Source: a candidate division FCPU426 bacterium
GTDB lineage: Bacteria > Oederibacteriota > Muellerivitia > Muellerivitales > DAHXKG01
DNA: 64,000 bases
Assembly: GCA_027366525.1 (NCBI GenBank)
Contig: DAHXKG010000010.1
Span: 7,808-71,807, forward strand
Direction: 5' to 3'
Part shown: in pieces, positions 1-64,000 of the stretch
Layout of the letters: every line of letters begins with the position of its first letter
Numbering within the stretch: the stretch's first letter is position 1
Program-made: the position numbers and the translations under genes
The notes under the pieces: generated by a model
Seen by the model: the letters and a program-made list of their open reading frames with translations, nothing else
What the model was told of the DNA's origin: nothing
Databases searched by the model: none

Positions 1-29
1 ATTCTGCAGAAGGGTCTATGAATACAGCT

Positions 30-1475
30 CTAGAGAATAGAGAAAAACGACTTGAGCTCTTTTTGAAGCATCTCCAGTTGTTGTGCATCCCGAGTTTCAA
101 GATAGCATCGAACCAAAGGTTCCGTGCCGGAAAAACGGATCAACAGGGTAGCTTCTTGATCTAACAAAAATCGATAGCCATCTCGAGTTTGAACTTCTCT
201 GACTTTAAGACCTGCCCATTCATGCGGTGCATGATTTTTTAATTGATCTTCAATTTGTTGCTTTTCATTGGGGCCAACCTGAATATTTATTCGGTCTTGA
301 TAATAAGGACCATATTCTTGAAAAAGTGATTGTAAAATAATTCCTAAATTTCGCCCTGCCTTAGCCACCACTTCTACCATCAATAAACATGCTAAAATCC
401 CATCTTTTTCAGGAACATGTTGATAAACGGTTAACCCGCCGGATTCTTCGCCTCCCACCAAAATTTCTTCCTGACGCATAACTTCCGCAATATATTTAAA
501 TCCCACAGGCGTCTCTCGTACCGGCAAGAAGGATTTGGCGGCAATAGCATCTAGCAAGCGTGTGGTTGAAATAGATCGAACAACACTGCCACGCCATTTT
601 CGAGTTTGGATTAAATGCTGTAATACAATAGCCAAAACCTGATTGGGTGTTAGATAGTATCCTTGTCCATCCACAATACCAAATCGATCTGCATCGCCAT
701 CATTCGCTGTAATCAAATGGGCTGGCCAACTTTTTAAAAGTTCTATCGCATCTTTTAACTGATCTTTTCCAGGCTCTGGATGAATATGTCCAAAAAAGGG
801 ATCTCGATTAGCGTGTAGCGACTTGACAATTGTACCTGACTCTTCCAAAAGTTGATCCAAATATCCCATGCCATTTCCATGCATGGAATCCACAATCACA
901 TGAAGATGAGCTTTTCGGATGGCATCAAAATCAACTAATTCACGAATACGTTTAAAATATTCGGGTTTCGGATCGATAAAAACTACGTTATCCTTTTTTA
1001 CTGCTTCTTCGTAAGATATCTCAGGAATCGAGCTTCCTGATTTCAACATATATTCAACTTCTTGCTCTAAGATTCGCGTTGTTTCTACCGGAGCAGGGCC
1101 ACCATCATGATCATTAAATTTCAATCCTTGATATTGATAGGGATTATGACTTGCCGTAAAATTTATCGAACCGGCTAATTGCCTTCGAACTACTTCGTAA
1201 GAAACAGCTGGGGTTGGTGTCCCCACTGGACAAACATAAATTGGAATATCAAATGCCGCAAGCACTTGAATCGTTGTTTTCATGAATTCTTCAGATAAAA
1301 ATCGATAATCTCCAGCTACTAAGATGCCGCGCTTATCGTTCCCATTTTTTTTCAAATAAACAGCAATGGCAGCCACAGCTATTCGCACATTGGAAAAAGT
1401 AAAAGTCTCCGCTACTATAGCTCGCCATCCAGATGTCCCAAATGTTATCGTTGCCACTCCATGTCCTCTTTCCAT
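30..1475 (-). CDS. Phosphoglucomutase/phosphomannomutase family protein
   Basis: 481 residues, an alpha-D-phosphohexomutase that moves phosphate between C6 and C1 of a hexose in the cytoplasm. Visible family signatures in order: FGTSGWR near the N-terminus, the phosphoserine loop TASHNP, the metal loop DGDADRFG, the sugar-specificity loop GGEESGG, and the C-terminal phosphate-binding loop RFSGTEP. Length is normal for the bacterial family, so it looks complete. The GEESGG loop does not let me choose firmly between glucose and mannose substrates. It stands alone, with a long gap upstream. It would feed glycogen, nucleotide-sugar or glycolytic pools alongside the phosphofructokinase encoded 3 kb away. 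Confidence 0.92.
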   Translation of the reverse strand: MERGHGVATITFGTSGWRAIVAETFTFSNVRIAVAAIAVYLKKNGNDKRGILVAGDYRFLSEEFMKTTIQVLAAFDIPIYVCPVGTPTPAVSYEVVRRQLAGSINFTASHNPYQYQGLKFNDHDGGPAPVETTRILEQEVEYMLKSGSSIPEISYEEAVKKDNVVFIDPKPEYFKRIRELVDFDAIRKAHLHVIVDSMHGNGMGYLDQLLEESGTIVKSLHANRDPFFGHIHPEPGKDQLKDAIELLKSWPAHLITANDGDADRFGIVDGQGYYLTPNQVLAIVLQHLIQTRKWRGSVVRSISTTRLLDAIAAKSFLPVRETPVGFKYIAEVMRQEEILVGGEESGGLTVYQHVPEKDGILACLLMVEVVAKAGRNLGIILQSLFQEYGPYYQDRINIQVGPNEKQQIEDQLKNHAPHEWAGLKVREVQTRDGYRFLLDQEATLLIRFSGTEPLVRCYLETRDAQQLEMLQKELKSFFSIL

Positions 1476-1944
1476 CAGTTTAAAAATTCAATTTTTATTT
1501 ATCAAAACGATTAACCTTATTCCATCGCAAACTGATCATACTATATAATTTTATTGATTAGCAAGCATCTACTTAAATCTAGATTCATGGCTGAAACATT
1601 ACTTAACAATATAAAACGATCTCTCGATTGGTTTACTTTGTATCTTTACACATTTAAAAAAGAACTTTGGTGAATTTTTTAAAGATAACGTGAGATATAT
1701 TTCTTATATTATTTTCAATCTTATTTCTTTATCCTCATTATAATATAATTCACTCCACAGTCTCGAGATCGAATCTTAAGAATCCATTAGTCATCCGTAA
1801 TTTTTATCTCTTCTTGCTTCTCATAATTCTCAACAGTTGTGTTGTTCGTTTTTTATGATTTTCGTCCTAATGCGATTCAAAAAAACCATTAGTTCTATTA
1901 ATCCTTCGCCTCTACATTTGATTTTTTTTATTAAATTAAAAATA
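1476..1944. other. Gene-free gap, AT-rich
   Basis: About 470 bases between two minus-strand genes. It is very AT-rich with stops in all frames. I see no RNA gene, repeat or clear promoter pair apart from generic AT-rich stretches that could hold the promoter of the phosphohexomutase. Confidence 0.5.
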
Positions 1945-2337
1945 TTATCCGGTTTTAATCAAGTACCACGCCATCACCAATCCAATAGCTCCCAAACCTA
2001 AAGCAATACCCACTCCTAAATAAGATGGTTTTAACTGGGCAACTTTTCCCTGTTTAAACATCTTTGCTGTATGAACGTAGTCTATAACAGCTGTCACCTG
2101 AACTATAACACCAAGTAAAACTAAAAAAGTTCCAAACCCCATCGACCAACCTGAATGAAGAACTTTCAGACTTGAAACTCGCACTTGAAGCATTCTCAAA
2201 AATAGATTAAATCGAGCTACCACAAATCCAAATCCCATCAAAGCCAATCCCGTACGAACCCAAGCTAAAAAGGTTCTTTCTTTAGCCCAAAAAATCCTAG
2301 GATCTATTGCTAAAAGCTTACTCTCTTGTTTGGACAT
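1945..2337 (-). CDS. DUF202 (YidH-like) inner-membrane protein
   Basis: 130 residues. The N-terminal ERTFLAWVRTGLALMGFGF stretch is the signature of the DUF202/YidH family, followed by two further hydrophobic segments, giving three predicted membrane spans. Members are small inner-membrane proteins of unknown function. An AAAGGA ribosome site sits six bases before the ATG. It is a single-gene unit; no partner is visible. The full family length is present. Confidence 0.85.
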   Translation of the reverse strand: MSKQESKLLAIDPRIFWAKERTFLAWVRTGLALMGFGFVVARFNLFLRMLQVRVSSLKVLHSGWSMGFGTFLVLLGVIVQVTAVIDYVHTAKMFKQGKVAQLKPSYLGVGIALGLGAIGLVMAWYLIKTG

Positions 2338-2472
2338 AAAATTCCTTTAAAATAATATAAACTAGCTCTTATCTTATCTTAATACATACAATTTCATCGA
2401 ATTTTTTCAAGTTTTTTTTAAAAAAACCGTTAGGCTATGTACTAAATCGAAATCCAAGGAAAATTTACTGTT

Positions 2473-4050
2473 GTGTTAAAACGATGGATTCTCTTACTTC
2501 TCTGCGGTTTTGAAATAAGTCTGACTACATTGGCCTTTGCACAAACCAGCACTCCGACTTTAAATGCAACTCCTCCTTGCAGTACTCCAAGCATTTTAGG
2601 CAATACATCAATCACTCTTGGAACAGGCAGTGGAAATTCAGGTTACTCTCCTGATATGCGAGCCACTTTATTTACGCTATATCAATCTGCCGTTGTTTAT
2701 AGTCTCGAAGTTTATTCTCAATCCCAAAATACGGGTCAACTCGCAGCAGCTATCTATACCGGCATCCCAGGACAAGTAGGTAGTCTCGTTGTTCAATCAG
2801 CTTCTCAGACTATTGTTTCTGGCTGGAACGTCCTTCCTGTTCCTCCAACTTCTTTATCCCCTGGAACCTATTACTTAGCCTATATGTTTTCCAGTCCCTT
2901 TTATATTACTGCTCAAGCTGGATCGACCAACTCTTTAGCTTATACCGCCAGTACTATTACCTATGGCCCTTTTGCTTCTGCCTTTACGGCTCCAGTTTCT
3001 TATGGAAATGTTCAAGATGCTATCTATGCTAATTACTGTATTGCTACTGCAACTCCAACTAATACCCTTACAGCCACTAGCACAATTACCAATACTCCTA
3101 CTGTTACCCCTTCTTTAACTCCAACTTCAACAGCCTCCTCTACTCCAACTCCAAATACTTCCATAACCGCAACCCCCTCTTTTACTTCAACACCAACTTC
3201 CACAGTTATCTTATCTCCAACCCTTACCTCGACTATGACACCGACTCTTTCCTCCACTCCCACTAGCTCTAATACTCCTATGTCAACCCCCTCCTCTACC
3301 TTGACCCCAACACCTACAGCTACTTTGACTGCTTCACCGACTTCAACCATGACCTTAACGATTACACCTGCTCTTTCACCCACTCCCACTAGCTCTAATA
3401 CTCCTTCATCAACCCCCTTCTCTACCTTGACCCCAACACTTACAGCTACTTTGACTACTTCACCAACTCCAACTTCAACCATGACCTTGACGATTACACC
3501 TGCTCTTTCACCCACTCCCGCTATCTCTAATACTCCTTCATCAACCCCCTCCTCTACCTTGACCCCAACACCTACAGCTACTTTGACTGCCTCACCGACT
3601 TTAACTTCAACCATGACATTGACAATTACGCCTGCTCTTTCACCAACGCCTACTAGTTTTACTACTTCTACCCCTACTTTTACTTTCACTCAAACACCCA
3701 CAGCCTCTTTTTCACTTACTCCCACTGAGACCGTTACGGCTACCCTGTTTTCATTTCATACACCCGTACCATCTCCTATTCTTTATCCAAACCCAGGCTT
3801 AGGCGGAGCACTTCATTTAAGTTATTTCTTACCCTTTTCAGCCAATCAAGTAACTATTCATCTATTCACAACTGCTTATCGAAATATTTTCCGAGCGAAT
3901 CTTCCAAGTTCACCCGGACCTCATGTATACACCGTTCTTTTGAGATCACAAGGACTTTATCTCGCGAATGGAATCTACTACATTTTATTCACAGTTCGTT
4001 CTCCGCAATGGTCTTATCACACCATTCTCAAATATATTATGCTCCAGTAA
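2473..4050 (+). CDS. Secreted Thr/Pro-repeat protein with C-terminal sorting-type domain
   Basis: 525 residues from a GTG start with AAGGA upstream. An N-terminal signal peptide (about residues 1-23, ending AFA) is followed by a beta-rich domain (about 35-190) that I cannot assign. A long linker (about 195-425) is almost entirely Thr, Pro and Ser and contains 132-base tandem repeats. The C-terminal domain (about 435-525) begins YPNP and contains FTTAYRNIF and LANGIYYI. It is plainly homologous to the end of the GH8 protein encoded at 12.9-15.2 kb. The architecture suggests an exported, surface-displayed protein whose last 90 residues act in sorting or anchoring. The N-terminal beta-domain could be a carbohydrate or surface binding module; this is inference. 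Confidence 0.8.
   Translation: MLKRWILLLLCGFEISLTTLAFAQTSTPTLNATPPCSTPSILGNTSITLGTGSGNSGYSPDMRATLFTLYQSAVVYSLEVYSQSQNTGQLAAAIYTGIPGQVGSLVVQSASQTIVSGWNVLPVPPTSLSPGTYYLAYMFSSPFYITAQAGSTNSLAYTASTITYGPFASAFTAPVSYGNVQDAIYANYCIATATPTNTLTATSTITNTPTVTPSLTPTSTASSTPTPNTSITATPSFTSTPTSTVILSPTLTSTMTPTLSSTPTSSNTPMSTPSSTLTPTPTATLTASPTSTMTLTITPALSPTPTSSNTPSSTPFSTLTPTLTATLTTSPTPTSTMTLTITPALSPTPAISNTPSSTPSSTLTPTPTATLTASPTLTSTMTLTITPALSPTPTSFTTSTPTFTFTQTPTASFSLTPTETVTATLFSFHTPVPSPILYPNPGLGGALHLSYFLPFSANQVTIHLFTTAYRNIFRANLPSSPGPHVYTVLLRSQGLYLANGIYYILFTVRSPQWSYHTILKYIMLQ
3214..3660 (+). repeat. 132-bp tandem repeats coding for the Thr/Pro linker
   Basis: The run beginning ACCATGAC recurs at 3346, 3478 and 3610, exactly 132 bases (44 codons) apart. 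A more diverged copy precedes it from about 3214. Units encode TSTMTLTITPALSPTPTS-like peptide. Copies two and three are nearly identical in DNA, pointing to recent expansion. Confidence 0.9.
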
Positions 4051-4150
4051 TATTGACCATTCGTTATAATAAACTTTAAACTTTTGGTAATTTTGCTTGA
4101 TTCCATCGATCAATTGTTTAAAAATCCAAAATTGAAAGAAGAAATAACTT

Positions 4151-5263
4151 ATGGCTCCCTTGTTTCCAATATCTCGTCACCCAAAACGTATCGGCATTCT
4201 TACCGGTGGAGGCGATTGTCCAGGCTTAAACGCAGTTATCCGAGCAGTTGTTAAAAGTGCTACCCAAAAAAAAATTCAAGTTCTTGGATTCAAAGATGGT
4301 TTTCTTGGACTTGTTCAAAATTCCACTTGTCCATTGCCCTTGGAATCTGTTTCTAATATTTTAACGCTCGGAGGAACCATACTAGGCGCTTCTAATAAAG
4401 ATGATCCCTTTCATATGCTAGAAAAAAATGCATCTGGAAAGATTCAATCACACGATCGGAGTCCTCAAGTATTAAAAAATTTAAAAAATCATGCGATTGA
4501 AGTTTTAGTCGTCTTGGGTGGTGATGGAACGATGACTATTGCTAATCATCTCCACCAAAAAGGCGTGCCCATTATCGGAATTCCTAAAACCATTGATAAC
4601 GATCTCGTAGGAACCGATCTCACTTTTGGACATGATACTGCCGTTCAGGTAGCGGCTGAAGCCATTGATCGACTTCATACCACTGCTGATTCTCATCATC
4701 GAATTATGGTTATTGAAATCATGGGACGTTATGCTGGATGGTTAGCTCTTCGTTCTGGATTAGCAAGTGGGGGAGATGCCATTTTAATTCCAGAATTTCC
4801 TTATCGCGAATCTAAAGTTTCCCAAATGATTCAATCTCGATATCAACAAGGACGTAAAAGTAGTTTAGTTGTTGTTGCTGAAGGAGCTTATCCCCAACAT
4901 GGTAAACACGTTATTGATCATCTGAATCCACTTTCTCCTGAAAAAATTCGCCTTGGTGGCATCGGTCGGCTACTCGCTAAACGATTAGAATCTCAAACCG
5001 GAATTGAAGCTCGTGCTGTTGTCTTAGGGCATGTTGTTCGTGGAGGGACACCCACCCCCCAAGATCGAATTTTAGCTACTTTGTTTGGTGTTCAAGCCGT
5101 GGAATTAATTAGCCAACGTCAATTTGGAGTTATGGTGACCTGGAAAAATGGAATGCTAGGAACTATTCCTCTTTCAAAAGTAGGCGGTCAAACTCGATTG
5201 GTTCCTAAAACACATGCCCTGATTCGCTGTGTTCGACGATTGGGGGTTTCGCTAGGAGTTTAA
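4151..5263 (+). CDS. pfkA: 6-phosphofructokinase (group III type)
   Basis: 370 residues. It phosphorylates fructose-6-phosphate to fructose-1,6-bisphosphate, the committing step of glycolysis. Seen: the nucleotide loop GGGDCPGLN (from residue 19), GGDGT (123-127), PKTIDND (from 145) and GRYAGW. In this family Gly in GGDG favours ATP, whereas Asp there marks pyrophosphate enzymes. Lys in PKTIDND is the combination known from the ATP-using group III enzymes. Substrate choice (ATP) is therefore an inference from two residues. A GAAAGAAG purine stretch precedes the ATG. It stands alone, convergent with the lipoprotein gene that follows. Confidence 0.93.
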   Translation: MAPLFPISRHPKRIGILTGGGDCPGLNAVIRAVVKSATQKKIQVLGFKDGFLGLVQNSTCPLPLESVSNILTLGGTILGASNKDDPFHMLEKNASGKIQSHDRSPQVLKNLKNHAIEVLVVLGGDGTMTIANHLHQKGVPIIGIPKTIDNDLVGTDLTFGHDTAVQVAAEAIDRLHTTADSHHRIMVIEIMGRYAGWLALRSGLASGGDAILIPEFPYRESKVSQMIQSRYQQGRKSSLVVVAEGAYPQHGKHVIDHLNPLSPEKIRLGGIGRLLAKRLESQTGIEARAVVLGHVVRGGTPTPQDRILATLFGVQAVELISQRQFGVMVTWKNGMLGTIPLSKVGGQTRLVPKTHALIRCVRRLGVSLGV

Positions 5264-5305
5264 ATCATCCTTTTGTCCATTTCCAACATCAGTTATTCAC
5301 CCACC

Positions 5306-6232
5306 TTACGGAGTGAATTTTTGAATTTCTCCACTTCCTGTTGAAGGATTATCACCGACAAAAACATTTCCACTTGGCGTAACTGCGATCCCTTGGATAT
5401 TTGTAAATTGACTTGGCCCCCCCCATTGAGTTAAAAAGGTTCCATTGGCACTAAATTCTTGGACAAGTTCATCCGTTATTCCACTTGAATTTGATCCATC
5501 TGTTACATAAACAATACCGGTTGATCCCACAGTGATACCATTAATATTGGAAAATTCACTCTGGCCTTTACCTGAAACCGTGGCTGGATCACCCCATTCT
5601 GTCATGGACACTCCCCCTGAAGTTAGCTCCTCAATCTGATTCGTTCCAGCTACATATACTGGATAAGGGGCAACAGGGCTGACGGCTACTAAATTACCCG
5701 TGAATGAAATGGAAACAGACTGACTATTTTGTACTCCTTGATCTGTATATTCAGAAAGAAAATTTCCATTGATCACATAAATATTTTCATTTGGTGCAAC
5801 TCCTACTCCTGTACCCGGTAGATTCAAAGCATTTATCGGATATCCATAAACATCAAACTGATTACACATACTATCGCCAAGATCAGAGATATAAATCAAT
5901 CCTTGTGGATCAATACCTGTTTCATTTATAAAGTTAGCAGCCGTCCAGCTAAATATCGATATAGGGTGACTGAGAACATTATGACAATCAAAAACCGCCA
6001 CTGGACTAGCTGAGCCAGTATATTCTCCAACATATAGATAATGATTCCAATAGCCCAAGCTAAGGACAGTATTTGAAATAGCCCATGACTGGTTGAACGT
6101 CGGTGGAGTAGCATTTATCGAATTAGAATTATTGTTAACGGGGATTGTCGGATTGGATTTTTTAGAACAACCCGTTAACAAAATGGCGCCCATCATCATT
6201 ATTTCCATGAGTATTGCGATATGTCTTTTCAA
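5306..6232 (-). CDS. Beta-propeller (NHL-like) lipoprotein
   Basis: 308 residues from a proposed TTG start at 6232. A GGAG lies eight bases upstream, and this start gives a clean lipoprotein signal: basic KRH, a hydrophobic core, then the lipobox LLTGC. The frame stays open further upstream to 6286, but that adds a non-signal-like tail. The mature part has a low-complexity Asn/Ser spacer and then repeated blades with GNVFVGD/GIVYVTD/GLIYISD-type strands, as in NHL/SMP-30-like propellers. It is likely anchored in the membrane facing the periplasm. The role is unknown; such propellers often bind partners or sugars. Confidence 0.75.
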   Translation of the reverse strand: MKRHIAILMEIMMMGAILLTGCSKKSNPTIPVNNNSNSINATPPTFNQSWAISNTVLSLGYWNHYLYVGEYTGSASPVAVFDCHNVLSHPISIFSWTAANFINETGIDPQGLIYISDLGDSMCNQFDVYGYPINALNLPGTGVGVAPNENIYVINGNFLSEYTDQGVQNSQSVSISFTGNLVAVSPVAPYPVYVAGTNQIEELTSGGVSMTEWGDPATVSGKGQSEFSNINGITVGSTGIVYVTDGSNSSGITDELVQEFSANGTFLTQWGGPSQFTNIQGIAVTPSGNVFVGDNPSTGSGEIQKFTP

Positions 6233-6410
6233 ATCATCCACTCCGGAATTATGATCAATATATATAACAATGATCATAATATACAATTGCGATTATAATT
6301 TCAATTTTTTTGATAATCAATATTCAGGTCATATCTAATTTGATAAATAAATGCCACACTATAAAAGCAACTTTTTATGAAATTTGATTGAGAATACCAG
6401 GAGACCTCTA

Positions 6411-6752
6411 ATGCATGAATATTCGATGGCTCAAGAAATAGTTCAAGTTGCCCTCGCTCATTGCCAAGAAAAAAAAATCAGGGCGATTTACTTACGTATT
6501 GGAGCCTTATCGGGCATTGCTTGGGAATCCCTCCAGCTTTACTTAAATTTGATTTTAGAAGAAAAAAATCTTGATTTTGTCCAGGTTTTTGAAACAGAGA
6601 TTCCACCCTCTTTTCAATGCCAATGTGGTCAATCGTATATTAGTTCATGGACCGAAGGATGTCCTTATTGCGGATCCTTTCAACGAACGATTCAAGAAGG
6701 ACTTGATTGTCAAATCGAAAGTATTGAAATAGAAGAAACGTCTTCATCATAA
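6411..6752 (+). CDS. hypA: Hydrogenase nickel insertion protein HypA
   Basis: 113 residues. HypA hands Ni to the large subunit of [NiFe] hydrogenases together with HypB. The diagnostic N-terminus MHEYSMA supplies the nickel-binding His2. Two zinc-binding pairs (CQCG and CPYCG, about residues 65-90) form the structural Zn site. The ATG at 6411 is chosen because MHEYSMA must be the N-terminus and AGGAG lies just upstream; an upstream in-frame start at 6384 would bury His2. It is separated by about 31 kb from the hydrogenase genes it presumably serves. hypB is inside the Ech cluster; hypC-F are not in the window. Confidence 0.95.
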   Translation: MHEYSMAQEIVQVALAHCQEKKIRAIYLRIGALSGIAWESLQLYLNLILEEKNLDFVQVFETEIPPSFQCQCGQSYISSWTEGCPYCGSFQRTIQEGLDCQIESIEIEETSSS

Positions 6753-6882
6753 TCTTTAATGTGTTCATTTTTTATTGAGAAAAAGTTAATTTTTTGAAAG
6801 TTCTCGTCTTTAAAAAAAACCAAAGTATAATAAAAAACCTTAATAAAAATGCAGACAGAATACTGACTTCAAGGAATTTTTC

Positions 6883-7392
6883 ATGGTCTTGGGAATTTTA
6901 GCGGATACTCAAATCCCATTCACTCCTTGCCAAATGATGGCCTTAAAAAAAGCTTTTAAAGGAGTTCAACTCATTCTTCATGCAGGGCCCTTGGGAAATC
7001 TAAAAATTTTGGATCAACTTTCAAATATCGCTCCTACCCAAGCCGTTTGTGGGAATGCAGAAAATTCGATTATCCGGTCAGAGCTTTTTATCCGTCAATC
7101 TTGGACCTTAGGTAAAGTTAAACTAGGACTGATTCATGGCTATGGAAAACCTCAAAACTTAAAATCGTGGCTTATCAAACAATTTGAAAACAATCCCGTT
7201 CAAATTATTGTCTACGGACGTAATTTCGAGCCTACAGCAAAACAACTAGGTTCCATCTATTTTTTCTCTCCCGGATCCTTTTTGGGGAACCTTCCGGAAG
7301 GGCAACATGGAAGACGCGGTCCAAGCCGTGTCGGACTTTTATTTATCCACGGAACTAAAGTCGATGGTATTCCCGGAATCGTACTTTCATAA
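6883..7392 (+). CDS. YfcE/MJ0936-like metallophosphoesterase, probable pseudoenzyme
   Basis: 169 residues with the layout of the small YfcE/MJ0936 phosphodiesterases: GILADTQ at the N-terminus, LILHAGP, QAVCGNAE, GLIHGYG, VYGRNFEP and FSPGSF. In active members these are SDTH, HAGD, GNCD, HGH and GHTH. Here His of DTH is Gln, Asp of HAGD is Pro, the second His of HGH is Tyr, and GHTH is GRNF. Most di-metal ligands are therefore gone while the fold-defining Gly and Pro-Gly-Ser positions remain. It is likely catalytically dead or altered. It is monocistronic; no partner is suggested by context. Confidence 0.75.
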   Translation: MVLGILADTQIPFTPCQMMALKKAFKGVQLILHAGPLGNLKILDQLSNIAPTQAVCGNAENSIIRSELFIRQSWTLGKVKLGLIHGYGKPQNLKSWLIKQFENNPVQIIVYGRNFEPTAKQLGSIYFFSPGSFLGNLPEGQHGRRGPSRVGLLFIHGTKVDGIPGIVLS

Positions 7393-7490
7393 TTTCTTCT
7401 GTAAAATTTTAGATTCCTTGAACTCATTCTATTCATTAAACTACCACTCTTCTCTAATTCACGTATTCCCTGAGCAACTGAACAATTAAA

Positions 7491-7715
7491 TCAAATACCC
7501 ATTATTTCAATAATCTTATGTGGTGATCGCGCGCCTTTAATAATGCGTATATTTTTAAATGAGACGTTGAAAAAATCTGCAATCCTCTCGGCCATTTCTT
7601 GATTAGCCAAACCTTGTGTTGCTTCTGCCTTTACCCAAACTTCGAACACATCAAATTGTTTTTGAACCATGCTGAATTTTTTAGAATTCGTATGCATTTT
7701 TATTTTCAAAAGCAA
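7491..7715 (-). CDS. DUF167 (YggU) family protein
   Basis: 74 residues. The pattern EVWVKAEATQGLANQEM...GARSPHKIIEI matches the DUF167/UPF0235 family (normal size about 75-100), small proteins of unknown function. The start is TTG at 7715, supported by AGGAG eight bases upstream; an ATG seven codons in has no such site. It lies convergent to the metallophosphoesterase-like gene. Confidence 0.8.
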   Translation of the reverse strand: MLLKIKMHTNSKKFSMVQKQFDVFEVWVKAEATQGLANQEMAERIADFFNVSFKNIRIIKGARSPHKIIEIMGI

Positions 7716-8002
7716 TTGATGATCTCCTAAATAAAAGCTATGAACCGGTCTTCAATACACCCTCAATTCCAGCTAGAATTATATATCTAAAATTTTTCCT
7801 ATCAATTTCATTCTTTTGCTAAACATCATCATTGGGGTAGCTAGCTTTGTGTACTCACAGACTGAAAACACCCATCTACTTTCGTTGAATTCAGAGGCAA
7901 TATGTTTGATCTTGGAAGTTTGGAATATATTACATCAATTTTCCCGGTTCTTTATTGTTTTAAAAAAACATTTCACTATTTGTTTCCAACAATAAGTTGG
8001 TA

Positions 8003-9145
8003 TTAAAAAAACAAATGGGAGGTTGCCAGAAATGCTTCCTGAGTGGAGCTATCTTGTGGACTCAATACCTCGAAATCAAACTCGGTGAGTAAATCTTGAA
8101 TAGGAAACAAGCGAAGAGATAGAACCTGTCTCAGGAGTGGTGCAGAATCCAACCCAATCAAATTGGGATCACCCGGCGATGGGTGCAAAAATTCCCGCGT
8201 ATATCTCAAATAAACATTATGACCCAGATCGGTTTCCACGCTGACATGAAATGCCCACAGAGGATACTGAATTGAGAGCAATTGTGGATTCTGATCAAAC
8301 CCGCGGTCATATTCTCCCAAGATAACGAAGCGGGAAATATGGGTCCATCCAAAAACAGAGTTAAGACTTTGCATGGGCGTCGTATTAATGGTCGAACTGG
8401 AACCTGCTTGAATATATCCCTCATTTTGGTAGTAAGACCAGCCCAACGTAAATGGCCGAAAAGTAAGCAGATCCCAAGTGGAAAAAGCCTTTAGTTTTTG
8501 CTGGGCATTCAAATTTGGGCTTGTACTGTTAATTAAATCTACACAAACCATCAAATGATGGTTGAGCCAAGTAGGAGTCATGCCCATTTCCATTCCTTCA
8601 TCTACACGTTGGTAGCTAAACCCCAGTGGAGATCGCACCAAGCTATTATCGTCCTGAAGCATCAATCCATAGGGAACCTGAAAAATCCCAACTTTTATAA
8701 ACCCCTCTTGTGGAAGCCCATGGATCAAAAGATAATTTTCTCCCAATCCCAAATTGGTAATGGTAAAAACACCTGCCAACTTGGAATTAACATGAAGATC
8801 GGCATAAAAATTCTGCCGATTAATAAAAAAATTGGATTGACCTTGATTCGCTTCGTAATTGACGTACAGGTCTGCCCCTACCGTTAAATAAGGCTGGTGT
8901 TTTTCATGTGGCGGAGTAGTTTCTCCCACAAACCCTTTCCAATGAAAAGTCTGAAGATGACTGCCATAAAACTGTCCATAGGTCGTCCGCATATAACCGC
9001 CTGTTTGATTAACATGACAGGCATCACAACTCAAACCAGTCCATGCAGAAAAATACGGCTCTGCCTGAAGCGTACTCTGTATTAAAAAAACCAGTCCACC
9101 TATTAAAAATAGGATTCGCGTTAAACGATGGTGGCTAAATTGCAC
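8003..9145 (-). CDS. Outer-membrane beta-barrel with one N-terminal heme-binding motif
   Basis: 380 residues. A signal peptide (about 1-28, ending LQA) is followed by WTGLSCDACHVNQTGG, a single CXXCH c-type heme site. The remainder is alternating aromatic/polar strands typical of a porin-like barrel, ending in SHLFF with the terminal Phe usual for outer-membrane insertion. It starts seven bases after the stop of the copper-protein gene, so the two are cotranscribed. I infer an electron-transfer function at the outer membrane, by analogy with porin-cytochrome systems. The exact family is not one I can name. Confidence 0.7.
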   Translation of the reverse strand: MQFSHHRLTRILFLIGGLVFLIQSTLQAEPYFSAWTGLSCDACHVNQTGGYMRTTYGQFYGSHLQTFHWKGFVGETTPPHEKHQPYLTVGADLYVNYEANQGQSNFFINRQNFYADLHVNSKLAGVFTITNLGLGENYLLIHGLPQEGFIKVGIFQVPYGLMLQDDNSLVRSPLGFSYQRVDEGMEMGMTPTWLNHHLMVCVDLINSTSPNLNAQQKLKAFSTWDLLTFRPFTLGWSYYQNEGYIQAGSSSTINTTPMQSLNSVFGWTHISRFVILGEYDRGFDQNPQLLSIQYPLWAFHVSVETDLGHNVYLRYTREFLHPSPGDPNLIGLDSAPLLRQVLSLRLFPIQDLLTEFDFEVLSPQDSSTQEAFLATSHLFF

Positions 9146-9152
9146 AAAATTC

Positions 9153-9674
9153 TTAATTAACAGTTACAGCTCCTGCCATTCCCGTACAACTTGTTGAACA
9201 ACTCGTTGTGCAACTAGAGTGAACACCACAATGGAAATAATAAACTCCACTCGCATTAAACTGTAAACAAGGCGATGCACCACTACCATAGGTCGTACAA
9301 TTGGCACCTGAAGCATTAGTAATAATCAATGTATGAATACTAGCATATTGAAAGTCAATAGAATCACTTACTGGAATCGAAGCACCTAAAAAAGCATTAC
9401 CTACATTTACAGTTACTCCAGAAGGATAGGGACCCGTCGCAGTATAACTATAATAATATCCATTCGTTGAGTTGCTCGCTACAGTAATCGTTAAAACACA
9501 ATTGGCCTCTCCACCTACATTTGAAATGGAAACTGGATTCGTCCCCCCGGGAGTCGATGTTGGATAATAGCTAGGAGACGTGTAATTACTACCTCCTGAA
9601 GAACGTTGGCAACCCCAAACTACTGCACCTACCACTCCTAATAACATTGCCCACCCAATAATTGTCTTTTTCAT
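9153..9674 (-). CDS. Blue-copper (cupredoxin-like) lipoprotein
   Basis: 173 residues. Lipoprotein signal with lipobox VVWGC, then a Ser/Pro/Thr spacer. The domain from about residue 50 has plastocyanin-type features: VTVNVGNAF, a candidate upstream ligand in SIHTLII, then YYFHCGVH and TGMAGAVTVN. Cys, His and Met of the last two motifs are the usual type-1 copper ligands. The His-Met stretch is unusually long, with three extra Cys. It likely carries electrons on the periplasmic side and is encoded immediately upstream of the heme-motif barrel. AGGGAG-like sequence precedes the ATG. Confidence 0.75.
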   Translation of the reverse strand: MKKTIIGWAMLLGVVGAVVWGCQRSSGGSNYTSPSYYPTSTPGGTNPVSISNVGGEANCVLTITVASNSTNGYYYSYTATGPYPSGVTVNVGNAFLGASIPVSDSIDFQYASIHTLIITNASGANCTTYGSGASPCLQFNASGVYYFHCGVHSSCTTSCSTSCTGMAGAVTVN

Positions 9675-10349
9675 ATCCTTATACTCCCTTATCTATGATA
9701 AAAATCATAGATTAAAATCATAAAAAAAGAATACCATTATTCTTAAGAGAATCAAGCTATCCTATAAAATTATTTTTATTTATAAATTCGTTATTTATTA
9801 AGGAAAAGTGCCCTCATGTCATTCAATTTCAGTATATATCCTAGCTCAATCTTGATTTCTACTTTTCTTTAAAATCATTCCTCCTGCTGGAAACGAACCT
9901 CCTATTCGTTTCCAATAGTAAATTTTTAAAAAAATTGGGAAATTTCTTTAAAATAAATTCCATTTTGAACTTTTGCTTTATCCTATTCATGTTTCCAAGG
10001 TGATTTTTACAATTACTTCTTCCTTGTTTCATTTTGGAAATGACTAGAATACCTTTACTTATCAAAAATACGAGAATAGTAATTCGAAGATTGCTTAGAT
10101 CAAGTACTTCAAAGATTTGGAAAGGAAATACTCGACTTAAACGTTTAGTAATTGTCCTCACGTCGAACAAATCGATATTCCAAGAGATAACTAAAAGAAA
10201 TTTCTGAACTTCAACCTCTAGTGCTGAATGATCTTGGTGTTCATCAATGCCTTTCAAAGGTCGCAAAGAAAGGGTGGCTTAATGTTAACTCTGCGAAGAA
10301 ACATCTAGCGCTTTTATCCTAAGATCGGCCCGCCCAATGATCCTTCACT
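9675..10349. other. Gap with no convincing gene
   Basis: About 675 bases. A 135-codon open frame on the minus strand (9859-10266) is rich in Phe, Ile, Lys and Arg, with no signature I recognise and no good ribosome site. I treat it as noncoding or as the remains of a decayed gene. The promoter of the copper/heme pair should lie just upstream of 9674. Confidence 0.4.
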
Positions 10350-11111
10350 TTAGGATGCAATGACAACAACACGATTTTCCTGTTCTGGAGCCATCACCGA
10401 TTGGTCCAAATGATCAATGCGTGTCAATACGACTCTTGAAAATCCTTCGGTATGAAGCAGCGATAAAAGTTGATTCATGGGTATACTATAATTAACGATC
10501 CAGGTATCAAACCGATCTTGATTTAAGTGGCCTTCTAAATGCATTGTAGCCTTTCCTTGCTGCACATCAAAAAACCTTTCAATGGTAATCGCATCTTCTT
10601 GAAAAACAGCAGTTTCCTTAGTATTCCAATCTTGGAGTCCTTGAAGTGTGTGAAAATCAAATATAAAAAAACCTCCCTCTTTTAAAATCGCTCTCACATG
10701 CCGAAAGCACTGCGGCAATTTTTCTTCTGTTTCTAAATGATTCATACTGTTATAGGTTGAAAAAACCCCGTCAACTGTTTGGTTTAATTCCATCGATGCC
10801 ATATCATTTTGAATCAACTGTAATTGACCCATTAACCAAAAATGCCAGCAACGCTGTTGTGTTAAAACAATCATCTCTGGAGCATTATCAATCCCTATCA
10901 TTTTAAATCCCGAAGATAAAAAGTGTAATATCAACCGACCACTTCCACATCCTACATCCAAGAGAGTTCGATCCGAATTTTTCAGCTTGGGGGAATAAAA
11001 AAATTTTAAAAGCAATGGAGATATTTTTTCAGAATATCCACCGAAATATTGGTCATAAAAGTTGGAAAATACTGCGTCATATGAAATCAATGGATGAATT
11101 ACATGACTCAT
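10350..11111 (-). CDS. Class I SAM-dependent methyltransferase
   Basis: 253 residues. The SAM-binding loop LLDVGCGSGRLILHF (about 50-64), the acidic end of strand 2 (MIGIDNAPEMI), and DGVFSTYNSMNHL in motif IV place it in the UbiE/Methyltransf_25-like group. The substrate cannot be told from the sequence. No genomic neighbour suggests a pathway. The length is complete for the family. Confidence 0.85.
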   Translation of the reverse strand: MSHVIHPLISYDAVFSNFYDQYFGGYSEKISPLLLKFFYSPKLKNSDRTLLDVGCGSGRLILHFLSSGFKMIGIDNAPEMIVLTQQRCWHFWLMGQLQLIQNDMASMELNQTVDGVFSTYNSMNHLETEEKLPQCFRHVRAILKEGGFFIFDFHTLQGLQDWNTKETAVFQEDAITIERFFDVQQGKATMHLEGHLNQDRFDTWIVNYSIPMNQLLSLLHTEGFSRVVLTRIDHLDQSVMAPEQENRVVVIAS

Positions 11112-11391
11112 AATGCACTTCTTTTATAAAGATATTCAATCTCACCGATTTTCTAACGTGTTTATTGTAGCATGAAAACAATGAGATCCTTCCAATTTAT
11201 TGGTCATCGACTAATCTGCATCATAACTATTGTGAGATCTTGAAAATTGCAGATGAGTTTTGGAGCAGGATAAGTTTGTTTTTTATTTTTGCAATTGATT
11301 ATTTAAAAATTACTCAAACCATGTTTTATTTAAGTGTTCTTACTTTATAATTTTAGATCACTTTTGAAAAGCCCTATAGAACTAAAGCATT

Positions 11392-12087
11392 TCAATAAAT
11401 CCATGGAAACAATCTCCACGTATGTAAAACATAATCTTCATATTGTGAACCAAAGTAGTCCTTTAATAATTGCTCCTCTGATTTAATTCGTGAAACAATC
11501 GGTATCAGTACGATGAATGCCATAAAAATCCCAAACCAATTATAAAATACCAAACCCCATCCAAATATGCTGATGATGATCCCTAAATAACTCGGATTTC
11601 GAACCAATCCATAAATACCTTGAGTTTCAAGTGTGTGATTATTCTGAATAGCGACGAGTCCACTAAATCGTTCTTTTAATACAAAAACAGGACCTATGCG
11701 CAATATACATCCCGATGTATATAAAATAATGCCAATCCACGGAATCGCTTGGCCATTGATGATTCCTATACCCAACCGATCCATATAAGCTGGTACGATT
11801 GCAACACCCAGACCAATGAGACTAAAAGCAATAAACACCCAGCGATTTTTACGATCTTCTTTTTGGCCTGAATTTAAATTACCCTCCGTAAATAATGACA
11901 CTAATGTCAGCGCTAATGTGATCATAGCCAAAGCAATTAAAAATCGATGGCTAAAATATACGTTCCATCCTCCAAATGCAAGAATAGATAAACCCAATAG
12001 AATGAAAGCTGACAGAAGCACTATCAAAAAAACTTTCAATTTTTTCATGAGTTTATTTATCTTTAACATTTGTCGATCCATGGGCAA
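11392..12087 (-). CDS. Isoprenylcysteine/phospholipid methyltransferase-like membrane protein
   Basis: 231 residues with about five hydrophobic segments. The C-terminal half has the ICMT/PEMT-type signature: TLETQGIYGLVRNPSYLG, EEQLLKDYFGSQYEDY and RLFPW. This family binds SAM at the membrane and methylates lipid-like or small substrates; the target is unknown. The start is uncertain: the open frame begins with TTG at 12087, but ATGs at 12081, 12069 and 12048 (MKKLKVFL) are possible and none has a strong ribosome site. Confidence 0.75.
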   Translation of the reverse strand: MPMDRQMLKINKLMKKLKVFLIVLLSAFILLGLSILAFGGWNVYFSHRFLIALAMITLALTLVSLFTEGNLNSGQKEDRKNRWVFIAFSLIGLGVAIVPAYMDRLGIGIINGQAIPWIGIILYTSGCILRIGPVFVLKERFSGLVAIQNNHTLETQGIYGLVRNPSYLGIIISIFGWGLVFYNWFGIFMAFIVLIPIVSRIKSEEQLLKDYFGSQYEDYVLHTWRLFPWIY

Positions 12088-12156
12088 TCCATATGCCCTA
12101 AGATTAAAATTGAATTTTTTGAGTAAGGTTATGTATTTAATTAATGATACTTAAAC

Positions 12157-12231
12157 TGGCTCCCCGGGCTGGGCTCGAACCAGCAACCCTCCGGTTAACA
12201 GCCGGATGCTCCACCATTGAGCTACCGGGGA
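12157..12231 (-). tRNA. tRNA-Asn (GTT)
   Basis: On the minus strand the acceptor TCCCCGG pairs with CCGGGGA. Discriminator G and an encoded CCA follow. The anticodon loop CTGTTAA gives GTT. The T-arm GGTTCGAGCC is intact. Confidence 0.97.
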
Positions 12232-12342
12232 ACTGAACATCCTGAATCGAATGCGTTTATTTATAGTTACTCTTCTGGAGAGTGTTAGTTTAAACCACTT
12301 CATTAAAAAGTCAAGACTAGAACGATCCACTCCATTTTAATA

Positions 12343-12813
12343 TTATTCATTTATCCAATGCCCTAATTGTTGAATAATTTTCCATTCTTTTTCCCCCACA
12401 GGTTGAACTGATAATCTTGGCATTCGAAATAGCATCATATTTTTTAAATCTTTACATTCTTTTAAATTTTTTAATGAAATAATTGGACGACATTCTTTTA
12501 CATATTGAACATCCACCATATACCATTTTGGATTTTGAGAATCACTTTGGGGATCAAAATGTATATTTTGAGGATCAAAGGCCGTAAAATCCGGATATCC
12601 TTCACGCACAATCTGGCCTTGTGCAACAATTCCACTTGGATGGGAATTGCTATAATAAAAAAACATTTGGTCCCCTTTTTTCATCGTATCTCTCATAAAA
12701 TTGCGAGCCATAAAATTTCGAACTCCATCCCAATAAGTCACTTTTTCTTTTTTCCAAGTTTCCAAAGAATAAGCTTCCGGTTCGACCTTCATTAACCAAT
12801 AATTTTGATTCAT
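12343..12813 (-). CDS. EVE domain protein
   Basis: 156 residues. Signature elements YWLMKVEPEAYS, YWDGVRNFMARNFMRDTMKKGDQMFFYYSN and GIVAQGQIV identify an EVE domain of the PUA-like superfamily, thought to bind modified bases in nucleic acid. The protein is a single domain of normal length. I choose ATG 12813 (MNQNYWLMKV) because AGGG lies just upstream and EVE proteins begin at this point; the frame is open to 12846. It stands alone. Confidence 0.9.
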   Translation of the reverse strand: MNQNYWLMKVEPEAYSLETWKKEKVTYWDGVRNFMARNFMRDTMKKGDQMFFYYSNSHPSGIVAQGQIVREGYPDFTAFDPQNIHFDPQSDSQNPKWYMVDVQYVKECRPIISLKNLKECKDLKNMMLFRMPRLSVQPVGEKEWKIIQQLGHWINE

Positions 12814-12929
12814 TTGATCCCTAATTTTTATATTAATTTTGAGCATTTTAAGTTTAAGTTAAAAATTATCTATATTTGTATCCATCCACATTTTTAAAAT
12901 CAATAAAATTAACACATAGCCTAAATCTA

Positions 12930-15191
12930 TTATCGAAGAATCATCAATTTCCCGATTGCCCGTCCATGTGGTGTAGATACAACTAGATAATAAATTCCAT
13001 TAGCCAGATTCATTGATTGTAAGTTTTGCATGGAAATTTCCAAGGTTTGACTTCCAATTCCAAACGGTCCTTCCGTGGATTCAAACACCTGTCGATACGC
13101 TGTTGTATAAATGCGCAGGGTAACAAAAGGCATCGATTGATTGAGAACCACATGAATTCGAATTATTCCTGTTCCATTGTAGGGATTAGGATAGGGAATC
13201 GGCGTAGAAATCGGGACACTTGGGAGAATAAGAACAGATGTTGGCGTAGGTGTCGCGGATAATATTTCTAGGGGCGTTGGAGTTATCGTGGGTGTACTCG
13301 TTATCGTGGGTGTCCATGTCATTGTAATTGTATTAGTCGGTGTTGGTGTCGTGGTTTGCGTCTCGGTTGGAGTCGGAGTGTTTGTTCTTGTAGCCGTCCA
13401 TGTAGGAATATTGGTTAAAGTCGGCGTAAATGTCATGGTTGGAACGGAAGTTTCAGTTGATGTTACTGTGAGTGTCGGTGTAGCCGTTACCGTTTCTGTG
13501 GGTGTAGAAGATTCCGTTGCTGTTGGGGTATTGGTTAACGTGATTGTAAAGGTTGCGGTCGCCGTACTCGTAGCGGTCGATGTATACGTATTTGTTGTTG
13601 TTGGGGTTATTGTCATTGTAGGAGTAATCGTTGTCGTGGATGTTGGTGTATAGGTAAATGTGGAAGTCGACGTGGGTGTCAATGTTGGAGTATTTGTTGA
13701 GGTCCATGTTGCGGTTGGTGTATTCGTTGCCGTGGGAGTAGGCGTTGCAGTTACGGTTGCCGTTGAGGTGGGAGTTGACGTTAAGGTCCATGTTACTGTT
13801 GGCGTATTCGTTGCCGTCGAGGTGGGCGTTGCAGTTATGGTTGCCGTCGAGGTAGAAGTTGAAGTTAAGGTCCATGTCGCCGTTGCGGTAAGAACAGGCG
13901 TTAATGTTCCTGTAGGAGTCATCGTAATCGTAAAGGTCGGTGTTGGTAATGGAAGAAGATTATAATCTAAAAAATTATCACTCAACATCAATAAGGACAT
14001 GACGGTCCACGATTCAGTATAGTAGGTTCCGCCTGTCAATAATTGAAGGGATGACAAATCTGTAAATGTGTCATTAACATACGATTGATATGTGCTACTG
14101 ATTTGTGCTCCGACACCCGCTGGCCCAACGAAAGCAGCCGATTGAATAGTCGCGCTAGCTCCTGTTTGATATTGCGGATCCGGAGTTCCGTTCAAGTTAT
14201 ACCCATCGACAATACTAACTGCACCTACACCTGAAAAAAAATTACTCGTGTCAGTGAGGTATGTTAAGGCCTGACTATTGCCAAAAAAAAGATAATCTTC
14301 TGCAATTCGAAATGGAGTTCGGCATGCATCATATTGATAGTTCGTATATGCTGTCGTGATAACCCCGGCAATCGATACACCAGACGAAGTACACCAAGCC
14401 GAGTCCAGACCATTATTAGCATTACCATAGCCTTGATTCAAATTATTCTCCAAAATCGTATAGCACTCGGCTCCAACTGAAACCCAGCCGTTATTGCCAG
14501 TCGCTTTGGCAAATTCCTGATAATAGGCTGGATCAAAATAAGACGGATTGGTTTCCGAACTCCCTCCAAATCCATCTCCTGGTTTTAGAACATAATCCGA
14601 CGTTTCTACTTCAGTATTATAGATATCATTAATTTGAGTAATGGCATTATTCAAATAGGTTCCTGTAATCGTTCGAGTTCCTTGTCCTCCCCATTGACGT
14701 TGGGCCATTAATAGTGCCCAAGCCATATCCTCATCGGCGTCTGTCGCCGCACCTGTTCCGCCGGTGGTATCGTTGCTGTAGATATACCAATTCATGAGTC
14801 CATTGCCATCTAAGTTTTGTTGTTCATATTTCCATAAATTATCAAATAAATATTCATCATTCATGTAAACAGCAATAATCATCCCATATCCTATCCCCTC
14901 GGACACTGTCGAATCAACTTGTAGACCAGGCTCATTCGGACGTTGAACGCGTAAATATCCGCCCGCACCTGCCGTCGTTACACAAGCGCTATACCACTGT
15001 TCATAGGCGGCTTCAACGGTATTATTATTGTAATTCGTAGCATAAATTCCATACGCATTGGCTTTATTTTGAGGGAACGGGAAATTAGCGGGTCCATAGT
15101 TGACAATGGAAGCTCCTTGAGCCTGGAAAGCGAGCCCACTTAATAATAAGCTTAGACTCAATAGCCATTTGCGTTGAGTAAAAAGAATCAA
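12930..15191 (-). CDS. Secreted GH8 endoglucanase with Thr/Pro linker and sorting-type domain
   Basis: 753 residues. Signal peptide 1-26 (ending FQAQG). The catalytic region (about 45-415) has GH8 hallmarks: [14 protein letters not shown] (97-110, Glu98 the likely acid) and [13 protein letters not shown] (149-161, containing the conserved Asp residues), with [18 protein letters not shown] further on. Family 8 enzymes cut beta-1,4 links in cellulose, lichenan, xylan or chitosan; I cannot set which. The linker (about 420-665) is Thr/Pro/Ser/Ala with 84-base repeats. The C-terminal domain (about 670-753) has [17 protein letters not shown] and [10 protein letters not shown], homologous to the end of the protein encoded at 2.5-4.0 kb. 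Possibly in one unit with the beta-barrel gene downstream of its start region. Confidence 0.9.
13700..13880 (-). repeat. 84-bp tandem repeats in the GH8 linker
   Basis: TTAAGGTCCA (plus-strand reading) recurs at 13781 and 13865, 84 bases apart. The unit encodes 28 residues of the form [20 protein letters not shown] and onward. More diverged Thr/Pro codon runs extend on both sides, about 13250-13930. Confidence 0.8.
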
Positions 15192-15304
15192 TGATCTATC
15201 CTTGAAAATATAAAGACTACACCACTAATTTTAACGCATTTTTTCTAAAACTTAATAAGACTGAAATCTTTTTTTTAAAAAAAATTCGACTTTAAACGAT
15301 TTCC

Positions 15305-16135
15305 TTATTGCCATGAAAAGCTTGCTTTTAAATTTGCGCCTACTTCGTTGGTTTCACTTGATGGCTCATAAAGTAAATAATCTTTTCCATTAAGTAACCC
15401 TAGACCAACTTCAGATTGATTGAAATACCAATGTGAATAAAATCCAGTGACATCGAAAGAAAATGATGGGCTATGCCAAATCGATATTGGAATAGACACT
15501 CGATAGTTATACGCATTACCTCGCGTTAATGTTAACCCATCACCGATAATGATATTAAGAACTCTCGCACTTGGCGACCACCTCCCTGAAATTCTGAATC
15601 CTATTGGAAAAAATTTTTTAAAAGGTTTGAAAACGGTTCCCATTCCAACATACGCGTTATTGTACTCTTCCATGCCTCCGCGGTCCCAATATCGATCTCC
15701 CAAAATTAAATTTTCCTGAATTAAACCCCAGGTACCTAAATATTGCTCGATCCCAGTCTGAAATTCCAATTTAAGAATATTATTTAAATTCCAAAAGGTG
15801 CTGGGTTGATTACTTAAAATGTAAAATCCTACATACCGAAGATATTCACTGATATAAGAAAAAAGAATCGTTTGATTCCATTGCCCGATTCCTTTTATAA
15901 AAATCGATGATTGGCGCGTGAATTGAATTCCATTCATCCATCCCGATTCATGATCGCCAATGGCTTCCGCGTAATTCATAGAATATCCAACATAACTAAC
16001 TGAAAATCTTATAGGCGATGACGACTGGATGAACTCAGCGTGTGCGGTGGAAATAAAGCTTCCCCATCCCAACAGTTGAACCATGAAAAGGCATAACCAT
16101 AAACGACTTTTAGATTGAGCTGATAAAGAATTCAA
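15305..16135 (-). CDS. Outer-membrane beta-barrel-like protein of unknown function
   Basis: 276 residues with a clear signal peptide (about 1-33, ending AHA). The rest alternates aromatic and polar residues in short strands (RFSVSYVGYSMNY, NQTILFSYISEYL, SFSFDVTGFYSHWYF), ending LKASFSWQ. No catalytic motif is visible. It resembles small barrels of the lipid-A-modifying or DUF-type families in pattern only, and I do not assign it. It sits upstream of the GH8 gene in the same direction, about 110 bases away, so a joint role at the surface is possible. Confidence 0.6.
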   Translation of the reverse strand: MNSLSAQSKSRLWLCLFMVQLLGWGSFISTAHAEFIQSSSPIRFSVSYVGYSMNYAEAIGDHESGWMNGIQFTRQSSIFIKGIGQWNQTILFSYISEYLRYVGFYILSNQPSTFWNLNNILKLEFQTGIEQYLGTWGLIQENLILGDRYWDRGGMEEYNNAYVGMGTVFKPFKKFFPIGFRISGRWSPSARVLNIIIGDGLTLTRGNAYNYRVSIPISIWHSPSFSFDVTGFYSHWYFNQSEVGLGLLNGKDYLLYEPSSETNEVGANLKASFSWQ

Positions 16136-16316
16136 GAAATATTTATACCCAAAAATTTCCAGTTAAAATAGTACTGCTTTAGGCTTCTATCAATATTGCA
16201 TAGCTTCCTACCTCAAACCAGCTTGCCCTACCTATGCATCCTAAATCTTCCAAATTAAAAATTCACTCTTAACTAACTATAGCATGCACCACCTAGAATA
16301 AAGCTGCGAGCTATAT

Positions 16317-16490
16317 TTAAGATTTTTGATAACTAAAAATATACCACACAATCCACCCGATAACAGGTAAAACAAAAATCAATAAACTCCAAAGGACTTT
16401 GTTTTCCACCGTTGCCTTCCCCTTAATAATCGTAATCCATGCCCAAATATCGGCAATTAACACTATAACACCTAAAAAACCTGAAATCAT
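16317..16490 (-). CDS. Short PLDc_N-like membrane protein (57 residues)
   Basis: A short frame starting ATG at 16490 with GGAG seven bases upstream and ending TAA at 16317. It encodes two hydrophobic helices around a turn: SGFLGVIVLIADIWAWIT, then KVLWSLLIFVLPVIGWIVWY. The DIWAWI...KVLW...LPVIGWIVWY pattern is that of the phospholipase-D-nuclease N-terminal (PLDc_N) module that often occurs alone as a small membrane protein. Function unknown. It precedes the beta-barrel gene in the same direction. Confidence 0.8.
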   Translation of the reverse strand: MISGFLGVIVLIADIWAWITIIKGKATVENKVLWSLLIFVLPVIGWIVWYIFSYQKS

Positions 16491-16525
16491 TTAACACTCC
16501 TTCAAAATTAAAAATAGTTTTAAAA

Positions 16526-17512
16526 TCAATACGCTCCTCGGATATGCATTTCAACTCGCTCCTGATAAAATCGTTCCAAAATCTGATGCAATTGACCTGA
16601 TAAAGGCATCAATTCACTAGCACGCACATTTTCAACCGCTTGAGTCGCATTTTTAGCTCCAGGAATTACGGTGGTTACTGCTTCAAAGTCCAAGCACCAT
16701 CGAAGCGCCATCTGTGCCAAAGTCCATCCTTGAGGAATGTGTTGTTTTAAGAATTCTGTGAGTTCGATCCCTTTTTCAAAGGGAATCCCTGAAAAAGTTT
16801 CTCCGACATTAAAAGCTTGTCCATCGCGATTATACTGCCGATGATCCTGAGGTTCAAATCGGGTGGTGTGAGTCATTTTCCCTGATAAGATCCCGCTCGA
16901 TAACGGTAACCGCACGATAAGAGCTACTTTTTTATCTTGGGCTTTTTTAAAAAATTTCTGGATTGGTTTTTGACGAAAAACATTAAAAATCACTTGAAGG
17001 GAAGCCAACCCATCGACATGATCTAAACAATATTCGGCTTCTGAGGTCGTTTCAACACTCACGCCAAAATAGTTAATTTTCCCTTCTTTTTGTAGGCGGT
17101 GCAACCAATCAAATACTTCTCCACTTCGGATATAGTCAAATGGGATACAATGAAGTTGAGTTAAATCTAACCTACTCACGCCTAATCGTTTTAATGAATT
17201 CTCTGTGTGTTGTCGAAAATGATCCCATGTATAATTTTCAGCGCCCCCCGGAATCGGAAATCGTCCAATTTTTGTAGCAACAAATATTTTTTCTTTGGAA
17301 TTTTTTAAAAATTTCCCAATGATACTTTCACTTCGACCATTTCCATATACATCCGCCGTATCAAAAAAATTTACTCCTCTTTGAACTGCCGCTTGAAGTG
17401 TTTCTAAAGCCTGCGTTTCACTCACTGATCCCCAATCACCTCCAAATTGCCAGGTCCCGACTCCGATTTCGCTAATCGTTTCTGTTGAATGATCAAAACA
17501 TCGATACTTCAT
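16526..17512 (-). CDS. Aldo/keto reductase
   Basis: 328 residues, an NADPH-dependent oxidoreductase with a TIM-barrel fold. The catalytic tetrad can be read as Asp/Tyr in FFDTADVYGNGRSE, Lys in FVATKIGRF and His in LTQLHCIPF. The C-terminal cofactor region includes TTVIPGAKNATQAVEN. It belongs to the YajO/Tas-like general AKR group; substrate unknown. It ends just after the recR start region with the same orientation (17512 to 17531 upstream), so it is probably the last gene of the dnaX-ybaB-recR unit. Confidence 0.92.
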   Translation of the reverse strand: MKYRCFDHSTETISEIGVGTWQFGGDWGSVSETQALETLQAAVQRGVNFFDTADVYGNGRSESIIGKFLKNSKEKIFVATKIGRFPIPGGAENYTWDHFRQHTENSLKRLGVSRLDLTQLHCIPFDYIRSGEVFDWLHRLQKEGKINYFGVSVETTSEAEYCLDHVDGLASLQVIFNVFRQKPIQKFFKKAQDKKVALIVRLPLSSGILSGKMTHTTRFEPQDHRQYNRDGQAFNVGETFSGIPFEKGIELTEFLKQHIPQGWTLAQMALRWCLDFEAVTTVIPGAKNATQAVENVRASELMPLSGQLHQILERFYQERVEMHIRGAY

Positions 17513-17530
17513 TTTGCACCTCGATAATTT

Positions 17531-18133
17531 TTAGAGCGTTTGACGGCCTTCTAATGATTTCAATAAAGTACTTTCATCGGCATAATCCACATCACCTCCT
17601 GAAGGAAGGCCTCGAGCTATTCGAGTCACTTTGACCGGAAAAGGTTTTAACTGCTGCTGAATGTAAAACGCGGTTGAATCGCCTTCCACAGTGGGATTCG
17701 TCGCCACAATAACCTCTTTCCATTGGGAATTGTTCTGCAGACGTTGAACTAATGCATTCAATGTTAAGTCTTGGGGACCTTTACCTTCCAATGGAGATAG
17801 AACACCGCCTAAAACATGATAAAGACCCTGATACTCATGCGTGCGCTCAAAAGCAACAATATCACTTGGATCTTCAACCACTAAAAGCAAACTAGTATCC
17901 CGTCTAGAGGATTGGCAAATTGTACACAATGCGCCTTCAGATAAATTAAAACAATTTCGACACGGATGAATTTTCGATTTGGCCTCCACTAAGGCTTGAG
18001 CTAAACTGGTGGAAAATTCAACCGGTTTTTTCAAAATATAAAAAGCCAATCGAATCGCTGAGCGTGGACCGATGCCCGGCAATTTTTCAAGTTCAAATAT
18101 TAAGCGTTCAAAGGAAGCTGGATACTCCGACAT
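17531..18133 (-). CDS. recR: Recombination protein RecR
   Basis: 200 residues. RecR loads RecA onto gaps together with RecF/RecO. Helix-hairpin-helix LPGIGPRSAIRLAFYIL (about 14-30), a four-cysteine zinc finger CRNCF...CTIC (57-75), the Toprim region starting LLLVVEDPSDIVAFE, and the C-terminal ARGLPSGGDVDYADE are all present. Twelve bases after ybaB and in the conserved dnaX-ybaB-recR order. Confidence 0.97.
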   Translation of the reverse strand: MSEYPASFERLIFELEKLPGIGPRSAIRLAFYILKKPVEFSTSLAQALVEAKSKIHPCRNCFNLSEGALCTICQSSRRDTSLLLVVEDPSDIVAFERTHEYQGLYHVLGGVLSPLEGKGPQDLTLNALVQRLQNNSQWKEVIVATNPTVEGDSTAFYIQQQLKPFPVKVTRIARGLPSGGDVDYADESTLLKSLEGRQTL

Positions 18134-18145
18134 ATCTTTTCCTGT

Positions 18146-18457
18146 TTAAAAAAGGCCTAGGGATCCTAGTCCACCTGTAATTTTGGACATTTCCGATTTT
18201 AATCGTTCACGCACTAAATCACTCGCTTGATTAAACGCTGCTTGAATCAAAATTTCTAATTGTGATGTTTCAATTGCTTGCAGCATCGAAGGATCAATGG
18301 AAATTTTTTTGACCTCATATTTTCCATTTAAAACCACTTGAACATGTTTCTGACCTGCAAAGCCTTCAAATAATTCCTGACCAACTGTTTCTTGAAGCTG
18401 CTTAACTTGTTCTTGCATCGTCCGAGCTTGACGAAGTAATGACAACATATCAACCAT
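18146..18457 (-). CDS. ybaB: YbaB/EbfC nucleoid-associated protein
   Basis: 103 residues. It shows the family pattern of an N-terminal amphipathic helix (LLRQARTMQEQVKQLQ), a short beta-sheet (VQVVLNGKYEVKKISIDPS) and a second helix (AAFNQASDLVRERLKSEM), ending GGLGSLGLF. These dimeric proteins bind DNA. It lies between dnaX and recR, as in most bacteria, with short spacers. Confidence 0.95.
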   Translation of the reverse strand: MVDMLSLLRQARTMQEQVKQLQETVGQELFEGFAGQKHVQVVLNGKYEVKKISIDPSMLQAIETSQLEILIQAAFNQASDLVRERLKSEMSKITGGLGSLGLF

Positions 18458-18494
18458 GTGTTTTCTCTTTTCTTAACCCATTGCATATTGAGGA

Positions 18495-20153
18495 TTATTT
18501 TTTCTTTTTGATAATTTCGACTACGTTCGCATCAAACATTTTCAAAACTTCTGCCACGACCGGTTCTTCTTGTTCTAATTTTTTAATATCGTCTTTGGTC
18601 TTATCCTCTTTTTTGAGAACGGGAGAAACTATCGCGGGTTCAACAACTGCATTTTTTTTATCATCAATTTGAAGCTTAAATCCAACACAGGTTTCAATAA
18701 TCGATTCTAATAAAGCCTTATTTTCACTTTTAAAAATTTGATCTCGATGAAATTCCGATTTGCAAGAAAGGAATAATTGATGATTGGCATAATCCTTGGG
18801 GTAAACATCCATTAAAATCCCTTGAAAAGATTTTTTTTGCTCTCCCACTTTTTCAAGAATCGTTTTCCACTGCGCGCGAATGGTTATCAGTTCTTGCGGC
18901 ATATTTTCCGGATCTTGAATCTCCTCTACGGCAAGAGCGTTTTCTCCTTCCGTTATGTTTTCTGACGGAGGCATCGAAGCGGTCTTGAAAGGAATTGGTG
19001 GCGCGGTTCTCTCCGCCATAGGCTGAGACTGTTTTTTTAAAAGATCACCAACCGAAGATAAATGCCGCAGTTGACAAAGTTCGACCACTAAAGTTTCCAA
19101 AACAACGGATGGATTCAGAGAATGTCGAAAAGCCCACTCTTGCTCAATTAATAATCGAAGAATCGATAATAAGTGGGCCACTTCAAAAGATGCTGCAATC
19201 TGGTCTTCGGTCATCGCTTCATTTGATTCTGTTCTCTCACTAGAAATTTTTGATGGATGATTCATTTTTACAATTAAAATATTTCGGAAGGTTTCCATCC
19301 ATCCGGTATAAAAATGCTCCAAATCCTTACCCGTTTCAATAATAGTTCGGATGATTTGCAAGGCTTCCTTCGTTTTTTCCATGGCTATCTTGTCAGTTAA
19401 TTGAAGATAAATTTCTTGATCCACTAACCCTAGGACTTTTTGAACACTGATTAAGTTCACTTGATTTCCAGCAAAAGCCACAATTTGATCTAACGTGCGT
19501 TGGGCATCCCGCATACTTCCACCCGCTAGCTGTGCAATTTGATTTAAGGCTGCTTCTTCGGCTTGAATGTGTTCAGACTTACAAATATGCTGCATTTGCT
19601 TTAATAATGTTTCTTGACTCATGGCACGAAACTCAAAGCGTTGACATCGGGATTGGACGGTCGAAGGGAACATCTGAATTTCCGTAGAAGCAAGAATAAA
19701 AATGACATGAGCCGGCGGTTCTTCTAAGGTTTTTAAAAATGCATCAAAAGCGGGTTTTGAAATTCGATGCGCTTCATCAAAAATATAAACTTTATATTTG
19801 GATTTAGCTGGATAGGTGGCAACCTGCTCTTGAAGTTGGCGAATGTCATCAATGCCATTGACCGAAGCCGCATCAATTTCAATTACATCTAAAGATCCAC
19901 CTTGATTGATTTCATTACAAATATCACATTGATTGCAAGGTTCCGTTCCCTGTGGGTGACGGCAACTTAGGGCTTTAGCAAAAATCCGTGCGGTAGTTGT
20001 TTTGCCTACACCGCGAGGTCCAGCAAAGATGTACGCATGCGCTAGACGACCTGTTCGGATGGCATTCTGAAGCGTTTGCGTCACATGTTCTTGTCCAACC
20101 ATATCTGAAAATAATTGAGGTCGCCATTTCAAGGCCATAACTTGCGAACCCAT
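18495..20153 (-). CDS. dnaX: DNA polymerase III subunit gamma/tau
   Basis: 552 residues. It is the clamp-loader ATPase. Walker A GPRGVGKTTTA (about 45-55), a zinc module CRHPQG...CNQCDIC, Walker B YIFDEAH, sensor 1 LASTE and the SRC arginine-finger motif in VQSRCQRF are all present. A Lys/Glu/Pro-rich tail follows domain III. The start ATG 20153 has AAGGAGG seven bases upstream. A run of eight A residues in the coding strand at 18831-18838 (GAG CAA AAA AAA TCT, about residue 438) lies after the ATPase core. This is where Thermus-type slippage would make a short gamma form; not shown here. SRP RNA lies just upstream. Confidence 0.97.
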   Translation of the reverse strand: MGSQVMALKWRPQLFSDMVGQEHVTQTLQNAIRTGRLAHAYIFAGPRGVGKTTTARIFAKALSCRHPQGTEPCNQCDICNEINQGGSLDVIEIDAASVNGIDDIRQLQEQVATYPAKSKYKVYIFDEAHRISKPAFDAFLKTLEEPPAHVIFILASTEIQMFPSTVQSRCQRFEFRAMSQETLLKQMQHICKSEHIQAEEAALNQIAQLAGGSMRDAQRTLDQIVAFAGNQVNLISVQKVLGLVDQEIYLQLTDKIAMEKTKEALQIIRTIIETGKDLEHFYTGWMETFRNILIVKMNHPSKISSERTESNEAMTEDQIAASFEVAHLLSILRLLIEQEWAFRHSLNPSVVLETLVVELCQLRHLSSVGDLLKKQSQPMAERTAPPIPFKTASMPPSENITEGENALAVEEIQDPENMPQELITIRAQWKTILEKVGEQKKSFQGILMDVYPKDYANHQLFLSCKSEFHRDQIFKSENKALLESIIETCVGFKLQIDDKKNAVVEPAIVSPVLKKEDKTKDDIKKLEQEEPVVAEVLKMFDANVVEIIKKKK

Positions 20154-20189
20154 GTAATCCTCCTTGCAGGCATTCCATTTTAAACTCAG

Positions 20190-20315
20190 CAGTTCCTGAT
20201 ATGGAAACTAGGGACTATAACAACCAAACCACTGCCATACCGTTGCTTCCTTTCGGACCTAGCGGGGTTCAGGCCAGTTTGCCGCATAGACCTAGTTTCC
20301 ATATCAGAAACTCCT
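20190..20315 (-). ncRNA. ffs: Signal recognition particle RNA (small bacterial type)
   Basis: On the minus strand the core GGTCCGAAAGGAAGCAACGG is the conserved SRP RNA apical domain (GGNNGGAAGNNAGCA-like). A long near-perfect terminal helix is formed by TGATATGGAAACTAGG at the 5' side and CCTAGTTTCCATATCA at the 3' side. Size near 125 nt fits the 4.5S/small SRP class. The position just upstream of dnaX is the same as in Bacillus (tadA-scr-dnaX-ybaB-recR). Exact ends are approximate. Confidence 0.93.
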
Positions 20316-20759
20316 GCCATAGTAAAAGGACTATTGTAATCTTCTTTTAATGAGACTCAAGCAGATATCAACATAATTTTTAAGTCCCTATTCCGTAAGC
20401 GTTTGTTTAAAAATTTTCGCTCTATTTTTGGCTGAATTTAAAAGGCTTGCGAGTAAAGCAAAACACTAAAAAACAAACTATGTTAAATCACTATTTTTCA
20501 CACTTTTGTTTTCAAATAAAACCAATTTGATGAACGGAGGATAACAATCAATGATCCCATCGCTTAAAAAATCGTATCAAATTTAAATTTTTTCAGCAAT
20601 CGTTTAATAATGAGGACTACCGGATATTTAAAAAGCCTGGATCATCATAAAGAACACAAAATTTTTAATCGGATTAACTTTGGTATTTAAAGTATCTAAA
20701 AAATATTTCAGAGTTTTTCCTTGCGATACGAAATATTTCTTCGTTAAGATACAAAGATT
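20316..20759. other. Intergenic region between SRP RNA and tRNA-Arg
   Basis: About 440 bases, AT-rich, with no open frame of note. It should hold the divergent promoters of the SRP RNA (minus) and of the first tRNA-Arg (plus, listed separately). Confidence 0.5.
20721..20750 (+). promoter_or_regulatory. Promoter of tRNA-Arg(TCG)
   Basis: TTGCGA (20721-20726), 18-base spacer, TAAGAT (20745-20750), ten bases before the tRNA. The same two hexamers with the same spacer occur before the next tRNA-Arg, which supports the call. Confidence 0.7.
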
Positions 20760-20836
20760 GCGCCTGTAGCTCAATTGGATAGAGCGTCTGACTTCGGATC
20801 AGCAGGTTGGGGGTTCAAGTCCCTCCAGGCGCACCA
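20760..20836 (+). tRNA. tRNA-Arg (TCG)
   Basis: Acceptor GCGCCTG pairs with CAGGCGC, discriminator A and encoded CCA. The anticodon loop CTTCGGA gives TCG. D-loop and T-arm are normal. Confidence 0.96.
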
Positions 20837-21137
20837 TGTTTGCTAAATTGAAATTCTAGCACTATGTTGGTTCTTCCAGTTCAACCCTTGACTATCGTTT
20901 GTGATCATGCTTCATTCAATAATTTTTTCTTCATTTCGTTCATGCAAATAAAAATAATGCATCCCTGTCAATTTTTTAGTTATATCCGTGATTTTAAAAT
21001 CCTTCCATCCATTGGAATAATTCATTTACGAAAGAAACTCCCATAGATAAACTATCTCTATATCCTAATCTGGAAAAAGAGATTATTGTATTTTCTCTTG
21101 CGATTAAAAACATCTTTTAGTTAAGATACACTCATTT
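20837..21137. other. Spacer between two tRNA-Arg genes
   Basis: About 300 bases without a supported gene. It holds the promoter of the second tRNA-Arg at its end. A 60-codon open frame here has no ribosome site or recognisable content. Confidence 0.5.
21098..21127 (+). promoter_or_regulatory. Promoter of tRNA-Arg(ACG)
   Basis: TTGCGA (21098-21103), 18-base spacer, TAAGAT (21122-21127), ten bases before the tRNA. Same layout as the first tRNA-Arg promoter, while the intervening bases differ. Confidence 0.7.
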
Positions 21138-21214
21138 GCGCCCGTGGCTCAATTGGATAGAGCATCTGACTACGGATCAGAAGGCTAGAGGTTCGATTCC
21201 TCTCGGGCGCACCA
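21138..21214 (+). tRNA. tRNA-Arg (ACG)
   Basis: Acceptor GCGCCCG pairs with CGGGCGC, discriminator A and encoded CCA. The anticodon loop CTACGGA gives ACG. A34 of this tRNA is the known target of TadA, whose gene follows 56 bases downstream. Confidence 0.96.
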
Positions 21215-21270
21215 TTTTCCCGTTGACTTGATTCAGTTGTAATGTGAGAAAAAATGAATAACGAGAAATC

Positions 21271-21741
21271 ATGCAACTAACATTTCATGAACCATTTATG
21301 CAGGAGGCATTAAAAGAAGCTCAAAAAGCATTTATCCAAAAAGAGATCCCGGTAGGAGCGGTGGTGGTCCTTAACCATCAAATTATCGGCCATGGCCATA
21401 ATCAAACTGAAAGCAAGCAAAGCACCTTATTTCATGCTGAACTTGTAGCTCTTCGGCAGGCTTCACGACGAATGCATAATTGGAGACTTTCAAATTGTGA
21501 ACTTTATGTTACATTAGAACCCTGTACAATGTGTGCGGGAGCCATCATGCTCTCTCGAATCCGACGTTTAATCTATGCGACGCCGGATCCCAAAGCTGGA
21601 GCTGTTCAAAGCACCATAGCCGTTCTAGATAATCCGGCTTTAAATCATCGCGTGGAAGTTATACAAAATATTTTATCCAAGGAGTCTTCAGATCTTTTAA
21701 AAAGTTTTTTCAAACAACTTCGCCAAAAAAAATTTTGTTGA
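21271..21741 (+). CDS. tadA: tRNA-specific adenosine deaminase
   Basis: 156 residues. It deaminates A34 of tRNA-Arg(ACG) to inosine so that one tRNA reads CGU, CGC and CGA. The zinc deaminase signature HAELVAL (His and catalytic Glu) and PCTMCAGA (two Cys) are intact. The family fold is complete, with the basic C-terminal tail KQLRQKK. It follows the gene of its own substrate tRNA, and its stop codon is directly abutted by tRNA-Ala, so it is probably transcribed as part of a tRNA-mRNA unit. Confidence 0.96.
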   Translation: MQLTFHEPFMQEALKEAQKAFIQKEIPVGAVVVLNHQIIGHGHNQTESKQSTLFHAELVALRQASRRMHNWRLSNCELYVTLEPCTMCAGAIMLSRIRRLIYATPDPKAGAVQSTIAVLDNPALNHRVEVIQNILSKESSDLLKSFFKQLRQKKFC

Positions 21742-21817
21742 GGGGATGTAGCTCAGTTGGGAGAGCGTCTCGTTCGCAACGAGAAGGTCGGCGGTTCGAT
21801 CCCGCTCATCTCCACCA
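21742..21817 (+). tRNA. tRNA-Ala (CGC)
   Basis: Begins at the base after the tadA stop. Acceptor GGGGATG pairs with CATCTCC (one G-T), discriminator A and encoded CCA. The anticodon loop TTCGCAA gives CGC. Confidence 0.95.
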
Positions 21818-21848
21818 TCATTATCTTGAAAAAACTCAATCATTCGAA

Positions 21849-21939
21849 GGAGAGGTGTCCGAGCGGCTGAAGGAGCTCGCCTGGAAAGCGGGTAGGCGTC
21901 AAAAGCGTCTCGAGGGTTCGAATCCCTCCCTCTCCGCCA
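21849..21939 (+). tRNA. tRNA-Ser (GGA)
   Basis: Acceptor GGAGAGG pairs with CCTCTCC, discriminator G and encoded CCA. The anticodon loop CTGGAAA gives GGA. The long variable arm (about GTAGGCGTCAAAAGCGTCTC) is typical of class II tRNA. Confidence 0.96.
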
Positions 21940-22008
21940 AACTAATAAACACTCACAATACCAACTCGTAGTGAAACCCATCATAATAAATGGTGTATTG
22001 GAATTATA

Positions 22009-22260
22009 AGTTCATTCTGTTTCGTGGATTCACCATAAAATTCAAAATCATATCGAAGATGTTGAATATCAGTCGGTGAACACGAATAAATTCAACACCA
22101 TTGAGCAAGTCGAACAATTTTTAAAGAATGGTGGAAAAATTCTTGCGTGGGGTACCTGTATTAAACTCGACAGCAGGAAGAATCGACCATGTACCCGATA
22201 AGCACGATGAAAGATATGTACGATCTCATTAAAGCCAGCGACAAGGTAGTAACATTTTAA
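22009..22260 (+). pseudogene. Broken DsrE/DsrF-like gene
   Basis: The frame from about 22009 reads EQVEQFLKNGGKILAWGTCI, the middle of a DsrE-like sulfur-relay protein in which this is normally GG-x-x-x-ACGTC. The match then continues in another frame from about 22189: YPISTMKDMYDLIKASDKVV, ending TF and a stop, as in normal DsrE C-termini (CPxSTMxDLxxxxxxADKVxTF). A frameshift near 22185 and the lack of an N-terminal half and start codon show a decayed gene. The first Cys of the usual CG-TC pair is Trp here. Confidence 0.75.
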
Positions 22261-22450
22261 ATCCATCCATCAAGATTCGCTTGAATTTAAACGTTATCAC
22301 TAAATCCTTTTAATTCAAACTCATGGATTTATTTCAGCCCTGCATCGAATTCACTCACCGCTTACAACTACTCTTCCAATTTTTATTGCACTCAATTCAA
22401 TTTAAGTTTATGGTAATTTCAATTTTTATTTTGAAGGAAAATTAAAAAGC

Positions 22451-23962
22451 ATGAACCAATCTCTTTCATTGATTGAGCACCTTGTTGTTGTTATGTTTGA
22501 AAATCGATCTTTTGATAATCTTTTAGGATGGCTCTATTCAGAGGCTCCAAATATTCCTACTTACAACATCCCTCATCAACTATCGCCTACGTTTAATGGA
22601 CTCCTCCCTCACACCTATTTCAATATTTTAAATCATCAAAAAGTATTTGCCAGCCATCCTCCGACAAGTTGGCCATTGAATCCAAATCCTTATACCGTTC
22701 CCACACCCGATCCACAAGAATCCTTTAAACATATGAATTTTCAAATTTTTGGAAATGCCACTTCAAAAGGACAGCCAGCCTCCATGAGTGGATTCTTAGA
22801 AGATTACTCCACCACCCTTGCAGGCCTTGCATCTGCAGGTCAAATTATGCAATCGTTCGGCCCTCTAGAAGCGCCTGTCATCAATACGCTCGCCAAGCAA
22901 TTTGCCGTTTGTGATGCTTGGTTTGCTTCAGCACCTTGTCAAACTTGGCCTAATCGGGGATTTGTCCACACGGGTTCTTCGGATGGACATATTAATAATG
23001 ATGATTATGAACTTTACGATATTCCAACTATTTTTAATATTTTAGAGGAACACCATCAGTCTTGGGGCATTTTTCATGATACAACTTTTTGGCCATCATT
23101 AACTTGGGGACAGTTCCTCCCTCAACTTTTCTTAAAACTGTCACACATCTATCCATATTCCATATTCAAACAAAAATGTGCCGTAGCTGATACAGCTCCT
23201 GCAACGGATAAACTCCCCTCTTATTCATTTCTCGAACCTCGGTTTATGGTTGAACCTAATCAGGATTTATCAAAACTAAATTACCCTAACGATTATCATC
23301 CACCCCATAATATTCTTCGAGGAGAAGCCTTCCTTGCCGATCTTTATCAATCCATTCGATTAAGTCCGTATCGCGATAAAATTCTTTTGGTGATTACTTT
23401 TGATGAACATGGAGGATGCTATGATCATCAACCGCCTCCGGACAATGCATCCGCTCCTCAACCGGGCTCGATTTCCCGAGATGGAACTTTTGATTTCAAA
23501 CGTTTTGGAGTTCGCGTACCCACCATCGTTGTTTCTTCTTATATTTCACCCCATACCGTTTTTCGCGCACCTTCTTCAAGTGCGCCTTATGATCATACGT
23601 CTATTCTCTCCACTATTAAAAGCTGGCTTCTTCCGCATCTGGATACTGCTCAATTTTTACCTAGCCCGCGCATTTCCAAAGCTCCTACCCTAGAACCCAT
23701 TTTGACTTTATCACCCAAAAATCGGAATCAAGATTGGCCTGACATTCCATTTTTTCCTCCGGATTATGGGGATGAATCGTTGGATACCCCTTTAACTGAT
23801 TTGCAAAAAAGTCTTGTGACAACACTTTTGAGAAAAAAAAGTACCGACCCCCTAAATCATCAAATTGGTGTACAAGCAATGGCTCAATCAAAATCACTTC
23901 AGACCTACCGACATGTGCTTCAATTATTACATCCAGAAAAAGACTGGTCTTCATTTAAATAA
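22451..23962 (+). CDS. Phospholipase C/acid phosphatase-type phosphoesterase
   Basis: 503 residues of the PF04185 phosphoesterase family. The N-terminal metal-site motif HLVVVMFENRSFDNLLGWL and the later VITFDEHGGCYDHQPPPDN and RVPTIVVSSYI are its hallmarks. Members hydrolyse phospholipid head groups or phosphomonoesters. Usually exported, but this one begins directly with MNQSLSLIEHLVVVM and shows no signal peptide, so it is either cytoplasmic or uses another route. GAAGGAAAA lies upstream of the ATG. Confidence 0.88.
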   Translation: MNQSLSLIEHLVVVMFENRSFDNLLGWLYSEAPNIPTYNIPHQLSPTFNGLLPHTYFNILNHQKVFASHPPTSWPLNPNPYTVPTPDPQESFKHMNFQIFGNATSKGQPASMSGFLEDYSTTLAGLASAGQIMQSFGPLEAPVINTLAKQFAVCDAWFASAPCQTWPNRGFVHTGSSDGHINNDDYELYDIPTIFNILEEHHQSWGIFHDTTFWPSLTWGQFLPQLFLKLSHIYPYSIFKQKCAVADTAPATDKLPSYSFLEPRFMVEPNQDLSKLNYPNDYHPPHNILRGEAFLADLYQSIRLSPYRDKILLVITFDEHGGCYDHQPPPDNASAPQPGSISRDGTFDFKRFGVRVPTIVVSSYISPHTVFRAPSSSAPYDHTSILSTIKSWLLPHLDTAQFLPSPRISKAPTLEPILTLSPKNRNQDWPDIPFFPPDYGDESLDTPLTDLQKSLVTTLLRKKSTDPLNHQIGVQAMAQSKSLQTYRHVLQLLHPEKDWSSFK

Positions 23963-24017
23963 ACGATCTCAGATGTCTCTTGGATTAAACCATGTTGATT
24001 GGGGATTCTTAAATGAA

Positions 24018-24791
24018 TTATTTCTTCAAAAGCTCCATTTTTCCTAACCATCGCAATAGTCCATCGAGAATGGTTAAGGGATGCGGAGGACATCCAGGAA
24101 TATACAAATCAACCTTTAATAAAGATTCAATCCCATTGAGAACCTGGGGATGATTCGAATAGGGACCACCTGAAATAGCACAAGCCCCTATCGCAATGAC
24201 CCATTTAGGATTGGGAATAGCTTCATATGTTTTTTGAATAGCCACCACCATCGCCTGAGTAATCGCACCGGTAATCAAAAGTCCGTCCGCATGCCGAGGG
24301 GATGCAACCAATTGAATTCCAAATCGCGCCCAATCAAATACCAAGGTATTTAAAACATTAATATCCTGTTCACATGCATTACATCCACCGGCACTGACTT
24401 GTCGTAATTTCAGAGAACGTCCAAATATACGACGCATTTTTGTTTCCAACACCTTCACTTGAGGCTTCAAATGTTCTTGAGATAGGGTTAAATCTGAACG
24501 AACCGTACTTGACAACGAAACATCATTTGAAAATTGGATGGCTTTTTCCGGACAATGATCCATGCACTCGGTACAAAAAAGACATTTTCCTAAATCCCAA
24601 TTGAGATATTGTTGCGGTTTTTCAATAGCTTGAGTTGGACATACCTCGACACAACGTTGACAGTGAGATGGGCATTGCTGATGATTCACGAGTGGAAGGC
24701 CTTGAAATCGATCCGATAACTTCATTGACTGAAATGGATCAGCGGGTGTATGAAACCCTTGTTTAATTCGAGTTTCAATAATTTTAAACAT
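24018..24791 (-). CDS. Hydrogenase-related (Ehr) small subunit fused to a ferredoxin domain
   Basis: 257 residues from ATG 24791, with AGGA eight bases upstream; the frame opens at TTG 24809. The N-terminal part carries two [4Fe-4S] motifs (CxxxCxxCxxxCP at about 40-50 and CLFCTECMDHCP). The C-terminal part is a NuoB/HyfI/HycG-type small subunit with GGCNACEQD, IAIGACAISGG and YIPGCPPHPLTI, the four ligands of the N2-type cluster. It is thus a HyfH plus HyfI fusion that should bring electrons to the cofactor-less large subunit. Last gene of the operon, 20 bases after the large subunit. Confidence 0.87.
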   Translation of the reverse strand: MFKIIETRIKQGFHTPADPFQSMKLSDRFQGLPLVNHQQCPSHCQRCVEVCPTQAIEKPQQYLNWDLGKCLFCTECMDHCPEKAIQFSNDVSLSSTVRSDLTLSQEHLKPQVKVLETKMRRIFGRSLKLRQVSAGGCNACEQDINVLNTLVFDWARFGIQLVASPRHADGLLITGAITQAMVVAIQKTYEAIPNPKWVIAIGACAISGGPYSNHPQVLNGIESLLKVDLYIPGCPPHPLTILDGLLRWLGKMELLKK

Positions 24792-24811
24792 ATTTCTATT
24801 CCTTTCCAATT

Positions 24812-26329
24812 TTACAAATCATGTCCACAGTATGACAGGTTAAAACTTTTATTGCACAATGGGAAATCCGAAATGGGTTGATGTCGAAGCGCTATTGCCA
24901 ATCCCATCCAATTATGAAACGAAGGATCCACAATTTTATATCGCTGAAATCGTCCTTGAGGATCAGTCAAAGCGATATGCATAATTTCACCTCGCCAACC
25001 TTCAATCATTGCAAGGGCCACTGAATTGGGCTGTAGTTTTTCCAGAGGAATCAGCAATTCACCTTGAGGCATATGGGTTAGACTATTTTGAATCCAACGG
25101 ACCGACGCTTGAATTTCAAGCCATCGAACATAGGCTCTTGCAAAAACATCTCCAGTTTTCTGTATCGATATCGGTAACCGTTGAGATTGATAAATACCCC
25201 AAGGATGCGTCAATCGAACATCGCGTTTAAGTCCGCATGCGCGAGCACTGAAACCCACAAGACCTAAATTTCTGGCCATGGACTCCGTTAGAATGCCTGT
25301 ACCTTCAAAGCGCGATAAAACCGATGACTCTTTCCAAAGCAACTGAACTGCCTGTTGCGTTTCCTCAACTATTGTTTCCAGTTTCTTTAAAAGTTCTGTT
25401 TTCCTGCTTGCCTCTAAATCGAATCGAACACCTCCCAAACGTATTAAATTTCGTCCAAATCGATTGCCGCACAAAAGGGCGGTCAAATTTAAAACATTGC
25501 CACGAAGTCGTCCACAAAATGCCGAAGTTGATAAAAATCCAATATCATTGGCTAATGCTCCTAAATCGCCAATATGATTAGCTAAGCGCTCTAATTCTAA
25601 AGCAAGGCCTCGAATTAATTCAGCTTTGAAAGAAATTTTATGATTCAATTGCATCAAAGCTTCAACCACCTGACTATAAGCCCAAGCATGTCCAATCGAT
25701 GTATCGCCGGACAATGTTTCTGCATGGTGAAGTGATCGTGCATGCGGACCATGCCACAATGCTTCTTCTACTCCTCGATGTTGATAACCCAAAGTAATTT
25801 CTAGATGGATTACTTCTTCACCATGACACTGAAATCGAAAATGTCCAGGTTCAATGACCCCGGCATGCACGGGACCCACTCCGACCTCATGTATTTCCTC
25901 TCCAAAAACTTGGAAAAAATCCATTGTGTCAATTGCAGGTCTTGGATGAACCTTATCGGATTGAATGGGTTGCAACGGTTTTTGAAATCGGATCGGTTTT
26001 AACCAGGGATGATGTTCAGGATAAACACCCCATTGTTCCCAAATTTCTCGCTCGAACGCTTGTATTTGTGGACATTCTTGAGCAAGAGAAGGAAAGTGTT
26101 TTTCAACGAGACTGGTCGTGATTTCCAAAGAATTATTTTCATTTTCAACAATGGCCATGATCCTCAATTGAGATTGATGTTCCCAATGGGAGCCCCAAAG
26201 TGCACAGATCCGGCCACCACGCGAAACCGATGTTAATACAATTTCCTGAAACTTTGAAATAGATACACATGGAATCTTCTTTAGCGGTATGCTTTGTCCA
26301 TTTTGAATCGGAATCGTTGACGTTGTCAT
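24812..26329 (-). CDS. Hydrogenase-related (Ehr) large subunit lacking nickel cysteines
   Basis: 505 residues from ATG 26329, which overlaps the stop of the preceding gene (ATGA). Residues about 1-140 are the NuoC-like 30-kDa domain (ALEREIWEQWGVYPEHHPWL-type ending); about 150-505 are the HycE/HyfG/NuoD-like large subunit. In real hydrogenases the first nickel motif is ERICGICxxxH; here the aligned segment is AETLSGDTSIGH (Cys to Ser and Thr). The last is DPCxxC; here it is DPSFHNW. All four Ni ligands are gone, so it cannot carry the NiFe site. It resembles the Ehr class intermediate between group 4 hydrogenases and complex I. The reaction is unknown. Confidence 0.88.
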   Translation of the reverse strand: MTTSTIPIQNGQSIPLKKIPCVSISKFQEIVLTSVSRGGRICALWGSHWEHQSQLRIMAIVENENNSLEITTSLVEKHFPSLAQECPQIQAFEREIWEQWGVYPEHHPWLKPIRFQKPLQPIQSDKVHPRPAIDTMDFFQVFGEEIHEVGVGPVHAGVIEPGHFRFQCHGEEVIHLEITLGYQHRGVEEALWHGPHARSLHHAETLSGDTSIGHAWAYSQVVEALMQLNHKISFKAELIRGLALELERLANHIGDLGALANDIGFLSTSAFCGRLRGNVLNLTALLCGNRFGRNLIRLGGVRFDLEASRKTELLKKLETIVEETQQAVQLLWKESSVLSRFEGTGILTESMARNLGLVGFSARACGLKRDVRLTHPWGIYQSQRLPISIQKTGDVFARAYVRWLEIQASVRWIQNSLTHMPQGELLIPLEKLQPNSVALAMIEGWRGEIMHIALTDPQGRFQRYKIVDPSFHNWMGLAIALRHQPISDFPLCNKSFNLSYCGHDL

Positions 26330-27795
26330 CAATAAGACCTCAGCCAATGCGCGGCCCATTGAAGTTCTTGCGATAAAGGCATGGGGAGATATAATCCCAA
26401 TATTAAAACAGTGATTAATAAAATTGCCGATGGGAAATAAGTCCACCGTCGTTCTTGATGAGCTGTTTCAAAAACTTCCCCTTGAAACATATTTAAAAAG
26501 GTCCAAGCCATTCCAATAAAAATCATGCTTAAAAACAAAAGAAAGAGCATCACACCGATCATTTGATGATGATCCACAGCTGCTTTGAGAATCCAAAATT
26601 CGCTAAAAAAAGTTCCAAAAGGAGGCATTCCGGTAATTGCAAGAAATCCAATGATCCATAAAATTCCAGAATAAGGCATTCGCTTTGCAAGACCGTTGAC
26701 GCGCAAAATCATCTTGGAGTGATAAACCGTTAAAATATTTCCGGCAATTAAAAACAGTGCGGCCTTGGTGAGTGAATGACAAACTACATGAAATAAAACC
26801 GCAAAAAATGCACTTGACCCCACTCCAATTCCAAATGCCAAGATTCCCATATGTTCAACACTCGAATAAGCCAATAATCGTTTATAATCCTTTTGCCCTA
26901 AAATAAAAAGAGCGGCAACCCCCATCGAAATCAAGCCAAATATCAAAAAAAGCTTCTGAGCAAAAATACCCACACCCGCCGCTTCACAAATTACAAAAAT
27001 TCTTAGAAGCGCAAGAAATGAACAATTCAAGAGCGTACCTGATAAAAGTGCTGAAATCATGGAGGGAGCTTCACTATGAGCGTCGGGGAGCCACGCATGC
27101 ATCGGAGCCAAACCCATTTTGGTGCCATATCCTACTAAAAAGAAAATAAAAGCAATTCTTAACCACGCCTTTTTTAAAATTTTGGCTTTGGATAATAAAC
27201 TCCCAAGTGAAAGAGAAGCCATCAGTTTGCCATGAACGACTGCCGCAATTCCTATGAAAAAATTGCCCAAAAGAGCCAAAGCAATGCCAACAGAACACAA
27301 AATGAGATATTTCCATGTTGCTTCCAAAGAGCGTTGATGACGATGAAAATAAACTAAGGGAGCACTGGATATCGTAGTGGTTTCAACGGCAATCCACAAA
27401 ACATTCAAGTCATGGGCTAGGGTTACCAGGGTCATAGAGGCTAGAAAAAAAAGCAAACATCCGATGAACAACGACTCCGGTGTATTTTTAAAAAATTGAT
27501 ATGGATTTTGAAAATCCGGATGCAACTCGTGCGGTTCATTTTTTAAATATTGTATCGTATATAATGATACATTCAGAAACAAAAAACTCAACACGGTCAA
27601 AAACAAAAGCCCTAATGAATCCAGTTTTAACGCTCCATGCCATGCTGGCTGCGGTTTATGAATCCAAAACATCAACGTGATTAACATATGGGCTATTGTT
27701 GCCGTTAATAAAATCCATCGGCCGATCTTGTTGGATCTAATTCCAAAGCTTAAAATACCAGCCACACAAGGTATCCACAAAATCCAGCAAATCAT
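26329..27795 (-). CDS. Ehr membrane subunit, HyfF/NuoN-like
   Basis: 488 residues with roughly 13-14 hydrophobic segments. It is an antiporter-like (PF00361) subunit: GYGTKMGLAPMHAWLPDAHSEAPSMISALLSG is the classic proton-channel loop, and LLAYSSVEHMGILAFGIGVG follows. Lys and Glu residues in TM5, TM7 and TM8 positions needed for ion pumping appear present (for example WIAVETTT and GTKMG). Located in the cytoplasmic membrane, between the HyfE-like gene (37-base gap) and the large subunit (4-base overlap). Confidence 0.88.
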   Translation of the reverse strand: MICWILWIPCVAGILSFGIRSNKIGRWILLTATIAHMLITLMFWIHKPQPAWHGALKLDSLGLLFLTVLSFLFLNVSLYTIQYLKNEPHELHPDFQNPYQFFKNTPESLFIGCLLFFLASMTLVTLAHDLNVLWIAVETTTISSAPLVYFHRHQRSLEATWKYLILCSVGIALALLGNFFIGIAAVVHGKLMASLSLGSLLSKAKILKKAWLRIAFIFFLVGYGTKMGLAPMHAWLPDAHSEAPSMISALLSGTLLNCSFLALLRIFVICEAAGVGIFAQKLFLIFGLISMGVAALFILGQKDYKRLLAYSSVEHMGILAFGIGVGSSAFFAVLFHVVCHSLTKAALFLIAGNILTVYHSKMILRVNGLAKRMPYSGILWIIGFLAITGMPPFGTFFSEFWILKAAVDHHQMIGVMLFLLFLSMIFIGMAWTFLNMFQGEVFETAHQERRWTYFPSAILLITVLILGLYLPMPLSQELQWAAHWLRSY

Positions 27796-27832
27796 ATTTT
27801 CTCCTTAACTCAATACCATCCATATGAAATCG

Positions 27833-28486
27833 TTATTGAATCTTATCTTTAAGAATCGAAAGTTGATCTGTATCCATATTTTCAAAATTTTGATGAATAT
27901 GAAAAATCAAGATACCCATGATAAAAATAGCCACAAAAAGATCTAAAAGCATTCCTATTTCTACTAAAAAGGGTTCTCGCATATCCAGCGAAATACCTAA
28001 AACGTAAATACCATTTTCTAAGTTCAAATATCCCACTACCTGGAGTAACGCAGTTCGTCTCGTCATTAATAATATCAATCCAATAGCAATCGTGAAAAAT
28101 CCAACCGAGAGCGATAACGATGGAAGAAGTAAATCTTTTTGGGGTAAATGCCATGCAAAATCAAGTGAAAACGCCCACACAATTATGCCCGCTAAAAGCG
28201 AAACAAAAATGAGGAGCACTGAACGTGTTTCGCGTTGAAAATGAATGCCTTGGACTGCACGCATGAGAAAATAAGGAAAGATGTACGCTCGAATAATCAC
28301 GCTTAAGCCTGCTATCAAATACAAAAGAAAATTTGCATGCCCTCCACTGGCCAGTAGTGGTAAGAATCCTACTAAAGCACCTTGAATTCCGATCCAATGG
28401 ACGAAAGCCTTCAATTGATCTAACACCAAAAATAAAAAATCAATAAAACAAATAATCATAAGAATTACATTCGTCAAATGTGTCAT
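27833..28486 (-). CDS. Ehr membrane subunit, HyfE-like
   Basis: 217 residues from ATG 28486, overlapping the HyfC-like stop by ATGA; the frame opens at 28501. About seven hydrophobic segments. The RRTALLQVVGYLNLENGIYVLG stretch resembles the NuoK-like core of HyfE, with the buried Glu in LENGIY. HyfE exists only in HyfABCDEF-type and related complexes, so its presence helps to classify the operon. Confidence 0.8.
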   Translation of the reverse strand: MTHLTNVILMIICFIDFLFLVLDQLKAFVHWIGIQGALVGFLPLLASGGHANFLLYLIAGLSVIIRAYIFPYFLMRAVQGIHFQRETRSVLLIFVSLLAGIIVWAFSLDFAWHLPQKDLLLPSLSLSVGFFTIAIGLILLMTRRTALLQVVGYLNLENGIYVLGISLDMREPFLVEIGMLLDLFVAIFIMGILIFHIHQNFENMDTDQLSILKDKIQ

Positions 28487-29391
28487 CCGATTGCACTCCA
28501 AATATGAATCATCGCGAATAGAGTCAGAACAAATGAACCTGCAATAAACAACGGGACTCTAGATAATTTCAATCGAGCCATACTCGATTCTACTAAACCA
28601 ATGCTTACTCCCACCAAGCCCATTCCGATGATCACCCATCCCAAATTAATCCAACCACTGCTTTTAATCGGACATACGATTGAGATCCATATTGAACAAA
28701 AAATCCAAAGTTTTAATGATGATGCATATTCCATCCATGCTAAATCCGGACCTCCCGTATCTAAAAGCATGACTTCATGAATCATGGTTAATTCCAGATG
28801 TGTTGTCGGATCATCCACAGGCATTCGAGCATTTTCAGTTAAAAGTAGAATAAAAATGGCTCCCGCCAGTAAAAAAATACTTGTCGTATCTTGAGACCAT
28901 AAATGCATATTAAACTGAAGAAGCGCTTTTGAAAATTCTAGCGAATGTCCCAATTTTGCTAGTGAAAACAAAATTAGGAAAAAAACGGGTTCCGTCAAGC
29001 TAGATAAGACCGCCTCTCGACTTGCTCCCATGCCTTCAAAACTCGAACCTGTATCTAACGCAGCTAAAATCGTGAAAAAACGCATTAAAGCTAATAAAAA
29101 AATGATGACTATTAAATCTCCTGGAAATGCTATGGCTGGTGGCCATCCATTTAATGGAAGCATCAATAGAACTAGCAAACTCGCCACTACATTGATCACC
29201 GGAGTCACACGAAAAATCCAGGAAGTGGCATTACTATAAAGGCTTTGTTTTCGCATCAGTTTCGACAGATCCCAATAACTTTGAAACCATTTGGGCCCTT
29301 TTCTGCCTGCCATGCTTGCTTTAGTTTTATAAATAATGCTGACTAATAAAGGCGCAAATAAAATCGCCATCAAAAATGCAATAAGATTCAT
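28483..29391 (-). CDS. Ehr membrane subunit, HyfC/NuoH-like
   Basis: 302 residues from ATG 29391 (ATGA overlap with the preceding stop; open to 29409). About eight hydrophobic segments. GRKGPKWFQSYWDLSKLMRK in the first cytoplasmic loop and LTENARMPVDDPTTHLELTMIHE are the HyfC/HycD/NuoH signatures that contact the peripheral arm. It links the catalytic-type subunits to the ion-pumping subunits. Confidence 0.9.
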   Translation of the reverse strand: MNLIAFLMAILFAPLLVSIIYKTKASMAGRKGPKWFQSYWDLSKLMRKQSLYSNATSWIFRVTPVINVVASLLVLLMLPLNGWPPAIAFPGDLIVIIFLLALMRFFTILAALDTGSSFEGMGASREAVLSSLTEPVFFLILFSLAKLGHSLEFSKALLQFNMHLWSQDTTSIFLLAGAIFILLLTENARMPVDDPTTHLELTMIHEVMLLDTGGPDLAWMEYASSLKLWIFCSIWISIVCPIKSSGWINLGWVIIGMGLVGVSIGLVESSMARLKLSRVPLFIAGSFVLTLFAMIHIWSAIG

Positions 29392-31361
29392 CGGTACATT
29401 CCATTCCAAATGAGAAGAATTAGGAGGGTTAGCGTTACATAAATCAAATAGAGCTGCAGTCGACCGTGTTGTAGTTTCTTGCCGTGGTTAATCCATTGTT
29501 GAAAATAATTCATCATAGGGATATAAATTTTTTCTTTCAGATAATCGATTGCTTGAGTGGAAAATTCCATTTTATTTGGAAACACTGATTGATACTCCAT
29601 TCTTGAATATTGCTTAAGAAAGGGATGAAAAATTCGAGTCAGGGGTTGCACTAATGAGGAAGGCGTATACTGCATTCGGCGTGTGGGTTGATCATATCCA
29701 CAATCCCAAGTACGAGTTCGAGTCGAATGAGCCGTGTTGTATAAATAAACCAACATCAAAATGGCCAAAGCACCCATAAGAATAACATTGAGCCCAGTGA
29801 CTATAAAAAGCGAGATCTTGAAAACTTGAAGACTATTGTGCACTCGTATCGGTTGGGTCTGCGTTAGTAAGCCTAAAATTGGTTGAATCGCTCGAATCAA
29901 TTGCACCGATAAAATTGATGATAACAAACAGGCTAATGTTAAAATACCTAATAGTATTTTTACTGATTGTTTCAAGGGATGGGGTTTGGATTTTTCTGTT
30001 CGAGGATGTCCTAGAATAACCGTGCCTGAGACCTTTAAAAAAGCCAACGTAGCCAGTCCACCAGCAAAAGCCACTCCACCTACAACTACAGAAAAAACTA
30101 GAAACATATCGGGGTGACTAGACTGTATCCCTACCCAAGAAGCCCAAAACAATGAAAATTCGCTAATAAATCCATTCAATGGGGGTAATCCACAAATCGC
30201 CATTGATCCCCATATAAAAAAAAAGCTAGCTAACGGCATCAGTTGATTCAATCCTCCTAATTGTTCTAAGTTCCGGGTTTTTTGAGCATGGACAATTACG
30301 CCTGCCGTTAAGAAGAGAAGCCCTTTCATTAAGGAATGATTTATCGTGTGAAGCAACGCCGCTCCAAATCCAAGTAAAGCAAGGAGTTCATTATGAATTT
30401 TCAAACCCGTAATTCCCATTCCAATGCCTATAAATATCAGTCCCATGTTTTCAATGCTGGAATACGCCAATAGACGTTTCAAATCTCGTTGAGATAAAGC
30501 CCAAAAAGCACCTAAAATGGATGAACCCATACCCAAAATCATAATTACAAAACCCCAATCAATTGATAAAGAGGGCTCTAAAAACAAAAAAGAACGCATT
30601 AGTCCATAAATTCCCATGCTAATGAGTCCGGTCGACATCAGAGCAGAAATATGACTTGGAGCTGCTGGATGGGCTTCGGGCAACCAAACATGAAATGGAA
30701 CCACGCCTGCCTTCATTCCAAATCCAATGAGCGCACATAAAAAAAGAATATTGGCTTGATGCGGCGGTATCTGGGAGATCAAATGAAAATCCAAACCTCC
30801 TTTGCCGATGACAATAAAAAAAAATAAAAGAAACGCTATGCCTATGTGTGAAAGTATTAGATAAAGTAATCCTGCATTTCGAACTTCTTTTTTTTCATGT
30901 TCTAAACCGATTAGAAAAAAAGAAGAAATTGACATCAATTCCCAAGCTACCAAAAACAGAAGGCCATTCCAGGCAACGATTATTAGAATCATGCTTCCAG
31001 TTAAAATATGAAACCAAAACCAATGCATCCCCATGGGTCTTTTGTCTTCACTAGGATGCATGGTTGCCATTCCAAATCCAGCTGTGATCCATGCTAAAAA
31101 CAAAATCAAAATTAGAAAAAAGCTAGATAATGGATCCAGTTTAATTTCCAAGCATGCATGAAAAGCACTCGGCCCTAAAGGGATTTTTGAATAGAAACAA
31201 CCTTTATGCGGATGTGCCACTGCCATTAAACCTAATCCCAACGCCATGGACAAACTCAATGGAATTCCTATTCGTAAAATCCGAGGCGAGTGAGAGAAAA
31301 TTAAGGAGAATAAAGCACCTAATCCTAAAATGCCAATGCATGCCATCAACGCGTGGATCAT
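29388..31361 (-). CDS. Ehr membrane subunit, HyfB/NuoL-like
   Basis: 657 residues with about 16 hydrophobic segments. It is the larger antiporter-like subunit: WELMSISSFFLIGLEHE (TM5 Glu), GFGMKAGVVPFHVWLPEAHPAAPSHISALMS (TM7 Lys and loop), LLAYSSIENMGLIFIGIGMG, and a C-terminal tail with TRTWDCGYDQPTRRMQYTPSS, as in HyfB/HycC. Its ATG overlaps the arsR stop (ATGA), so it is translationally coupled to the regulator. Confidence 0.92.
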   Translation of the reverse strand: MIHALMACIGILGLGALFSLIFSHSPRILRIGIPLSLSMALGLGLMAVAHPHKGCFYSKIPLGPSAFHACLEIKLDPLSSFFLILILFLAWITAGFGMATMHPSEDKRPMGMHWFWFHILTGSMILIIVAWNGLLFLVAWELMSISSFFLIGLEHEKKEVRNAGLLYLILSHIGIAFLLFFFIVIGKGGLDFHLISQIPPHQANILFLCALIGFGMKAGVVPFHVWLPEAHPAAPSHISALMSTGLISMGIYGLMRSFLFLEPSLSIDWGFVIMILGMGSSILGAFWALSQRDLKRLLAYSSIENMGLIFIGIGMGITGLKIHNELLALLGFGAALLHTINHSLMKGLLFLTAGVIVHAQKTRNLEQLGGLNQLMPLASFFFIWGSMAICGLPPLNGFISEFSLFWASWVGIQSSHPDMFLVFSVVVGGVAFAGGLATLAFLKVSGTVILGHPRTEKSKPHPLKQSVKILLGILTLACLLSSILSVQLIRAIQPILGLLTQTQPIRVHNSLQVFKISLFIVTGLNVILMGALAILMLVYLYNTAHSTRTRTWDCGYDQPTRRMQYTPSSLVQPLTRIFHPFLKQYSRMEYQSVFPNKMEFSTQAIDYLKEKIYIPMMNYFQQWINHGKKLQHGRLQLYLIYVTLTLLILLIWNGMYR

Positions 31362-31735
31362 TTAGGTTCTTTAAGATTTTTTATCAGCTTCAAGCCGTTT
31401 GCTTCTTCTTTTTCGAGCTGAGAAAAAATTTGTTCACTTTCTCGCATCCTTTTTTTTAAAATGCTCGAAATACGAATGAGCACATCATAAATATCCTGAT
31501 CGCGAATCGAATAATAGACAGTAACTTTTTCTTGCCGAGCATGAACAATTCCGGCTTGCTTTAAAATGGCTAAATGTTTGGATAAACCGGATTGTTCCAT
31601 ATCGAGTTTTTGTCCAATTTGGGTCACCGATTTTTCACCCTGTTTCAAGTGTTCGATAATTCTTAAGCGACTTGGATGTCCGAGGGCTCTTAAAAAATCC
31701 GACTTGATTTTAAAAACGAATGAATCATCAATCAC
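31358..31735 (-). CDS. ArsR-family regulator of the Ehr operon
   Basis: 125 residues. Winged-helix ArsR/SmtB fold: ALGHPSRLRIIEHLKQGEKSVTQIGQKLDMEQSGLSKHLAILKQAGIVHARQEKVTVYYSI. There are no cysteines at all, so the classical alpha-3 metal site (CVC) is absent; the signal is unknown. A charged C-terminal helix (RMRESEQIFSQLEKEEANG) may be a coiled coil. It is the first gene of the operon, its stop overlaps the HyfB-like ATG, and a perfect palindrome lies just upstream, so it probably represses the whole unit and itself. Confidence 0.92.
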   Translation of the reverse strand: MIDDSFVFKIKSDFLRALGHPSRLRIIEHLKQGEKSVTQIGQKLDMEQSGLSKHLAILKQAGIVHARQEKVTVYYSIRDQDIYDVLIRISSILKKRMRESEQIFSQLEKEEANGLKLIKNLKEPK

Positions 31736-31747
31736 TTAAAGTTCCTT

Positions 31748-31789
31748 GGTTATTATATGAATATTAAAGAATATATTCATATAATAACC
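31748..31789. promoter_or_regulatory. ArsR-type operator: perfect 17-bp inverted repeat
   Basis: Arms GGTTATTATATGAATAT (31748-31764) and ATATTCATATAATAACC (31773-31789) are exact reverse complements around an eight-base centre. It ends 13 bases before the arsR ATG. ATATGAATAT/ATATTCATAT is the kind of site ArsR/SmtB dimers bind. Confidence 0.8.
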
Positions 31790-31907
31790 ATTTTTTTCGT
31801 TCTGTCAACCTTCTCAAATTTTAACGAAATTTTTGAAATACATTGGAATTCATTAAAAATGTGGTCATAAATTTCATAGAATTGGTTCCCAAACAGCTGT
31901 TTCGCAA

Positions 31908-32690
31908 TCAAAAGAATTTTTTTTCGTGGCTCCGTTGATGAAAATGGTAAATCCCCACCAGAAGAATGATTTCGCTCACAATAAATAAGGGCCAATTGTA
32001 GTAACCGGGCTTATAATTCAGAATAATTTTTTGAAGCTCCGGCTTTGATGAGATTGCAAGAAAACTGTTGAATTTTTTTTTAAACAGCAGAAGTTTTCCA
32101 TAATCAATCAAGAATGTATATACCATCAAGCCACTTCCGAAAAAAAAGAAAAACCATTCAATTCGACAAAGATTTTTCTCTGAATTTAGAAGATCCAATG
32201 AAAGCAAAATCATGGTCAGGGATGCAATGAGTGGAGCCAAAATCGGACCGACCCATGGCCACGGTATTAGAAACAGCAAGTCATTTGTCTGAAAAGAAGA
32301 CGGCCACTTTAATAGGATTCGAAGCCAGATGTAATAAAAAATATCCCACGTTGCAAAAGCCAATAAAAAATAAGCAAACCGATTTTTAAAGCTGGATGAG
32401 GCCAAATATCCCACGCAAACTAACATGATTATCGTTGAGAATTCACGAACCATTTCAATGGGAAGTATATGGGGTCCTAGAAATTTCTTTAAAGGAAATC
32501 CAAAACCGCTAGGGAAATACATTCTTCTCAAATAAAAAATAACGACGCTTTCAAGATAAGCCATGGCTATCGAAAAAATACTAACAATCCAAATTTTATT
32601 TTTTTCATTTTTAAACATAAAAATCTCACTTAAATCGTCTGTTTTTGAAAAATTCCGATCAATCTTTGTTTCACTTTTCAATTCATACAA
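31908..32690 (-). CDS. Conserved membrane protein of unknown function
   Basis: 260 residues with a charged 30-residue N-terminus and about seven hydrophobic segments. Segments such as AMAYLESVVIFYLRRMYFP, MVREFSTIIMLVCVGYLA, FATWDIFYYIWLRIL and DLLFLIPWPWVGPILAPLIA look strongly constrained, with buried Glu and Asp and Trp-Pro turns, so this is a real gene. I recall no assigned function. The first ATG has no strong ribosome site; an internal one (MFKNEKNKIW) is possible. Upstream of and codirectional with arsR, but more than 110 bases away. Confidence 0.65.
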   Translation of the reverse strand: MYELKSETKIDRNFSKTDDLSEIFMFKNEKNKIWIVSIFSIAMAYLESVVIFYLRRMYFPSGFGFPLKKFLGPHILPIEMVREFSTIIMLVCVGYLASSSFKNRFAYFLLAFATWDIFYYIWLRILLKWPSSFQTNDLLFLIPWPWVGPILAPLIASLTMILLSLDLLNSEKNLCRIEWFFFFFGSGLMVYTFLIDYGKLLLFKKKFNSFLAISSKPELQKIILNYKPGYYNWPLFIVSEIILLVGIYHFHQRSHEKKFF

Positions 32691-32909
32691 TCATTCCCTA
32701 TCATAGGTCACTTCAAATCAAAAACATAACTATCAATGGATAGTTTTTCAGATAAATGCTTGAACGTCAAACAGGCTAAACTAAAAATCATGGTCAAGTT
32801 ACAAGAATCAAATTGATTCAATGAATTTTTAGAAATTGTCCTTAGCTTTTTCAAATTTTTGAGTTAAAAAAGGAAGTATGGATTGCAACCTAGCCATTAG
32901 CATTGAAAT

Positions 32910-33156
32910 TCAAATTGATTCGAAAGCTAACTCAGAATGGTTTTTAAGCATCCGGGTCATTTTCGAATCTGAACCGTTAGGTCGCCGGAGTCCTTGTTCC
33001 CAATGTTCCGCGGCCTTGATACTTTCTCCAACAATCCGGACCAAACTTACTTGTGTGAGATGAAGGCTTCCTCATGGTTTTAACTTCATTGTCTTTTTTG
33101 ATCTCAATGGCTTGCTTGAAGCTTTCCCTCATCCGTTCAAAATTTTTGTTTTTCAT
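32910..33156 (-). pseudogene. Broken XRE-type antitoxin gene
   Basis: The frame from ATG 33156 reads MKNKNFERMRESFKQAIEIK, the usual first helix of type II HTH antitoxins (FExxxxSxxxAxxIrrG). After about 33060 the match continues in another frame: VGESIKAAEHWEQGLRRPNG, equivalent to the family's TLRNWEQGRRxPxG helix, and runs to a stop at 32910. The middle (HTH helices 1-3) is missing, so a deletion plus frameshift has inactivated it. Confidence 0.65.
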
Positions 33157-33330
33157 GTTTTTTTCTCCATTGTTTCTTTTGTCCAAAGTTTCCTTTAAGT
33201 CTTTAATCATGATTTTTTCTTGGATAGCGGTTAAATCCTCCGCTGTGTGTTTATCTAAAACAAAGAATAGGTAGATGTCGTCAGGCTCGTCGAAAAAACA
33301 CCCAACTCGGAAACCCCACTTTTACATTCC
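33157..33330 (-). pseudogene. Possible toxin remnant upstream of the antitoxin
   Basis: In frame with and just upstream of the antitoxin start the translation reads FRVGCFFDEPDDIYLFF and then LDKHTAEDLTAIQEKI. This resembles the strand-helix end of RelE/HigB (Gp49-like) toxins, and the toxin-before-antitoxin order fits. The 5' part is cut by a stop. The family call is tentative. Confidence 0.35.
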
Positions 33331-33882
33331 TACCGGATGGTAGACCGGATCCGGATTTGATGATCTTCTCCCTCAACATGGTTCGTGATCAATTCTTTAT
33401 CAGTTTCGGTTAGATCCGTCGACGCAGAAATATTTCCAGATGGAAGTAATAGCCAATTGCTGAAGTCTCGTCGGGTTGTTCTCGAAATTATGGAAACCCA
33501 AGTTGTAGCACGTCCTTGGCGGGTTGGCAGATGGTATAGAGATCTCTTCCGTTTTCAAGTATTCGTAATATTTCCTGACGACCGAAGGCGGCGTTATCAA
33601 GGAAAAACCATTTGATGGACAAACTCCGGTAGCGATCAACACCGATTCCAATACGGTACGCCATTCGTGGGCGCTGGCTGCATTGTCGTTGTGCAACCTT
33701 GCTCCTCCAAATCACCAGATTAGTTGAAGCTGAAGAAGAGGGAATAGCAGGCCCTTATTGCCTTTCTCCCTCTTGCAGTTCCCAAGACGTGGAAAAGCCT
33801 TTGTTGATATGGCAAACGATGACTGATTATATCCTGTCAAATTTAAAGAAATTTTGAAGTACTTCTGACGTTTAAATCAAGC

Positions 33883-34170
33883 TTATTTTGGAATTTCATC
33901 CAAGTCCGCATATTTAGCTAAAAGGTCTGAAGCTTCAACCAAGATATACGTTTGCTGTTCTAATTTTACTTCTTCACCGGATCCTTTTTGATAGATGACT
34001 CGATCGCCCACTGAAACCTCTGAAACTCCCGAAATGGCCATTTCAACAATGACTCCTTGGTGCGGAGGCTCCAAGGCACTTTCAGGAAGATAGAGATTCC
34101 CGACTTTATTGTTTTCTCTCATCTCCGGTCGAATTAAAACTCGAGCATTTAATGGTTGTAATTTTTCCAT
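33883..34170 (-). CDS. groES: GroES-like co-chaperonin
   Basis: 95 residues. The Hsp10 fold is visible: LQPLNARVLIRPEMRENNKVGNLYLP (mobile loop region), GVIVEMAISG, VSVGDRVIYQKGSGEEVKL, YILVEASDLLA. GroES caps GroEL during protein folding. No groEL follows, so it is either a second copy or the chaperonin genes are split. ATCTCC-complement GGAGA lies upstream of the ATG. Followed 3' by the toxin-antitoxin ruin. Confidence 0.88.
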   Translation of the reverse strand: MEKLQPLNARVLIRPEMRENNKVGNLYLPESALEPPHQGVIVEMAISGVSEVSVGDRVIYQKGSGEEVKLEQQTYILVEASDLLAKYADLDEIPK

Positions 34171-34206
34171 ACTATCCTTCTCCTTTTTTCATCTTGAATT
34201 CAAATT

Positions 34207-34812
34207 CTATCTTGCTGTTTTTAAACCCAATAATGCATCCAGCTTCATTTTGTCAAAACCAACTACATAGGTCGAGCCTACTTGAATTTGAGGTACGCCT
34301 TGTTGACCCGTCATCTTGACCAACTTTTGGGCTATTTTTTCATTTTGTGACACATCAATTTCCGTAAACGCAATGCGATTTTCTCGCAAATACGTTTTTA
34401 CTCTTGTACACCAACTACACGTCGGTGTGGTATAAACCGTAACTCGATCCTGCCCCAAACTTTTCTTAGGTACCGACGATCGGTTGCCCATCTCGGACAA
34501 TGATTCAGATAAAAACTGCTCATATTCCATTGCCGATGCCAACCCTAATAATCTTTTTTTGACTTGATTTTTTTGTAACATGATCAACGCGGGAACCGCT
34601 TCAATGGCAAATTGGCGTGGCGTTTCTCGATCAGTAGCTGTTTCGATACTAAAACATCTTTGATCCGGATATTTTTTAAAAATTTCCTGCAGAATCGCTT
34701 CTGCTTGTTTGGATTTGTTTGAAAAATTCCCCAAAAAAGCAATCCAATAGGGTTGATTCAACATACTTGTTTTTTCGTTTAAGACTTGCATATTCTGAAC
34801 AAACTCCATCAT
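34207..34812 (-). CDS. Thioredoxin-like/glutaredoxin two-domain protein
   Basis: 201 residues from ATG 34812, with AAGGAG six bases upstream; the frame is open further to 34947, but that part overlaps the oxidoreductase gene. The N-terminal domain (about 1-110) has a thioredoxin-like fold with the cis-Pro segment AVPALIM but no CxxC. The C-terminal domain is a glutaredoxin: VYTTPTCSWCTRVKTYLREN with CSWC active site, then GVPQIQVGSTYVVGFD. It probably reduces protein disulfides or mixed disulfides. It sits 29 bases after an FAD oxidoreductase, which may act in the same redox chain. Confidence 0.85.
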   Translation of the reverse strand: MMEFVQNMQVLNEKTSMLNQPYWIAFLGNFSNKSKQAEAILQEIFKKYPDQRCFSIETATDRETPRQFAIEAVPALIMLQKNQVKKRLLGLASAMEYEQFLSESLSEMGNRSSVPKKSLGQDRVTVYTTPTCSWCTRVKTYLRENRIAFTEIDVSQNEKIAQKLVKMTGQQGVPQIQVGSTYVVGFDKMKLDALLGLKTAR

Positions 34813-34841
34813 GCTATTCTCCTTGCCGATACCGTTTATCC

Positions 34842-36020
34842 TCAAAATCCTGATAGTCGAGGTATCCATTTTAGTTTGGAAAGTCGAAAATAAATTCCCC
34901 AAGCTTTTTTCAACCAATGTCCAATAATTGGCAATGTCAGAACCCACCCACGATGATCATCGCGGTAAATCAAGGCAGCCCCATTGCCGACATCCATCAC
35001 GCAAACAATATTTACCTGTGAAACATAACTTTGGTGAACCTGGACATCTTTAATGCTCATGTTATGGATAGCCGTTTTGGCCATCACTTCCGCAATGTGA
35101 CCTTGTTTAGCTTTCCATTCTGGACCTAGCAGGGCTGCCGAATCGCCAATTGCCCAAACGTGCGGAGAACCAACAACTTGACAGGATGGCTCGGTTCGAA
35201 TAAAACCAGACTCATTCAGTGGGAGTCCTGAATTTTGATAGACTTTTGATCCTGTTCCTGCTGCAAAAAATAAAATTAATTGACTCTCCCATCGACTTTG
35301 ATCTTCAAAAACAATACTTTCAGATTCAAATCGGAGAATTTTTTTTCCAAATAATTTTTGTATTCCTTTTTGACTCAGGAGATTTTCTGAGCGAGTAGCC
35401 GCTTGTTTACCCATCCGGATACCTGGATCCGCCATCGGTGCAAAAAATGTCAGTTGGAATTGATCTCGAATTTTTTTTCTTCGAAGCCACGTATCAATGT
35501 TAAAAATCAGCTCAAAGGCTGGACCTCCTCGTACTGCAGAAGGATCTTTGGGATTGCCTCCAAACCCCACCGCAATGCTCCCTTGGCCTTTTTGAACCAG
35601 TGTCTTCAATTTCTCTTGGATTTGATCCGCTTCAGATGGCTTTCCGCATAATGAGTAGGTGTTCGATTGCCCTTCCATTTGTGTTTTTCCACTTCCTAAA
35701 GCGAGGACTAGTTGTTCGTAATCTCTGCCTTGTTCTAATATCAATCCGGATTTCAATTGCACTTTCGCGCCCGCTTCTTGGATCGCTACCACCTCATCCA
35801 TCTTCCATTGAAATCCATGACGTTGAGCCAATTTGAAAAGCGGCAGTTTTACTGTCTCTTTTGATCGTTCTCCCGTCGGGATCCAAATGCTCAACGGATA
35901 GATCCAAAGATATTCTCGATCTGAAATTAATAAGGTTTCCAAATGATGCCGTCGTGCCTCAATTGCCGCTTCAACACCGCCAATCCCACCGCCTAAAATT
36001 AAAACTTGAATGGGTGCCAT
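34842..36020 (-). CDS. NAD(P)/FAD-dependent oxidoreductase, SQR/NDH-2-like
   Basis: 392 residues of the pyridine nucleotide-disulfide oxidoreductase superfamily. FAD loop LILGGGIGGVEAAIEARR at the N-terminus, mid-protein VLALGSGKT, and the second FAD contact HVWAIGDSAALLG are present. The shape (FAD in a monotopic two-dinucleotide fold, no CxxxxC redox pair) fits sulfide:quinone reductase or type II NADH dehydrogenase relatives; the substrate is not decided. It forms a unit with the thioredoxin/glutaredoxin gene downstream. Confidence 0.82.
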   Translation of the reverse strand: MAPIQVLILGGGIGGVEAAIEARRHHLETLLISDREYLWIYPLSIWIPTGERSKETVKLPLFKLAQRHGFQWKMDEVVAIQEAGAKVQLKSGLILEQGRDYEQLVLALGSGKTQMEGQSNTYSLCGKPSEADQIQEKLKTLVQKGQGSIAVGFGGNPKDPSAVRGGPAFELIFNIDTWLRRKKIRDQFQLTFFAPMADPGIRMGKQAATRSENLLSQKGIQKLFGKKILRFESESIVFEDQSRWESQLILFFAAGTGSKVYQNSGLPLNESGFIRTEPSCQVVGSPHVWAIGDSAALLGPEWKAKQGHIAEVMAKTAIHNMSIKDVQVHQSYVSQVNIVCVMDVGNGAALIYRDDHRGWVLTLPIIGHWLKKAWGIYFRLSKLKWIPRLSGF

Positions 36021-36111
36021 TGCATTTCCTGTTAATAATTAAATAATAATATAATAATATTATACTATACTGTTTTATTCAAGATCTCTCCTTAAAAATA
36101 TTTGAAATTTT

Positions 36112-36987
36112 TTAATGCATTGAACGGGATGAATCTTGCAATAACATTTCTTCTAATTTTGAATCTTCTAAAAGCATTTGAGGAGTCATTTGATCGATAT
36201 AATCCATGAGTCGGATCTGAAAACTTCCAATGCCTTGTTGATAACTTTCCACGGTTCGATATGCTTTTTCACCAGCTAATCCCATAACTAAAAGTCCCGC
36301 GCAGGCCGCTTGATAAACCTCCGAAGTTACTCCACAAAAACAACCGATCAAAGACGAAGTCATACATCCAGCTCCTGTAATACGTGTCAACCAACTATGT
36401 CCATTCGCAATTTTAGCAACCCGAGTTCCATCCGTAACAAAATCAATGGCTCCCGTCATGGCCACGAGACAATGAAATCGGTTAGCCAATAATTGAACAA
36501 TTTCCATACGATCGCCCGTCTCGTCTTGTGACTCCACACCTCGTATAGAGGCTTTTAATCCCAACAGCGATTTTAACTCTGAAAAATTTCCACGAAGCAC
36601 TTGGACTTGAACGGTTTCTAAATATTGAATGGCCGTACGTGTTCTTAGTGAAGTCGCTCCAGCTCCAACGGGATCCAATATCACTGGAATTTTTTCGGCA
36701 TTCGCCTTCTTCCCCGCCAAAAACATCGAAGGGATCGTTCGATTAGTCAACGTACCCAAATTAATCACCAGAGCGGATGCCATACTTACCATTTCTGCGA
36801 CCTCACTTAAATCATCGGCCATAACAGGCGATCCGCCCAACGCCAACACAACATTCGCACAATCACGAGCAGTAACATAATTAGTGAGATGGTGAATCAA
36901 AGGATGTTGCTGCTTAACGACTTCCAAAAGCTTTGCAATCGTCAATAAACGGGTCGAGGGCTGAAAATTTAATGTGGTTGGTATCAT
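36112..36987 (-). CDS. thiM: Hydroxyethylthiazole kinase
   Basis: 291 residues. It phosphorylates the thiamine precursor 5-(2-hydroxyethyl)-4-methylthiazole (salvage). PLIHHLTNYVTARDCANVVLALGGSPVMA, LDPVGAGATSLR and the C-terminal TRITGAGCMTSSL (GAGC active site) are characteristic. Length is slightly above average because of a Met/Glu-rich tail. I find no TPP riboswitch core in the 270 bases upstream. No thiE or thiD is next to it. Confidence 0.95.
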   Translation of the reverse strand: MIPTTLNFQPSTRLLTIAKLLEVVKQQHPLIHHLTNYVTARDCANVVLALGGSPVMADDLSEVAEMVSMASALVINLGTLTNRTIPSMFLAGKKANAEKIPVILDPVGAGATSLRTRTAIQYLETVQVQVLRGNFSELKSLLGLKASIRGVESQDETGDRMEIVQLLANRFHCLVAMTGAIDFVTDGTRVAKIANGHSWLTRITGAGCMTSSLIGCFCGVTSEVYQAACAGLLVMGLAGEKAYRTVESYQQGIGSFQIRLMDYIDQMTPQMLLEDSKLEEMLLQDSSRSMH

Positions 36988-37256
36988 CGTATATTCCTTT
37001 ATGAAGTCGTACTAGTCTCGAGAGTAATCCATTCGTAATTTAAGTTTAGCTTGATCCATCCAATTACTCTATGATTTACAACGACAGCTCGAAGACCAGT
37101 TCATTAAACATTTTGTATATCAAATTTTGTTACTCGTCTTTAAGGTCCAAATCATGTATTCGTCATGATAAGGAATATAAACCTTAGGCATGTTGCCAAT
37201 ATTCGCCTTATGGTATATTTTTTTGAAATTTAAACTTGCGTGATGGCAGGTTGCCT

Positions 37257-38282
37257 ATGTCAGTCAAACAAATAAGCACCAATATGTTACGAGGTTGGAT
37301 TGATGGACTACTGTTGCAAAAAACGGTAATCGGTCCCGTTCAACACCAAGGGCACTTTCGATTTGAATCAATCACGTCATCTGATCAATTAGCACTTGAT
37401 TACGATGTAACTGATTTGCCACCAAAAAAATTTTTATTGCCCCCTCGGGAAGTCATGATGACCTTTCGTTCCTCGGGAGAATTCCAGAGCGTGATGGAAT
37501 TTCATCCCTTTGTGCTTTTTGGAGTTCATCCCTATGATATGATCGCCATTAATCAAATGGATCGTGTTTTTTCAGAAAAATTAGTGGATATTCATTATTT
37601 AACACGTCGCAATGCCTGTTCAATTGTGGCTCTAGATCCCGTCGCAGTAGCCCCTCATAATTTTTCTGGTTGTATGGGAACTGCGACGGTTGAAAAAGGT
37701 TGGGACCTCCTTTTAACACCACTGCCACAAGATGGCTATTTACTGGAAATCGGAACCGAAAAGGGAAATACACTACTCCATTCGATCTATGAGCTCCCCG
37801 ATGCTTCTCTGGATCAACTTCAATTGCGTGAACAACGATGGAATCAAAATCAAAAATCCATGCGTCGTCATGAACTCAAATGTGCTCCCGATGATTTACC
37901 CGATCTTTTGGAACAAAATTATGACCATCCCCTCTGGCAAGAAAAATCCAGTCAATGTTTATCCTGCGGAGCGTGTAATATTGTTTGCCCAACCTGCTAT
38001 TGCTTTGATATCCAAGATGAGGTGGATTGGAGCCTAGAAACTGGAGTTCGTTGTAGAGCTTGGGATGGGTGCTTGCTACGTGATTTTGCTGAAGTTGCAG
38101 GAGGACATAACTTTAGAAAGCAATCAGCAGAACGCTATCGCCATCGATTTTATCGTAAAGCCAGTTATTTGCCTAAACGCTTCGGAGAAATCGCATGCGT
38201 CGGATGCGGACGATGTATCAGTGCTTGTATTCCCAATATTTCCAACCCCGTAGAAGTTTATAATCAACTCGTAGGAGAATAA
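37257..38282 (+). CDS. hydB: Group 3b hydrogenase beta subunit (iron-sulfur)
   Basis: 341 residues from ATG 37257 (AGG six bases upstream; the frame opens at TTG 37236). It resembles HydB of the Pyrococcus sulfhydrogenase and the AsrA anaerobic sulfite reductase subunit. Two C-terminal [4Fe-4S] motifs are seen, CLSCGACNIVCPTCYC and CVGCGRCISACIPNIS. It relays electrons between the NAD(P)-binding gamma subunit and the hydrogenase core and is cytoplasmic. First gene of the hydBGDA-ordered operon, one base before the next start region. Confidence 0.92.
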   Translation: MSVKQISTNMLRGWIDGLLLQKTVIGPVQHQGHFRFESITSSDQLALDYDVTDLPPKKFLLPPREVMMTFRSSGEFQSVMEFHPFVLFGVHPYDMIAINQMDRVFSEKLVDIHYLTRRNACSIVALDPVAVAPHNFSGCMGTATVEKGWDLLLTPLPQDGYLLEIGTEKGNTLLHSIYELPDASLDQLQLREQRWNQNQKSMRRHELKCAPDDLPDLLEQNYDHPLWQEKSSQCLSCGACNIVCPTCYCFDIQDEVDWSLETGVRCRAWDGCLLRDFAEVAGGHNFRKQSAERYRHRFYRKASYLPKRFGEIACVGCGRCISACIPNISNPVEVYNQLVGE

Positions 38283-38283
38283 T

Positions 38284-39144
38284 ATGGATCCACAGATTGA
38301 TTCGCCTGTTATTGGACATCCTTCCTCCGATATTTATTTGCCTCATCCAGCCCTAATTACTTCTATGTGTTCGCTCACCGCACTTGATATGCTTTTTGAG
38401 ATTCACGTACCCTCCCCAGAGGTTCATACACCCTCACCCGGTCAATTTGTGGAAGTTTCTCTACCCGGCATTGGAGAAGCTCCTATTTCGGTATGTTCAT
38501 TTTCAAACCACCCTCATCAATTTCAAATACTTGTGCGTCGAATTGGAAACGTGACTCAAGCACTTCATCAACTTCAAATAGGAAAATCTATTGGAATTCG
38601 CGGTCCTTTCGGAACTACTTTTCCAGTCGATCGTGAGCTTCGGAAACAAAATATTTTATTTATTGCGGGCGGCCTTGGACTAGCACCCTTGCGCTCAGCT
38701 ATCCAATACGTCCTCCATCGGCGATGGGATTATGGAAAACTCATCATTCTTTATGGAAGTCGAACCCCTGATGAACAATTATTCCTAGAAGATCTTCATG
38801 ATTGGAAATCTCGAAAAGATTTAACGTATTTAGAAACGGTCGATCGAGGAGGCCCAAACTGGAAAGGACGTGTAGGGGTCATCACAACTTTATTCTCGCT
38901 GTTAAATCTTGAGGATGATCCTTGGAGTGCAATTATTTGTGGCCCACCAGTCATGTATTCATTTGTCCTCCGTGAACTCCGTCAACGTCAAATCCCTAAT
39001 GAGTTGATCTATGTTTCTCTTGAACGTCGAATGAAATGCGGAGTCGGCATGTGTGGGCACTGCCAAATCAATGGATTGTACGTTTGTCAAGATGGTCCTG
39101 TCTTTAGATACAAAGATTTAATCCATCTTCAGGAGGCCCTTTAA
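38284..39144 (+). CDS. hydG: Group 3b hydrogenase gamma subunit (FAD/NAD(P)/[2Fe-2S])
   Basis: 286 residues of the ferredoxin-NADP reductase type. An FAD domain (about 30-125) is followed by an NAD(P) domain with LFIAGGLGLAPLRSAI and AIICGPPVMYSF. The C-terminal [2Fe-2S] ligands MKCGVGMCGHCQING...YVCQDGP match the AsrB/PyrK-like group. It exchanges hydride with NAD(P)H. The stop overlaps the next start (TAATG). Confidence 0.93.
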   Translation: MDPQIDSPVIGHPSSDIYLPHPALITSMCSLTALDMLFEIHVPSPEVHTPSPGQFVEVSLPGIGEAPISVCSFSNHPHQFQILVRRIGNVTQALHQLQIGKSIGIRGPFGTTFPVDRELRKQNILFIAGGLGLAPLRSAIQYVLHRRWDYGKLIILYGSRTPDEQLFLEDLHDWKSRKDLTYLETVDRGGPNWKGRVGVITTLFSLLNLEDDPWSAIICGPPVMYSFVLRELRQRQIPNELIYVSLERRMKCGVGMCGHCQINGLYVCQDGPVFRYKDLIHLQEAL

Positions 39145-39899
39145 TGTCAAAGCCCCAAGTTGCTATTTTTGATTTGGCAGGGTGTGAAGGCTGTCAATTG
39201 CAGATTGTCAATTTGGAGGATTCTTTGCTTCAACTCTTGTCTCTCGTCGACGTCGTTGAATGGCGGGAGGCGATTAGTAATCATGGACCAGAAATTGATA
39301 TTGCCTTAGTTGAAGGATGTTTAGAACGTGAAGAGGATGTCGCACGCCTTCTGCACATTCGTGAAAAATCAAAAATTTTGGTCGCCTTAGGTTCTTGTGC
39401 TATTTCCGGCGGAGTCCACCAAATGCGAAATGCACTTTCTAGTCTAGAAGCCAGACAAATTACTTATGGCAATAATGGATTTTTGAAGCATCTTGATGTC
39501 CATGAAAAAGTTCAATCTTTGGATCAGATTGTGAAAGTAGATTATTCAATTCCAGGGTGTCCAATTCATCGCCAAGAACTGAGTTATGTACTGCGATGCT
39601 TGGCATTGGGCAGAATCCCCTTTATTCCTACTTATCCGGTTTGCGTTGAATGCCGAATTCAAGAAAATTTATGTCTCTGGCAACAAGGGCAGCTTTGTTT
39701 AGGTCCGCTTACGCGAGCTGGTTGCCATGCAACTTGCCCCTCTCATGGCACTCCTTGTATAGGATGTCGCGGTTATTCCTCAGATGCCAATCCCCAAGGT
39801 TTGCGTCAAAGTTTGAATCGATACCATAAAACACCTGAAGAATTTGAACATCACTTGAACTTGTTTTTAGGCTCATCTTTGGAGCACGCACATGCCTAA
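39144..39899 (+). CDS. hydD: Group 3b hydrogenase small (delta) subunit
   Basis: 251 residues. The proximal cluster motif LAGCEGCQLQIVNLE is at the N-terminus, LVALGSCAISGG is mid-protein and YSIPGCPIHRQE follows. The cysteine-rich C-terminus includes CVECRIQENLCLW, CHATCPSHGTPCIGCRG, ligands for additional Fe-S clusters as in other group 3b small subunits. It partners the large subunit, whose start it overlaps by 8 bases. Confidence 0.95.
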   Translation: MSKPQVAIFDLAGCEGCQLQIVNLEDSLLQLLSLVDVVEWREAISNHGPEIDIALVEGCLEREEDVARLLHIREKSKILVALGSCAISGGVHQMRNALSSLEARQITYGNNGFLKHLDVHEKVQSLDQIVKVDYSIPGCPIHRQELSYVLRCLALGRIPFIPTYPVCVECRIQENLCLWQQGQLCLGPLTRAGCHATCPSHGTPCIGCRGYSSDANPQGLRQSLNRYHKTPEEFEHHLNLFLGSSLEHAHA

Positions 39900-41196
39900 A
39901 TCTTTTCAAATACAAATTCCTCATATTACACGAGTTGAAGGACACGGAAATTTAGTTGTTCGCGTCACAGATGGACATGTTGAAAAAGCCGAATGGCAAG
40001 TTGTGGAAGCGCCAAGATTTTTTGAAGCTTTTGTTCAAGGACGTCGCTGGGATGAAATTCAAGCTGTCGTCTCACGCATTTGCGGTATTTGTTCCATTAG
40101 CCATTCTTTAGTCTCGATTCAAGCAATTGAAAATGCTTTGCATGTTCAGGTTTCACCTGAGGTCCAAAAATTAAGAAGCCTCACACATGCCTCTGAAATT
40201 CTTCAAAGTCATATTCTTCATATCGGATATTTGGTTGCGCCAGACCTGTTCAAAGCTCCTTCCGTTATTCCCTTGGTTGAAAATCAAAGAGAAGTCGTTC
40301 AAAAAATCATTGAGCTCCATCGTATTGCCAATCAATGGTCCGATCTGCTAGCTGGAAGAACAACACACCCGATCACGCTCATTCCAGGGGGATTTACCCG
40401 AACCCCTTCTTTAAAAGAGTTTGAAAATCTCCAACATGATCTTTCCACAGCTACAAAATTAACGAATCAGATTGCCAGCGTAATCCTTTCGGTAGCTCAT
40501 CAAATCCCTCATTTTGAACGTGAGACCGAGTATATCGCACTTCAACAACCGGGCCAATATTCATTTGAAAGTGGACAAATTGCAAGCAGTGACCTTCCAG
40601 AGTTGACACCCGTTGAAAATTTCGAATCCGTAACTAATGAATATGTCACAAATCAATCCACGGCTAAATGGGCTCGATGGCATCGAGGGGCTTATGCCGT
40701 AGGCGCTTTAGCTCGCTATAATCTCAATCACAAATTCCTTCGTCCAGCTGCCGCCCAACTGGCCCATCAATTAGGAATCAAATCCAAATGTATTAATCCT
40801 TATGCAAATTCGCTTATTCAATTAGTAGAATGCGTTCAAATTCTTGGAGATGCTCAAGAGTTAATCGACTTCTTTTTAGAAAATCCTCATCCTTTGAATC
40901 GCGAATCCATTACTCCAAGGGCTGGCGAAGGTGTCGCGGCCATTGAAGCTCCACGTGGCATTTTATTTCACCGTTACCAATTGAATGATCAAGGCATTTG
41001 TCGTTCAGCTAATCTTTGTATTCCCACAAATCAAAATCATGGTAATCTTCAAAAAGATATTGAAACCCTTCTTCCGCAGATTTTACACGATGATCAGGAA
41101 TCCATTCGTCAATTGCTGGAAATGCTGGTTCGATCCTACGATCCTTGCATTTCATGTTCGACGCATTTTTTGAATATCAAGTTTATTGATTCTTAA
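39892..41196 (+). CDS. hydA: Group 3b [NiFe] hydrogenase large (alpha) subunit
   Basis: 434 residues. It holds the NiFe(CN)2CO site that makes or oxidises H2. Both nickel motifs are intact: RICGICSISH (about 63-72) and DPCISCSTH near the C-terminus. After the final His there is a short tail FLNIKFIDS, which the maturation protease would remove. It is a complete member of the NAD(P)-linked bidirectional/sulfhydrogenase class. Group 3b enzymes usually run H2 production from NADPH or the reverse. Confidence 0.96.
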   Translation: MPKSFQIQIPHITRVEGHGNLVVRVTDGHVEKAEWQVVEAPRFFEAFVQGRRWDEIQAVVSRICGICSISHSLVSIQAIENALHVQVSPEVQKLRSLTHASEILQSHILHIGYLVAPDLFKAPSVIPLVENQREVVQKIIELHRIANQWSDLLAGRTTHPITLIPGGFTRTPSLKEFENLQHDLSTATKLTNQIASVILSVAHQIPHFERETEYIALQQPGQYSFESGQIASSDLPELTPVENFESVTNEYVTNQSTAKWARWHRGAYAVGALARYNLNHKFLRPAAAQLAHQLGIKSKCINPYANSLIQLVECVQILGDAQELIDFFLENPHPLNRESITPRAGEGVAAIEAPRGILFHRYQLNDQGICRSANLCIPTNQNHGNLQKDIETLLPQILHDDQESIRQLLEMLVRSYDPCISCSTHFLNIKFIDS

Positions 41197-41210
41197 AAAG
41201 GACTCATTTT

Positions 41211-41675
41211 ATGTCTACTGCTTTGGTCGCTGTAGGCAACCCGCTTATGGGCGATGAAGGCATTGGCATTCAAATTATTGAATGGTTTTGGAAGCATCCG
41301 AAAATGACTCAAACGTTTGATTGTTTAGAAATTTCAGGAAGCTTATTTGAACTGATTGATCTGGTTTCCCATTATTCAAAAATTATTTTCGTCGATTGTG
41401 CATTCATGGGCGCACTCCCGGGAAAACTTCGGCGATTTCAGATTTCCCATATTCAGTCTCTGAAAACAAGTTCACCGTTTTCCCTACATAGTAATGATTT
41501 AATTGATGATCTTCAAACTGCCCTCACATTAAATGCCAATGCTACTGATTCAATTATTCTCTATGGCATTGAACCTGCTTATGTGGGACCTCGTCCCTCT
41601 CTTTCCCACGATCTTTTCGAAAAGATTCCTCTTTATGCACAAACCATACTCCAAGATTTTGATCAACGCATCTAG
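41211..41675 (+). CDS. Hydrogenase maturation protease (HycI/HyaD family)
   Basis: 154 residues. LVAVGNPLMGDEGIGIQIIEWF at the N-terminus and IIFVDCAFMGALPG contain the nickel-sensing Glu and Asp of the family, and LHSNDLIDDL supplies the usual His. It cleaves the C-terminal tail of the large subunit after Ni insertion. It lies 14 bases after hydA, whose tail fits its specificity. The Ech large subunit downstream has no tail and would not need it. Confidence 0.92.
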   Translation: MSTALVAVGNPLMGDEGIGIQIIEWFWKHPKMTQTFDCLEISGSLFELIDLVSHYSKIIFVDCAFMGALPGKLRRFQISHIQSLKTSSPFSLHSNDLIDDLQTALTLNANATDSIILYGIEPAYVGPRPSLSHDLFEKIPLYAQTILQDFDQRI

Positions 41676-41783
41676 CAATTCTATTTTTGTAATTTATGTC
41701 CTAAATCATTCTAGGAAAATCAACTTTGAATCAAAATTGAACCATTGTGAGCCAGTGTGGAAATACTTAGAAGGATGTATTTT

Positions 41784-42863
41784 ATGGGCAAGCAAACAAT
41801 TATCCCGTTTGGACCTCAGCACCCTGTCCTCCCCGAGCCAATTCATTTAGATTTAGTGCTCGAAGATGAACAGGTGCTTCAAGCTATTCCCCGCATTGGA
41901 TTTGTTCATCGAGGTTTAGAAAAGCTTGCTGAAAAAAAAGATTTTCAAGACATGGTTTATGTTGGAGAACGCATTTGTGGTATCTGTAGCTTTATTCATA
42001 GCGTGGCGTTTTGCCAAGCGATGGAATCTATTCTTGGAATCGAAGTTCCCGAGCGTGCTCAAAGCTTGAGAGGTTTCTGGAGTGAACTCTCTCGAATTCA
42101 TAGCCATTGGTTGTGGATGGGATTATTAGCTGATTCGTTTGGATTTGAAAATCTATTCATGCAAACTTGGAAACTTCGAGAATCCTTGCTGGATTTGGTC
42201 GAAGCAACTGCAGGTGGACGCGTCATTTATGGATCCTGTAAAATTGGTGGCGTGCGCCGCGATATTTCTCTTGAATTAATAACTCAGGCTCAAACTACAC
42301 TTAAAGCACTTTACACTCAACATCAAATTCTGGCTTCTATTTTTGAAAACGATACTTCGATTCAACATCGAACTCAAGGCAAAGGAATGCTCAGCAAAGA
42401 CAAAGCTTATGAATTAGGTGCAGTAGGACCTACTTTGCGAGCAAGTGGATGGCCTTTAGACGCTCGTCTCTTAAAATATGGCACTTATCAAAATCTTGAA
42501 TTTCAACCCGTGGTAGAAACTCAAGGCGATTGTTATGCCCGTATGCGAGTGCGCATACGCGAAGTAGATCAATCTTTTGATTTAATTAATCAACTTCTTA
42601 AAAAATTGCCCGATGGACCTGTAGAAACCAAAATCACCGGCATGCCTTCCGGAGAGCATTTTGAACGTGTAGAACAACCCCGAGGAGAGGTGGTGCACTA
42701 TCTAAAAGGAAATGGCAGTAAGTTTCTTGAGCGTTATCGAGTCCGTACGCCAACTTTTGCAAATCTTCCTGCCTTGGTTGAAATTTTAAAAGGTTGTACC
42801 TTTGCGGATGTTCCCATCATTGTTCTTTCCATTGATCCTTGCATAAGTTGTACGGAGCGTTAA
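41784..42863 (+). CDS. echE: Ech hydrogenase large subunit
   Basis: 359 residues from ATG 41784 (AAGG upstream; the frame is open from 41757). The start IPFGPQHPVLPEPIHLDLVLEDE is typical of Ech. Nickel motifs ERICGICSFIH (about 63-73) and DPCISCTER at the very C-terminus are intact. The protein ends there without a cleavable tail, as known for Ech. It oxidises ferredoxin and reduces protons, with coupled ion translocation. It is followed at one base by echF. Confidence 0.95.
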   Translation: MGKQTIIPFGPQHPVLPEPIHLDLVLEDEQVLQAIPRIGFVHRGLEKLAEKKDFQDMVYVGERICGICSFIHSVAFCQAMESILGIEVPERAQSLRGFWSELSRIHSHWLWMGLLADSFGFENLFMQTWKLRESLLDLVEATAGGRVIYGSCKIGGVRRDISLELITQAQTTLKALYTQHQILASIFENDTSIQHRTQGKGMLSKDKAYELGAVGPTLRASGWPLDARLLKYGTYQNLEFQPVVETQGDCYARMRVRIREVDQSFDLINQLLKKLPDGPVETKITGMPSGEHFERVEQPRGEVVHYLKGNGSKFLERYRVRTPTFANLPALVEILKGCTFADVPIIVLSIDPCISCTER

Positions 42864-42864
42864 C

Positions 42865-43254
42865 ATGTCCTATTTTCAAATGCTCAATTTATCCATCCAG
42901 CAATTATGGCATCGGCCAGCCACTCGACTTTATCCCCAAGAAGTCCGCCCGGTAATTGCCCGGAGTCGAGGCCGTGTCGAACTCCAGCCATCCACTTGTA
43001 CACTCTGCCTACTCTGTGAAAAAAAATGCCCAACCCATGCGATCCATATCGACCGCACTCAACGATTGTTCACCTTGGATCGGTTTCAATGTATCCTTTG
43101 TGGCGCCTGCGAATCTGCTTGTATTGCTAAGCACGCGATCGTTTTATCTGAACACTATGCACCACCTCAAACTCATCGTGACGTGATCATTTGGCCCGTG
43201 CCTTCTACTCCGCCTTCTTTGGCTTCAACAACCAAATCTCAAAATAAAGGATAA
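42865..43254 (+). CDS. echF: Ech hydrogenase ferredoxin-like subunit
   Basis: 129 residues with two [4Fe-4S] motifs, CTLCLLCEKKCP and CILCGACESACIAKHA. The N-terminal 40 residues (LWHRPATRLYPQE) resemble EchF/NuoI. The Ala/Thr/Pro-rich tail (VPSTPPSLAST) is not conserved. It receives electrons from soluble ferredoxin and passes them to EchC. It starts two bases after echE. Confidence 0.93.
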   Translation: MSYFQMLNLSIQQLWHRPATRLYPQEVRPVIARSRGRVELQPSTCTLCLLCEKKCPTHAIHIDRTQRLFTLDRFQCILCGACESACIAKHAIVLSEHYAPPQTHRDVIIWPVPSTPPSLASTTKSQNKG

Positions 43255-43257
43255 CTT

Positions 43258-43338
43258 ATGGCTCCATCGACTTTGAAAATTAAAATTCCGTTGAAGTTAA
43301 AATTGTCTCATAAGAATGGGAAGGTCTGCTATGAATGA
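43258..43338 (+). CDS. Possible 26-residue coupled small ORF
   Basis: ATG 43258, with AAAGGA seven bases upstream, opens a 26-codon frame rich in Lys, Ile and Leu (KIKIPLKLKLSHKNG) ending CYE and stop TGA. Its stop lies eight bases inside hypB (ATG 43331), so translation would be coupled. No family is recognised. It could be a leader for hypB, a basic peptide subunit, or chance. Confidence 0.35.
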   Translation: MAPSTLKIKIPLKLKLSHKNGKVCYE

Positions 43339-43984
43339 AAAAATCAATATTGCCACCAAGGCCTTGTCTGCAAACGACCAAATTGCTGCTCAAAACAAAG
43401 ATTTTTTTAAATCAAAACATGTCTTAGTTTTAAATATGATCAGTTCTCCCGGATCCGGAAAAACCTCTCTATTGGAAGCTATGGCTTACCAATATGGGTC
43501 ATCTCTCGCCGTCATTACTGGTGACATTCAAATGACCTATGATGCCGACCGAATTCGTAAGGCTGGAAGTGCAGCTGTTCAAATCGAAACTCACGGAACT
43601 TGTCACTTAACGGCTAGTATGGTTCAACAAAAAATTCAGGAATTGACTTGGGATAAAACTCGAATACTAGTCATTGAAAATGTGGGTAATCTGGTTTGTC
43701 CATCGGGATATCAATTGGGTGAGGATCTCAAAATAGGGTTATTGAGTGTCACTGAAGGAAGCGAAAAACCCATGAAATATCCATCTTTATTTACCCGCGC
43801 TCAAGCACTGGTCATCACTAAAATCGATCTACTTCCCTATGTTGATTTCAACTTAGATCAAGTGCAATCGGACTGCCACAAATTAAATACTCACCTCCAA
43901 CTTTTCCAAATTTCAACTAAAACTCATCAAGGCTTAGAGGCTTGGTTTGACTTTCTAAATTCTCATTTTCTTTTGGGGATTTAA
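43331..43984 (+). CDS. hypB: Hydrogenase nickel incorporation GTPase HypB
   Basis: 217 residues from ATG 43331 (GGAAGG upstream; an in-frame start at 43316 is less likely). P-loop MISSPGSGKTSLLEA, the switch GDIQMTYDADRI, the metal-binding HGTCHL and the guanine motif TKID are present. HypB delivers nickel with HypA. It lacks the N-terminal CxxCGC high-affinity nickel motif and the His-rich stretch of some homologues. It lies inside the Ech operon, abutting the membrane gene. Confidence 0.95.
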   Translation: MNEKINIATKALSANDQIAAQNKDFFKSKHVLVLNMISSPGSGKTSLLEAMAYQYGSSLAVITGDIQMTYDADRIRKAGSAAVQIETHGTCHLTASMVQQKIQELTWDKTRILVIENVGNLVCPSGYQLGEDLKIGLLSVTEGSEKPMKYPSLFTRAQALVITKIDLLPYVDFNLDQVQSDCHKLNTHLQLFQISTKTHQGLEAWFDFLNSHFLLGI

Positions 43985-46855
43985 ATGTTTTCCGAATTTA
44001 TACAAAACCCAGTTCATCTGATGAGCTTCCTAGTTCTTTTTCCGTTTTTTTCAGCCATGCTATTAGCTTGGATGAAAGGGTCTTTTTGGCAGAGTTGGAT
44101 CGTACGATGGAGTAGTCTCCTTCTGATGTTGACGTCATTGCTTTTGGCCTTTCAAACTTCCTGGAGACCCCATCTTTTTTTTATATTACCTCACCTTCAT
44201 TGGATTACCACCTTAGGCGATTTGATCATCACTCTATTCTTGTTTTGGATTTTTTTAAAAAAAGGGACTCGAAAAGAATTATGGATTCTTAGTCTTTTAA
44301 TTTTTCAAACAATTATATTACTTTATACTGACTGGGTTTTGGGGCTTAAAACAACGCCCTTCCCTTTCTATTTAGATTCGTTTTCCATAATCATGATTTT
44401 AATTATTGGAGTGATCGGTGGACTAATCTGCATTTATGCCATTCCTTATATGAAAACTTATCATAACCACCATCCTCATCTTCCAGACCATCGTCGACGT
44501 TTTTTCTTTTTATTTTTCCTTTTTTTATCTGCGATGACCGGCATCGTTATTTCAAACGATCTTTCTTGGCTACTTTTATTTTGGGAAATAACTACTCTAT
44601 GTTGTTTTTTGTTAATCGGCTATGCCGATGATGCTGAAGCTCGAAAAAATGCTTTCTTAGCCCTTGGATATAACTTGATTGGAAGTCTAGGCATCGTGAT
44701 AACTCTATGGATTTTAGCTGAAATGCACCAAAAACCTTCTTTGACCCACATTATCTCTTTGGGAAAATTAGGAGCAATCCTAGGTTTGCTTGCGGCGGCA
44801 CTACTTGCCTTGGCCGGATTAGCTAAATCTGCTCAACTTCCTTTTAGTTCATGGCTTACAGGAGCCATGGTGGCTCCCACCCCTGTTTCAGCACTACTTC
44901 ATTCAAGCACCATGGTCAACGCTGGAGTATTTCTCATTTTAAAATTAGCTCCCATATTCCATGCACATATCGCTCTAGGTGAAAGCCTTAGTTTCATTGG
45001 AGGCATTACTTTTTTAATTTCGTCTATTATTGCCTTAAACCAATCCAACATTAAACGCATGTTAGCTTATTCAACCATAAGCAACTTGGGCTTAATTGTG
45101 GCTTGTGCTGGAATTGGAACACCCGAAGCTATTTGGGCTGCCATTTTTCTAATTATTTTTCATGCAATTGCCAAAGCACTCTTGTTTCAAACAGTCGGAA
45201 CGGTTGAACATCAGATTGGAAGCCGAGATATTGAAACCATGGATGGGCTTTGGATACGTCATCGCGGATTAACGCTCGCCTTGATTTTAGGAACGCTAGG
45301 CATGTTTCTGGTGCCTTTTGGAATGTTAATTAGTAAATGGGCATGTTTGCAAACCTTTATTCATTCTAGCCCTATTCTTGCCTTGCTCTTGGTTTTTGGA
45401 AGTGCCCCCACATTATTTTTCTGGAGCAAATGGATGGGAAAACTCATCTCGCCTCCTTCCACTCCTTCGGAAATAACCCTCGATTCCAGTCTGGTCAGCA
45501 AGGATACCTGGTTCTCCATCGGAATGTTGATGATCCTGACCCTAGTGGCATGCTTTTTATTTCCTGCCATTTCTCATTTCTGGGTAGATCCCTATCTAGG
45601 CCTAACGATGTCGTCCTTAGGTCCCTGGACTTTACATCACCCCTTGTTCTTATGGGTCACTCTCATCCTTTTATTAATTCTTCCTGCAGGTTTCTTTTTT
45701 TTAGCCCCTTCCTATAAAACCGTTACACCTTATTTATGTGGCTTGAACATCCCTGCCACTACCTCCAATGCTCAATTTCAAGGATCATTAGGACAAATTC
45801 ATACCGTCCAAATTCGAAATTATTATTTGACTTCATATTTTAAAGAGAAATCATTACTGAAAATAGGTCAAGTGCTAGGAATTATCTTTTTGTTGATCAT
45901 GATTCTGATTAACTTCCATCACTGGAAACTTTCCACACCCTTTCTCCCGCCACCAGTATGGAATTCTAATTCTCCTTCATGGCTACATCTTGGAATGGTT
46001 GCATTACTTTTCTTTATTAGTGCACCTATTCTTGGCGCTCTACTAACCGGCTTCGACCGTATTGTCACTGCACGAATTCAAAATCGATATGGGCCTCCTC
46101 TACTTCAACCTTTTTATGATATTCTCAAGTTGTGGAATAAACAAACGAGTGTTGTTAATCCCATGCAGATTTTCTATGTTTGGGGATTTGTTCTTTTTAT
46201 GCTTTTAACTGGATTTATTTTCTTTTCCGGTGAAAGTTTGTTGCTGGTTATTTTCTCCATGATGCTTGGTTCCTTATTCTTAACCTTAGCTGCATTTTCT
46301 ACCCCTTCGCCTTACAGTCATCTGGGAGCTGAGCGAGAACTCATTCAGATGATGGCTTATGAACCGCTTCTGTTATTGACTGCCTTGGGCATGGATTTAA
46401 GTACTGGTAGTTTTCAAATTCAAACCATTGCCACTTCTCATTACCCCTTGTTATATCAACTGCCCGGTTTTTTTCTTGGATTTTTAATGCTCCTAACCAT
46501 CAAACTTAGAAAATCTCCGTTTGATCTTTCAACCTCCCACCATGGGCATCAGGAACTTGTTAAGGGGCTGACAACTGAATTTTCAGGTTCGCTTTTGGCC
46601 TTGATCGAAATAGGACATTGGTATGAAAATATTATTTTGCTGGGAATTTTATGCCTATTTATTCTACATTGGCCCTGGGAGATCTTGTTAACCGTTTTGA
46701 CTTTTCTCTTTATTTTTGAAATTCTTATTGATAACACTTATGCTCGTTTTACGTGGGAAAAAACTCTTCAGACAGCTTGGATTGTTGCCGCTCTTTTCGG
46801 AGGATCAAATCTTCTATTTCTATTTTATTATCACTCAATTAATGTGAGGCCTTAG
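43985..46855 (+). CDS. echA-echB: EchA-EchB membrane subunit fusion
   Basis: 956 residues, about 22-24 hydrophobic segments. Residues 1 to about 640 are the antiporter-like EchA/NuoL part: LLFWEITTLCCFLLIGY, AGLAKSAQLPFSSWLTGAMVAPTPVSALLHSSTMVNAG and MLAYSTISNLGLI. From about 666 the protein is EchB/NuoH-like: FDRIVTARIQNRYGPPLLQPFYDI, with LGAERELIQMMAYEPLL and KLRKSPFDLSTSHHGHQELV. In known Ech operons these are two genes. The frame is continuous across the join (about 45.85-45.98 kb) with no internal start that has a ribosome site. The join is a hydrophobic helix (LLKIGQVLGIIFLLIMILI). Confidence 0.93.
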   Translation: MFSEFIQNPVHLMSFLVLFPFFSAMLLAWMKGSFWQSWIVRWSSLLLMLTSLLLAFQTSWRPHLFFILPHLHWITTLGDLIITLFLFWIFLKKGTRKELWILSLLIFQTIILLYTDWVLGLKTTPFPFYLDSFSIIMILIIGVIGGLICIYAIPYMKTYHNHHPHLPDHRRRFFFLFFLFLSAMTGIVISNDLSWLLLFWEITTLCCFLLIGYADDAEARKNAFLALGYNLIGSLGIVITLWILAEMHQKPSLTHIISLGKLGAILGLLAAALLALAGLAKSAQLPFSSWLTGAMVAPTPVSALLHSSTMVNAGVFLILKLAPIFHAHIALGESLSFIGGITFLISSIIALNQSNIKRMLAYSTISNLGLIVACAGIGTPEAIWAAIFLIIFHAIAKALLFQTVGTVEHQIGSRDIETMDGLWIRHRGLTLALILGTLGMFLVPFGMLISKWACLQTFIHSSPILALLLVFGSAPTLFFWSKWMGKLISPPSTPSEITLDSSLVSKDTWFSIGMLMILTLVACFLFPAISHFWVDPYLGLTMSSLGPWTLHHPLFLWVTLILLLILPAGFFFLAPSYKTVTPYLCGLNIPATTSNAQFQGSLGQIHTVQIRNYYLTSYFKEKSLLKIGQVLGIIFLLIMILINFHHWKLSTPFLPPPVWNSNSPSWLHLGMVALLFFISAPILGALLTGFDRIVTARIQNRYGPPLLQPFYDILKLWNKQTSVVNPMQIFYVWGFVLFMLLTGFIFFSGESLLLVIFSMMLGSLFLTLAAFSTPSPYSHLGAERELIQMMAYEPLLLLTALGMDLSTGSFQIQTIATSHYPLLYQLPGFFLGFLMLLTIKLRKSPFDLSTSHHGHQELVKGLTTEFSGSLLALIEIGHWYENIILLGILCLFILHWPWEILLTVLTFLFIFEILIDNTYARFTWEKTLQTAWIVAALFGGSNLLFLFYYHSINVRP

Positions 46856-46857
46856 AG

Positions 46858-47328
46858 ATGAATTTTTTGAAAAAATCACCGTGGATACTTCACTATGATG
46901 CCTCCAGCTGTAATGGATGCGATATTGAAGTATTAGCATGTTTAACACCCATCTATGATGTAGAACGACTCGGCATCATTAATACCGGCAATCCTAAGCA
47001 TGCTGATATTCTGTTGATTACTGGTGCCATTAATGCCCAAAATCAATCGGTCGTTCAAACCCTCTATGAACAAATGCCCGCGCCCAAGGTTGTTGTCGCC
47101 ATTGGAGCTTGTGCTCTTTCTGGCGGGATTTTTAGCCAGTGTTATAACCTTCACCAAGGCGTTGATTCGACTATTCCGGTTGATATTTATGTTCCGGGAT
47201 GTGCTGCACGCCCAGAAGCCATTATTGATGGTGTTCTTCAAGCCGTGGCTTGCTTTAATCAAAAACAAACTATCCGATCCAATCAGAAAAGGACGTCCCA
47301 TGGAATCAAACTTGATTCACACCATTGA
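46858..47328 (+). CDS. echC: Ech hydrogenase small subunit
   Basis: 156 residues. YDASSCNGCDIEVLACLTP, VAIGACALSGG and DIYVPGCAARPEA supply the four ligands of the single proximal [4Fe-4S] cluster. The length is typical of EchC/HycG. It begins three bases after the EchA-EchB stop and overlaps echD. Confidence 0.95.
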   Translation: MNFLKKSPWILHYDASSCNGCDIEVLACLTPIYDVERLGIINTGNPKHADILLITGAINAQNQSVVQTLYEQMPAPKVVVAIGACALSGGIFSQCYNLHQGVDSTIPVDIYVPGCAARPEAIIDGVLQAVACFNQKQTIRSNQKRTSHGIKLDSHH

Positions 47329-47647
47329 TGCATCCGAATTGGGAATCCAAGTTGCTACTTTTAAAACCCAAGGATATCGCTTGGTTCAAATTTCTGTTTT
47401 GGTCATCCCAGAGGCGTTCGAAGTAACCTATAGTTTTGATCACCATTTATCCTTACAACATTTGAGGATACTTATTCCTAAACAGGCTGCACAACTTCAA
47501 AGTATTACACCATTCTATGCAGGGGCTTTTACTTATGAAAATGAAATACAGGATTTATTTGGAGTGACTCTTGTGGGATTACAACTCGATTTCCACGGTC
47601 ATTTTTATCAATTATCTCAGCCTACACCTTTTGTGCCACCCGCCTAA
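47300..47647 (+). CDS. echD: Ech hydrogenase subunit D (NuoC-like)
   Basis: 115 residues from ATG 47300 (AAAGGA upstream; the open frame extends back to 47024 but only as an overlap of echC). The NuoC-like motif FTYENEIQDLFGVTLVGL is diagnostic. It is a structural subunit of the peripheral arm. The start overlaps the echC stop region by 29 bases. Last gene of the Ech cluster. Confidence 0.9.
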   Translation: MESNLIHTIDASELGIQVATFKTQGYRLVQISVLVIPEAFEVTYSFDHHLSLQHLRILIPKQAAQLQSITPFYAGAFTYENEIQDLFGVTLVGLQLDFHGHFYQLSQPTPFVPPA

Positions 47648-47721
47648 ACCCGGTCTCCTGAAAATACAACCTTAAATTTAGATGTCCTGTGTTGCTTTCT
47701 CGATATCGGGTCGGACTCGCG

Positions 47722-47742
47722 ATCCAACAGATCTTGTTGGAT
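47722..47742 (+). terminator. Inverted repeat in the convergent gap after echD
   Basis: ATCCAACA (47722-47729) and TGTTGGAT (47735-47742) are exact inverted arms around GATCT. It lies between two convergent genes, so it could stop transcripts from either side. There is no long T run after it, so a rho-independent role is unproven. Confidence 0.35.
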
Positions 47743-47828
47743 TTGACACTCAACGCTCTAGGCAAAAACTTTTAGAATATTCTTCTTTGAACTTTTACAG
47801 AACTACGGTCGTTTTTAAAAATACAAAT

Positions 47829-48101
47829 TTATTCTTGTTCTTTTTTCAGTTCTTCTGGAACGTAAACAGTTACAATTTGTGGCATAGCAACAAGATCGTA
47901 CATGGGATTTCCTTGCGGATCATACTTGCCAACAAACCGATGTGCTCCAGAAATAGTCACTTTCATACGTATTTTCGTTCCATCTTCCAACTCAAATTCA
48001 CTCCATTTTTCATTGGATTCCTTCAACGGAACATCGTACGCATTTAATTCTTCACCCGTTATTGGATTTTTAACTTTCACAATCTTAAATTGTTCAGGCA
48101 T
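47829..48101 (-). CDS. Conserved hypothetical protein
   Basis: 90 residues, acidic at the ends, with EQFKIVKVKNPITGEELNAYDVPL and KIRMKVTISGAHRFVGKYDPQGNPMYDL. GGAG lies six bases before the ATG and the composition is that of a real soluble protein. I recognise no family. Monocistronic and convergent with the Ech operon. Confidence 0.6.
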   Translation of the reverse strand: MPEQFKIVKVKNPITGEELNAYDVPLKESNEKWSEFELEDGTKIRMKVTISGAHRFVGKYDPQGNPMYDLVAMPQIVTVYVPEELKKEQE

Positions 48102-48271
48102 TTTATTCTCCAGTATTGCCTAATCACGAGCTCATTTAATTTTTTATCGATAGTATAAGCCTCTTGTCAAGCCGCCCCGAGGAACCCTAAAAGCAAAAAA
48201 AAATTTTTAATTAATCTACCGCAGAGCCATCTTGATGCTTGAAGAATAACTGACCGAACCACTTTCGATCT

Positions 48272-48925
48272 TTAAGACTCATGAGGCATCCTTGAATACT
48301 CTATCCACTCTTTATAATTCAATCGTTTGATTTTCAAAAATGCATCTCGAGTATGCACATAGTTGTCTAAGCCATTCATTCTTCCAATCGAATGGAGATC
48401 TTCCGCTAAAACATAAGGCCCTTGGGAATCAATATATTGATCTTCCACGAACGCTGCTACAACTTCGCCCAAAATAATACGTGATTGTCCTAAATGGATC
48501 ATTTCATACAACCGACATTCTAAAGCGGCATGTGCTTCCTTAATTCGCGGAACATGAACAACCGTAGAAATTTCCGTAGAAAATCCAGCTTTTTCTAATT
48601 CATTAATCCTAGATGGGAAATCAATGCCACAGATATTCATAGCTTGAGCCATATCTTCAGTAACCACATTGACCACAAATTCTTTTTGAGTCTCAATATT
48701 ACGAGCGGTATCTTTAATGCCATCTTCACTTTCAGGTTTAGCGGCAATCCCCACTCCAATAATGGGTGGATTAATACATAAGTAATTATAAGCACTAAAT
48801 GGTGCTGCATTTAATTGCCCATTAACACTCAGGCTTGTAATTAATGCAATCGGTCGAGGAGCTACCAATCCATTGATCAAATTATAGATGGTTCGTGCTG
48901 AGGTATTTTGGAAATTAAAATTCAT
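48272..48925 (-). CDS. Flavin reductase (flavoredoxin-like) protein
   Basis: 217 residues from ATG 48925 (GGAG five bases upstream). It is a split-barrel FMN-binding protein: LVAPRPIALITSLSVNGQLNAAPFSAYNYLCINPPIIGVGI, then DTARNIETQKEFVVNVV and LECRLYEMIHLGQSRIILGEVVA. It matches the flavin reductase domain family (PF01613). It uses NAD(P)H or takes electrons from another carrier; the partner is unknown. Confidence 0.9.
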   Translation of the reverse strand: MNFNFQNTSARTIYNLINGLVAPRPIALITSLSVNGQLNAAPFSAYNYLCINPPIIGVGIAAKPESEDGIKDTARNIETQKEFVVNVVTEDMAQAMNICGIDFPSRINELEKAGFSTEISTVVHVPRIKEAHAALECRLYEMIHLGQSRIILGEVVAAFVEDQYIDSQGPYVLAEDLHSIGRMNGLDNYVHTRDAFLKIKRLNYKEWIEYSRMPHES

Positions 48926-49025
48926 CGTTTCTCCAATGATCAAAAAAATAGCTTAGAATAAACAACTTTATCAAAGTAAGATTTTTGAACTCAGAAATCA
49001 ATAACTTTTGCTAGCACCAAAATCA

Positions 49026-49976
49026 TTAGTTCATTCCAGAGGCAGTAACAGACTTCCCCTTGCCTTTTTTAAAAAAAATTTTCTCATCGATGCCCAAAAG
49101 GCAAAGTGGATTATGAAATGCAAATTGCCGAGCTTGAATTGACGATATTATTTTCAAATGTAAAAGCCGTCGAATGATTTGGGATAAACTCAAGTAACTG
49201 GCTGCTAAAACACCTTGCCGCGTTCGAAGGGAACTATCCGAGTGTACTTGGATCGAACAATGATTCCATTGATAGGAGCCTTGTGGTTTCAGTGACAACG
49301 GACAATTATCTGAAACCAAGATAATTTTAGAACTAGGACGCCATTGCAATACAAATTGAACTGTTTTATCGGCTAAGTGAACTCCATCTGCAATCAATTC
49401 CGTATATAGTTCCTGATCTTCTAATGCCAATCCGATTAATCCTGGTTCCCGATGATGAAAGGGACGCATAGCATTGAAAAGGTGTGTTACACTTTTAGCC
49501 CCTTGAAGCTTGCCTTGCTTAGCTTCCTGATAAGTTGCCTGGCTATGCCCCATTGAAACGACAATGCCCTGATCCTTAAGCCAAGCCACTTGATGTAGCA
49601 CTCCGGGTATTTCAGGCGCCAACGTAATTATCTTAATAAGGCCTTCTCCAATTTTCACCCACTCCTTTAATTGTTTTGGATCCATCACACTTATATTTTT
49701 GAGAGGATGAACTCCTCGGAATTTTGGATTTAAAAAAGGGCCTTCCAAATGGACTCCAAGAATTTTGGCTCCTAACTCTCGACCCTTAATTTTTTTAATT
49801 ACTTCCAGACTCTGAAGCATCCGAGAAGGTGGCGCCGTCATAAGAGTAGGAACAAATGCAACAATGCCTTGCTTCAATAATTGGATCGTAAGTTCTTGTA
49901 CCTCTTCGGGATCAGAACTCATGACATCCAATCCATTTTGCCCATGGATATGAATATCAACCCACGATGAATTCAT
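49026..49976 (-). CDS. nagA: N-acetylglucosamine-6-phosphate deacetylase, short form
   Basis: 316 residues; the family is usually near 380. The amidohydrolase barrel is intact: DIHIHGQNG, GVHLEGPFLNPKFRGVHP (metal Glu), MGHSQATYQEA and THLFNAMRPFHHREPGL (two metal His), IADGVHL, and the catalytic Asp in LVSDN. The N-terminal small beta-domain strands before DIHIHG are missing, so it starts with the barrel. It overlaps leuD by four bases (ATGA), an unusual partnership, but both may simply be in one transcript. Confidence 0.88.
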   Translation of the reverse strand: MNSSWVDIHIHGQNGLDVMSSDPEEVQELTIQLLKQGIVAFVPTLMTAPPSRMLQSLEVIKKIKGRELGAKILGVHLEGPFLNPKFRGVHPLKNISVMDPKQLKEWVKIGEGLIKIITLAPEIPGVLHQVAWLKDQGIVVSMGHSQATYQEAKQGKLQGAKSVTHLFNAMRPFHHREPGLIGLALEDQELYTELIADGVHLADKTVQFVLQWRPSSKIILVSDNCPLSLKPQGSYQWNHCSIQVHSDSSLRTRQGVLAASYLSLSQIIRRLLHLKIISSIQARQFAFHNPLCLLGIDEKIFFKKGKGKSVTASGMN

Positions 49977-50590
49977 GTTTTGAACATTTGAAAATGATTT
50001 AAATAAGGAAGCTGTTGAGCCACTTGTTTAATCTTGTCTAAATTGCCTAACAATAATCCCGTTGAATCCCATGTCCCATGAACGATGGCCTGATATCGAC
50101 TAGGATGCATTTGAAATTCAAACCAAGGCTGGTGTTCCATCAAAAGTTTTTTTTGTAAAAAATCCAACGTCAATTGAATTTGGGGATTATCTTGAACTTT
50201 CTTTTGAATTTGCTGGATTTCTGATTCTAATAAAGTCACAACTGGCATTCCAAGCATGGTACAGTTCCCCGCAAAAATTTCAGCAAAGGATTCCCCTACA
50301 ATCGCCTGAATTCCGAATCGCATTAAAGCCTGAGGAGCATGTTCCCGTGAAGATCCACATCCAAAATTTTTATTAACGATGAGAATCGAAGCACCCTGAA
50401 ACCTTGCCTCATTAAATGGATGATTTTTAGAATTGCCATGAGCATCAAAGCGTTCATCAAAAAACGGGTATTTACCCATATTGGAAAAAGTAATTTCTTT
50501 CAAATACCGCGCTGGAATGATGCGATCTGTATCAATATCATTCCCTTCAATTGAAATACCTCGTCCGGTTAATTGTGTTATCCCTTTCAT
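49973..50590 (-). CDS. leuD: 3-isopropylmalate dehydratase small subunit
   Basis: 205 residues. It works with LeuC to interconvert 2- and 3-isopropylmalate in leucine synthesis. [20 protein letters not shown] and [34 protein letters not shown] are the swivel-domain signatures. The start overlaps the leuC stop by ATGA. Confidence 0.95.
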
Positions 50591-51993
50591 TGATATACCT
50601 CCCGAACATCACGAATTTGCCCTTCAATTGCTGCCAAAGCGACCATCGCGGGACTCATTAATAACGTTCTTCCTTCTTGACTTCCTTGACGCCCAATAAA
50701 ATTCCGATTGGAAGAGGAAGCCGCTATCTGATCACCTTGTAATTTATCCGGATTCATGGCTAGGCACATAGAGCAACCTGCATGCCTCCATTCAAATCCG
50801 GCCTCCATAAAAATATGATTTAACCCTTCCTGTTCCGCCTGCTTTTTAATTTGCTGTGATCCTGGTACAACAAAAGCCTTCACTTTTTTAGAAACTTTTC
50901 TTCCTCGAACTATCTGAGCCGCCTCTCTCAAATCTGAAATTCGACTATTGGTACAGGATCCAACAAAAGCAACATCAATTGGTGTTCCTAAAATAGGATG
51001 TCGAGGTGAAAGCTTCATATGTCGATAGGCTAGTTCCGCTAATTTTTTATCCTCTGGCGACATTTCACTTGGATCAGGAAGTCGATCTGAAACGCCAACC
51101 GATTGACCTGGTGTAATTCCCCAAGTGACAACTGGAGATATCTCCGATGCATGCCATTGAACTTGATCATCGTATTGAGCGGTCAAATCCGATGCTACGG
51201 TTTTCCAATATTTTATCGCTTGATCAAATTCATTTGATGGTGGGGCAAACTTTCGGTTTTTCAAATACTGAAATGTGGTGGTATCTGGATTAACATATCC
51301 CACTCGAGCCCCTCCTTCAATAGCCATATTACAAACCGTCATCCGCTCTTCCATATTCATGGATGAAAAAACTTCCCCAGCATATTCATAGGCATATCCT
51401 AATCCACCCTTGACTGTCAATTTCTGAATCACAAATAAAGTAACATCTTTGGCAAAAACACCTTTAGAAAGTTTGCCATTAATTTCAATTTTTCGCACTT
51501 TTAAGGGATCCATGGCAAGACATTGAGTGGCTAAGACATCTCTTACTTGAGTCGTTCCGATTCCAAAAGCCAACGTTCCAAAAGCTCCATGGGTCGAGGT
51601 ATGGGAATCTCCACAGGCAATCGTTAATCCTGGCTGCGTAAGACCTAGTTCCGGTCCAATCACATGAACAATGCCCTGAAGTCCACTTTCAAAATTCAAA
51701 AATTGGATTCCATATTTTTTCACATTCTTTTCAATCGCTCCCATCATCGCTTCCGCTTGATCATCCTGAAACGGCCGTGTTTGTTGAGTCGTAGGCACAA
51801 TATGATCCACTGTTGCAAAAGTACGCTGCGGAAAAAGAATAGACATATTTTTTTCTGAAATCATATCAAACGCCTGCGGGCTGGTTACTTCATGAATTAA
51901 ATGAAGACCAATAAAAAGCTGATCTTGCCCCGTTGGAAGACGATCCACCACATGCGCATTCCAAACTTTGTTATAAAGAGTATTTTGAGCCAT
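50587..51993 (-). CDS. leuC: 3-isopropylmalate dehydratase large subunit
   Basis: 468 residues, aconitase family with a [4Fe-4S] cluster. [31 protein letters not shown]-type ([18 protein letters not shown]) and [13 protein letters not shown] give the three cluster cysteines. First gene of leuC-leuD-nagA. The ATG follows AAGGAGTGAGGAT-like sequence. Confidence 0.96.
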
Positions 51994-52037
51994 AATCTAT
52001 CCTCACTCCTTTTAGATTTAAGAAGAACTTATCCTAT

Positions 52038-52126
52038 GGCGGAGAGGGAGGGATTCGAACCCCCGTTACGCTTACACGTAAAACTGATTTCGAGTCAGTC
52101 GCATTCGACCACTCTGCCACCTCTCC
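52038..52126 (-). tRNA. tRNA-Ser (CGA)
   Basis: Acceptor GGAGAGG pairs with CCTCTCC, discriminator G and encoded CCA. The anticodon loop CTCGAAA gives CGA. A long variable arm (TTACGTGTAAGCGTAA) is present. Confidence 0.96.
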
Positions 52127-52308
52127 GAACTGGGTTGGCTTAGTAACCTTAAATTAGTATTGTAAAAACAAATTCCCATAAGGACAAGTCTTCTTAACTG
52201 ATTCAATTCCATTTGAAATGAACTATTCCCTTCATCCCCATGCATTGAATTGTTTATACTTTAATCTGGATTTAATAATATGTAAAAGATATAATTATTA
52301 TCATTTTG

Positions 52309-52323
52309 ATAGTTTATAACTAT
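52309..52323 (+). promoter_or_regulatory. LysR-type box before the regulator gene
   Basis: ATAGTT-TAT-AACTAT is a perfect interrupted palindrome of the T-N11-A kind, ending 11 bases before the lysR-type start. It may be an autoregulatory site. Confidence 0.5.
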
Positions 52324-52334
52324 GGATATATTTT

Positions 52335-53219
52335 ATGGAAATTCACCAAATCCGATACTTTCAAGCTGTGGCTCAAACTAAAAATTTCACTAAAGCAGCC
52401 GACCTTTGTGCGGTTTCTCAGCCTTCCTTAAGCATTCAAATTGCTAAACTCGAATCGGAATTAGGTGGAGCTTTATTTGAACGGACGAAACGAAATAGTT
52501 CACTAACCGCACGAGGCAAACTTTTCTACCTACGAGCTCAAGCCATTCTCCAAACCATCGAAGAAGCCAAGCGAGAATCGGAAGCTCTTTCTCAAATGCA
52601 CCTTGGGCAAGTTTCATTGGGGTGTATGCCTATTACTGGATCTCATTTACTGCCACCGATTCTTACTGTTTTCAATCAAAAATTTCCTCAAATTAAAATT
52701 CATCTTAAAGAAGCCTCTTCTCCTCAATTAGTCCAAGACTTGGAACAAGATCAGATTGAATTAGCCATTTTAGATGATGCTGGATTCCGAGCCTCCCTGA
52801 ATTTCACCGTGCTCCTTAAAGAAAAAATCCTTCTAGCGGTATCTCCCAAACATCCTCTCGCTCAAAAAAGCTCTATTCATCATCTTCGACAACTAAAAGC
52901 AGAGCCCTTCATTTTAATGAAACCCAATCATGGATTTAGCCAAATTACCGATGATTTATTTCGAAAGTCCAATTTCAAGCCTTGGGTCGTTTTTGAAAGC
53001 GATCAAATTGAAACTATTCAATCCTTGGTTGCCGTTGGACTTGGTCTTAGTTTTGTTCCTGCTATGGTTCAAAAACCCGGATTATGTTATTTAGATATTG
53101 TCATTCCTAAAGCTTTTAGAACCATCTGTTTATCATGGAAATCCCAAACCACTCTCTCATTAGCTGCTCAAAATTTGAAAAAAATTATTCTTCACTTTTT
53201 TGAATCGAGATCATTTTAG
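52335..53219 (+). CDS. LysR-family transcriptional regulator
   Basis: 294 residues. N-terminal HTH: MEIHQIRYFQAVAQTKNFTKAADLCAVSQPSLSIQIAKLE. The effector domain starts at VSLGCMPITGSHLLPPIL. It is nearest in style to the OxyR/CynR group, but the two redox cysteines of OxyR are not at their positions, so it is not a peroxide sensor by that route. No divergent target gene is adjacent (the neighbour is tRNA-Ser). Effector and targets unknown. Confidence 0.9.
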   Translation: MEIHQIRYFQAVAQTKNFTKAADLCAVSQPSLSIQIAKLESELGGALFERTKRNSSLTARGKLFYLRAQAILQTIEEAKRESEALSQMHLGQVSLGCMPITGSHLLPPILTVFNQKFPQIKIHLKEASSPQLVQDLEQDQIELAILDDAGFRASLNFTVLLKEKILLAVSPKHPLAQKSSIHHLRQLKAEPFILMKPNHGFSQITDDLFRKSNFKPWVVFESDQIETIQSLVAVGLGLSFVPAMVQKPGLCYLDIVIPKAFRTICLSWKSQTTLSLAAQNLKKIILHFFESRSF

Positions 53220-53717
53220 TACTTCTAATGCTGATGTTCTCAATCCATTCTTTTCGATAACGATCAAACTTACTCAAAAACTGCGCTTTGGCCTGAATCT
53301 TCGGTTAACTGGACATAGTTATCCAGATCCTCTTGCGCGGCAACTCCCGTTGCAAGAGATTGGCTGCGGAGTTGTTCGGTCGAAAACCTCATGATCCCTG
53401 CTATTCCTTCCCATGGCGCAAATCGTTAACGAAACGAATCTTGAGGTCCCCAACTGTGATACGGCCCGTATCGCCAACAGCTTGCAGTACCCTTCCAGTA
53501 TTCCACCACCTCCTACTCCCACTTTCAAAAAAGACAAACTCTGTTGAAGACCTCCCTAACGTAAAAAGATCTTAGTTCAGGGATCAAAAAACTTTCTCAA
53601 TCTTTCGCAAACGTTCTATTTCAGAAGTATCTGAGTTATATTAATGAACATAATCAGATTGAAACATGACATTCCTTTTCCTCATTGAACTAGAAAAATT
53701 AATTTTTGATTCTTAAA
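53220..53717. other. Gap without a supported gene
   Basis: About 500 bases. 53290-53540 is less AT-rich than its surroundings and has several short overlapping open frames on both strands, none with a recognisable motif or ribosome site. It may be a fragment of foreign or decayed DNA. Confidence 0.4.
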
Positions 53718-54008
53718 CTACTTCCAAGATTGCCTTACAAATTTTTCTCCATTTTTTATAAGCTGCTTTTTCCAATTCCGACTTTGTCTTTTAACCCAAG
53801 CCTCAAGTCTAAGCGCTTGTTTCTGGGAAGATAATTTCATATAGAACACTAATTGAACCGGTTGATGCGCTTTGGTGTATCTTGATCCTTTCCCAATTTG
53901 ATGAGCTTGAATCCTTCGTTCCAAATTTTTTGCAATTCCCGTGTAGAAAGATTGATCGCCACACTGTAATAAATAAAGAAACCAAGGTGATTTTTGAGGA
54001 TTTGACAT
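53718..54008 (-). CDS. GIY-YIG domain protein (YhbQ-like)
   Basis: 96 residues. The single GIY-YIG nuclease-like domain reads WFLYLLQCGDQSFYTGIAKNLERRIQAHQIGKGSRYTK, with the conserved Arg and later Glu (ALRLEAWVK). The first motif is LYLLQ and the second YTG, as usual for the YhbQ group of small stand-alone members. Function in the cell unknown, possibly DNA repair. Confidence 0.88.
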   Translation of the reverse strand: MSNPQKSPWFLYLLQCGDQSFYTGIAKNLERRIQAHQIGKGSRYTKAHQPVQLVFYMKLSSQKQALRLEAWVKRQSRNWKKQLIKNGEKFVRQSWK

Positions 54009-54097
54009 TTTTAAAAACTCGATGATCTATGGATTTAAAAGATTTATTTATCTTTAATGGATTATCTACTGTTTAACTCCACTATTTTCTCCTAATT

Positions 54098-54520
54098 TTA
54101 AATTTTTTTCATTAATCCTTGCTCCATTCCCCATAATTTCAATCGATTTAAAAGTTCATCCCTGATTTTCCGAAACCCTTCCAATTGTTCTTGTTCTGTT
54201 TGAGCCCCTTTGCCTGGATCGGGCAAAGGCCAATGAAGGCGTTCGGCCTTGCCCAAAAAAACTGGACAAACTTCCTCTGCACATAAGGTAATAACTATAT
54301 CCACTGTTTCGGGGTGAATTGTATGGACTGACTTTGAATATTGATTTGAAATATCCATCTTTAACTCTTGAAGCACTTGAATGGTCATGGGATGTACTCT
54401 AGAAGGATTAGAACCGGCACTTTGAACTAGCACTTGATCTCCCCAGAGATTTCTCGCAAGTCCTTCCGCCATCTGACTTCTTGCAGAATTACCCACACAC
54501 AAAAATAAAATTTTTTTCAT
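54098..54520 (-). CDS. arsC: Arsenate reductase (thioredoxin type)
   Basis: 140 residues, low-molecular-weight phosphatase fold. The P-loop [15 protein letters not shown] holds the nucleophile Cys, the other two redox cysteines are in [11 protein letters not shown], and the general-acid Asp is in [10 protein letters not shown]. It reduces arsenate to arsenite, which the ACR3 pump upstream exports. It is 15 bases after the pump gene. Confidence 0.95.
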
Positions 54521-54535
54521 GAATATTTATCCTTT

Positions 54536-55588
54536 CTATTCAAACCAATGCTGAGTTCGAGTACAAATCGAACATACTGATAACATAACTGGAACTTCTA
54601 CCAATACGCCTACAAGAGTTGCTAAAGCGGCACCACTATTCGGACCATAAAGAACTATCGCGGTTGCTACTGCTAGTTCAAAAAAATTAGAAGCTCCAAT
54701 TAAAGCACCGGGTGCTGCAATCGTATAGGATAATTTTTTCCATTTCATCAAACCATACGTGATCCCTGCATTCAAATAAACTTGAATAAGAATGGGGATT
54801 GCAATTAACCCTATATCCACAAAATGATGTATTAAATTGTTTTCCTGAAAAGCAAAAATCAAAACCAACATTGTTAAAAGCGATAACGTAGTCAAGGGAC
54901 GAAAAAAAGGTATAAAAATTTTATCCAACCATTCCTTTCCCTTACTATGCAATATTATCCATCGACTCAACGATCCTAAACTCAAAGGAATCACCACAAA
55001 AATTAAAACTGAATCGAAAATAAGTGAAAAAGGAACATGGAGATTGGTTGTCCTAGAAATTAATAGTTGTACTAATGGGACATACGCAACGAGAATAATC
55101 AAATCATTTAAGGATACTTGTACCAACGTGTACGCCGGATCACCTCCTGCTAAATAGGACCAAACAAAAACCATGGCTGTGCAAGGAGCAGCTGCCAACA
55201 AAATCACGCCCGCCAAATATTCATTGGCTAATGGTAATCCTATCCAATTCAAAAAAAACATTTTAAAAAAAATGAATCCTAATAAAGCCATTGAAAAGGG
55301 TTTAATCAACCAATTTACAATTAATGTAATTATCAATCCTTGAGGTTTCCGTCCGACATTTTTTAAAGACGATAAATCAATTTTCAACATCATCGGATAA
55401 ATCATGAACCAAATCAAAATAGCAACAGGAATATTGATTTGAGTATTTTCCCCGATTTGTAATTGTTGCAAATATAAAACCGCGGTTGGAAATAAATGAC
55501 CCAGTCCAATCCCTAACCCCATACACAGTATCACCCACAAACTCAAATGGCGTTCAAATCCACTTAATTCTCTAGAACGCATGCCCAC
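54536..55588 (-). CDS. acr3: ACR3-family arsenite efflux pump
   Basis: 350 residues with ten hydrophobic segments. GIGLGHLFPTAV, AVLIWFMIYPMMLKIDL-type start (NIPVAILIWFMIYPMMLKID), LAAAPCTAMVFVWSYL (with the essential Cys) and GASNFFELAVATAI are ACR3 hallmarks. It exports As(III) in the cytoplasmic membrane. The gene sits between the merR-type regulator and arsC. Confidence 0.95.
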   Translation of the reverse strand: MGMRSRELSGFERHLSLWVILCMGLGIGLGHLFPTAVLYLQQLQIGENTQINIPVAILIWFMIYPMMLKIDLSSLKNVGRKPQGLIITLIVNWLIKPFSMALLGFIFFKMFFLNWIGLPLANEYLAGVILLAAAPCTAMVFVWSYLAGGDPAYTLVQVSLNDLIILVAYVPLVQLLISRTTNLHVPFSLIFDSVLIFVVIPLSLGSLSRWIILHSKGKEWLDKIFIPFFRPLTTLSLLTMLVLIFAFQENNLIHHFVDIGLIAIPILIQVYLNAGITYGLMKWKKLSYTIAAPGALIGASNFFELAVATAIVLYGPNSGAALATLVGVLVEVPVMLSVCSICTRTQHWFE

Positions 55589-55600
55589 ACTCCTTGAAAT

Positions 55601-56014
55601 TTATTTTTTTTTAAATGGATTACTCCATTGTGGATCCATTTCTTTTTTATTGACCCATGTTTTTAAAATCGACCTGATTTTTCGTTTTATTTGTGTTAAA
55701 GAATGAATGGTGGATTCTAAATTTTTTATTTTTTGATTAAAAAGATCCACTGTCATTTTGCAACAGGGCCCTAATCCTTGCTCACCACAATCCCGAATTT
55801 GACGAATTTCTTTTAAGGTCATTCCCAATTCCCTTGCCCGACGAATAAAGTTAAGTTGAGAAAAAATCTCTGGAGTATAAATTCGAAATCCGCTAGATGT
55901 ACGCATGGGTTGAGGCAACAAGCCCTCTTTTTCATAATAGCGGATCGTATCAATTGAAACACCGCTCTTTTTAGAAATCGTGCCAATTTGAAGATCCCGA
56001 TTTGAAGTTATCAT
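55601..56014 (-). CDS. MerR-family regulator of the ars operon
   Basis: 137 residues. The HTH region IGTISKKSGVSIDTIRYYEKEGLLPQPMRTSSGFRIY is followed by a helix and a cysteine-containing segment RDCGEQGLGPCCKMTVDLF, then a dimerisation helix (LESTIHSLTQIKRKI). The three cysteines around residue 75-90 probably bind the metal or metalloid. Arsenic operons are usually controlled by ArsR, so a MerR-type activator here is uncommon. Its promoter (listed) has the 20-base spacer these activators need. Confidence 0.9.
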   Translation of the reverse strand: MITSNRDLQIGTISKKSGVSIDTIRYYEKEGLLPQPMRTSSGFRIYTPEIFSQLNFIRRARELGMTLKEIRQIRDCGEQGLGPCCKMTVDLFNQKIKNLESTIHSLTQIKRKIRSILKTWVNKKEMDPQWSNPFKKK

Positions 56015-56035
56015 GAGGTTCGCTCTCCTTTTAAA

Positions 56036-56067
56036 ATTATAAATTCTAGAGTATACTCTAGAGTCAA
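56036..56067 (-). promoter_or_regulatory. MerR-type ars promoter and operator
   Basis: On the minus strand: TTGACT (56067-56062), then 20 bases containing the perfect palindrome CTAGAGTATACTCTAG (56061-56046), then TATAAT (56041-56036). A 20-base spacer filled by a palindrome is the hallmark of MerR activators, which twist the DNA on binding their ligand. Confidence 0.85.
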
Positions 56068-56482
56068 GACTTTTGATGATTCACCTTAATTTGAAAAACT
56101 TTTTATTCAATCATTTCAAGCTTTATCTTGAATTTCCCAGATAAAAGTAATCCTCCATTATCAAATCAACAAAATTTTTCCCATAATTAAATCTTTGAAA
56201 AGCCACTTTCGAGTTAATCGTGGTGAAATAGGTCTTAGGGGATTTGGATATAATATTCTTTGTTCCATTTCAAAAGGAACCCTAGCTTTGATAATAATCC
56301 GATTTTTTTATTATAACTCGTTCAAAAGATAAGCAACCTCATGGCTTATTAGAATTTCAGGGGTTTTTTAGATTTCAGGCCAAGTTGTCCAATTGGCAAC
56401 TTGTATAGATACTAGCCATGAATTTCCAACTTAAGGATTCATCCAAAACTACGAACTGCTTTTCTTTCAATCAACAATCACC
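56068..56482. other. Gap upstream of the ars promoter
   Basis: About 415 bases, AT-rich, no gene or RNA seen. It separates the ars operon from cobB/cbiA. Confidence 0.5.
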
Positions 56483-57850
56483 TCAAAAAGATTGACGAAA
56501 CTTCAAACATTGATTAACCCAATTCATGGGAACCATGGGATTGGATTGAAAGTGAAGATGAATATAACTAGCTACCAAATTTTTAAAGCAAAATCCTTCC
56601 GTAAATTTTTGTTGCATACTAGTCATGCCTTGATAAAGTGCTTTACCTAGAAATGCATTCGAAATGATTTCAGATTGATGGAATTCATGACCTCGAATGA
56701 TCGTTCCCTTTGATCCTAATAACGTCTTTTGAGTTGTTTGTACTTCCACATAGCGGATAACTAAATGTGAAGGATTCATTTGAATAGTTATCGGTAGGAT
56801 AGACACCATAGAATACGCTTTACCCTTCTGACCTATCAATGTTCGAGATAAATACATCAATCCGCCACATTCTGCATAAACCGGCATACCCTGCATAACG
56901 CAAGCACGTATTTCTTTTTTTAAAAAATCATTGCTTGAGAGTTCCTTTAAAAAATTTTCTGGATATCCACCTCCCAAGTAAAGTCCGTCTATTGAACTAG
57001 GCAACTTTTTATCTCTTAGTGGACTAAAGAAAATTAACTGTGCTCCAGCGGCCTCAAGCATTTTTAAATTTGCTTCATAATAAAAACAAAAAGCAGCATC
57101 TCGAGCAACACCTAAACAAATTTTAGAACGAATCATTTTTGAAAAATATGCTGGAATTTTTTTAGATGGTCTTGATAACGCAAGGCCATTCTTAGGCAAT
57201 CTGAGTGTTTGACGTGTTGAATTTAAGAGTGCTCTGATCTTGAAATCGACTTGAACATTTTCTTTAGGCATGATCAATCCTAAGTGCCTCTCGGAAATTT
57301 CAAAATCAGCCGTTTTTATCAAATAGCCCCAAATTTTTCGTCTCCAAAAAAGATTTAAGGATCGAAGAATCATTTCATAGTGTTTATAACTTCCAACGCG
57401 ATTCAGAATTACTCCCGCCCATAAAATTGATGGATCAAATTGCCGAATACCCTCTAAAATCGCTTCGGTGGTTTTGGTCATGCCCCAGACATCGACCACT
57501 AAAATAATAGGAATTTTCAAGCGTTTTGCGATGATCGCCGAGCTTCCCTTTAAGGTCCCATTTTGACCATCAAAAATGGCTCCCATCCCTTCAACAAGCG
57601 ATATCTGAGCTTGTTTTGAGTATTTTTGAAAACTGGTTTGAATACCTTTCCATCCCATCATCCATAGGTCCAAATTAACTGAAGCATGCCCTGTCACCCA
57701 TTGATGATAACTTCCATCGATAAAATCAGGACCGATTTTAAATGGCTGAACCTGATATCCTTGTTGGGTCCAAAGGCCCATTAATGCTAACGTAACTGTT
57801 GTTTTTCCAACACCACTATGTGTACCCGTGATTAGATATCCGGCATTCAT
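56483..57850 (-). CDS. cbiA: Cobyrinic acid a,c-diamide synthase
   Basis: 455 residues. An amidotransferase that amidates the a and c side chains of cobyrinic acid with ATP and glutamine. P-loop LITGTHSGVGKTTVTLAL at the N-terminus, then SLVEGMGAIFDG; the class I glutamine amidotransferase part has YAECGGLMYLS (nucleophile Cys) and a terminal HLHF. No other cobalamin synthesis gene is in the window, but a cobalamin-binding protein gene lies divergently next to it. Confidence 0.93.
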   Translation of the reverse strand: MNAGYLITGTHSGVGKTTVTLALMGLWTQQGYQVQPFKIGPDFIDGSYHQWVTGHASVNLDLWMMGWKGIQTSFQKYSKQAQISLVEGMGAIFDGQNGTLKGSSAIIAKRLKIPIILVVDVWGMTKTTEAILEGIRQFDPSILWAGVILNRVGSYKHYEMILRSLNLFWRRKIWGYLIKTADFEISERHLGLIMPKENVQVDFKIRALLNSTRQTLRLPKNGLALSRPSKKIPAYFSKMIRSKICLGVARDAAFCFYYEANLKMLEAAGAQLIFFSPLRDKKLPSSIDGLYLGGGYPENFLKELSSNDFLKKEIRACVMQGMPVYAECGGLMYLSRTLIGQKGKAYSMVSILPITIQMNPSHLVIRYVEVQTTQKTLLGSKGTIIRGHEFHQSEIISNAFLGKALYQGMTSMQQKFTEGFCFKNLVASYIHLHFQSNPMVPMNWVNQCLKFRQSF

Positions 57851-57943
57851 CGTTTTGTTTTAACCTTATTCAAGTTTAAATATTCGAAATTTCATTCTTC
57901 GATTTCGCTGATTTTAAAACCGCCTCAGTGTACAATATCAATT

Positions 57944-58183
57944 ATGTGTTTTCAAAACAAACCTGAAACCAAATATTGCGAACGCTGTGGCATGGCTTTT
58001 GATTGTTTTTCAAAAACATCCGGTTGTTGGTGTGAAAAATTTCCACCATTGATAAACCTAATACCAAATCAAGATTGTCTTTGTCCAGAATGCTTAAGTC
58101 AGCTCCTCCAAATACAATCGTTGACCAGCCATCCCCTAACTGCTGGAAATCCATTCATTCAGGATTCAAGTACGCATGAGTAA
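57944..58183 (+). CDS. Cysteine-rich CWC protein
   Basis: 79 residues. CERCGMAFDCFSKTSGCWCE and CLCPECLSQLL give the pattern of the small cysteine-rich CWC family (PF14375), likely a zinc-binding fold. Function unknown. The stop overlaps the next gene by eight bases, so it is coupled to the cobalamin-binding protein gene, a pairing worth noting. Confidence 0.8.
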   Translation: MCFQNKPETKYCERCGMAFDCFSKTSGCWCEKFPPLINLIPNQDCLCPECLSQLLQIQSLTSHPLTAGNPFIQDSSTHE

Positions 58184-59096
58184 ACTTCGCATTGCTTCTT
58201 TTCTCCCATCGGCTACAGAAATGATTTGCGCACTGGGTTTATTTAATCAGCTCATTGCCATTTCTCATGAATGCAACTATCCTCTAGAAGTTAAACAAAA
58301 ACCTGTCGTCGTTAAAAATGCCATTAATTATTCTTCGCTTACTCCAACTGAGATTGATCAAATAGTAAGTCAACGTATTGCTGAAGGACAAAGCCTTTAT
58401 CTTTTGGATGAAAAAAAATTAAAATCGCTTGCTCCAACCTTAATTGTCAGCCAAGAGCTTTGCAAACTTTGTGCGGTTTCAGGAAACGAAATCTCAAAAA
58501 TTTTGAAAACACTCTCTCCGGTCCCTGAAATTTTATGGCAAACGCCTCATTCACTTGAAGAGGTTTTTGACGACTTGTTGATTCTAGGGGAAAAAACAGG
58601 AACCCTCTCACACGCACAAACACTTGTTCATCATGCTCAGAATCGAATTAAAAAAATAAAAACTGCGGTTGCTAATAAATCAAAAGTTCGAGCTTTTTTT
58701 ATCGAATGGATTGATCCGATTTATTGTGGAGGCCACTGGATTCATTCACTCATTGATTGGGCTGGAGGCGAAGATGCCTTAGCACAACCAGGAAAAGATT
58801 CGATACGAACACCCTTTAAAAAAGTTTTAGATTATGACCCTGATTTTATTATCGTTGCCCCTTGTGGTTATGATACCTACCAGTCGCTTCAACAAGCCGA
58901 ACTTCTTAAAGCGCTTCCTGAATGGAATACCCTCTCCGCCGTCAAAAAAAAACAAGTTTGGGTTACTGCTTCCAACGCTTATTTCGCACGTCCTGGATTA
59001 CGCCTAATTACGGGTTTGGAAATATTAGCACATCTTTTTCATCCTGATGTAATTCCTTGGTCAGGCCCCATCGATGCCTTTGCATTAGTTACCTAA
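58176..59096 (+). CDS. Cobalamin-binding (BtuF-type) protein
   Basis: 306 residues. RIASFLPSATEMICALGLFNQLIAISHECNYP is the start of the type III periplasmic-binding fold found in BtuF-like proteins. ATEMICALG and the C-terminal half (PDFIIVAPCGYDTYQSLQ) fit. No signal peptide or lipobox is seen (starts MSKLRIASF), so it may act in the cytoplasm, or the true start lies elsewhere. No ABC permease or ATPase gene is adjacent. Confidence 0.85.
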   Translation: MSKLRIASFLPSATEMICALGLFNQLIAISHECNYPLEVKQKPVVVKNAINYSSLTPTEIDQIVSQRIAEGQSLYLLDEKKLKSLAPTLIVSQELCKLCAVSGNEISKILKTLSPVPEILWQTPHSLEEVFDDLLILGEKTGTLSHAQTLVHHAQNRIKKIKTAVANKSKVRAFFIEWIDPIYCGGHWIHSLIDWAGGEDALAQPGKDSIRTPFKKVLDYDPDFIIVAPCGYDTYQSLQQAELLKALPEWNTLSAVKKKQVWVTASNAYFARPGLRLITGLEILAHLFHPDVIPWSGPIDAFALVT

Positions 59097-59404
59097 CCTC
59101 CATCCCGTTTTCAATTTAAGCTTCTATAATTCCACTTGTTATTTGAAAATCACCTAAATACACCCGAGCAAAATAAGTAAATCAAGTGTCAAATTCCAAA
59201 TGCCCGGATTTAGTTTGTCCAATCGTTTTGACCTCTCTAGAGCCGTTCCATTTTCGAATTTTTTATTTATATAGGTCACGATTCCTGTTCTAGATCATTT
59301 TTTAAAAATTTTATTGATTTTATTTTAAAAAAGTGAGTTAAAACTGTTTAAAATATTTTTAATTCGCCGTATTTTGAATAAAATTCAAACATCATAGGAA
59401 CGTT
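59097..59404. other. Gap before the aldolase gene
   Basis: About 310 bases, very AT-rich, with no gene. Probably contains the promoter of the aldolase gene. Confidence 0.5.
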
Positions 59405-60214
59405 ATGTCATTTCAACTGAATCCTGCACTTAAATCATCCATCCAAAGAATAACTTTTATAGGCCAACTTCTGTTTCAAAAAGGATGGGCAGAAAAAAAT
59501 GCTGGAAATCTTTCGTGGGACGTAACCGATGATATTTTAGAACCCCTTTTATCATTAACTGAATTTAATGTGCATCCTTATGCAGACTATCCTGCTGAAT
59601 TGCAAAATCGCTGGTTATTTGTTACTGGAACCAATACTCGATTCCGCGATATTGAAAAAAAACCCGATCAATGCCTAGGACTTCTTCATTTTTTAGAAAA
59701 TCAAAACGGATATGCCTGTGTTTGGGGCGGGCAAAATAATTTCAAACCTACTTCAGAGCTTCATTCTCATCTTCGCCTTCACCATTTTTTATTAAAACAA
59801 AAAAAAATTTTTAAAGTAGTACTCCATACACACCCTGATGAACTCATTGCTTTAACTCATTTGCCTGAAACCAACAATCCTGAAACACTAAATTGGGCTT
59901 TGTGGGGCATGTTACCCGAAGTTAAACTTTTTGCTCCACAAGGAATTGGACTAGTCCCCTATCACTTGACTGGAACGGATATTTTAGCTCAAGCTACCGT
60001 TGAAGTCCTTACTCATGGTCATCAAGTTATTTTATGGGAAAAACATGGTGTTTTAGCCCTAGGAACCGATCCTGAAGATGCTTTTGATCAAATTGATGTA
60101 CTAAACAAGGCAGCTAAAATTTATTTACTATGTAAACAAACAGGTCAAAATCCTCAAAGACTGACTCAATCTCAAATTGAAGAAATTAGCCGTACTTATC
60201 AAAAAAAAATATGA
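59405..60214 (+). CDS. rhaD: Rhamnulose-1-phosphate aldolase-type class II aldolase
   Basis: 269 residues, close to E. coli RhaD (about 274). KGWAEKNAGNLSWDV, RWLFVTGTNTRFRDI, PTSELHSHLRLH, VLHTHPDELIALTHL and ILWEKHGVLALGTDP line up with RhaD motifs, including the zinc His residues (HTH and EKHG) and the catalytic Glu in SELHSH. It would split L-rhamnulose-1-phosphate to DHAP and lactaldehyde. It lies 1.4 kb before a rhamnogalacturonan lyase gene, which would free rhamnose-rich oligosaccharides. Confidence 0.8.
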   Translation: MSFQLNPALKSSIQRITFIGQLLFQKGWAEKNAGNLSWDVTDDILEPLLSLTEFNVHPYADYPAELQNRWLFVTGTNTRFRDIEKKPDQCLGLLHFLENQNGYACVWGGQNNFKPTSELHSHLRLHHFLLKQKKIFKVVLHTHPDELIALTHLPETNNPETLNWALWGMLPEVKLFAPQGIGLVPYHLTGTDILAQATVEVLTHGHQVILWEKHGVLALGTDPEDAFDQIDVLNKAAKIYLLCKQTGQNPQRLTQSQIEEISRTYQKKI

Positions 60215-60641
60215 ATTTTTCGAAATTTGTCCTTCCAAACCATTGAACTCGTTGGAGGCTTTATACCTAGCCTAAAAAACCAAAGCCAAGTAAAGTGCCA
60301 TTTTCAAGGTGGAAGTGCATTTATCGCAACATGCCTTCCTTGTGCTTTTTACAAAAGGCAGCTATCGCTTGTAGTATCACTTGGATACTTCTTTCAATAT
60401 TCGGAAAGCTAGTAAACCAATTCCCTCAGCCGAAAACCTTCCTCCTAGCCTCGGCTCTTTTTCAAAGATAAAGAGGTGACAGTGTCCAGCAGATCAATGG
60501 AAATTTTAGAAGATTTACAGCATCATGCTTTTCCTCATTTAACCATGAACCTATATACCAAGTTACTCCCAAAAAAACTAAAAGAAACTTTGTTTCGTTA
60601 CTCGTTGATTCTGGAAGTATTTTTAACTCAGCATGGGTGCA
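60215..60641. other. Gap without a supported gene
   Basis: About 430 bases. Short plus-strand frames here (60227-60412 and 60476-60700) have no recognisable content. I consider them noncoding. Confidence 0.4.
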
Positions 60642-61139
60642 TTAGGAGGTGGAAAACCGAGAAACCAAATATGCTTGGAAATTATCCAAGGTCATATTGA
60701 AACCCTGATAGGCCCCTTCTAGGTAAGGCTCGCTACCTGGATGGACCTCCAACACTTTGATGTCGATTTTCAATTCCGTTACCAAACCTTTATCCTGCAA
60801 AAGGATGGTTTGTCGAATGGTAAAGAGTGCTTTGTCATCCAATCCGAGGCCCGAGCCATCCATAATCAGTTTTTGAAATGATTCAATTTCCCGGTAGACA
60901 TGTTGGGCTCGATATTCTTGTCCTTCGGGGGAACGAAATGTGTAGGTCCACTTTCCGCCTGGTCTGAGATCTACTTTGCAATCATGCGTCGTAAGTGGTT
61001 TGGGAGCCCAGAAGCACACAAGATGTTCCGGAGTAGTTAAACACTCAAAAACCAGTTTTCTCGGTGCCTGTATCGTGCGTTTGAGTGTGAAATCTTTCGG
61101 ATGAGTTTTATTTTCAAAATAACCGATGTCGTTCGACAT
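60642..61139 (-). CDS. AHSA1/SRPBCC domain protein
   Basis: 165 residues. The N-terminal DFTLKRTIQAPRKLVFECLTTPEHLVCFWAPKPLTTHDCKVDLRPGGKWTYTFRSPEG is the typical AHSA1 start-like domain (activator of Hsp90 ATPase homologue). Proteins of this family bind hydrophobic ligands. Length normal. It stands alone. Confidence 0.9.
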   Translation of the reverse strand: MSNDIGYFENKTHPKDFTLKRTIQAPRKLVFECLTTPEHLVCFWAPKPLTTHDCKVDLRPGGKWTYTFRSPEGQEYRAQHVYREIESFQKLIMDGSGLGLDDKALFTIRQTILLQDKGLVTELKIDIKVLEVHPGSEPYLEGAYQGFNMTLDNFQAYLVSRFSTS

Positions 61140-61632
61140 ATCAATTTCCTTTACATGAAATTTCTTTGCCGACTCTGCCTGACTTATACATTCTACTCCG
61201 ATTTTTCATCGGGTTTAGAATATTGGATCCAACCCGTGCGCCCAGTTCAACCTCATCAGACTTTCGAAACTCCCCAAATTACTCTAAAAGATCTTTTCTT
61301 CTATAAATAAACATCTATTCTACCTAGGTTTTTTAGATAGTTAGTTTGTGACACTTCTTAAGCTATCTCCAGCTTCAAATTCAATCTAGAATTTCAAAGA
61401 ATAACGCCTAGAAACTGGCATTTCCGTCACCCTTAAATTGTTTGACGACTATGCCTGCTTCCTTTTGTCACACAACTATCTATAAGAATAAATCAACATT
61501 CATTTTAGTTTAAATCAACACTAAAAATTTTTGAAAAGTAATTTATTAAATTTTATAGATTTTATAGATATAATATTTGTTAAGCACTTTTTTCTCCACA
61601 CCTAATTAAATCGTTTTTAAGGTTGGGCTTTA
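61140..61632. other. Gap with an imperfect inverted repeat pair
   Basis: About 490 bases. It has no gene but contains the inverted repeat pair listed separately, which looks like the ends of a small element. The promoter of the lyase gene should lie near its right end. Confidence 0.5.
61334..61482. repeat. Possible small inverted-repeat element (MITE-like)
   Basis: Left arm TAGATAGTTAGTTTGTGACA (61334-61353) and right arm TGTCACACAACTATCTA (61466-61482) are inverted copies, differing by a three-base indel and about one mismatch. They enclose about 110 bases without coding sequence. Confidence 0.45.
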
Positions 61633-64000
61633 ATGCCGTTCAAATTATTGGGAAGTAGAACCAATCCATCAAAGCCATTCTCAGAGATTTATTTTTCTCT
61701 AATCGCGTGGCTTTTTTTGGCTTTGATTCCTATTTTAGCATGGGCAAATGTGCCCGGTGGCGGAACCGGAACAGGTCCCAATGTCACAGTTACTAATAAC
61801 GGTGGAAATGTCATACTTGCAAATGGAATTGTTTCCTTCACAATTGATACGGCTAACGGAAATATTACAAACTTTACTTATAACGGCGTAAATCTGTTAA
61901 CTGGAGGCCATGGAGGAAGTGGTGGATATTTTTATTTTGATGGATCTGGCGGACCCACTCTTACTAATCCAGTTTATACCCTAACGGTCAATCCAGCTAA
62001 TAATGGTGGTAATCAAGCTGAGGTCTGGTTGCAATCAACTGGCAGTCCTATGGATGCCGGAATCTATTATGACCTACTTCGTGGACAACAAGGTATTTAC
62101 GATACCTTCATTCTAACGCATGAAGCTAGTTATCCAGCTTATGCTGGCGCTGAACTTCGATCCAATATGTATGTTGGATCCATTTTTGATTGGTTATGTG
62201 TGGATCCTTATCGTTTCCGCCAAATGGCCTCTCCCACAGATACTTCGATCCCTGTTCCAGGAGCTCCTAAAGAAGTTTATCAATGGACTAGTGGAATTTA
62301 TTCTGGATATACGGAATGTAAATATTCCTATAGTGATCCTCTTGGTAATTTAAATGTTTGGGGCTGGGCTTCAACAACCACGCCTTATGGTATTTGGCAA
62401 ATAGTACCTAGCCATGAATATTATGATGGTGGCCCCATGCATCGAGAACTGACAGAACATATTGGCAATACTCTACTAAACATGTTTGGTGGAGGACATT
62501 ATGGTTTTGGATTATCTCAAACTATTCCTGCAGGTACTTTGGCTTCTAAAACTTTTGGACCCGCTTTTATCTATGTCAATCAATATACGGGTCCTACAAC
62601 AAACATCAGCGGTCAAGCTCAAGCTTTATGGGCAGATGCTAACTCTCAAGCTCAAGCGGAACAATCTGCATGGCCTTATGTATGGTTTCATCCTCAGCCT
62701 ATTACCGGTATGACAACATCTGCATATCCTCAAGCCACTGGTCGCGGTAGTGTCAGTGGAACCTTTGCTATCAATGATCCTTATGATTCTACTGCTTCCC
62801 CCGTCAGTATGTGGATCGGACTAGCACCTGCGGATGGTGGCGTAGACTTTCAGCAGCAATACTTTACCTATCAATTCTGGGTTAAAACAACAGCAGGTGG
62901 ATCTTTTGTTATCCCCAATGTTCTTCCGGGAACCTATAATCTATGGGCTTTTGGCCCTGGTGATGCTGGAACTTTTGAACAATCTAATATTACAGTCACA
63001 GCTGGTCAAACTCTTAATTTAGGCACCGTTACATGGACACCTAATCGAATAGGTCCAACCGTTTGGCAAATTGGTTATCCCGATCGAAATTCTAATAAAT
63101 TTAATAATGGAGAACATGATGTTATTCCCTATAGTGGAGTTCTACCACCATATGCAGGAGGATCACCTTATAATACTCCAACTGACTGGGGAGCTTTTAT
63201 GGATTATGCAAACCAATATCCTAATGGCGTTAGTTTTTTAGTTGGAAGTAGTAACTACGCCACTGATTGGAACTATTGTCAGCCAACGGTCCTGAGTTCT
63301 TCTGGAGCTTATGTTGGAACAACTTCCAAAATTTATTTTAATCTTCCAACAGCTCCTTCCGCAGCTCAAACCGCTCGACTTTATATCGCTTTTGCATCGG
63401 TTGATTATGCAGCCTGCATTATCACTATTAATGGCGTCATCCAAACTGAACCTGTTGTAGTTTCCACAGATGGAATTAATGCAATTACGGTTACCAATCC
63501 AACTACTGGTTTTTATCCTGATAATCAAAATTTTGATTGTATCGAACGACTTGGATCCAATGGAGCATGGGGTGATGCCTATATGGATTTTCCTGGTTCA
63601 AAATTAAAATCTGGTTTAAATGAAATTGACATTACAATGCGCCCCACGGGTACTGCAGGAATTACTAATGGATTTGAATATGATTATTTGCGATTAGAAT
63701 TAACTGGTTATCAAACTCCTAGTCCTACACCAACAAATACTATTTCAATACCACCGACTTTAACACCCACTTGGACTTTAACCGCTTCCCCTACTCCTTC
63801 ATCTTCTCCCACTTCTACTCCTTCGCTTACTCCCACTCGGACTTTAACCGCTTCCCCTACTCCTTCATCTTCTCCTACTTCTACTCCTTCTCTTACTCCC
63901 ACTCGGACTTTAACCGCTTCCCCTACTCCTTCATCCTCTCCTACTTCTACTCCTTCTCTTACTCCCACTTGGACTTTAACCGCTTCCCCTACTCCTCCAT
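61633..64000 (+). CDS. Secreted rhamnogalacturonan lyase (PL4), cut by the window end
   Basis: At least 789 residues, no stop before the window end. A signal peptide (hydrophobic LIAWLFLALIPILAWA) precedes a domain with VTVTNNGGNVILANGIVSFTIDTANGNITNFTYNG (about 50-90), characteristic of the PL4 rhamnogalacturonate lyase beta-sandwich. A fibronectin-like middle domain (GRGSVSGTFAINDPYD, then FVIPNVLPGTYNLWAFGPG) and a C-terminal carbohydrate-binding domain (WQIGYPDRNSNKFNNGEHD, DWNYCQ) follow, in the order typical of PL4. The frame then enters a Thr/Pro/Ser linker. It cuts pectic rhamnogalacturonan I backbones by beta-elimination. By analogy with the two other Thr/Pro proteins a sorting domain probably follows. 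Confidence 0.88.
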   Translation, partial: MPFKLLGSRTNPSKPFSEIYFSLIAWLFLALIPILAWANVPGGGTGTGPNVTVTNNGGNVILANGIVSFTIDTANGNITNFTYNGVNLLTGGHGGSGGYFYFDGSGGPTLTNPVYTLTVNPANNGGNQAEVWLQSTGSPMDAGIYYDLLRGQQGIYDTFILTHEASYPAYAGAELRSNMYVGSIFDWLCVDPYRFRQMASPTDTSIPVPGAPKEVYQWTSGIYSGYTECKYSYSDPLGNLNVWGWASTTTPYGIWQIVPSHEYYDGGPMHRELTEHIGNTLLNMFGGGHYGFGLSQTIPAGTLASKTFGPAFIYVNQYTGPTTNISGQAQALWADANSQAQAEQSAWPYVWFHPQPITGMTTSAYPQATGRGSVSGTFAINDPYDSTASPVSMWIGLAPADGGVDFQQQYFTYQFWVKTTAGGSFVIPNVLPGTYNLWAFGPGDAGTFEQSNITVTAGQTLNLGTVTWTPNRIGPTVWQIGYPDRNSNKFNNGEHDVIPYSGVLPPYAGGSPYNTPTDWGAFMDYANQYPNGVSFLVGSSNYATDWNYCQPTVLSSSGAYVGTTSKIYFNLPTAPSAAQTARLYIAFASVDYAACIITINGVIQTEPVVVSTDGINAITVTNPTTGFYPDNQNFDCIERLGSNGAWGDAYMDFPGSKLKSGLNEIDITMRPTGTAGITNGFEYDYLRLELTGYQTPSPTPTNTISIPPTLTPTWTLTASPTPSSSPTSTPSLTPTRTLTASPTPSSSPTSTPSLTPTRTLTASPTPSSSPTSTPSLTPTWTLTASPTPP
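63775..64000 (+). repeat. 66-bp tandem repeats in the lyase linker
   Basis: ACTTTAACCGCTTCC recurs at 63775, 63841, 63907 and 63973, exactly 66 bases (22 codons) apart, encoding TLTASPTPSSSPTSTPSLTP units. Copies are almost identical and run off the window end. Confidence 0.95.

Follow-up and report, generated by a model that had tools for sequence, protein, structure and literature searches.

A predicted monoheme porin paired with a lipoprotein cupredoxin in candidate division FCPU426: a possible two-component electron relay at the outer membrane

A porin carrying a single heme-binding motif and a small lipoprotein cupredoxin are encoded side by side in a genome of candidate division FCPU426 (2.02 Mb, 33 contigs, completeness 97.5%). 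We lean towards reading this pair as the two parts of an electron relay at the outer membrane, in which the barrel heme would work together with a tethered cupredoxin and heme and copper carriers would be interchangeable. The porin belongs to a family that is found in several phyla, often beside a small redox carrier, and that is distinct in its motifs from Cyc2, the nearest known system.

The gene pair and its products

Both genes lie on the minus strand of the window, the whole stretch of 64,000 nucleotides analysed here. The lipoprotein cupredoxin gene comes first (9153–9674, 173 aa, ATG start), assigned from its ORF, an alignment and a profile match. After a 7-base spacer (9146–9152) it is followed by the monoheme cytochrome-porin gene (8003–9145, 380 aa, GTG start), assigned from its ORF, its homologues and an AlphaFold2 model. 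The arrangement of two genes seven bases apart was thus as originally predicted, and this spacing on the same strand makes a single transcript very likely. Among the ORFs of the window, no closely spaced same-strand gene lies downstream of the barrel gene, and the next clear gene past it is on the plus strand (6883–7392). A second plus-strand gene (6384–6752) encodes a HypA-type nickel metallochaperone, a hint of a [NiFe] hydrogenase in the genome. The minus strand at 12930–15191 encodes a GH8 glycoside hydrolase whose Thr/Pro-rich linker, with TPT repeats, is very long and whose C-terminal domain is sorting-like. Profile searches of the genome found two PF01578 cytochrome-c assembly genes and a heme-copper oxidase subunit, COX1 (PF00115), which make c-type heme and an aerobic respiratory chain plausible in the host.

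The signal peptide of the porin (residues 1–28, 9062–9145, minus strand) was predicted by eye from the sequence, with cleavage read as ...STLQA/EPYF. The only heme-binding motif, C40-D-A-C-H44 (9014–9028, minus strand), is invariant across the barrel family and is followed by N46-Q-T-G-G-Y-M-R53 (8987–9010, minus strand), which corresponds to the consensus N-P-T-G-G-G-M-R in the family alignment. An AlphaFold2 model made with nine aligned sequences showed 16 strands (residues 86–379) with a mean pLDDT of 60.7; with the Phe at the end, the predicted barrel extends over residues 86–380 (8006–8890, minus strand). Most strands had a pLDDT of 70–80 and the heme segment one below 50, and because of this split we regard the barrel prediction as credible and the modelled position of the heme as not credible. 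When the model was compared with known structures using VIA-align, OprO ranked first and OprP second (Z = 20.9 and 20.8; rmsd about 4 over about 300 residues), with other 16-strand porins just behind (Z = 19–20). The original prediction of a CXXCH site at the start of a barrel therefore held, both for the motif, which precedes the strands, and for the barrel, which was predicted to form. As single queries, neither protein of the pair matched a family significantly in Pfam or NCBIfam, and a PDB sequence search with each alone gave nothing significant.

In the cupredoxin, Cys22 of a lipobox-like V-W-G-C (9609–9620, minus strand; read by eye) is the predicted lipid anchor. A Trp at position −2 is uncommon in a lipobox, and in most relatives the site reads LAC. 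The first type-1 copper ligand is His114 (9333–9335, minus strand), and the others lie in the loop C149-x2-H152-x2-C155-x3-C159-x3-C163-x2-M166 (9177–9230, minus strand). In a seven-row alignment, H114, C149, H152, C155, C159 and C163 were invariant, while residue 166 was Met in six rows and Leu in one. Relatives from the same order share H-[TPS]-L, then F-H-C-x2-H-x2-C-...-C-...-C-x2-[ML], plus a Cys after the first His. Three extra conserved Cys sit between the ligands His152 and Met166, which are separated by 13 residues, whereas the corresponding gap in plastocyanin and amicyanin is two to four residues. Disulfides among the extra Cys probably hold the ligand loop together. A profile of the cupredoxin family matched plastocyanin 1pcs (E = 2e-4) and amicyanin (E = 5e-4) in the PDB, and some members of the family match Copper-bind or Cupredoxin_1. 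A single-sequence AlphaFold2 model of the window protein reached a pLDDT of 33. The originally predicted type-1 copper site is thus supported by the conserved ligands and the profile match, while the lipid anchor is a candidate one, given the unusual lipobox.

The porin family and its neighbors

Each of the eight other genomes of the order has a homolog of the barrel. The barrel profile matched 51 of 384 relatives, as well as 54 of 132 genomes of a second phylum, 23 of 39 of a third and both genomes of a fourth; some weak matches within these counts may be other porins. Across 76 distinct full members, the heme context reads P-x-[FYL]-[AS]-x6-CXXCH-x-N-P-[TS]-G-G-G-x-R. The Arg of this signature (R53 in the window) is present in 76/76 members and was no search criterion, whereas CXXCH and the Pro and first Gly of the signature were required by the family finder; N46 is present in 53/76. 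The CXXCH with its flanking signature is the best-conserved region of the family, while the barrel itself is divergent. In the open-access literature (subscription papers and preprints being outside the scope of the search), we found no description of the NPTGGG signature or of a link between YceI, a porin and extracellular electron transfer. The barrel family and its lipoprotein-carrier module therefore appear to be undescribed, which is weak evidence of novelty.

Using locus labels corrected with a YceI profile, we sorted the neighbors of the 76 members into 37 with a heme-motif gene, four with a cupredoxin (the window included), 17 with YceI next to the barrel, 16 with none recognized and two at contig ends. 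The 37 members with a heme-motif neighbor span 15 family labels. Their neighbors are mostly lipoproteins with one heme site; a few have two sites or an atypical CX1CH or CX6CH spacing. In the partner lipoproteins of L150, L161 and L105, an apparent C-x-CH (SCSCH or NCSCH) replaces CXXCH, and others have CX4CH. YceI (PF04264) recurs by the barrel, often between the barrel and a heme lipoprotein (L111, L112, L123, L143, L145 and others), and several of the 17 YceI-next members have a heme lipoprotein as the second gene. A heme motif was found in 32 of 66 small ORFs directly downstream of the barrel. Among the other ORFs of these loci it was found in 21 of 286, and about nine of those 21 are themselves the second gene of the cluster. 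The associated p value of 8e-14 is indicative only, as the rows are phylogenetically correlated. By HMM, the partner heme lipoproteins are one family, several members of which are assigned to Pfam PSCyt1. A profile built from 16 of them recovered the others, including those located upstream of the barrel in G003, G332 and G194, and also matched convergent barrel neighbors in G004 (L016) and G007 (L020).

In the tree, the window groups with FCPU426 members and with L160 and L161 in a clade of ten rows (support 97/84), within which the same-strand carrier, where present, is upstream of the barrel. This carrier is a heme lipoprotein in G003 (L013, 16 bp) and in G332 and G194 (L160 and L161, 20 bp), and a cupredoxin in the window (7 bp). 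Within this subclade, copper in place of heme in the upstream slot is found in the window only. Because the nearest relatives hold a heme lipoprotein in the same slot, we read the window pair as a copper-for-heme swap. Copper also occurs beside the barrel elsewhere: in G391 (L113), the barrel, a heme protein and a plastocyanin-like gene are found in a row, and in three members of family f168 a plastocyanin that is not a lipoprotein lies 114–151 bp downstream of the barrel, a separate occurrence of copper beside this barrel family. A same-strand adjacent carrier is absent in six of the eight same-order barrels classified. A 102-aa ORF upstream of the barrel in L014, which a script had tagged as a heme lipoprotein, was rejected as a chance reading frame and no convincing heme protein. 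A polysaccharide lyase 14-type gene directly follows the barrel in L013 (8500–9930), L014 (4646–6034), L019 (2446–3867) and L034, and was confirmed by profile in three genomes.

Since this neighborhood recurs across relatives, it supports the view that the monoheme porin and a small, tethered carrier of single electrons form a conserved functional pair. As to the original expectation that the pair would be conserved together, the association of the barrel with a small tethered redox carrier extends across several phyla, but the window alone showed a lipoprotein cupredoxin next to the barrel.

The proposed relay and its alternatives

The relay is put together from features at the sequence level: the signal and lipid anchors, the heme motif, the copper ligands, the barrel prediction, the recurrent barrel-carrier neighborhood, cytochrome-c maturation and a heme-copper oxidase. 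The short N-terminal segment of the 16-strand porin would bind one c-type heme, which, placed in the pore, would carry electrons across, linking the cell surface with the periplasmic side in a Cyc2-like manner. The cupredoxin, loaded with copper, would be lipid-tethered to a membrane, most likely at the inner leaflet of the outer membrane, where it could contact the porin and swap single electrons with the barrel heme. It would in turn act as donor to, or acceptor from, carriers of the periplasm and the respiratory chain. A heme lipoprotein would do this job in relatives, and the window version would be one in which copper replaces the heme carrier. Of the two directions of flow, we favor uptake, from an extracellular donor to the oxidase. 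The originally suggested compact route for electrons across the outer membrane is thereby partly supported: the barrel is predicted and its association with a carrier is conserved, while the route itself is our best reading rather than a demonstrated one. More tentatively, the family may represent a widespread, undescribed class of conduit, made up of a CXXCHxNPTGGGxR monoheme porin and a tethered carrier with interchangeable heme and copper, in which YceI would be a conserved, maybe quinone-linked component and to which FCPU426 would have added its own disulfide-rich cupredoxin.

We considered the possibility that the barrel is a divergent Cyc2 iron oxidase and the pair an iron-oxidation pathway like that of Cyc2 plus rusticyanin. 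Cyc2 combines one heme and a 16-strand porin in a single chain, and OprO and OprP have been reported as its templates (PMC8406198). It is defined by a signal peptide, a single N-terminal CXXCH and a length of at least 365 aa, with AXPXFAR[Q/K][T/Y] upstream of CXXCH and PXL about four residues after it (PMC8406198). In Acidithiobacillus ferrooxidans, the copper proteins rusticyanin and AcoP are among the next carriers (PMC8406198, PMC7029218). The window barrel resembles Cyc2 in its length of 380 aa, its signal peptide (by eye), its one N-terminal CXXCH at residues 40–44 and its fusion to a 16-strand, OprO/OprP-like porin, although other 16-strand porins score nearly as high. Furthermore, a profile-profile alignment of the family with Cyc2-like proteins covered the first 45 residues or so (probability 91, E = 1e-6), corresponding to the signal peptide and heme segment only, and A-x-P-x-F is retained. 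However, the window has AEPYFSAWT in place of AXPXFAR[Q/K][T/Y] and CDACHVNQTGGYMR at the PXL site. Both defining motifs are absent in 76/76 members, which have CXXCHxNPTGGGxR instead, with NPTGGGxR where PXL would be expected; this count applies to the present family alone, as the finder itself required an NPTGG-type pattern. In addition, both Cyc2 motifs occur in a different gene of the window's genome (ALPSFARQTGLACTACHTVFPEL; L070 5722–7050, G000:C11). We therefore consider a divergent Cyc2 unlikely. The cluster around the Cyc2-like gene, also seen in G001 (L022), encodes a COX2-like/cytochrome-c protein, a Fer4_5 membrane protein, a ferritin-like and a cupredoxin-like protein.

It is decidedly unlikely that the pair instead sends respiratory electrons out of the cell, where an acceptor or a redox enzyme that acts on polysaccharides would receive them. 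The lyase gene that follows the barrel in several same-order relatives and the GH8 gene near the pair would be consistent with export, but in the window neither a lyase nor a redox enzyme is encoded directly beside the pair. A search of the window's genome with the PF21294 profile gave no matches, and a polysaccharide lyase partnership as a general explanation was accordingly rejected for the window. Blue-copper carriers usually have fairly high redox potentials, which favors feeding an oxidase.

About equally improbable is a chance neighborhood, in which some other carrier serves the barrel and the cupredoxin, one of the order's solitary lipoproteins, came to lie here by accident. The cupredoxin subfamily is indeed multi-copy and order-specific, being present in six of the nine genomes of the order and in no others among the 192 genomes searched. 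Its copies other than that of the window stand alone, and no barrel or cytochrome was found beside the close same-order relatives. On the other hand, the sole copy in the window's genome shares the strand of the barrel gene and lies 7 bp away from it, in the slot that a heme lipoprotein occupies in the nearest relatives. Finally, an ordinary anion- or phosphate-type porin whose CXXCH is not a working heme site is very improbable in spite of OprO and OprP being the best folds, as conservation in this family of otherwise divergent barrels is highest at the CXXCH and its flanking signature, and heme proteins repeatedly adjoin the barrel.

Comparison with known systems

Cyc2 serves as the marker by which minimal, single-heme transfer of electrons across the outer membrane is recognized, and the concept of a single-heme porin is already known through it. 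A second, sequence-distinct family of the same architecture would enlarge the set of bacteria suspected of extracellular electron exchange. Members of the present family, which occurs in many uncultured phyla and repeatedly lies beside a lipoprotein gene, would escape searches with the Cyc2 motifs. The partner would also give a concrete answer to how the electron from one porin heme is handed on, and the copper-for-heme swap in one gene slot would amount to a natural experiment on what is required of the carrier. A third CXXCH porin-like type (AIPSFARMYNYNCTMCH...) adjoins monoheme cytochromes in FCPU426 (L102 2894–4162 and L103 4164–5432).

The window cupredoxin has the His-Cys-His-Met ligand set of the plastocyanin/amicyanin-type cupredoxins, consistent with the profile match, and differs from them in its predicted lipid anchor and its four extra conserved Cys. 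The PSCyt1 (PF07635) lipoprotein cytochromes, which fill the slot beside the barrel in relatives, differ from it in carrying heme instead of copper, and the heme-lipoprotein profile does not match it. The multiheme porin-cytochrome complexes (MtrAB/MtoAB and PCC3) likewise use an outer-membrane barrel as an electron conduit, but with a separate decaheme or larger cytochrome inside, whereas here one heme motif lies in the barrel chain itself, and no multiheme gene was found beside the barrel among the ORFs of the window. The contrast with these complexes that was originally drawn holds as to the single heme motif, but it missed Cyc2, the nearest known system. In contrast to Cyc2, the partner of the present family is a predicted lipid-anchored carrier from an adjacent gene, mostly a heme protein and in the window a copper protein. 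By its defining motifs, the barrel is not a Cyc2; Cyc2 is nevertheless the right analogue for the way in which it would work.
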